NCBI GenBank assembly: GCA_017645905.1
Contig: JAGCNO010000085.1
Span: 1-32,651, forward strand
DNA: 32,651 nucleotides
Direction: 5' to 3'
Origin: Prevotella sp.
Lineage (GTDB): Bacteria; Bacteroidota; Bacteroidia; Bacteroidales; Bacteroidaceae
The notes below the pieces were generated by a model. That model worked only from the letters and a program-made list of their open reading frames with translations, was not told the DNA's origin and made no database searches. Below are positions 1 through 32,651 of the stretch, piece by piece. Both the position numbers and the translations under genes were made by a program. Position 1 is the first letter of the stretch. Each line of letters begins with the position of its first letter.

Positions 1-309
1 GAGGTAGACGATGTCGGGCGCCCAGATGCCGCCGTCGGGCACCATGTCCATGGGCCGTGTGACATCGGTGAAGGCCGTCCCTACGTAACGCCACTTGACG
101 AGGTCGCTGGAGCGGTAGATGGGCACGTTGTGGGTGTCCTCGGTGGCGTAGAGGTAGTAGTAGCCGTCCTGGGCACGTATCACCGTGGGGTCGGGCAGAC
201 TGCGGTTGATGACCGGGTTCTGGTAGACCTGCTGGTCACCGTCGGCGCAGGCCACAATGGTCATCATGGCCAGGCCGAGGGCAAACATTGATTTGTTTAG
301 CATATTCAT
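1..309 (-). CDS. GH43 lipoprotein, likely arabinanase/arabinofuranosidase type (partial, C-terminus missing)
   Basis: The open frame reads from an ATG at 309 down to the left edge, giving the first 103 residues of a secreted protein. The N-terminus is hydrophobic and ends in a lipobox (IVAC, Cys21), so an outer-membrane or periplasmic lipoprotein is expected. After it come NPVINRSLPDPTVIR, a GYYYLYATED stretch, YRSSDLVKW and GGIWAPDIVYL. These are the order and spacing of the first blades of a GH43 five-bladed propeller, and the Asp of LPDPT is the presumed catalytic base. GH43 enzymes act on arabinose- or xylose-containing glycans. It is the last visible gene of the susCDE run, separated from the SusE-like gene only by heptamer repeats, so it is probably cotranscribed. 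A second in-frame ATG lies at 303. The subfamily cannot be assigned from this fragment. Confidence 0.85.
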   Translation of the reverse strand, partial: MNMLNKSMFALGLAMMTIVACADGDQQVYQNPVINRSLPDPTVIRAQDGYYYLYATEDTHNVPIYRSSDLVKWRYVGTAFTDVTRPMDMVPDGGIWAPDIVYL

Positions 310-310
310 A

Positions 311-338
311 GGAGTGAGGAGTTAGGAGTGAGGAGTTA
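311..338. repeat. Heptamer tandem array at SusE/GH43 border
   Basis: Four 7-nt units alternate GGAGTGA and GGAGTTA on the plus strand. On the coding (minus) strand they read as TAACTCC/TCACTCC. The array encodes the last residues of the SusE-like protein, supplies its TAA stop (322-324) and fills the gap to the next start codon. It belongs to the same heptamer family as 12569-12617 and 24947-24960. Confidence 0.85.
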
Positions 339-1494
339 GCCTGATGTACATATCGCCTACGAGGAGGGAGAGGGTGACGGTGTAGACGCCGCTCTTCGAG
401 GACACCCACTTGAGGTCGCCGCCGTTGTCCTGTAGACGGTAGGGAAGGAGGGTCTCGTTCTCAAAGGGGTCGGTATTGGCCGACGGTGCGTAGAAGAACT
501 GGTCGCCCCATCCGGAACCAAGGCCTATCTTGAACTCTCCGCCGGCGATGATGTTGCCCGTCCAGGAGTAGATGTAAGGCTGGTGGAGCGGGTCGGCGAC
601 GGTGAACTTTCCGGCGGGCTGGTTGGTCTCCCAGCCGACGTCGGTGCCGTTACCGGCTATCCAAGGCATGTTCGACGAGGGAAGGGGAATATACATGCGG
701 TAGTTGTTCTCCTCGGCGTTGGTGTCGATGACGATGGTGCGGCGGCCAGATTCAACGGTCGAGAACTCGTTGATGTCTCCACTGGTGACGTAGTCCATCT
801 TGTAGATGCCGGGCTTCTCGGGCTGGTTGGCAGCCACGCCGTAGGCGGGATAGTCCTCGAGCGTGGTAAGGAAGTGGAAGTGGCAAGGCTCAACGTTGAA
901 GGTCAGCTCGTAGATGCCGGTGCCCATCTGGCGCTGCTCCATGCGCTCGGTCTTGGTGGTCTGGGTAGCATCGTCGGTGTAGCGGAAATACATGTAGGTG
1001 GGGAACTTCTCGTAGCAGGTGGCGGTGAAGCTGACCGTCGACTCTATGGGCTTGACGTACTTGTCCTTGTTGTGGACGTTGGCCAGCAGCTGCGCCGTGA
1101 CCTGAAGGGGCTGGCCGGGGATGACCCATCGGGAGACGATGCTGTTGAGCTCGTCGTGAGTGAACGATGCCGTGGTGACATCGCCAAGGTCGATATACTC
1201 TGAGTGATTCTCCGCCTTCTGGTTCGTGTCGTAGAAGGCTATCTTGTAGGTGACCGTGTCGGAGGCATTGATGGGGCTGACGGCCTTCTGCCAGTTGAAG
1301 GTGAGTGCCGGCTGGTTGGCAATGCCCTTGTTGAACACTATCTCCTCCTGCGAGACGCTGATGTGCATCTGGTCGGGATAGGTCTCCAGCTGGAAGAACT
1401 CGGGGTCTTCATTGCAGCTGACACAGAGGACACTGAGGAGACAGAGACCACAGAGCCCCCAAAGATGACAAAAAATGTTATTCTTGGTAATCAT
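322..1494 (-). CDS. SusE/SusF-like outer-membrane glycan-binding lipoprotein
   Basis: This is a 390-residue lipoprotein with a signal peptide and Cys27 lipobox (VSC followed by NED, the acidic +2/+3 residues typical of Bacteroidetes surface lipoproteins). The N-terminal part has the SusE-style Ig-like start (EIVFNKGIANQPALTFNWQKA) and a second sandwich domain. The C-terminal half, roughly residues 270-390, has the pattern of a SusE/SusF starch-binding-like module (MPWIAGNGTDVGWE, GGEFKIGLGSGWGDQFFYAP, GGDLKWVSSKSGVYTVTLSL). Such proteins sit on the cell surface beside SusCD and bind the glycan. It follows susD by a 24-nt gap made of heptamers. Its hydrophobic signal region is encoded by a 9-mer repeat (1420-1455) and its last residues by a heptamer array. 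The first 12 bases after ATG-1 context match those of the susD start (both proteins begin MITK). The specific ligand is unknown. Confidence 0.85.
   Translation of the reverse strand: MITKNNIFCHLWGLCGLCLLSVLCVSCNEDPEFFQLETYPDQMHISVSQEEIVFNKGIANQPALTFNWQKAVSPINASDTVTYKIAFYDTNQKAENHSEYIDLGDVTTASFTHDELNSIVSRWVIPGQPLQVTAQLLANVHNKDKYVKPIESTVSFTATCYEKFPTYMYFRYTDDATQTTKTERMEQRQMGTGIYELTFNVEPCHFHFLTTLEDYPAYGVAANQPEKPGIYKMDYVTSGDINEFSTVESGRRTIVIDTNAEENNYRMYIPLPSSNMPWIAGNGTDVGWETNQPAGKFTVADPLHQPYIYSWTGNIIAGGEFKIGLGSGWGDQFFYAPSANTDPFENETLLPYRLQDNGGDLKWVSSKSGVYTVTLSLLVGDMYIRLTPHS
1420..1455 (-). repeat. Four imperfect 9-mers encoding the SusE signal-peptide core
   Basis: Read on the minus strand, four consecutive 9-mers (CTCTGTGGT, CTCTGTCTC, CTCAGTGTC, CTCTGTGTC) share the consensus CTCTGTGTC and are in frame. 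They encode LCG-LCL-LSV-LCV, the hydrophobic core just before the lipobox Cys. Confidence 0.75.
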
Positions 1495-1515
1495 GGGTGT
1501 TGGGTGTTAGGTGTT
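1495..1515. repeat. Heptamer array (GGGTGTT) between SusD and SusE genes
   Basis: Three 7-nt units (GGGTGTT, GGGTGTT, AGGTGTT) start directly at the SusE initiation codon and end three bases before the SusD stop codon. Apart from GGG at the end, the whole intergenic gap is repeat. The same GTGTTGG phase occurs inside the GH115-GH43 gene at 10524-10565. Confidence 0.8.
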
Positions 1516-1518
1516 GGG

Positions 1519-3477
1519 TTAATTTTCAGCTTCGCCTTCCAGCCAGAAGGGAGCCTCCTTCAGGTTGGGGTTCTTCTCGAACTCGTCGACGTAGATGGGG
1601 AACCAGTAGTACTGGCGCTTCCAGACACGGGTAAAGAACTTGGTGCGCACGTGGAAACCTTCCTTGGTACGGCCCGAACGGTCGAGGGCGTTCATGCCGT
1701 AGCAGTCGCCACACATCTCGGGAATCTGCTCGGCAATCTTCCAGCGGCGGATGTCGTACCAGCGGTTGTTCTCGCAGCACAGCTCCACACGGCGCTCCAT
1801 ACGGACCACACGGCGGACCTCGGCCTGCGTGCTCTCAACATGGATGAAGTCGGGGTCGTTGTCGTCCACAGCGTTGAAGGTGTACTGGCGCACACCGGCA
1901 CGCTCACGGATGAGATTGACGTACTTGATGGCTTCCTCCCGGGCAGAGCCGTTGTCGTAGGCCTCGTTCATGGCTTCGGCATAATCAAGGTAGGTGAAGG
2001 CCAGACGATAGGTGAATCCCTGGCGGGCCGTCACTTCACCAGTCTTGTAGTTGTCGGTGACGCAGAGTGCCTTGCGGGCCAGGTAGCCGTTCTGTGGAGC
2101 ATCGTGGGGAGAACTGCTCTGAATGTTGTCCTTACCGTTGTAGAGGAAGTTGTAGGCACGGTTGTCTACAGCCAGCCAAGCGTTGTGGAAAGAGACGGCG
2201 TTGTAGAAACGGGGCTCTCGGTGGGTGTACATGTTGTAGGTGTTGCGGGCGGTGATTTCTCCCTCCTTGCCGGTGCCATACTTCCATACGGTCTGGTCGG
2301 GACGGCTCTCGACAGTGGTGGAGAAGCCTTCCTCTATGTAGCCCGACTTGGGGTCGGTGATGGGGAGGCCGTTCTCCATGAAGAAGGCATCGACAAGACC
2401 CTGATAGACACCCAGGCCGTTACCGCCACCGAAGTCCCGGACAGAGACGACACGGAGGTAAGTGCCCTGATAGTTGCTCTCCTTCGTGATGGGGAAGGTA
2501 ATCTCGTGGTTGCCCTCGCTCCAGCGTTTAATATGGACGTTGTAGGTGGACATGAAGGGGTCAATCTTGCCGTTAGGCCCCATCTCCTTGTAAAGCTCGT
2601 AGCCTGCGGCCTCGGCCTCGTCGATGACGAGCTTGCAGGCCTCGGCAGCCTTCACCCACTTCTGCGGGTCGTAGGTGGGGTTGAAGATCTGTTCGTCCTT
2701 GTCGTTCTTGTAGTCTGCGTACCAGGGGTTACCGTTGACCAGCGGACTGGCGGCGAAGAGCAGCATACGGGCACGCTGGGTAAGGGCCATAATCTTATTG
2801 ATACGGCCATACTTCGAGGGGTCCTGATAGACGGCGGGCAGGGCATTGGCAGCCTCGAGCATCTCCTTGTCGCAGTAGTCCACGACGTCGTCGAACTTGG
2901 CCTGTCCTACAAGGAGCTCGCTGATGGGAGCGTCGCTGGGGGCGATGTAGCCGGGGGTGAAGGGGATGCCGCCGTAGTTCTCGGCCATGAGCCACCAGGC
3001 ATAGGCGGTGAGGAACTTCACCTCGGCCTTCATGTTGTCCACCTCGCTCTGAGGCAGGTCATGGTCGGGCATGGGCTTCACCATATTGTTGAAGATGTAG
3101 CCGTGGCGGATGCCCTGCGGCATGCGTGCCCAGAGATCGCCGGCCCACGTGCTGTTGATGGTCCACTTGCCGGTAATCTTGCCGATGCTCTCGGCCCAGT
3201 CCCACTGCTGCCAGCGCTCTGAGGGTACGATGTCGTCGGCCATCACCTCGTAGCCATCACGGGTCAGGCTCCATTTGTCGGGAGCATGGACGATGGTGTT
3301 GTAGATGTTGGCAAGCCATGCATAGACCTTGTCGCGGTTCTGGAACACCATTTCGGTGGTGAGCTCGGTGTCGGGCTCCTTGTCAAGATAGTCAGAGCAG
3401 GAGGCTGCGGCTGTTGCTGCGCAAATAGCGCAGCCTACGAGACAGCGATTGATATATTTATTTATCTTGGTAATCAT
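1519..3477 (-). CDS. SusD/RagB-family outer-membrane glycan-binding lipoprotein
   Basis: This is a 652-residue lipoprotein with Cys27 in an AASC lipobox followed by SDYLDKEPDTELTTEMVF, the classic SusD N-terminus (CSDYLD and the acidic run). Further SusD hallmarks follow: TPR-like helices (VKFLTAYAWWLMAENYGGIPFT, ALTQRARMLLFAASPLVNGNP) and the C-terminal SusD block (RLAFTYLDYAEAMNEAYDNG, IKYVNLIRERAGV, RRVVRMERRVELCCENNRWYDIRRWKIAEQ). The family forms a lid on the SusC transporter and binds oligosaccharide at the surface. Length is somewhat above the usual 500-600. It lies 27 nt downstream of susC, so the two are clearly paired and cotranscribed. The ligand is unknown. The start at 3477 gives a normal signal peptide. 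Confidence 0.97.
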   Translation of the reverse strand: MITKINKYINRCLVGCAICAATAAASCSDYLDKEPDTELTTEMVFQNRDKVYAWLANIYNTIVHAPDKWSLTRDGYEVMADDIVPSERWQQWDWAESIGKITGKWTINSTWAGDLWARMPQGIRHGYIFNNMVKPMPDHDLPQSEVDNMKAEVKFLTAYAWWLMAENYGGIPFTPGYIAPSDAPISELLVGQAKFDDVVDYCDKEMLEAANALPAVYQDPSKYGRINKIMALTQRARMLLFAASPLVNGNPWYADYKNDKDEQIFNPTYDPQKWVKAAEACKLVIDEAEAAGYELYKEMGPNGKIDPFMSTYNVHIKRWSEGNHEITFPITKESNYQGTYLRVVSVRDFGGGNGLGVYQGLVDAFFMENGLPITDPKSGYIEEGFSTTVESRPDQTVWKYGTGKEGEITARNTYNMYTHREPRFYNAVSFHNAWLAVDNRAYNFLYNGKDNIQSSSPHDAPQNGYLARKALCVTDNYKTGEVTARQGFTYRLAFTYLDYAEAMNEAYDNGSAREEAIKYVNLIRERAGVRQYTFNAVDDNDPDFIHVESTQAEVRRVVRMERRVELCCENNRWYDIRRWKIAEQIPEMCGDCYGMNALDRSGRTKEGFHVRTKFFTRVWKRQYYWFPIYVDEFEKNPNLKEAPFWLEGEAEN

Positions 3478-3504
3478 AACTATATACTATTAACTATCAA
3501 ATAA

Positions 3505-6500
3505 TTAGAAGTTGAGGTCAAGTCCGAACATGATGGAGCGGTTAAGAGGATACTGCAGTCCGTTGCTGGTTCCTAATTCGGGGTCCCAGAGCTTGAACGG
3601 TGTGAGGCAGAAGAGGTTGTTGCCGCTGACGAAGACTCGGCAGCTCTTGGCGTAGATGGGTTCCATCCAGGCCTTGGGCAGGGTGTAGCCCAGCTCGATG
3701 GTCTTGCAGCGCAGGAAGCTCATGCTCTTCTTCCACCATGTAGAACCGCGGTAGTTATTCTGGTTGGGGCCGTAGCTCAGGCGGGGCCAGAAGACGTTCT
3801 GCGACGGGTTCTGCTCCGTCCAGCGATCGTCGATATTCTTGGCGTAGGCATTACCCTCGGTGGTAGTACCGCCGCCGGGCATGAAGTAAGGCTGTCCGCC
3901 GATGATGCGATAGACATCGCCAACGCCCTGGAAGAAGAAGTTAAGGTCTATTCTCTTATAGCTGATGACGCCACCGAAGCCATAGACGATACGGGGGTCG
4001 ACAGTGCCGCCGATGAAGCCCTCGTCCTCCTCAGTGATGATGCCATCGCCATTGCGGTCTACATACTTGATGTCGCCAGGACGCAGCACCGTAGCACCCA
4101 CCTGCTGCATGGGGATGCCCTCCTTGAGGGTATAGACATTGTTGCCACTCTCATCCTGGGTGATGTCAAAGTCGTCGACAGTGAACAGGCGGTCGGCGGT
4201 CAGGCCGAAGAGTTCGCCCCATGAACGGCCTGTCTGTGCACGGTGAGTGCCCAGCTTCGATGCCGGCTCGTCAAACTCCGTCACCTTGTTCTTGGCGAAG
4301 GTGAAGTTGGCGTAGGCCGAGGTAAACCAGTCCTTGTTCCACTGTTTGTGGAAGTTCAGCGTGAACTCCACGCCGTGGTTCTCCATCTTGCCATAGTTGG
4401 CGTAGGGCAGTTTCTCGGCAGGAATACCGCTCTGCGTCGGCATACTGTTACGACGCATGAAGATGTCCTTACGGTTCTCCTTGAAGATGTCGAAGGTGAA
4501 GTCAATCATGTTGAGGATGCCCAGCTCCACACCGATGTTCTTCTTCAGCACGGTCTCCCAGGTCAGTCCTTCCACACCGTACTCACCCTCGTTGATGCCG
4601 CCGTAGGTACGCTGGCCGTTGGTGCCCCAGGTGTAGGCGTTGTCGTAGGTGTCAATCTTCGTAAGATAGGCAAAGCGACGGTTACTGCCGATGTTATCGT
4701 CACCGGCAAGACCAATGCTGGCACGGAACTTAACCTTGTTCAGCGATTTCTTCACCGACTGCATGAAAGGCTCCTCGCTGAGCAGCCAGCCCAGGGCAAA
4801 GGAGGGGAAGAAGCCGAAGCGCTTGCCCTTGGCGAAGTTCTCCGAACCGTTGTAGCCGAAGTTGAACTCTGCCACGTAGCGGTCATCGTAGGTGCCGCTG
4901 AGGCGTCCTGCGATACCCTGCTTACGGTAGTCCTGGATATCGCCGTCGTCGTAGGCCTGCTGGTTGTAGAGGAACAGGGCGTCGAGGTCGAACTTGCCGA
5001 AGCGGCGGTTGTACATCAGGTCGGCCTCTAAATAAATATTGGTGTTACCATAGTTGCCGCTGTTGTAGCTGCCCATCGACTCGTCGCCCGTCTGGAACTG
5101 GGTATAGATGAGGTTGCCCTCCTCGTCACGTCCCGTAGCAGGGAATACGGTTCCCACGTTGGCCGTACGGCCACGCTCGCTCTCGTTCCAGCGGTCGAAG
5201 CTGAACATCACCTTGGCCTTCAGGCCCTTGGTAATCTGACGCAGGTCCTGCTCCACCGAGAAGAGGGTCTGAATCTTCGACGACGTACGGAAGGCATAAC
5301 CGCCCTGCGTCACGTCGCGCCAGGGGTTCACACGGTTGGAAATCAGAGGGATGGCCCCGTCGCTATAACGTGCCGGATGTACGAAGGGCAGCGTCTTGAA
5401 GGCGTTGTCGAAGGCCACGTTGGTATCCACACGCTGTTTCTTGAAGCGGTTCAAGTAGCCGCCGATGTTTACACGCAGCAGCGTAGTCTTCGTCACGTCC
5501 ATGTCGATGTTGGTGCGCAAGTTGTACTGCTGGTTGTTTGTGGCGTTATCCACAATGAGGCTCTTGTCCTGCTCCAGGATGCCGCCCTCCTGGAAATAGC
5601 TGGCCACAATTGAGTAGCGCAGGAAGTCACTACCACCACTGATGTCAACATTGGCACGCGTGGTGTGGGCGTAGTCCTTCGTGATGGCGTCTATCCAGTT
5701 CACGTCGGGATAGAGGTCGGGGTCGTAGCCCGAGGCGGTGCGGTCGACAGCCTCCTGGGTGAAGGGCAGTGACTTGCCATCGTCGGCAGCCAGCTCGTTG
5801 AGCAAGCTCATATACTGCGAGGCATTCAGGAACTCCGGGAACATGGTAGGCTCGCTGATGGCATGCTCCACATGGAAGCGCACCTGCGGCGCACCTATCT
5901 TACCACGCTTCGTAGTAATGACGATGACGCCGTTGGCACCGCGCACACCGTACATGGCCTGTGCCGAAGCGTCCTTCAATATGGAGAACGACTCCACCTC
6001 GGCAATGTCGACATTGTTCAGGTCACGGGCCACACCGTCGATAAGCACTAACGGGGCATTGCTGCCGTGGAACGTCGACATACCGCGAATCCAGAAGTCG
6101 GAGTCGTCGTAGCCAGGCTCACCCGAGCGCTGGATGCCGATGACACCACTCAGCTTACCTGCCAGATTATTAGACATGGTACGCGTAGTACCGAATTGCA
6201 GCTCGGCGGGCTTGATGGTCTCGATGGAGCCGATGATAGAGGCTTTCTTCTGGGAGCTGTAACCCGTCACCACCACCTCGCTCATCTCGTTCTTGTCCTC
6301 CTCCAGCTCGACCTGCAAAATCTTAGAGCTACCCACACGCACTTGCTTCTTCTTGAAGCCCATGTAGCTGAACTCAAGCATGGTGTTGCTCTTCGTCGGA
6401 GCCATGATCTTAAACATACCGTCGGCATCGGTAATGCCAATGGTGCTGGTGCCCACCACCGTGACGGTGACGCCGATGAGCGGCTGCTTGTCCTGGTCGG

Positions 6501-6654
6501 TGACCAGACCCGTCACCTGACCTTGTGCCTGCTGCCCCTGAGCAAAGACAGGGGTCAGCGCTGCCGCTGGAAACAGCATCGTCGCCGTGCCTAACAGAAG
6601 CAGGGCGGCGGGCAACGCTGTGCGACAGCTTTTCGAAATTAGTTGTCTATTCAT
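3505..6654 (-). CDS. SusC/RagA-family TonB-dependent outer-membrane glycan transporter
   Basis: This 1049-residue protein has a long signal sequence ending near VFAQGQ. It is followed by a carboxypeptidase-regulatory-like domain (about residues 45-120: QVTGLVTDQDKQPLIGVTVT, YMGFKKKQVRVG), a TonB box/linker (EMSEVVVTGY), the plug (ASIIGSIETIKPAELQ, NNLAGKLSGVIGIQRSGEPG, IRGMSTF, PLVLIDGV, SILKDASAQAMYGVRGANGVIVITTKRGK) and a beta-barrel ending in a terminal aromatic strand (IMFGLDLNF). It imports oligosaccharides across the outer membrane using TonB energy and partners the SusD gene directly downstream. The length is normal for SusC. A TAnnTTTG promoter element lies about 70 nt upstream of the start. 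The leader also contains half of the heptamer-arm hairpin element. Confidence 0.98.
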   Translation of the reverse strand: MNRQLISKSCRTALPAALLLLGTATMLFPAAALTPVFAQGQQAQGQVTGLVTDQDKQPLIGVTVTVVGTSTIGITDADGMFKIMAPTKSNTMLEFSYMGFKKKQVRVGSSKILQVELEEDKNEMSEVVVTGYSSQKKASIIGSIETIKPAELQFGTTRTMSNNLAGKLSGVIGIQRSGEPGYDDSDFWIRGMSTFHGSNAPLVLIDGVARDLNNVDIAEVESFSILKDASAQAMYGVRGANGVIVITTKRGKIGAPQVRFHVEHAISEPTMFPEFLNASQYMSLLNELAADDGKSLPFTQEAVDRTASGYDPDLYPDVNWIDAITKDYAHTTRANVDISGGSDFLRYSIVASYFQEGGILEQDKSLIVDNATNNQQYNLRTNIDMDVTKTTLLRVNIGGYLNRFKKQRVDTNVAFDNAFKTLPFVHPARYSDGAIPLISNRVNPWRDVTQGGYAFRTSSKIQTLFSVEQDLRQITKGLKAKVMFSFDRWNESERGRTANVGTVFPATGRDEEGNLIYTQFQTGDESMGSYNSGNYGNTNIYLEADLMYNRRFGKFDLDALFLYNQQAYDDGDIQDYRKQGIAGRLSGTYDDRYVAEFNFGYNGSENFAKGKRFGFFPSFALGWLLSEEPFMQSVKKSLNKVKFRASIGLAGDDNIGSNRRFAYLTKIDTYDNAYTWGTNGQRTYGGINEGEYGVEGLTWETVLKKNIGVELGILNMIDFTFDIFKENRKDIFMRRNSMPTQSGIPAEKLPYANYGKMENHGVEFTLNFHKQWNKDWFTSAYANFTFAKNKVTEFDEPASKLGTHRAQTGRSWGELFGLTADRLFTVDDFDITQDESGNNVYTLKEGIPMQQVGATVLRPGDIKYVDRNGDGIITEEDEGFIGGTVDPRIVYGFGGVISYKRIDLNFFFQGVGDVYRIIGGQPYFMPGGGTTTEGNAYAKNIDDRWTEQNPSQNVFWPRLSYGPNQNNYRGSTWWKKSMSFLRCKTIELGYTLPKAWMEPIYAKSCRVFVSGNNLFCLTPFKLWDPELGTSNGLQYPLNRSIMFGLDLNF

Positions 6655-6681
6655 ACAAAAGGTTTTTGTTATTTTGTTTCA

Positions 6682-6713
6682 GTAGCAAATTCTTCGTTCT
6701 TCACTCTTCACTT
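6682..6713. repeat. Half copy of the heptamer-arm hairpin element in the susC leader
   Basis: The sequence GTAGCAAATTCTTC followed by TTCTTCACTCTTCACTT matches, with few differences, the right arm of the elements at 23741-23780 and 26013-26054 (GCAGCAAATT then TTCACTC heptamers). No left arm or loop is seen beside it, so it is a truncated copy. It lies between the predicted susC promoter and start codon, so it should be transcribed in the leader. Confidence 0.6.
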
Positions 6714-6722
6714 AACATGGTG

Positions 6723-6730
6723 CAAAGGTA
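6723..6730 (-). promoter_or_regulatory. Predicted susC promoter, -7 element TACCTTTG
   Basis: On the minus strand TACCTTTG followed by GC matches the Bacteroidetes -7 consensus TAnnTTTG. It lies about 70 nt before the susC ATG. No good TTTG -33 element is present at the usual 19-21 nt spacing, so activation by a regulator is possible. Confidence 0.65.
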
Positions 6731-6861
6731 GTGATATTTCAATTCCCGCGCACGTAAAAAAAAGAATGTATTACCGTATTGCCGATAATACATTCATGTC
6801 AATACTGAAAATCAAGAAGTTAGCTATCCTTACGCCTTTCTTTTGTATAATGGAAATATGC

Positions 6862-8934
6862 CTACTTCCCTGTAAGAAAACCAACGGTGCGCTCGGGTGT
6901 CAAGAGTTCCCAAAGCGAGGCAACGGTCCAGCCGGGAGCAAAAATATCGTTGTAGAACCCCTTGCCGTTACGGCCATAGTCCCACTGGGTGTGCTGCACC
7001 ACTTCAGGATTGAAGCCCGGCACGCCGATGCCGCAAAGACGGTCGGCAGTAGGCAGCAGCTGGGTGAGCGACGAACGGATAACGTCATAGATCTGAGCAA
7101 AGCGCTGCTGGCCGGTCTCCTGTGCCAGCCACTTCACGATGTGGGCCAGCTCGAAGACAAATACATCGACGTGGTTATTCTCCACCGAGACATTGCTCCA
7201 GCCGCGGCTCTTGAAGCCCAAGTCGCCCAGCATCTGGCCCTGTGCGAAAGGCACATCCCACAGGTAGTACCACGACAGGGCGAAATAGGCGGCCTTGCGA
7301 CAAAGGTCGGTATAGCGTTGGCACTCCTTTCCCTTGGTCATCATGGCGAGGTAGTAGGTGGCGGTGACGGCGCTGATGGCCGCCTCCTTGTCCTCACAAT
7401 TGGCATCGAGGGTGGAGGAGAAATAGTCGCTCTTCGATATAATCTCACGCTCCAGATAGTCTACCGTGCGCTTGGCGGCCGTCAGGTAACGCTTGTCGCC
7501 GAAATACTTGTAGCCCATGACAAGCGTTGAGGTGGCCGAAGGAGTAGAGCCGCCCGAGGCATCCACATCGCTGTCATCGTCGCGGAACTTACGGGCATAG
7601 TGGCCGTCGTCCTTCAGCAGCATCAGCATGTTGTCAAGAAGCCTTCGCATCTTCTGCTCCCACTCCTTGTGTTTCCGGCCGTGCTGCTTCTCATAACGCA
7701 GGTAGTGAAGCACAGCATAGACGGCCTCCGACTGCTGGCGGATGCTATGAACGATGTCCTTGTCGGCAGGGATGCCACCCCAGATGTGCATATCTTCCTT
7801 GAAATAGCCACGGGCAGTGAAACCATGCTCCAGCCAACTGTCGAAGATAGCGTTGCCCATCCTCACCAGCTCAGCATCGCCTGTCTGCTCACCATACTCC
7901 AAGGCGTTGAAGCCGTTAAGGAGCACGCGTCCGCAGAAACCCAGCTGCACATGGTCAACAGGCTTGCAGTCGTCGATGCGCAGGCCGTGGCCGGAGTGAT
8001 ATTTCAACGGATACTCATCGACGTATGCCTTGCGGAAGTAGTTGGCCAGCTGTGCCTTGGTCTCCTCGGGTGTGAAGAGCGGCTGCAGCGGCTGCGGCTT
8101 CAGTTCATTCATACAGTGCTGCCACGTGCTGGCCACAAACTCGCCAAAGTCCTTCGTCTGGTCATAACGGATAATCCATCTCAGCTCCATCTTCTCGCCC
8201 TTCTCTATCTTTGCAAAGGCAGTGATGGGATTGATGAGCGTCAGCTTGCGGATATAGCGGCGGGGCGACTCCACGTAGGGATAGCCGAAGGTGAGGGCAG
8301 CCCGCCCGCTCTCGTTGTCAAAGCCCACGTAGCCCAGCGACGTGTAGCCGCTGACGATGACCTCGCCCTCCTGATGAGTGGTCAGAGCGTCGGACAGGCC
8401 GTTTGGTCGTTTTTTTAATTCGTTTAATTCGTTTAATTCGTGGTCGCGCAGCACGCTGACCGACCTTCCCTCGGCGGCATTGAAAACTCCCGTCAGTGGC
8501 GACGACAGGCGGTCTTCGCGCACATTCCAGCTTTTCGACGTGTGGAACGAGGGAGCCTCGCGGGGCGAACGCAGGTTCTTGTGATACCAGAAACCGGGCA
8601 GGTAGAAGTCGCAGTCGTCGGTCTTGAAGCCGGTGGGCAATGTCACGCCGAGGTTGAAATAGACGGTCTCCCGGGCCTGGACGGTGACTATCAGCAGCGT
8701 CATGTTCTCACTTGCTACTGTCGGAGTCCACTTTTGCTCATCATAACTGATAGTGATTCTGTCGGCAAGGCCATCAGCACTCAGCCGTCCGACGGCCTGC
8801 TCCCTCAGCTGCCAGGAACGGGCATCGTTACCCGGTTGTTTCAAACTGAGTTGAAAGGTCATGTCACCTGCCAGCAATATCTGGCATACCGCTGCCCACA
8901 ATACAGCAGTGAGAATGATGCGGTTCTTTTTCAT
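6862..8934 (-). CDS. Secreted protein of unknown family, candidate (alpha/alpha)-barrel glycosidase
   Basis: This 690-residue protein has a Sec signal peptide (MKKNRIILTAVLWAAVCQILLAG) and no lipobox. Residues of about 25-270 look like a beta-sandwich. From about 290 on, alternating helices with Trp/Tyr/Glu-rich loops resemble six-hairpin glycosidases: HSGHGLRIDDCKPVDHVQLGF, EDMHIWGGIPADKDIVHSIR, DDDSDVDASGGSTPSATSTLVMGYKYF, LDANCEDKEAAISAVTATYYLA, WSNVSVENNHVDVFVFELAH. Acidic residues in IDD, DDDSD and CEDKE are candidate active-site groups. No CAZy family could be named with confidence. It sits between GH115-GH43 and susC on the same strand, which argues for a role in breaking down the same glycan. 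A 9-mer repeat encodes an (ELN)n insert near residue 165-173. It could also be an epimerase or lyase on the same fold. Confidence 0.7.
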   Translation of the reverse strand: MKKNRIILTAVLWAAVCQILLAGDMTFQLSLKQPGNDARSWQLREQAVGRLSADGLADRITISYDEQKWTPTVASENMTLLIVTVQARETVYFNLGVTLPTGFKTDDCDFYLPGFWYHKNLRSPREAPSFHTSKSWNVREDRLSSPLTGVFNAAEGRSVSVLRDHELNELNELKKRPNGLSDALTTHQEGEVIVSGYTSLGYVGFDNESGRAALTFGYPYVESPRRYIRKLTLINPITAFAKIEKGEKMELRWIIRYDQTKDFGEFVASTWQHCMNELKPQPLQPLFTPEETKAQLANYFRKAYVDEYPLKYHSGHGLRIDDCKPVDHVQLGFCGRVLLNGFNALEYGEQTGDAELVRMGNAIFDSWLEHGFTARGYFKEDMHIWGGIPADKDIVHSIRQQSEAVYAVLHYLRYEKQHGRKHKEWEQKMRRLLDNMLMLLKDDGHYARKFRDDDSDVDASGGSTPSATSTLVMGYKYFGDKRYLTAAKRTVDYLEREIISKSDYFSSTLDANCEDKEAAISAVTATYYLAMMTKGKECQRYTDLCRKAAYFALSWYYLWDVPFAQGQMLGDLGFKSRGWSNVSVENNHVDVFVFELAHIVKWLAQETGQQRFAQIYDVIRSSLTQLLPTADRLCGIGVPGFNPEVVQHTQWDYGRNGKGFYNDIFAPGWTVASLWELLTPERTVGFLTGK
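8414..8440. repeat. Three perfect 9-mers (TTTAATTCG) inside a coding region
   Basis: Three identical tandem 9-nt units follow a run of T. On the coding strand they encode ELNELNEL within the sequence HELNELNELKKRP of the 690-residue secreted protein. The base composition (AT-rich) differs sharply from the surrounding GC-rich gene, as expected for inserted repeat DNA. Confidence 0.85.
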
Positions 8935-8970
8935 CTTTGTAGTTGTTATATTAGATAGTTCTTTTTATGG

Positions 8971-9058
8971 GAATAAGCCGTTCTTTCGATTCGAATAAGC
9001 CGTTCTTTCTGGTCGAATAAGCCGTTCTTTCGATGGGAAAAAGCCGTTCTTTCTATGA
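8971..9058. repeat. 22-nt tandem repeat, four units (locus 1)
   Basis: Four consecutive 22-nt units begin at 8971, 8993, 9015 and 9037. Each starts GAATAAGCCGTTCTTTC or GAAAAAGCCGTTCTTTC and ends in a variable 5-6 nt. A degenerate fifth unit may precede it at about 8952-8970. The array fills most of the 152-nt gap between the GH115-GH43 gene and the next gene downstream. The family recurs at 17615-17680 and 28215-28302. Confidence 0.85.
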
Positions 9059-9086
9059 AGCGGAATCTGGCAAGCCATATTCCCTA

Positions 9087-12000
9087 TTACTTCCTGCTGA
9101 CTCCTTCCTTGGTGATGACTACCTTCTTGATGAATCCCCGTTCGTCGAATTCCATCTTGTCGATGCAGGTGACGCGGTGGTTGGCATCGGTCTCGCCCAA
9201 GGGACGGCGGTGGTAGATGATGTACCACTCATCGTTGCCCATGCTGATGACCGAATGATGACCGGCACCGGTGGCCACCTCGGGGTCTTGTTCCAGAATC
9301 TTTCCGATGCGTTTGAACGGGCCGAGGGGCGAGTCGCTGATGGCATAGCTCACGCAATAGTCGGGGCCACCCCACCCTCCTTCGCTCCACATGAAGTAAT
9401 AATATCCGCCGCGCTTCAGCATGAACGGCCCCTCGACATAGCGCTCTGGCGTCACTTCCTTGTAGGTCTGGCCGTCGGGGAAGGGGACAATGCTCAGAAG
9501 GTCGTCGGAGAGGCGCACCACGTTGCAATGGCCCCACCCACCATAATACATATAATATTGTCCGTCGTCATCGTGGAACACGAACTGGTCGATGGGCTGT
9601 GCGCCGTTTACGATATCTTGAATGAGGGGCTTGCCTAAGGCATCCTTGTAGGGTCCCTGCGGCTTCTTGCTCACGGCAACGCCGATGCCTCCTACCTCGC
9701 CCTGGTGCACATCGTTGGCAGCGAAGAAGAGATAGTACTTGCCGTCCTTCTCCACGATGGCCGGAGCCCACATGGCGCGACGAGCCCACTTCACATGCTT
9801 GCTGGTGAGCACATTGGGGTGCTTCTTCCAGTGGACGAGGTCGTTGGAGGAGAAGGCATCGAAATGCAGCTGCTCGTCGTAGGGCGCCGAATAAGTGGGG
9901 AACACCCAGCAGCGGTCCTTGAACACAGTGCCCTCAGGGTCGGCATACCAGCCTTGGAAAATAGGGTTGCCGCTCGTCTCCTCATACATTGATGTCTCGG
10001 CAGGAGCCGCTTGGGGTAACGGAGTCACCGTGTTACGGATCTCGCTGATCACCACGCCGGGGTCCAGAAGGCTGACACGAAGGGTGACGGTCCTTTCTGC
10101 CGAGCTTTCATAGTCGATGGCGGCATCGTTGTAGCCCTGGGCCACGGTGGTGTGCCATTTGCCCTCCATGGCGACGGTCTTCAGGGAGACGATGGTCTCG
10201 GCGGGTGAACCGCCGAGCGCGGGCCTCGTGGCGGAAGAAGCGCCGGAAGTAAGCCCCGAGAAGGGAGAGCCGTCGAGGACTGAGAGGGCGACGCGCAGGT
10301 CGTAATTGGTGTTGATGGGGAAGTTCGAGAGGCAGCGCACCTCGATGTGGTTCTTGCCAGCCTTCACGGGGATGTCGTACTCCACGTAGGGAGCCTGCGC
10401 CACCTGACTGCTCTTGTAGGCCGTCATGTCGAGCGGCCAGACGGTGAGGGCCGACTTGCCAAGTCCCAGACCTTCGAGGGTCTTCACCGACGGGCTGGCC
10501 GTCTTGTAGCTGGCGGCGGGGAGGAGTTGAGAGTTGGGTGTGGGGTGTTGGGTGTTGGGTGTTGGGGAGGCTTGGATGCTGGACGGCGTGGCTGTTGCGG
10601 GCATGTTGAAGTGCTCCAGTCCACGGGGCTTGAAGTTCATCATGCCGTTCCATTTACCTCCGGCAATATCATTATTGTATTGGTTGGTCAGCTGCTCTAT
10701 CATGCTGTAGGCCTTGCGGGCATCGTCAGCATAACGCAGGGCCTGTTCGCGCTGGCCAAGGTTGCCCAGCTCGATGCTCTGTGCTGCGCGGAAGGTCTTC
10801 ACATTCATGTAGTAGGCGGCCTTCACGGGGTATTCGATGAGCTGGAAGAAAGCATCCTGCAGCTCGGCGGGTATGCGATTCTTCAGGACATCGACTCGGG
10901 CGGCCAGCGACTCGTAGTCGCTGATGCGGCGGTCCTTGTCGTCGTTGGTAAATTTAATAATGTGAAGATGCTCGGGCTTGCCACCGGCAGCCAGTCGATA
11001 GTAGTCCTTCTTGATGGCGGCAATGTCGTCGGCAAAGGCCTCGCCAAAGGTCTTGGCAGCCCATGCACGGTTATAGTTGATGGCGTTCTCCGGCGTCCAC
11101 TCGCTGATGTCCCAGGCAAGGTCCATGCAGAACTCCAGTTCCATCTCGGCAGGCTTGATGTCGCCCACGTTGATGACCCATAGTGTGCGGATGCCCTGGT
11201 CGTAGGCACGAGACAGCTCATAGCTCATCAGCGAGGGTGAGTGGGAGCAAATCCATAGATAGTCGGCAGGCGTTCCCCAATAAGACACGTGATAATAGAC
11301 GCCGTTGCCACCTGAGCGGGCCTGTTCGGCAGGCTTGGGAAGCTGGCGGATATAGCCATGATTGTCGTCGACCCAGCAGAGTGTCACGTCCTCGGGCACC
11401 TGCAGTCCGGCGTTATAGGCATCGAGCACCTCCTTATAGGGTATAAAGAGCTGCGGAACCTTCGTAACATCTTTGAAATACTTTCCGAGCAAGTCGCGCT
11501 GGAAACTGATAATCTCCGTGAGGCCACGTACCTTGTCGTCCGTCGAGGGATAGCCTGAGATGCCCCAGTCGTGTACCCCTCGCATGCCGAGTGTGTACAT
11601 GCCGTCGTAGCCCACGCTCTCCTTGACGCGCTCCTCCCAGTAAGTCTGAATCTTCTTGGTGTTAGTCACGTAGTTCCAGTCTTCGTTGTTGCCGCTCCAG
11701 GGCTCGTGACGCCACTCCCATTCGTTGTCGCGGAGCATCTGCTCACAATGGCTGGAGCCGAGCATGATGTCGTATTTGCGAGCCACAGGCAGGTTGTCCT
11801 TGTTGGCCCAGAAAGCCTCGGAGCAGAGATGCATAGCCGGCCACAGCGTGTTGGCACGCAGGCGTAGCAGCAGCTCCATGACGTGGGCGTAGGTGTTGGG
11901 GCCTATGTTGTTGTACTTCTTGTCAATACCCTTGCTGGCCCAGGGGAAGAGGGCGAAGTCCTCGTCGTTGATGAAAATGCCGCGGTATTTCACCGACGGT

Positions 12001-12539
12001 TCCTTCGACGTCATCTTGAGGCCATGCACGTAAAGTGCCTCTTTCCTGGCAGGAATCACATCGGCCCACCAGACGTAAGGAGAGACGCCCATCAGCCGCG
12101 ACAGCTCGAACAGACCGTAGGCCGTGCCACGGGGCGTAGAGCCAGCGACCACCAGCGTCTTGTTGTCGGTTGTCAGCTGGAGCGTGTAGACTTCCCATTT
12201 GCCAACGACGTTGCTCACGTCGATTCTCTTCCTCTTGATAAGCTGGTCGATGAGGACCGACTGTCCGATAGTTCCGGCAATGATGGCGGGGCCTGCGGCC
12301 GGTCGGCTGTTGGTCACCCTTGGCCGTTGTCCGCTGACGGCCTTAATGTCTTCGGCCAGACAATGGGCAACGGTGCCCACGACAGGAGCGTCGCCCTTGT
12401 CATAGACGATGGTGGCCAGCGCGGCTTGGTCCGCTATGGTGAAGCTCGAGCCTGCCTTAGCGGTTGTAACATCGATTTGGGCGATAGCACCGCTGCACAT
12501 CAGGGCGGCTATCAAAACATGAAACAGTCTTTTTCTCAT
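9087..12539 (-). CDS. GH115 alpha-glucuronidase fused to a C-terminal GH43 domain
   Basis: This 1150-residue secreted enzyme has the signal peptide MRKRLFHVLIAALMCSGAIAQ. Residues of about 25-650 are GH115: STPRGTAYGLFELSRLMGVSPYVWW, VKYRGIFINDEDFALFPW, RANTLWPAMHLCSEAFW, GSSHCEQMLRDNEW near 263, LGMRGVHDW, CWVDDNHGYIRQLP and GVYYHVSYWGTPADYLW. About 675-845 is the GH115 C-terminal sandwich. About 855-1150 is a GH43 propeller with NPIFQGWYADPEG (base Asp), APAIVEKDGKYYLFFAANDV, YVEGPFMLKRGGYYYFMW (acid Glu) and GAGHHSV. GH115 removes (4-O-methyl-)glucuronic acid side chains from xylan or arabinogalactan, and GH43 removes arabinose or xylose. Joining both allows removal of adjacent decorations. 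Residues 658-672 are encoded by six GTGTTGG-type heptamers in the linker after the catalytic domain. It lies 78 nt after GH78. Confidence 0.95.
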   Translation of the reverse strand: MRKRLFHVLIAALMCSGAIAQIDVTTAKAGSSFTIADQAALATIVYDKGDAPVVGTVAHCLAEDIKAVSGQRPRVTNSRPAAGPAIIAGTIGQSVLIDQLIKRKRIDVSNVVGKWEVYTLQLTTDNKTLVVAGSTPRGTAYGLFELSRLMGVSPYVWWADVIPARKEALYVHGLKMTSKEPSVKYRGIFINDEDFALFPWASKGIDKKYNNIGPNTYAHVMELLLRLRANTLWPAMHLCSEAFWANKDNLPVARKYDIMLGSSHCEQMLRDNEWEWRHEPWSGNNEDWNYVTNTKKIQTYWEERVKESVGYDGMYTLGMRGVHDWGISGYPSTDDKVRGLTEIISFQRDLLGKYFKDVTKVPQLFIPYKEVLDAYNAGLQVPEDVTLCWVDDNHGYIRQLPKPAEQARSGGNGVYYHVSYWGTPADYLWICSHSPSLMSYELSRAYDQGIRTLWVINVGDIKPAEMELEFCMDLAWDISEWTPENAINYNRAWAAKTFGEAFADDIAAIKKDYYRLAAGGKPEHLHIIKFTNDDKDRRISDYESLAARVDVLKNRIPAELQDAFFQLIEYPVKAAYYMNVKTFRAAQSIELGNLGQREQALRYADDARKAYSMIEQLTNQYNNDIAGGKWNGMMNFKPRGLEHFNMPATATPSSIQASPTPNTQHPTPNSQLLPAASYKTASPSVKTLEGLGLGKSALTVWPLDMTAYKSSQVAQAPYVEYDIPVKAGKNHIEVRCLSNFPINTNYDLRVALSVLDGSPFSGLTSGASSATRPALGGSPAETIVSLKTVAMEGKWHTTVAQGYNDAAIDYESSAERTVTLRVSLLDPGVVISEIRNTVTPLPQAAPAETSMYEETSGNPIFQGWYADPEGTVFKDRCWVFPTYSAPYDEQLHFDAFSSNDLVHWKKHPNVLTSKHVKWARRAMWAPAIVEKDGKYYLFFAANDVHQGEVGGIGVAVSKKPQGPYKDALGKPLIQDIVNGAQPIDQFVFHDDDGQYYMYYGGWGHCNVVRLSDDLLSIVPFPDGQTYKEVTPERYVEGPFMLKRGGYYYFMWSEGGWGGPDYCVSYAISDSPLGPFKRIGKILEQDPEVATGAGHHSVISMGNDEWYIIYHRRPLGETDANHRVTCIDKMEFDERGFIKKVVITKEGVSRK
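10524..10565. repeat. Six heptamers inside the GH115-GH43 linker
   Basis: Units GAGTTGA, GAGTTGG, GTGTGGG, GTGTTGG, GTGTTGG and GTGTTGG are contiguous, 42 nt in all, so the reading frame is kept. On the coding strand they encode a Pro/Asn/Gln-rich linker (PTPNTQHPTPNSQLLP area). They match the phase of the array at 1495-1515. Confidence 0.9.
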
Positions 12540-12568
12540 TGACGTGTGTTTTTTATGCTGAAAACTAT

Positions 12569-12617
12569 TAACTCCTAACTTCTAACTCCTAACTCCTAAC
12601 TTCTAACTTCTAACTCC
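12569..12617. repeat. Seven perfect-register heptamers (TAACTYC) after the GH78 gene
   Basis: Seven contiguous 7-nt units, each TAACTCC or TAACTTC, run from 12569 to 12617 and abut the GH78 stop codon (12618-12620) exactly. With a short AT-rich stretch they fill the gap to the GH115-GH43 start. Confidence 0.95.
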
Positions 12618-15600
12618 TTAGTCGGCGCGTTTCACTATCTCTTTCCTGTTTCCATGAATATAGAGGCCGTCCTGCACTGCCGATGGGTAAAGACGTCCCA
12701 AGAGGTCGTAAACGGGAACGTTGCCGAAGGCCCTTTGCGAAGCGTCCTTCGGTTCACGGATGGCCGTGTGTTCCTGCTTGGTGGAGAACACATACGAGCC
12801 GGAGGATACGCGATAGACCACGCTGCCATTGCCTTGCCCAACAAGCTGCACGCCCTGGGCCTCAGCAGCCGGCGTGCTGCCCTCCATCACCTCGCAGCCC
12901 TCTGCACAGGGCATGACGAGCGTTGCCGTAGTATTGGCAGGGATGGTGACGCTGTAGGTGAAATCATTGCCGCCATCGCAGTTCCAGGCAGCCTTAATAG
13001 CTCCGTATTCTGACCAATAGACGGCATCGACATCGGTGATGCGCTCCTGGTCGTAGAGCAGCGTGGTGCGCGTGTCGGGTGTGGGCTGAAGGAGGAAGTG
13101 CTTGAAGCCAGGCATACTGTCGACAGGAGCAATGCCAGCCATATCACGGAACATCCATTCGGCCACGGCTCCGTAAGCATAGTGGTTGAAGGAGTTCATG
13201 CTGATGTCCTGGTGGAAACCGCCTTCCTTCGTGTAAGAGTTCCAACGCTCCCACATCGTGGTGGCTCCCTGGTCTACGGTGTAGAGCCACGACGGACAGT
13301 TACGCTGAAGCAGCAGGGTGTAGGCCTCATTGTTCAGCCCAACCTGCGTCAACGTCTGGTTCAGCAGGCCCGTACCCACAAAGCCTGTGTTCAGCGTGTA
13401 CTTGTTGCCGGAGATGCTGCGGCGCAGCGACTCTACCGTGCGGCGGTAGGACTCATCACTGGGCAACATGCCAAAGCGCAGGGGCAGCAGGAAACCACAC
13501 TGGGTGGTAATCTTGGGAATCATAGAGGTGCTAAGGTAGCGGCTCTGCCACTCCTTGCAGATGTTCTCATAAAGTGTCTGGTATTTGGCAGCCTTCTCAC
13601 TATCGCCCAAGGCCTCGCACATACGCTTCATGAGCAAGGCGTCGTAGGCATAGTAACAAACGCTGATATAGCGCGAATCGGTAGGTACGAACGACACCCA
13701 GTCGCCATAGGTAGTAGTGCCGCCATTGTAGAGATAACCGTCGCCCGTCTGTGTGGCAAGGAAGTCCATGTAGCGCTCCATCGAGGCAAAGTTGTCGGTA
13801 AGGATGCCCTTGTCGCCCGTCATCAGATAGACATTATAGGGCAGCACAATGCCGGCATCGGCCCAGACGGCAGCGCCATAGCCTACGCCCCAGGAGTAAG
13901 GAGCAACGTGGGGATAGGCACCGTTAGGATTCTGCGACTCGCGCATGTCGCGCATCCATTTCTTGTAGAAGTTACGGGTGTCGCCATTATAGAGTCCTGC
14001 CATAGAGTATATCTGTGTGTCGGCAGTCCAGCCCAGACGCTCATCGCGCTGCGGACAGTCGGTAGGCACACTCACGAAGTTGGAGCGCTGGCCCCATAAG
14101 ATGTTACGATAGAGCTGGTTAACGGTCGCATGGCTAGTGGTGAAACTGGAACGCTCGCTGACAGCCGAGGTAACCGTCTCGCCCACAAGGCTGCTGATTT
14201 CCACGTCGGCACTCGTAGTCACCTCGACATAACGGAAGCCGTAATAGGTAGAGGTGGGGTGGAAGCTCTCGCCCTTCTCATCGCCACGCATGGTGTAGTC
14301 AAGGGTGGCCTTGGCAGAGCGCAGGGCAATGAGATAGAGCGAACCGCCAGGACCGTCGTTGCCACGGTTAGCATCGCCGTTCTCATTAATCATCTCTGAG
14401 AAGCGGAAACGCAGATGGGTGCCCTCCGCTCCACAGGCGGTGAAGCTGACCCATCCGGCAGCGTTCTGGCCAAGGTCGTAGATGGCCGTCTGGCCTGCCT
14501 TCAGCTTTACGGCGTGCTGTCCGCTGTAGTGCTCCACCTCGGTCAGCATACCGTGGGCAGTACCATTACTGGTTACGCCCTCATAGACGTGGATGTCGAG
14601 GGGCTGACGCTCAAGAGCCTTGACGGCACGTACGGCAGGACCCTCAAAGGCACGGATAGTACCGGTGAAGTCATTGCTCTGTGCTACGCCGTACCAGTCG
14701 GCATCGTTGAAGCCCGCAGTAGTCCAGGCCAGCGTGCGGCGAGCATCATAGGTCTCGCCATTATAGATGTCGCCCATACGCAATGGGCCATTGGTGTTCG
14801 ACAACCATGACTGGTCGGTGCAGATGACTTCCTCGCTACCATCATCATAGGTAACGATAAGCATGGCACGCACAGCACAGTCCTTGTTGCCCCACTCACC
14901 ATGAGCAATGCCACCATTCCACCAGCCTGAGCTAACCTCGGCACCTATCGCGTTCTGACCTTCGTGCAATAGCGGAGTAACGTCGTGGGTGGTGTAGAAC
15001 ACGGTGCTACGCATGTCGGTAGAGCCAGGCTTCAGCTCGTCATACCAAACGGTGCCGTCGGCATCAATCTGCCCTACACGCTGCCCATTAATATAATTAT
15101 TGTATATACCGAGGCCGGAGGCATAGAGTCTTGCCCGGCTGATGCCTGCCTTCAGTTCAAAGACCTTACGGAAGACGGGGCAGCCACCTTGTGTCCAAGA
15201 ATAGGTACCGGGCCCTTTCACAAAGTATCGGCCACCCTCGATGGTGCCGTTGGTGAAGAAGGTCTCGCCGCTCTCAAAGTCCTCGCTAAGGAGCACCCCG
15301 CCAGAAGCAGTCACCCGGAAATCGTCGAACCAGGCCTCCTCGGGCTGGTTGCCGTTGTCAAAGTCTTCACGGAAACCAAAGGTGCCGTAGGAGAAATCGC
15401 CGTTTCGTGTGTCAATGAGTTGTCCGTCGATGTAGGTCTTCGTCACACGGGCATCAGTCACCTCGATACGCAGCACGTGGTCCTCACCATTCTTCACGCT
15501 GACGGCAGTAATAGGCTTCTCCTCCAGACAGGCAGGGTTGCCGTTGGTCCACTGATGGGGACGGAAGCGAGCCTGACCTGTGTTGGTGTTCACCTGCCAC

Positions 15601-16157
15601 ATATAATAATTATTGTGGTCCTTGGCGGCGAAAATCAAACCTGCGGCAATGCTCTTAATCTGAAACTTCACTTCTACCTCATAGTCCTTGAGTTCTGTCG
15701 AGCCGGTAGTGCTGCTACCTCGAGGACTTGTCGTGGCCTTAATCCACTGGGTAGAGCCCCAGCCCGAGGGTTGTAGCAGTCCGGTCTCAAAGAGTGCCAC
15801 CTCCTCGGAGGAAGCCGTCTGACCATTATTGTCGGCAACAGTCACCTGCCAATAGTAACGTGTGCGGGGTTGCAGGATGAGACCTGTAGCAGCCACATCG
15901 ACGCTCTGGTCACTAACGACAGTACCCGACTGCCACACGATGTTCTGCATGTCGGCATCGCTGGCCACGCTGATGGCATAGCTCTGCTGAATGGTGCCAC
16001 GAACATCGCTCTCCAATACCCATGAGAAGAGCGGAGTAGTAATGTCGATGCCAACAGGATTCTGCATGGCCTGCGTGCGCAGGTGATTAACCTCCAGAGC
16101 ATTTACGCTGTTGATGGACAGCAGCGCCAAGGACATAATTGAAAGAAGGTGTTTCAT
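12618..16157 (-). CDS. GH78 alpha-L-rhamnosidase with inserted lectin-like domain and T9SS-like tail
   Basis: This 1179-residue secreted enzyme has the signal peptide MKHLLSIMSLALLSINSVNA. Residues 20-130 form the Fn3-like start of bacterial rhamnosidases (HLRTQAMQNPVGIDITTPLFSWVL). Residues of about 155-290 form a laminin-G/concanavalin-like sandwich (YEVEVKFQIKSIAAGLIFAAKD, YYMWQVNTNTGQARFRPHQW, DFSYGTFGFRE) placed inside the N-terminal region. Then come the GH78 N-domain (ARLYASGLGIYNNYINGQRVG) and the six-hairpin barrel with CPQRDERLGWTAD near 703 (acid Glu) and TTMWERWNSYTKEGGFHQDISMNSFNHYAYGAV near 969. The enzyme releases terminal alpha-L-rhamnose. The C-terminus (VYDLLGRLYPSAVQDGLYIHGNRKEIV) resembles short Bacteroidetes type IX sorting tails. 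It lies 13 nt after GH76, so the two share an operon. Confidence 0.95.
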   Translation of the reverse strand: MKHLLSIMSLALLSINSVNALEVNHLRTQAMQNPVGIDITTPLFSWVLESDVRGTIQQSYAISVASDADMQNIVWQSGTVVSDQSVDVAATGLILQPRTRYYWQVTVADNNGQTASSEEVALFETGLLQPSGWGSTQWIKATTSPRGSSTTGSTELKDYEVEVKFQIKSIAAGLIFAAKDHNNYYMWQVNTNTGQARFRPHQWTNGNPACLEEKPITAVSVKNGEDHVLRIEVTDARVTKTYIDGQLIDTRNGDFSYGTFGFREDFDNGNQPEEAWFDDFRVTASGGVLLSEDFESGETFFTNGTIEGGRYFVKGPGTYSWTQGGCPVFRKVFELKAGISRARLYASGLGIYNNYINGQRVGQIDADGTVWYDELKPGSTDMRSTVFYTTHDVTPLLHEGQNAIGAEVSSGWWNGGIAHGEWGNKDCAVRAMLIVTYDDGSEEVICTDQSWLSNTNGPLRMGDIYNGETYDARRTLAWTTAGFNDADWYGVAQSNDFTGTIRAFEGPAVRAVKALERQPLDIHVYEGVTSNGTAHGMLTEVEHYSGQHAVKLKAGQTAIYDLGQNAAGWVSFTACGAEGTHLRFRFSEMINENGDANRGNDGPGGSLYLIALRSAKATLDYTMRGDEKGESFHPTSTYYGFRYVEVTTSADVEISSLVGETVTSAVSERSSFTTSHATVNQLYRNILWGQRSNFVSVPTDCPQRDERLGWTADTQIYSMAGLYNGDTRNFYKKWMRDMRESQNPNGAYPHVAPYSWGVGYGAAVWADAGIVLPYNVYLMTGDKGILTDNFASMERYMDFLATQTGDGYLYNGGTTTYGDWVSFVPTDSRYISVCYYAYDALLMKRMCEALGDSEKAAKYQTLYENICKEWQSRYLSTSMIPKITTQCGFLLPLRFGMLPSDESYRRTVESLRRSISGNKYTLNTGFVGTGLLNQTLTQVGLNNEAYTLLLQRNCPSWLYTVDQGATTMWERWNSYTKEGGFHQDISMNSFNHYAYGAVAEWMFRDMAGIAPVDSMPGFKHFLLQPTPDTRTTLLYDQERITDVDAVYWSEYGAIKAAWNCDGGNDFTYSVTIPANTTATLVMPCAEGCEVMEGSTPAAEAQGVQLVGQGNGSVVYRVSSGSYVFSTKQEHTAIREPKDASQRAFGNVPVYDLLGRLYPSAVQDGLYIHGNRKEIVKRAD

Positions 16158-16170
16158 AAAAGTATAGGTT

Positions 16171-17505
16171 TTATTTCTTAAACACTTTGACGGTTCTGCC
16201 GTCGGTTTGTTTCACGATGTTCAGTCCTCGCTGCATCTTCTGCAGCGTCTGACCAGAGGCGTTGAAGATGGTTGCGGGAGCATCGTCAGCCTCACACTCC
16301 ACGTTATCCACGCCGGTAACGTCGGCAGCGTTAAGCAGTGCGAGGGCCAGACGAGCCGTATTCTCCATGAGCGACGCGCCGCTGACCATGGCTCCCATCG
16401 AAGGGGTCGTGGTGTTGTCGAAAGGCGTACCCCAGTAGTAGTTGCAGAAGGTCTTGGGATAGGCTTTGAGATTGAGGTTGTTCCATAGTGCGTTAGCGTT
16501 CCTCTGCAAGATGGTCACTATGCGCTTGCGGTAGGTTAGGCCGGCTTCTTCATCGAGGGCGTAGTTGACCAGATAGGGTATGAGGACGGCCTTGAAGATG
16601 CTCTGGTCCATGCTCGACCCCTCGTCGCGCAGCAGGCCTTGATAGTTGCAGGATGAGCTGTTGATGGCGTAATAGAGCACACGGCTGGCCATCGTCATAT
16701 AGTCCGGGTTGCCAGTGATGTGGTAGAGCTGGCGGGCAGCCTCGCCGAAGGTGCCCTGCGTATAGGTGAGCGCCGGGTGCTCGACGCGCCCGTCGTTTTT
16801 GTACTCTGTCTTCATCACGTTGGCCTCCCAGTCATAGAGGTCTTTGGCCACCTGGAGATAGGACTCATCGCCATAGCGCAGGTAGAGCTTGGCAGCCAGG
16901 AGACAGCCGGGAGAATTGGTGCAGGCATTGGGGCCGGATCCGTCGTCCTTCCAGGGAAGGCTGAAGAAGCCCTTGCTGTCACGGCTTCCTCGTGGCAGGA
17001 TATAGTCGTCGAATATCTTGCGGGCCATGTTGGCATAGGTGTCGTCTTCGAGGGCCTCGCTCATGTGGAGCATGGTGAGGCCTATCCAGCACATGTCGTC
17101 GGTGAACTCGTTGTAGAAGCCCGTCGTGTCGCCCTCCTTGTGATACCAGTTGTTGGCATGGTTATCAAACCAGAACTCCATCATACGCTTGTAATTACTG
17201 ATACGTCTGTCGCCGGTGTCCTTGATACGCTCGTAGGCATAGATGATGACGTCGAGGGCATGGGCCTGCTGCCAGTAGATGAACTGGGTAGCATCTTCAT
17301 AGCCGGGGTATGAGCGGGGAATGGCGTAGAACGTGCCCTTTGAGGAGTTGAGGAACTGGTTGACGAGGACATACTCCAACGTGTCGGCACGGCCAGAGTA
17401 GTCACGCTCAATGTCGCCCAACGGCGTGGTCTGGGGCTGGGCCTGTAAGGTAGCTGCGGAAGCAAAAAGCGCAGCAGAGAAGAAACAAGTAATTAATCTG
17501 TTCAT
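16171..17505 (-). CDS. GH76-like secreted protein (alpha-1,6-mannanase family) with T9SS-like tail
   Basis: This 444-residue protein has a signal peptide ending at TLQA-QPQ. The body is an (alpha/alpha)6 toroid of the GH76 type: IYWQQAHALDVIIYAYERI, FYNEFTDDMCWIGLTMLHMSEAL, GFFSLPWKDDGSGPNACTNSPGCLLAAKLY, ALTYTQGTFGEAARQLY, DQSIFKAVLIPYLVNY. The paired Asp of TDDMCW corresponds to the catalytic DD of GH76 endo-alpha-mannanases. The C-terminus (ATIFNASGQTLQKMQRGLNIVKQTDGRTVKVFKK) looks like a type IX sorting motif. As the first gene of the minus-strand run it follows the promoter at 17772-17804 with a leader of about 260 nt. A strict alpha-mannanase role fits the neighbouring enzymes poorly, so its substrate may differ from the founding members. 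Confidence 0.8.
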   Translation of the reverse strand: MNRLITCFFSAALFASAATLQAQPQTTPLGDIERDYSGRADTLEYVLVNQFLNSSKGTFYAIPRSYPGYEDATQFIYWQQAHALDVIIYAYERIKDTGDRRISNYKRMMEFWFDNHANNWYHKEGDTTGFYNEFTDDMCWIGLTMLHMSEALEDDTYANMARKIFDDYILPRGSRDSKGFFSLPWKDDGSGPNACTNSPGCLLAAKLYLRYGDESYLQVAKDLYDWEANVMKTEYKNDGRVEHPALTYTQGTFGEAARQLYHITGNPDYMTMASRVLYYAINSSSCNYQGLLRDEGSSMDQSIFKAVLIPYLVNYALDEEAGLTYRKRIVTILQRNANALWNNLNLKAYPKTFCNYYWGTPFDNTTTPSMGAMVSGASLMENTARLALALLNAADVTGVDNVECEADDAPATIFNASGQTLQKMQRGLNIVKQTDGRTVKVFKK

Positions 17506-17542
17506 TTTAGCAGTTATTTTATTTTTTTCAAAATATCATTAT

Positions 17543-17605
17543 AGGGAATGGGCTTGTCTAATTCCGTATCTGTGCATTGTAGGGAATTTAGCTTGTCTAA
17601 TTCCG
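17543..17605. repeat. Two direct copies of an inverted-repeat motif in the GH76 leader
   Basis: AGGGAAT then GCTTGTCTAATTCCG occurs twice (17543-17566 and 17581-17605) with a period near 38 nt. Each copy carries GGAAT/ATTCC arms and could form a small hairpin. Both lie inside the predicted leader RNA of the GH76 operon. Confidence 0.7.
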
Positions 17606-17614
17606 CCGTCTTGA

Positions 17615-17680
17615 GAAAAAGCCGTTCTTTCTACCAGAATAAGCCGTTCTTTCTATGAGAAAAAGCCGTTCTTTGCCGCT
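17615..17680. repeat. 22-nt tandem repeat, nearly three units (locus 2)
   Basis: Units begin at 17615, 17637 and 17659. The first two are complete (GAAAAAGCCGTTCTTTC, GAATAAGCCGTTCTTTC plus a variable end) and the third diverges after CGTTCTTTG. The orientation on the plus strand is the same as at 8971-9058. The array lies in the 421-nt divergent intergenic region 17506-17926. Confidence 0.85.
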
Positions 17681-17747
17681 ATGCGGCCAAGTTGCTCACG
17701 CTCGGGAAAGAAATTGTCTTTTCTTTCCTCTCGCTTAATCGCAACTT
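17675..17747 (-). promoter_or_regulatory. Structured leader segment, nested hairpins
   Basis: Three complementary pairs are visible. GCCGC/GCGGC is a palindrome at 17675-17687 with a 3-nt loop. GGAAAGAAA (17705-17713) pairs with TTTCTTTCC (17720-17728) as a perfect 9-bp stem with a 6-nt loop. An outer 7-bp stem forms between AAGTTGC (17689-17695) and GCAACTT (17741-17747). All lie downstream of the predicted GH76 promoter, so the RNA leader would fold. It may be a regulatory leader or another dispersed repeat. Confidence 0.45.
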
Positions 17748-17771
17748 TCTCCACACGGGTGTTTCAAGATG

Positions 17772-17804
17772 CAAAAATAAGCACTAATATCTATTTCCGG
17801 CAAA
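17772..17804 (-). promoter_or_regulatory. Predicted promoter of the GH76-GH78-GH115 operon
   Basis: On the minus strand TTTG (17801-17804) is followed after 21 nt by TATTTTTG (17772-17779). This matches the Bacteroidetes consensus TTTG-N19-21-TAnnTTTG. It predicts a leader of roughly 260 nt before the GH76 ATG, holding the 22-nt repeats, the paired-motif repeat and the nested hairpins. Confidence 0.65.
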
Positions 17805-17897
17805 AAATTCTGGTCTATTTATGATAATAAAAGGTCAGCAGACCCAAAAGCTAAGAATTATGACTTGTTTTTATCCTATTATTTGCGCGATTATATA

Positions 17898-17905
17898 TAC
17901 TTTTG
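17898..17905 (+). promoter_or_regulatory. Predicted promoter of the GH43 two-domain gene, TACTTTTG
   Basis: TACTTTTG followed by C matches TAnnTTTG and lies only about 22 nt before the ATG at 17927, giving a very short leader. A TTG codon inside this element begins the longest open frame but cannot be the true start. No clear -33 TTTG is seen at standard spacing. Confidence 0.65.
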
Positions 17906-17926
17906 CAGAAAAACAACCCTGATAAC

Positions 17927-20257
17927 ATGAGAAAAAGAACATTATTCACTATCGCTTTGCTGGCCATCACCCTGGTCAGTACTGCAAAATCTTCTATCGT
18001 AACGCTTGCCGACCCTTACATCCTGCTGGACGGCGACACCTATTATGCTTACGGAACTGGTGAGGCCGACGGCATTGCCGTGTGGACCTCCAACGACCTG
18101 AGGGAATGGACACGCTGCCCGGAGCTGGCACTCCACAAGAGGAACACCACCGAGACACAATGGTTCTGGGCGCCGGAGGTCTACAAGAAAAACGGGCAGT
18201 ACTACATGTACTACTCGGCCAACGAACATCTCTACGTCGCCAAGGCCTCATCGCCCACCGGGCCTTTCCGGCAAGTCAACAGCGGGTGTATGACGAAGGC
18301 GATGCTGGGCGACGAGAAGTGCATCGACAGCAGCGTGTTCTTCGACGACGACGGTCAGGCGTGGCTTTTCTTCGTGCGCTTCACCGACGGCAACTGCATC
18401 TGGATGTGCCAGCTGGAGGACGACCTCATCACGCCCCGGGGAGAAACCTTGTCGAAGTGCATCAACGTCAGCCAGGCGTGGGAGGACAAGCTGGGCCGCG
18501 TCACCGAGGGTCCCTTCGTCCTGAAGCACAACGGCATCTACTACCTGACCTATTCGGGCAACGACTTCCAAAGCCACGACTATGCCGTGGGCTACGCCAT
18601 GACGCGAACGCTCAAGCCCGCCAGCGGCAATGCCCCGTCATGGTCGAAGTATAGCGGCAACCCCATCGTACGTCGCGTTGAAGGTCTTTACGGCACGGGC
18701 CACCACTCGTTCTTCACCGACAAGGAGGGCCTCCTGCGCATCGTCTTCCATGCCCATAACTCGGAGACGGAGGTCTATCCCCGCCGCATGTACATCGGCA
18801 CGATGGAGTTTGTAGGCAACAAGCTCCAGATGACCGCTGACCCTATCATAAGACCCTCAACGCCAGTAAAATCGGACATCATGCCCGAATGGGAGCTGGA
18901 AATCATGCCAGGCAGCACCGACAAGGACGGCGTGGAGGCTTTCCGCGACCTGAAGTATAACAGGCTGTTCACCCGTGCTCGAGGATGGAACGGCGGCGAC
19001 GGCGTGCTCACCGTGGGGCTGCCCAACGGCGATGTGCTCTGGACATTCAACGACAGCTTCTATGGTGTGGTGAACGCCAAGGACCGCTCACGTGGCAGCT
19101 GTAACTTCCCCCGCAACAGCATCATGCTCCAGCGTGCCCACGACGGAGTGCTCGGCGAGACGGAGAAAGACCTCGTCTGGCTGGCCGACTACGTCAACTG
19201 GCAACGCCCCGGCTCGGAGAAGTATTTCCACGCCCGTACCCATCTGCGCCACCCGCTGGGTAACAAGACGCAGGCTCAAATCGATGCCGGCGAGATAGAC
19301 GAGGACAAGGTCTACTGGTCGGGCGACGGCACCATCGTAGATGGCAAGCTGCAGATGGTGTGGATAGCCGTGGAGTCGAAGGAACTGCGCAACCTTAGCA
19401 CCGCGCTGGCCACCTATTCGCTCAACGGCAGCGTGCCTACGGGCCGATACCTCGACACCATTCCAGACTATCTGCCCAAGACGGGCGACTACCTGTACCG
19501 CGAGAGCGTCACCCACGACGTGAACCAAAACGTGGTGTCCTACGGCTCAACCATCTGCGACGAGGCCAATGACGGACACCTCTATCTCTATGGCGTCGAT
19601 GGCTTCAACGTGCTCGTGGCCCGTACAGCAGCCCCGACCCTTTACAGTCCTTGGCAATACTATGTAAAAAAGGCCGATGGCCAGTGGGTATGGCAAGACG
19701 ACTACCCTGCCGAGGAGGACATGAAGCGCTCCAACATCATGGCCTCGACCGACTACGCCTGTCATCTGCCCTGGGTGTTCCGCGACGGAGACTGGTATTA
19801 CCTCACTTCTCAGGCGCCCATCTTCTCTACCGAGGTCTACATCTACCGCTCACGCACACCCTATGGCCCTTTCACCGACAAGCGACTGCTCTTCCGACTG
19901 CCTGACCACCTCGACAAGATAGGCAATCAGAAATACCACTGGCTCTACATGGTCAACCTCCACCCTGCCCTTTCGCGTACCGGCGAGCTGGTCTTTTCAA
20001 CAAACAGCGACCCCGACGATTTCTGGTGGAACTTCAACGATCCCGGCAGCGCCGACTACTACCGACCTTACTTCTACCGCGTCTTCAACTGGAAGAAAGT
20101 CTATGACGACGGCGAAGCCACAGCAATTAACGAAACGACTAAACGACCATGCCACCCGCTCCCAAATTGTAATTCTGTCTATGACTTACGTGGCACGCAA
20201 GTATCAAAAACGGGTCACGGCATCTATATCAGCCAAGGGAGAAAAATATACCAATAA
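17927..20257 (+). CDS. Secreted GH43 enzyme fused to a second propeller-like domain
   Basis: The start is placed at the ATG of MRKRTLFTIALLAITLVSTAKS because the open frame upstream lies in the promoter. This gives 776 residues. Residues of about 22-325 are GH43: TLADPYILLDGDTYYAYGTGEADG, WFWAPEVYKKNGQYYMYYSANEH, CIDSSVFFDDDGQAWLFF, VTEGPFVLKHNGIYYLTYSGNDF and YGTGHHSFF, with Asp, Asp and Glu in the expected blades. Residues of about 330-740 form another domain (RLFTRARGWNGGDGVLTVGLPNG, LWTFNDSFYG, YWSGDGTIVDGKLQMVW, HLPWVFRDGDWYYLTSQAP, YIYRSRTPYGPF). Its repeated W-Y blade motifs recall DUF5005/DUF4185-type propellers, an assignment made from memory. The tail (SVYDLRGTQVSKTGHGIYISQGRKIY) resembles a type IX sorting signal. 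The gene diverges from the GH76 operon. Confidence 0.85.
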   Translation: MRKRTLFTIALLAITLVSTAKSSIVTLADPYILLDGDTYYAYGTGEADGIAVWTSNDLREWTRCPELALHKRNTTETQWFWAPEVYKKNGQYYMYYSANEHLYVAKASSPTGPFRQVNSGCMTKAMLGDEKCIDSSVFFDDDGQAWLFFVRFTDGNCIWMCQLEDDLITPRGETLSKCINVSQAWEDKLGRVTEGPFVLKHNGIYYLTYSGNDFQSHDYAVGYAMTRTLKPASGNAPSWSKYSGNPIVRRVEGLYGTGHHSFFTDKEGLLRIVFHAHNSETEVYPRRMYIGTMEFVGNKLQMTADPIIRPSTPVKSDIMPEWELEIMPGSTDKDGVEAFRDLKYNRLFTRARGWNGGDGVLTVGLPNGDVLWTFNDSFYGVVNAKDRSRGSCNFPRNSIMLQRAHDGVLGETEKDLVWLADYVNWQRPGSEKYFHARTHLRHPLGNKTQAQIDAGEIDEDKVYWSGDGTIVDGKLQMVWIAVESKELRNLSTALATYSLNGSVPTGRYLDTIPDYLPKTGDYLYRESVTHDVNQNVVSYGSTICDEANDGHLYLYGVDGFNVLVARTAAPTLYSPWQYYVKKADGQWVWQDDYPAEEDMKRSNIMASTDYACHLPWVFRDGDWYYLTSQAPIFSTEVYIYRSRTPYGPFTDKRLLFRLPDHLDKIGNQKYHWLYMVNLHPALSRTGELVFSTNSDPDDFWWNFNDPGSADYYRPYFYRVFNWKKVYDDGEATAINETTKRPCHPLPNCNSVYDLRGTQVSKTGHGIYISQGRKIYQ

Positions 20258-20353
20258 GTCGGGGCTGGTGCTTGTCCCCATGAACCCTTTTCTACAAATC
20301 AAAGCCTAAACTATCCTAAAAAATGTGGAAAAGCAGCAAATAATCCCCAATAA

Positions 20354-24946
<4,593 letters not shown>

Positions 24947-24949
<3 letters not shown>

Positions 24950-24960
24950 CTCCTCACTCC
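24947..24960. repeat. Two heptamers starting at the GH43-GH2 stop codon
   Basis: TAACTCC and TCACTCC are contiguous. The TAA of the first unit is the stop codon of the gene. It is the same family as 311-338 and 12569-12617. Confidence 0.7.
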
Positions 24961-25018
24961 TTACCAAGCAGAAGGAAACCTCCATCATTTTGAAGAGAAT
25001 CAAGTCTGAGACAAAGTC

Positions 25019-25954
25019 ATGCGGTTTATCAAGTTCATATCTGAATACATGGGATTGCTGGTGCTGGCGGCAGCCCTGCTGGCATTGTTGTTCCCTGGGT
25101 TGCTGCAGCAGGTGAGGCCTACGGTCATCAACTATCTGCTGGGAGTGGTGATGTTTGGCATGGGACTGACACTGAAGCTTCAGGACTTCAAGGTGGTCTT
25201 CAGCCGTCCTAAGGATGTCATCGTTGGCTGTATAGCGCAGTTCACGGTCATGCCTCTGCTGGCCTGGGGACTTGCAAGACTGTTTTCCCTTGACGAGGCT
25301 CTGGCGCTGGGTGTGGTGCTGGTGGGCTGCTGTCCTGGTGGTACGGCTTCGAATGTGATTACCTATCTTGCCAAGGGCGACCTGGCGCTGTCTGTAGGCA
25401 TGACCGGAGTCTCCACGCTGTTAGCTCCCTTCCTCACCCCTTTGCTTACCTGGGCACTGGCAGGCAAAAGTGTCGACGTTGATGTGGCAAGCATGTTCCT
25501 CAGTATCCTGTGGGTGGTCATCCTGCCTATCGTCTTGGGACTGCTGGTCAAGGGGCTATGGCCAAAGTTTACGGAGAAGGCTACTGACTACCTCCCTGCC
25601 GTCTCTTCTATAGCCATTGCACTGATTGTGGCCATCGTTATCTCTGCCAATGCCGACAAGCTGCTGGCTGGGGGACTGATGATTGTCCTGGTGGTCATGC
25701 TCCATAATGTCTGCGGGCTGAGCCTTGGCTACCTGACAGGCCGTCTGCTGGGGCTCTCTGAAGCCAAGAAGAGGGCCGTCTCCATCGAGGTGGGTATGCA
25801 GAACTCAGGACTGGCCAGCAGCCTGGCTACCATACATTTTGCTGCCTATCCGCTGGCCACTATCCCGGGTGCCATCTTCAGCGTGTGGCACAACCTCTCA
25901 GGGGCTGCCGTAGCTTATCTCTATCGGAAGGGTGAGAGGTTAAGTGAAGAATGA
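25019..25954 (+). CDS. BASS/SBF-family sodium-dependent transporter
   Basis: This 311-residue integral membrane protein has about nine to ten hydrophobic segments. The hallmarks of the bile acid:sodium symporter family are clear: NYLLGVVMFGMGLTLKLQDF, VGCCPGGTASNVITYLAKGDLALS (crossover helix motif) and VSIEVGMQNSGLASSLA. Family members move organic anions with sodium, such as bile acids or pantoate-like acids. The substrate is not predictable here. Length is normal. It lies 69 nt after the GH43-GH2 gene on the same strand and could be read through from it, but no functional link is evident. The last codons (LSEE, stop) are formed by the start of a hairpin element, so the natural C-terminus has been replaced or trimmed. 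It faces the DASS transporter gene. Confidence 0.93.
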   Translation: MRFIKFISEYMGLLVLAAALLALLFPGLLQQVRPTVINYLLGVVMFGMGLTLKLQDFKVVFSRPKDVIVGCIAQFTVMPLLAWGLARLFSLDEALALGVVLVGCCPGGTASNVITYLAKGDLALSVGMTGVSTLLAPFLTPLLTWALAGKSVDVDVASMFLSILWVVILPIVLGLLVKGLWPKFTEKATDYLPAVSSIAIALIVAIVISANADKLLAGGLMIVLVVMLHNVCGLSLGYLTGRLLGLSEAKKRAVSIEVGMQNSGLASSLATIHFAAYPLATIPGAIFSVWHNLSGAAVAYLYRKGERLSEE

Positions 25955-26054
25955 AGAATGAAGAATGAAGAGTGAAGAATTTGCTGCCGCCAAATCTTCA
26001 CCTGATGGAACTGCGGCAGCAAATTATTCACTCTTCACTTTTCACTCTTCACTC
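25949..26054. repeat. Full heptamer-arm hairpin element between convergent transporter genes
   Basis: The left arm 25949-25990 and right arm 26013-26054 match at 37 of 42 positions around a 22-nt loop (25991-26012). The inner core is TTTGCTGCCGC/GCGGCAGCAAA and the outer arms are runs of GAAGAAT/GAAGAGT heptamers. It overlaps the stop codon of the BASS gene at one end and reaches the DASS stop at the other. By position it could act as a two-way terminator. It is homologous to 23679-23780. Confidence 0.92.
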
Positions 26055-27559
26055 TAAATAAGGTGCAGGATGCTCACTCCATAGAGCAGGCCATAGCCCA
26101 GGAGCATGGAGATGATGCCCACGATAATGCCTATCTTGACCATGTCATTCTGACGCACCAGGTTGGTGGCATAGGCCAGAGCATTGGGAGGTGTTGATAC
26201 AGGAAGGATCATGGCCGAGCTGGAGGCAATGGCAACACCAATGAGCACGGTGGCTGTTCCTCCAATGGCATCAAGCTTGTCGCCCATAGCACCACAGACA
26301 ATAGCCAGGATGGGCATGAGCAGAGCTGCAGTAGCCGAGTTGCTGATGAAGTTGCTCAGCAGATAGCAGATGATGCCCGAGAGCAGCAGTATCAGCAGGG
26401 GTGAGAACTCTCCGAAGGGGATGCTCTCAACAGCATTGGCAGCCAGTCCGGAAGCATTAAGGCCATAGCCCAGTGCAAAGCCTCCAGCCACCATCCAGAT
26501 GACCGACCAGTTGATTTCCTCCAGGTCCTGACGCTTGATGACTCCTGTCAGCGCAAAGACACAGAAGGGGATAAGGGCCACGGTGTAGGAGTTGATGCCT
26601 GTCACGCTGTCTAAGAGCCAGAGCAGGACCGTGACAAGGAAGGTCACGATGACAATCTTGCTGTGTGAACCCTGCTTCATGCCTCCCTCGATGTGCAGCT
26701 CAATAGTCTTCTGCGTGAAGGGGAACAGGTGGAGCAGCAGTCGCCAGCTGATGAACAGCAGCACGATGACTAACGGCAGCATGAACAGCATCCACTGTCC
26801 GAAGCCCATGCCAAGGTTAAGGCCCTCAGGGTCGTTCAGATACTTCATGGCAATGGTGTTGGGCGGTGTGCCGATAGGTGTTCCCATACCACCCAGGTTG
26901 GCAGCTACGGGAATGGAGAGCGCCATTGAGATGCGGCCTTTGCCCTCTGGAGGCAGCTGACGGAACACTGGTGTAAGGAAGGTGAGCATCATGGCTGCCG
27001 TTGCAGTGTTGGAGATGAACATGGAGAACAGGCCCGTGATGAGCAGGAAGCCCAGCAGCACGTTCTCACTCTTCTTGCCGAAGGGCTTCAGCAGCACCTT
27101 GGCCAGCTGGGTGTCCAGACCTGTCTTGGTGGCAGCAATGGCCAGAATGAATCCTCCGATGAACAGCATGATGACCGGGTCGGCAAAGCAGGCCATCACT
27201 CCCTTGTAGGAGAGCAATGACCCTACCTCCTCAGGGTCGCACATCCATTTCACGCCAGAGTCTGAGGCAAAGAGCAGCATCAGCCCAATGACGGCTACAG
27301 ACGTAGCCCATGAAGGCACTACCTCCATCACCCACATCAGCGTGGCAAAGACGAAGATGGCAATGATACGTTGCTGAACAACGTTAAGGCCCTCAATGCC
27401 AAATGCCGTGACTGGCAGGTTCCAAATCACCAGCGTCACAATGAGCACGAAGATGGCCTCTAACAACTTCTTGAAAACCCTTGAAGGGTGGGCTTTCTTC
27501 TCATGGCGCATGTTGTGATACGCCTCAATGAGATGATAACCGTGAAAACTTTTGAACAT
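26054..27559 (-). CDS. DASS/SLC13-family sodium:anion (dicarboxylate) symporter
   Basis: This 501-residue membrane protein has about eleven to twelve hydrophobic segments. Family signatures are visible: TLMWVMEVVPSWATSVAVIGLMLL, FIGGFILAIAATKTGLD, FISNTATAAMMLTFLTPV (SNT motif), IPVAANLGGMGTPIGTPPNTIAM and near the end the second repeat FISNSATAALLMPI with ILPVSTPPNALAYA. The SNT motifs form the sodium and carboxylate sites in VcINDY-type transporters, which import succinate-like dicarboxylates or sulfate. The N-terminal 40 residues are hydrophilic and basic. The start at 27559 is the first ATG after a TAnnTTTG promoter element (27613-27620). The gene stands alone on the minus strand and converges on the BASS gene. 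Confidence 0.95.
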   Translation of the reverse strand: MFKSFHGYHLIEAYHNMRHEKKAHPSRVFKKLLEAIFVLIVTLVIWNLPVTAFGIEGLNVVQQRIIAIFVFATLMWVMEVVPSWATSVAVIGLMLLFASDSGVKWMCDPEEVGSLLSYKGVMACFADPVIMLFIGGFILAIAATKTGLDTQLAKVLLKPFGKKSENVLLGFLLITGLFSMFISNTATAAMMLTFLTPVFRQLPPEGKGRISMALSIPVAANLGGMGTPIGTPPNTIAMKYLNDPEGLNLGMGFGQWMLFMLPLVIVLLFISWRLLLHLFPFTQKTIELHIEGGMKQGSHSKIVIVTFLVTVLLWLLDSVTGINSYTVALIPFCVFALTGVIKRQDLEEINWSVIWMVAGGFALGYGLNASGLAANAVESIPFGEFSPLLILLLSGIICYLLSNFISNSATAALLMPILAIVCGAMGDKLDAIGGTATVLIGVAIASSSAMILPVSTPPNALAYATNLVRQNDMVKIGIIVGIISMLLGYGLLYGVSILHLI

Positions 27560-27612
27560 AGTTATCCTAATAATTAATTAATATCATAGAATCCTCTTGC
27601 GATTTCGGGGTG

Positions 27613-27620
27613 CAAAGGTA
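27613..27620 (-). promoter_or_regulatory. Predicted promoter of the DASS symporter gene, TACCTTTG
   Basis: On the minus strand TACCTTTG followed by GC matches the -7 consensus and lies about 54 nt upstream of the ATG. A -33 TTTG is not clear. It is divergent from the thioesterase promoter at 27696-27703. Confidence 0.65.
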
Positions 27621-27695
27621 CACTTTTTTTTGAACCCTGCTGCTAATTTTTGTACTTTTAACGCTTAAATGACAGGGTAAACGGAAAAAAAACTA

Positions 27696-27703
27696 TACTT
27701 TTG
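27696..27703 (+). promoter_or_regulatory. Predicted promoter of the thioesterase gene, TACTTTTG
   Basis: TACTTTTG followed by CG matches TAnnTTTG and lies about 65 nt before the ATG at 27768. The leader is AT-rich. No standard -33 box was found. Confidence 0.6.
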
Positions 27704-27767
27704 CGCACAAAAATAGCACGAGGCTGTTAAGGAAACAAAGCAGCCGTTTTTAAACAGACTTAACAAG

Positions 27768-28196
27768 ATGACAGCAGAAAAGAGCAATACATTCCGCCAT
27801 ATCCTGCCCCTCCAGATACGTTTCAATGACGTAGACAAGTTCGGGCATGTGAACAACACCATCTATTTTCAGTTCTATGACACGGCCAAGACTGACTATA
27901 TAGCCGCCGTCTGCAAGGGCATTGACTGGGGAAACCTGGCCATCATGGTCGTAAAGATTGAGGCAGAGTTCATGGCCCAGATCAAGGCCGACAGCCATAT
28001 AGCAGGCCGCACCCGTGTGGTCAAGATTGGCAACAAGAGCTTCCACCTGGAGCAGGACGTCATAGACGTTGACACTCAGGAAGTTAAGAGCCACTGCATC
28101 TCCGTGATGGTCCTCTATGACTTGGAGAACCAGAAGACCATTCCCCTTCCTGATGAGTGGCGCCGTGCCATCAGCACCTACGATGGGCTGGAATAG
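27768..28196 (+). CDS. Hotdog-fold acyl-CoA thioesterase (4HBT/YbgC type)
   Basis: This is a 142-residue cytoplasmic protein, the usual single-hotdog length. The 4HBT signature is RFNDVDKFGHVNNTIYFQFYDTAKTDYI, with the catalytic Asp in the NDVD segment and the conserved GHVNN turn. The second half (VVKIEAEFMAQIKADSHIAGRTRVVKIGNKSFHLEQDVID) forms the hotdog beta-sheet. Such enzymes hydrolyse acyl-CoA or related thioesters. The acyl chain is unknown. It stands alone with its own promoter and is followed by a 22-nt repeat array, so it is unlikely to share a transcript with the glycan genes. Confidence 0.93.
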   Translation: MTAEKSNTFRHILPLQIRFNDVDKFGHVNNTIYFQFYDTAKTDYIAAVCKGIDWGNLAIMVVKIEAEFMAQIKADSHIAGRTRVVKIGNKSFHLEQDVIDVDTQEVKSHCISVMVLYDLENQKTIPLPDEWRRAISTYDGLE

Positions 28197-28214
28197 CCTG
28201 TGGAGGCCAGTAGA

Positions 28215-28302
28215 GAAAGAACTATTCTTTCCCATAGATTAAACTATTTAATCTCATAGAAAGAACTATCTTTTCTCATAGAAAAAACGGTTCTTTCTCA
28301 TG
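28215..28302. repeat. 22-nt tandem repeat, four units (locus 3, divergent variant)
   Basis: Four 22-nt units begin at 28215, 28237, 28259 and 28281. They start GAAAGAACTATTCTTTC, GATTAAACTATTTAATC, GAAAGAACTATCTTTTC and GAAAAAACGGTTCTTTC and most end CATA. The period and layout are the same as at 8971-9058 and 17615-17680, with a changed core. They occupy the first third of the 358-nt gap after the thioesterase gene. The rest is AT-rich and leads into the promoter at 28419-28450. Confidence 0.8.
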
Positions 28303-28418
28303 GAGAGTACGGCTTAAAGTCCATGAAGGATTTTGGGCCTTATTTTATGCCCCATAACTGGTGTAATCTTAAAGATATGTTAAATATCGGCCTTGGACGT
28401 AAAATATTTATGAAATAA

Positions 28419-28450
28419 TTTGGTTTATATTATAAACTTGTCTATCTTTG
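28419..28450 (+). promoter_or_regulatory. Canonical Bacteroidetes promoter TTTG-N20-TATCTTTG
   Basis: TTTG at 28419-28422 is followed after exactly 20 nt by TATCTTTG at 28443-28450, the best full-consensus promoter in the window. It predicts a leader of roughly 100 nt before the membrane-protein gene at 28555 and probably drives the next two genes as well. Confidence 0.8.
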
Positions 28451-28554
28451 CGCCGTGAACCGGACACAATTGGCCAAAGACGTGCTTTCTGCAGGAGCAC
28501 GGATGAGGCCAGAGAGTAGTAAACAAAAAGTAGAACAACAAAAAATGAACAACA

Positions 28555-29193
28555 ATGGAAGAGAACAAGAATATGACTGCCGAGCGCAGTCTGGAAATCA
28601 TCAAAGATCAGATAGAGCGCAGTCGTCGCACTATTACCAAGAACTCATCTAAGTCACTCATCTCCTGGGGCATTTGCGTCTTTGTATTTGCCCTGCTCAT
28701 AGCCTATCTGTGGAAGCATCACGGAGGCCCTGTCTGGAATGTCCTGTGGGCAGTCATGTGGCTGTGCGGTTGCCTTGCCGAGTGGTTTATTGCCAAGCAC
28801 AAGGAACCCGTACCCACTACCTTCGTCAGCAAGACCATTGGTCAGGTATGGGGCACATTTGGCATTTTCATGGGTGCCATCGGCTTCATTTTTGGCTTGG
28901 CAGGATGCGGACTGTTGGATGTGACATTTACAGTTTCGGGCGATAACCAAATTACTCACGCATATATCAATCTGACCAGTATTATCTCACTTAGCTTTGG
29001 TATTGCATCGACGATAACAGGCTGTATTTTGAAGAACCGTATTGTGCAGATTTGCGGTGTCATAGCCGGACTGGGAGGTTTCTTCTGTGCCCTTCAATAC
29101 CCCTGGTCAGAGCAACTCTATGTGATGGCAGCTGTGGCCGTAGTAGGCCTTATCGTGCCAGGATTCGTCATCTATTTCCAGAATCAGAAGTAA
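28555..29193 (+). CDS. Small multi-pass membrane protein of unknown function
   Basis: This is a 212-residue protein. The N-terminal 30 residues are charged and helical (ERSLEIIKDQIERSRRTITKNSSKSL), followed by about six hydrophobic segments: SWGICVFVFALLIAYLW, NVLWAVMWLCGCLAEWFI, WGTFGIFMGAIGFIFGLAG, IISLSFGIASTITGCIL, VQICGVIAGLGGFFCAL and YVMAAVAVVGLIVPGFVIYF. No enzyme motif is visible. The stop is 13 nt before the start of a winged-helix regulator, so the two form a tight operon. Pairs of such a membrane protein with an HTH_34-type regulator are common in Bacteroidales, but the role is unknown. An ATG at 28546 in another frame is not used. Confidence 0.85.
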   Translation: MEENKNMTAERSLEIIKDQIERSRRTITKNSSKSLISWGICVFVFALLIAYLWKHHGGPVWNVLWAVMWLCGCLAEWFIAKHKEPVPTTFVSKTIGQVWGTFGIFMGAIGFIFGLAGCGLLDVTFTVSGDNQITHAYINLTSIISLSFGIASTITGCILKNRIVQICGVIAGLGGFFCALQYPWSEQLYVMAAVAVVGLIVPGFVIYFQNQK

Positions 29194-29206
29194 AGGAGGA
29201 CTGCCC

Positions 29207-29494
29207 ATGTTTATGCCATTAGACCCTCTGCTACACTCTGAGTTGCGACTGGCTGTGATGTCGCTGCTCATAAGTGCCGAAGAAGCTGAGTTCCCGTATA
29301 TCAAGGAGCAGACAGGAGCTACGGCGGGCAACCTGAGTGTACAGATAGACAAACTCTCGGCAGCTGGCTACATCGAGGTGGAGAAGACCTTCAAGGGCAA
29401 GAAGCCCTGCACCCTCTGCCGAATAACCCCTGCCGGCCTGAAAGCCTTCGAGGAATATGTGGAGGCACTGAAAAGCTATTTAGAAGTGAAATAA
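29207..29494 (+). CDS. Winged-helix DNA-binding regulator (MarR/HTH_34-like)
   Basis: This is a 95-residue one-domain regulator. LHSELRLAVMSLLISAEEAEFPYIKEQTGATAGNLSVQIDKLSAAGYIEVEKTF is the helix-turn-helix with the recognition helix at TAGNLSVQIDKLSAAGYI. KKPCTLCRITPAGLKAFEEYVEAL forms the wing and last helix. It is typical of the short HTH_34 group, which controls neighbouring genes. The start is supported by a strong Shine-Dalgarno sequence, AAAGGAGGA, ending about 7 nt before ATG 29207, unusual for this genome. A second ATG lies at 29213. It is cotranscribed with the membrane protein upstream and may repress its own operon. The target is unproven. Confidence 0.9.
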   Translation: MFMPLDPLLHSELRLAVMSLLISAEEAEFPYIKEQTGATAGNLSVQIDKLSAAGYIEVEKTFKGKKPCTLCRITPAGLKAFEEYVEALKSYLEVK

Positions 29495-29501
29495 AAAAGC
29501 C

Positions 29502-29543
29502 TCACCCCCAACCCCTCTCCAAGTCGGGAGAGGGGAGGGGTGA
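29502..29543. repeat. GC-rich hairpin element (CCCCTCTCC/GGAGAGGGG)
   Basis: A perfect 9-bp stem between CCCCTCTCC (29512-29520) and GGAGAGGGG (29527-29535) is flanked by a second stem TCACCCC/GGGGTGA. It fills the gap between the regulator and the DUF4112 gene. This C/G-rich hairpin type is widespread in bacterial intergenic regions. No T-run follows, so a classic terminator is unlikely. Confidence 0.75.
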
Positions 29544-29555
29544 TATAAAATTACT

Positions 29556-30053
29556 ATGACCAAAGAGGAGAAACGTCAATTACAGCGCCAAAGGCTGATG
29601 GAGAATAAGGCTTACCAGACGATGGAGAGCCTGACACGCTACATGGACCGTTACTATTTAGATGCACTCATAGGCATCATTCCTGGGTGGGGCGATGCCA
29701 TAGCCCTGCTGAGTGTCCTGCCCTTTATCTATTTCTCATTGAGGGTCATCAAGAGTATTCCTCTTACGCTGGCTGTGCTGAATAATTCGCTCCGCGATGT
29801 GCTGATGGGTATGCTGCCCTTCTTTGTTGGCGATGTCATTGACGTGTTCCACAGGGCCAACATCCAGAACATGGCGATGATTCAGGGGTTTGTGGATGGC
29901 GACGAGACCATCGTCAGGCAAGTCAACCAGCGGGCCTGGCAGTCAGCCATTGTCCTTATCGTCCTGCTGCTGCTCATAGCCCTCTTGGGATGGCTGCTCA
30001 TATCGTTTGGCAGTTATCTGTATTCTCTTGTGGCCTCTTTCTTTGGGGCATAG
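29556..30053 (+). CDS. DUF4112-family membrane protein
   Basis: This is a 165-residue protein with two to four hydrophobic segments. The DUF4112 pattern is seen: LTRYMDRYYLDALIGIIPGWGDAIALLSVLPFIYFSL, then VLNNSLRDVLMGMLPFFVGDVIDVFHRANIQNMAMIQGFV with the two IPGWGDA/PFFVGDVID motifs, and a C-terminal membrane helix (IVLIVLLLLIALLGWLLI). The function of the family is not known. It follows the regulator gene after a hairpin element and may belong to the same transcript from 28419. The GH115 promoter begins 58 nt after its stop. Confidence 0.88.
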   Translation: MTKEEKRQLQRQRLMENKAYQTMESLTRYMDRYYLDALIGIIPGWGDAIALLSVLPFIYFSLRVIKSIPLTLAVLNNSLRDVLMGMLPFFVGDVIDVFHRANIQNMAMIQGFVDGDETIVRQVNQRAWQSAIVLIVLLLLIALLGWLLISFGSYLYSLVASFFGA

Positions 30054-30110
30054 TGACAGTAGTGGGGGTATTTATGTCAAAAAGTTAAGGACGGGTTTTC
30101 TTAATAGGCA

Positions 30111-30118
30111 TACCTTTG
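30111..30118 (+). promoter_or_regulatory. Predicted promoter of the second GH115 gene, TACCTTTG
   Basis: TACCTTTG followed by CA matches TAnnTTTG and lies only 9 nt before the ATG at 30127, so the mRNA would be almost leaderless. The longest open frame begins far upstream at 30007, inside the DUF4112 gene, and is not the real start. Confidence 0.65.
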
Positions 30119-30126
30119 CAGGCGTT

Positions 30127-32493
30127 ATGAAGAAAACCGTCTTATTTCTGTTGTTATTGCTCCTGTCGCAAGGTGCTACCTCTCAGGTGGTGTGGTTTGA
30201 TGGTAAGCATCCCATAACCTATCAAGTACCCAAAAACGCTGAGCCAGTAGTAAAGACTGCTCTTGACATGTGGAAGGGCGATATGCGTCTGGTGACAGGT
30301 ATGGAGCCTGTTGCCTCGTCAAGGGCTAAGGTAAAACTGATAAAAGGCAAGGGAGCTGCCGATGGCTTCCGTATCTATACAAAGGGTGAGCAGGTTATCG
30401 TGGAGGGCAATAATGGCCGAGGCATGGCCTACGGACTGCTGGAGCTCTCACGTATGGCAGGAGTCTCTCCTTGGGTGTGGTGGGGCGATGTGGTTCCTGA
30501 AAGGAAAGACCGTCTGGTGATGGAGGCAGGCTTTAATACTGAACAACAGCCCAGTGTGGAATATCGTGGCATCTTCCTGAACGATGAGGACTGGAGCCTG
30601 CGCCCTTGGAGCTACTCACACTTTGAACCGGCACCCTTAGGACATATCGGTGTCCAGACCTATAAGAAGATTTTCCAGCTCCTGCTGAGACTGAGGGCCA
30701 ACGCCATCTGGCCTGGTATGCATACGGGTACTACGGCTTTCTTCAAGATTCCAGGGGCTAAGGCTATGGCTGACTCCTGTGGCATCGTGACAGGTACCTC
30801 CCATTGTGAGCCTATGCTGAGAAACAATGTCGACGAGTGGGATGTAAAAGAGCGTGGAGCCTTTAACTACCGCACCAATCGAGAGGCTGTTCAGCAATAC
30901 TGGACAGAGCGTCTGCAAGAGGTAAGGAAGTCGAAGGACAACATGTTCACCATTGGTATGCGTGGCATCCACGACGGTTCTATGGAGGGTTATAAGACAA
31001 TGAAGGAGAAGCTGGAAGGCCTGCAGCAAGTCATCAACGACCAGCAGGAGCTGTTACGCAAGTATATTGGCGACCCCTCGGAGCAGATGCAGGTGTTTGT
31101 GCCTTACAAGGAGGTGCTGGAACTTTACGAGCAGGGTCTCCAGGTGCCTGACTATGTCACCCTCGTATGGTGTGACGATAACTATGGCTACATGACCCGT
31201 CTGTCTGATGCCAAGGAGCAGCAGCGCAAAGGTGGGGGAGGAGTCTACTATCACCTGAGCTACTGGGGCCGTCCGCATGATTATTTGTGGCTGACAACTA
31301 CCCAGCCAGGACTTATATATAATGAGATGCGTCAGGCCTACGACCATCATGTGCGCAAGCTGTGGATAGCGAATGTCCACGACCCCAAGGTGGCTGGCTA
31401 TGACCTTGAGCTCTTCCTCGACCTGGCCTGGAACATTGAGTGTGTCAGCGGTGAGACCATCAACGATCATTATAAGGCCTGGCTCTGCCGTCAGTTTGGC
31501 CAGGAGGTTGGCAGTCAGCTCTTCCCTGTGATGCATGAGTTCTACCGTCTGTGTGGCATCCGTCGTCCTGAGTTTATGGGATGGAGTCAGGTGGAGCTTG
31601 ACAAGAAACTTTACGACAGAGGCCTCTCCCAGGTACGCAACAGTGACTGGACAGAAGAAGAGCGTGATGACTATGAGACCCGCTTCATGACCCTCAGCCA
31701 GCAGGTGGAGGAGATAAGCAAGGAGGTTCGTCCAGAACTCAATGATGCCTATTTCGCTGCTATCAAATATCCTGTTCAGGCAGCTGCTGCCCATGCCGTG
31801 AAGATGTTGGAGGCAGAGAAGGCCAGACGTCTGGCAAGTGGCAGCACCCTTATAGACATGTTCAAGCATCAGGAGAAGGTAGAGCAGGCCGTAGCACTTA
31901 GCCATGCTGCCTACAACCACATTCATGAGCTGACCGACTATTATAACAACGAGATGGCTGGTGGCAAATGGAAAAACCTGATGTGCGACCATCCCCGTGA
32001 CCTCCCTGTGTTCTGGGCACCGTTGGTACCAAGCAGCAGACCCACTCCCGACTCCTCCCTGTTGAGTGAGGGGAGTATATACGCTCAAGGGAAGACGAAA
32101 GCTGTGAAGGAACTAACTCCTTCCCTTCCTGTGAGGGAGGGAAAGAGGGTGGGTCTTTTAGGCCACTCCATGAACGCGATAGCCATGCAGAAAGACGGTA
32201 AGCTGACCTATAGCTTTGAGACGGACAGTGATGGTGAATATACCATTCGTGCGGCCCTCATCCCCACACAGCCTAATGATAATGGTGACCTTCGTTTCAG
32301 CGTGAGCATCGACGGGCAGGAACCTGTTGTATACAGTCTGAAAGAACCTTTCCGCTCAGAACGTTGGAAGCAGAATGTACTCTGTGGACAGGCCGTACGT
32401 GATACAAAGATTCAGCTGTCCAAGGGCAGTCACACCCTGACCATTCATGCCCTTGACGACCATATCGTAGTAGACCAGGTAACCATCTGTTGA
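30127..32493 (+). CDS. Second GH115 alpha-glucuronidase
   Basis: The start ATG 30127 gives MKKTVLFLLLLLLSQGATSQ, a clear signal peptide, and 788 residues. Upstream codons overlap the DUF4112 gene and the promoter. GH115 blocks are as in the first paralogue: NGRGMAYGLLELSRMAGVSPWVWWGDV, VEYRGIFLNDEDWSLRPW, RANAIWPGMHTGTTAFF, GTSHCEPMLRNNVDEW, IGMRGIHDGSMEGYK, VWCDDNYGYMTRL, GGVYYHLSYWGRPHDYLW. It has the C-terminal GH115 sandwich but no GH43. Residues of about 637-678, after GGKWKNLMCDHPRDLPVF, are encoded by a palindromic repeat. The divergence of the two paralogues suggests different glucuronate substitutions are served. It is not adjacent to other glycosidases within the window. Confidence 0.95.
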   Translation: MKKTVLFLLLLLLSQGATSQVVWFDGKHPITYQVPKNAEPVVKTALDMWKGDMRLVTGMEPVASSRAKVKLIKGKGAADGFRIYTKGEQVIVEGNNGRGMAYGLLELSRMAGVSPWVWWGDVVPERKDRLVMEAGFNTEQQPSVEYRGIFLNDEDWSLRPWSYSHFEPAPLGHIGVQTYKKIFQLLLRLRANAIWPGMHTGTTAFFKIPGAKAMADSCGIVTGTSHCEPMLRNNVDEWDVKERGAFNYRTNREAVQQYWTERLQEVRKSKDNMFTIGMRGIHDGSMEGYKTMKEKLEGLQQVINDQQELLRKYIGDPSEQMQVFVPYKEVLELYEQGLQVPDYVTLVWCDDNYGYMTRLSDAKEQQRKGGGGVYYHLSYWGRPHDYLWLTTTQPGLIYNEMRQAYDHHVRKLWIANVHDPKVAGYDLELFLDLAWNIECVSGETINDHYKAWLCRQFGQEVGSQLFPVMHEFYRLCGIRRPEFMGWSQVELDKKLYDRGLSQVRNSDWTEEERDDYETRFMTLSQQVEEISKEVRPELNDAYFAAIKYPVQAAAAHAVKMLEAEKARRLASGSTLIDMFKHQEKVEQAVALSHAAYNHIHELTDYYNNEMAGGKWKNLMCDHPRDLPVFWAPLVPSSRPTPDSSLLSEGSIYAQGKTKAVKELTPSLPVREGKRVGLLGHSMNAIAMQKDGKLTYSFETDSDGEYTIRAALIPTQPNDNGDLRFSVSIDGQEPVVYSLKEPFRSERWKQNVLCGQAVRDTKIQLSKGSHTLTIHALDDHIVVDQVTIC
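32038..32156. repeat. Palindromic GC-rich element inside the second GH115 gene
   Basis: The outer arms AGACCCAC (32038-32045) and GTGGGTCT (32149-32156) are exact complements. Inside them, CTCCCT- and AGGGAG-type blocks form imperfect inner hairpins. The element is open in the GH115 frame and encodes a Ser/Pro/Gly/Lys-rich linker. It resembles the hairpin at 29502-29543 in base style but is longer. Confidence 0.75.
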
Positions 32494-32512
32494 GAGATAA
32501 TTGTCTATCTCT
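32493..32512 (+). terminator. Weak hairpin just after the second GH115 gene
   Basis: AGAGATA and TATCTCT form a 7-bp stem with a 6-nt loop, starting at the last base of the stop codon. No T-run follows directly, so the terminator role is uncertain. Confidence 0.3.
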
Positions 32513-32567
32513 TAGCCTGTATTATTCATGGAAATATGTCATTATAGTGTAAGTCTTTGTTTATTAA

Positions 32568-32649
32568 CATGAATCACCATGAATCACCACAAATTATTCA
32601 AAAATAAAATTTATGAGATATTCGTGGACATTTGTGGACATTCATGTGA
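32568..32649. repeat. 10-mer-arm inverted repeat at the right edge
   Basis: The left arm has two identical 10-mers CATGAATCAC followed by CACAAATTAT. The right arm has ATTCGTGGAC, ATTTGTGGAC and ATTCATGTGA. The arms are partly complementary (CATGAAT/ATTCATG, CACAAAT/ATTTGTG). The layout is like the heptamer-arm elements but with a period of 10 nt. The element may continue beyond the window. Confidence 0.7.
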
Positions 32650-32651
32650 AA

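Follow-up and report, generated by a model that had tools for sequence, protein, structure and literature searches.

A dispersed Prevotella-type repeat with heptamer arms, present between genes and, in frame, within conserved genes

Two long hairpins and a related half copy, all built of 7-nt units (Table 1), lie within a 32,651-nt stretch of DNA from Prevotella sp. (GCA_017645905.1, contig JAGCNO010000085.1, positions 1 to 32,651; hereafter the window), and one of the hairpins falls inside a gene for a carbohydrate-active enzyme. The question that this locus raises is whether these structures are confined to it or belong to a mobile family, and how a gene comes to accommodate one. The genome from which the window comes (hereafter the source genome) amounts to 3.4 Mb in 181 contigs and is 87.5% complete.

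Table 1. Copies of the repeat in the window and the ORF that hosts copy 2 (window coordinates).
Feature	Position	Strand	Context
Copy 1, full hairpin made of two head-to-head units around a 22-nt loop	25945..26056		Between convergent transporter genes
Copy 1 left unit, head GCGGCAGCAAA + heptamers	25945..25990	minus	
Copy 1 right unit	26013..26055	plus	
Copy 2, full hairpin element	23675..23784	plus	In frame within GH43-GH2 ORF
Copy 2 host ORF, GH43 fused to LacZ-type GH2, 1528 aa	20363..24949	plus	Element in GH2 loop
Half copy, one unit with diverged head	6679..6716	plus	Gap upstream of TonB-type ORF 3505-6654 (minus)

The arms of copy 1 (25948-25990 and 26013-26055, 43 nt) and those of copy 2 (23677-23718 and 23741-23782, 42 nt) are in each case 88% complementary with 22 nt between them, while the two elements, 2.2 kb apart, share 84% identity across 100 nt free of gaps and the half copy (6682-6712) matches the arms of the full copies at 86-93%. 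All four arms, like the half copy, contain period-7 arrays, and both hairpins, on either strand, fold better than every one of 200 shuffles that keep dinucleotide composition (z -11.2 to -12.1). Two full hairpins, a half copy and arms of 7-nt units, as claimed in a preliminary description of this DNA, are thus real. That no transposase lies nearby, also claimed there, agrees with a Pfam scan in which none of 16 main ORFs of the window carries a transposase domain; no family reached its gathering score in an Rfam scan of the window. The stop codons of both genes flanking copy 1 (25952-25954, plus strand; 26054-26056, minus strand) lie inside the element or at its edge, and the bile-acid-symporter-type gene ends in copy 1 because its TGA sits in the heptamers. 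The ORF hosting copy 2 sits among SusD/SusE-, TonB-, GH115-, GH43-, GH76- and rhamnosidase-type genes.

These copies are not isolated. Searching the source genome with GCGGYAGCAAATTCTTCAYTC at up to three mismatches gave 68 matches, against none for the reversed pattern, so that the core is not restricted to the sites first described; a search with the 106-nt element returned at least 86 rows, many of which report a single place once per strand (of 110 first-look candidates, 40 were scored). Across the genus, 72 of 150 genomes including the source genome are positive at up to two mismatches, with as many as 84 matches and none for the control. Across the order the count drops to 8 of 295 genomes, again including the source genome, the other seven holding one match each, one of them exact (G508); the control pattern matched once in one genome of that survey. 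Three genomes representing other genera of the family gave no match to the head pattern. An exact copy of the 32-nt core occurs in at least 117 stretches of other, named assemblies, which makes an assembly artefact unlikely, and the 80 core matches listed are titled Prevotella, Prevotellaceae, Bacteroidaceae, Bacteroidales and, once, uncultured bacterium. The repeat is accordingly what the preliminary description had called it, a defined, non-autonomous, multi-copy family, without coding capacity of its own.

The copies in the source genome and 272 distinct heads (a count that both heads of a full element, and orthologous sites of related species, enter separately) give a unit of about 42 nt, in which the head GCGGYAGCAAA is followed by about four heptamers (TTCTTCA/YTCTTMA) and usually by a terminal CACTT. 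Two units head to head make a long hairpin, and single units also occur. Full copies, about 110 nt in the window, are palindromic with terminal inverted repeats; half copies are not palindromic, and no hairpin of their own was seen by eye. It is the half copy that forms the basic unit and not, as first proposed, the full hairpin: 202 of the 272 heads lack a recognisable partner head within 70 nt upstream, and when inverted heptamers were accepted under a looser criterion, 79 of the 231 usable heads counted as paired. The number of heptamers per arm does vary as proposed, from 1 to 20 by the scoring applied, with four in 104 and five in 101 of the 272 tails (205 together), some of the fifth heptamers being chance matches. 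In 157 of 272 cases an A stands three bases before the head, and GTAG is seen by eye within heads in which Y is T and is missing where Y is C. The 22-nt loop that the preliminary description regarded as shared does agree at 14 of 22 positions between copies 1 and 2 (hand count), but the loops of full copies span 8-46 nt, only 9 of 37 distinct loops measure 22 nt and most are unrelated by eye; a 22-nt loop is a trait of a sub-group and not a constant of the family.

Some copies depart from this plan or have distinctive neighbours. At L005, L112, L057 and others, differing heptamers stand beside related heads, for example CTCTCAA after GCGGTAGCAAA, or CGATTTA-type arrays facing a head. Intergenic half copies at L137, L153, L155, L159, L212 and others lie, by eye, directly upstream of a TAnnTTTG-like sequence, which we take to resemble the -7 promoter box of Bacteroides.

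The main point, which the preliminary description overlooked, is that copies are read in frame inside genes. Copy 2 is read in frame in an ORF matching GH43 and GH2 domains, where it encodes a predicted peptide and, placed against the solved beta-galactosidase 6s6z, falls in the loop following IWDWVDQG. Within ORFs open for at least 60 codons on both sides we found 89 of the 272 heads, 45 in the sense direction in a main register, 8 in the sense direction in a second (GSKFF) register and 36 antisense, 35 of which use one register. Judged by conceptual translation, in-gene copies are read mainly in one register per direction and would encode a near-constant peptide in variable loops. Stop avoidance alone does not explain the ratio of 45 to 8, because among the 183 non-gene copies the GSKFF register is open in 144 and the main register in 168; several of the eight GSKFF-register copies may be chance open frames. 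In heptamer 3, TTA takes the place of TGA in 29 of 36 antisense in-gene copies vs 16 of 181 non-gene copies (Fisher 3e-18), a signal that is inflated, since openness was the criterion by which in-gene copies were selected; the same selection accounts for some of the register bias.

A check free of that choice started from 236 distinct elements, 30 of which were too near an edge and 112 not within one gene, and left 94 candidate intragenic elements flanked on either side by 100 open codons of one strand. Fifty-two of the candidates are open throughout in one frame, 12 keep the frame but contain a stop and 30 change the frame, so that with openness not required the frame is preserved in 64 of 94; the 42 not-open or frame-changing candidates will include adjacent genes and may include broken ones. 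Among 39 full copies, loop length is 1 mod 3 in all 21 that lie inside genes vs 11 of the 18 elsewhere. The Pfam domains of the host proteins are intact or nearly so. For an FprA-like host protein the predicted structure (mean pLDDT 73) places the insert, at about residues 160-174, as coil between predicted strands 154-161 and 175-177, confidence being low in the surrounding residues.

In relatives (the database holds one genome per species) the same loops occur without the element or with other repeats. Empty sites, which the preliminary description proposed to compare in sister strains, were found in these relatives for the FprA-like, UxaA and GH2 loops. The FprA-like loop measures 21 or 27 nt in 18 of 29 relatives vs 57 nt in the source genome's own gene; in L324 and L327 it holds a different GC-rich palindrome, read in frame, 105 nt in all, and in other relatives it spans 39-69 nt, some with short palindromes (by eye). 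The UxaA loop is 39 nt long in 24 of 29 relatives vs 117 nt with a full element in the source genome, and in the closest relative (L451) it is 60 nt long with heptamers of another type. By eye, with L259 left unassigned, the GH2 loop is without a repeat in L245 and L223, carries the GCGGYAGCAAA-head family in L154/L263 (apparently one genome), L247 and L250, GC-rich palindromes in frame in L246, L252, L256, L267 and L271, and other heptamer-like arrays in L249, L264 and L265. The DXS loop is 60 nt long in the source genome and 27-75 nt in 29 relatives, a spread in which no empty state stands out. That loops accepting one repeat family also accept others points to tolerance as the filter.

Contigs classed as viral contribute 46 stretches with 54 heads, 9 of them in frames open for 60 codons on both sides. 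In a PHROGs scan of seven of these nine copies, two gave matches and five none. A DarB-like match in L368 (residues 33-1689 of 1709 aa) spans the insert at residue 613, in frame, and this one case suggests that phages may carry the repeat; in L372 a terminase match begins past the element, which probably precedes the terminase gene.

The family thus occupies intergenic DNA and, in frame, conserved genes, and from its many unrelated contexts and the element-free relatives we infer that it is mobile. We consider it likely that it is a dispersed Prevotella-type repeat family without a mover of its own, a form of selfish DNA able to live inside genes in the manner of the Rickettsia palindromic elements (RPEs). 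Units would be copied to new places by a trans-acting activity that leaves no detectable target duplication. Gene-breaking insertions would mostly be lost, and those kept would preserve the frame (42 nt being 14 codons), be free of in-frame stops and occupy tolerant loops, with arm length changing through heptamer slippage.

To our knowledge, Rickettsia is the main group in which palindromic selfish DNA has been described in frame. RPEs are described as short palindromic repeats of several families that often lie in frame in unrelated genes and encode a conserved peptide, as outlined in PMC10969869. The Prevotella element has in common with them the palindrome (in full copies, about 110 nt vs about 100-150 bp) and the habit of entering unrelated genes in frame with a peptide that is conserved, and it appears to work like an RPE, a likeness drawn from architecture and behaviour. 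It differs in its host, Bacteroidota and not Rickettsia, in its heptamer-array arms and in its build from half units, which are frequent. Among the matches listed in our literature search, none described an element of this sort from Prevotella or any other Bacteroidetes.

The heptamers themselves are part of a wider pattern. In 400 kb of the source genome, 84 of 248 TRF arrays have period 7, with 32 consensus types, whereas a Markov-resampled sample of that genome gave none among 13 arrays. Period 7 accounts for 12 of 100 arrays in G016, a relative without the repeat, and, in 240 kb each, for 22 of 125 in the repeat-rich G059 and 13 of 96 in the repeat-free G045; the excess is strong in the source genome and modest in G059, and period 7 is also present in element-free genomes. 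The second commonest class in the source genome is period 22 (34 of 248 in the 400 kb vs 8 of 100 in G016), represented in the window by arrays of GTTCTTTCTATGCGAATAAGCC and kin at 8958-9057, 17614-17674 and 28214-28301. Other heptamer arrays of the window (309-339, 1494-1519, 10526-10567 and 12563-12618; TAGGAGT, TGGGTGT, GTTGGGT and TAACTCC types) are, by eye, without the GCGGYAGCAAA head. A small AGCGNAGCGCT-like or AGGCCGAAGGCCG-like palindrome directly terminates arrays such as (TCATTTC)n at L288, L290, L294 and L298, and this suggests another head type.

Tandem 7-nt units in many copies are reported from cyanobacteria, Beggiatoaceae and Xanthomonas, and TAACTGA also from five Bacteroidetes, in the accounts given by PMC4679880 and PMC4692102. 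The Prevotella element resembles these STRR-like repeats in its many-copy tandem 7-nt units, but its arrays adjoin a constant head that is not itself repetitive, form hairpins in pairs and are read in frame in genes, whereas the TAACTGA sets are described in the same accounts as mainly intergenic. A more speculative reading, which we advance with considerable doubt, is that a general Prevotella-type process generates hairpin and heptamer DNA, in many unrelated sequences but always with a 7-nt step, and spreads it into the same tolerant protein loops, the head family being one product of it. If that were so, one protein loop would be a recurrent landing site for different elements in different species, protein surfaces would be remodelled across the genus, and the 7-nt step would stem from an activity dedicated to copying, where plain slippage would not be its source.

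How a repeat without a mover of its own might travel bears on the remaining alternatives. A scan for target-site duplications at many offsets covered 152 half copies, in which none was detected, and 49 oriented rows of full copies, where the excess at 2 nt was small (0.135, sd over settings 0.030); on recheck with 33 distinct full elements the largest excess, 0.142, again at 2 nt, was equalled by 5 of 40 permutations. The flanking direct repeats that the preliminary description had in view were thus detected in neither half copies nor full elements. Absent target duplication, like the inverted pairing, fits HUH chemistry, in which case the family would be REP-like and a resident Y1 transposase (HUH, RAYT-type) would move its members by acting on their hairpins in single-stranded DNA, with half copies and head-to-head dimers as alternative products. 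Y1_Tnp occurs in 88 of the 150 genus genomes and is commoner in repeat-positive ones (49 of 72 vs 39 of 78, p 0.03; at 20 or more matches, 18 of 23 vs 70 of 127, p 0.04; odds ratio with the repeat 2.1-2.9, p 0.007-0.05 by threshold), although these statistics ignore ancestry, genome size and completeness. The association is weak. The source genome has one Y1 match, under the family cut-off, most genomes with the strongest Y1 matches have few or no copies of the repeat, 5 of the 23 high-copy genomes (some incomplete) are without a Y1 match, and the lack of a visible hairpin in half copies does not suit such a mechanism. GTAG/CGTC REPs with RAYT transposases are characterised as small dispersed repeats with inverted dimers and occasional intragenic copies, as sketched in PMC3733652. 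Dispersal, inverted dimers and some intragenic sites are common to both, but the Prevotella unit is longer and not itself a palindrome, and its GTAG lies inside T-type heads and not at the foot of a hairpin; we regard movement by Y1 as unlikely.

An ordinary MITE of a DDE transposase, with the arms as its terminal inverted repeats, would explain a short element with inverted ends in many copies, and full copies do share terminal inverted repeats with that class. The missing target-site duplication in the 152 half copies and 33 distinct full elements, the outnumbering of pairs by half copies and a window free of transposase domains make this origin improbable. The BrickBuilt MITE of Porphyromonas gingivalis, also of the Bacteroidota, has a tandem array between small inverted ends but, compared by description only, uses a 23-nt unit with leader and tail and has 19 copies, according to the portrayal in PMC4596501. 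About as improbable is a functional element selected for RNA structure, such as a bidirectional terminator between convergent genes: the hairpin is very stable and copy 1 lies exactly between convergent genes, yet most heads are half copies without a partner, many lie inside genes, and no T-run directly follows the stem of copy 1. Local slippage of heptamers without dispersal is rejected as most improbable of all, because the same 11-nt non-repetitive head stands beside the array in 272 distinct contexts, which slippage cannot bring about, even though period-7 arrays of many sequences are common and slippage is named as one proposed reason for heptamer abundance in the discussion cited from PMC4692102.

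The dispersed, RPE-like family shows a trick known from Rickettsia in a group that is abundant in gut and rumen, where the genes affected include those for beta-galactosidase, altronate dehydratase and DXS. The 7-nt periodicity, prevalent across many sequences, is a regularity that calls for an explanation. With element-free relatives available, it becomes possible to test how the units move when no duplication is left and whether the elements give rise to new protein loops, and annotation and protein modelling of repeat-bearing genomes should treat such peptides as repeat-derived.
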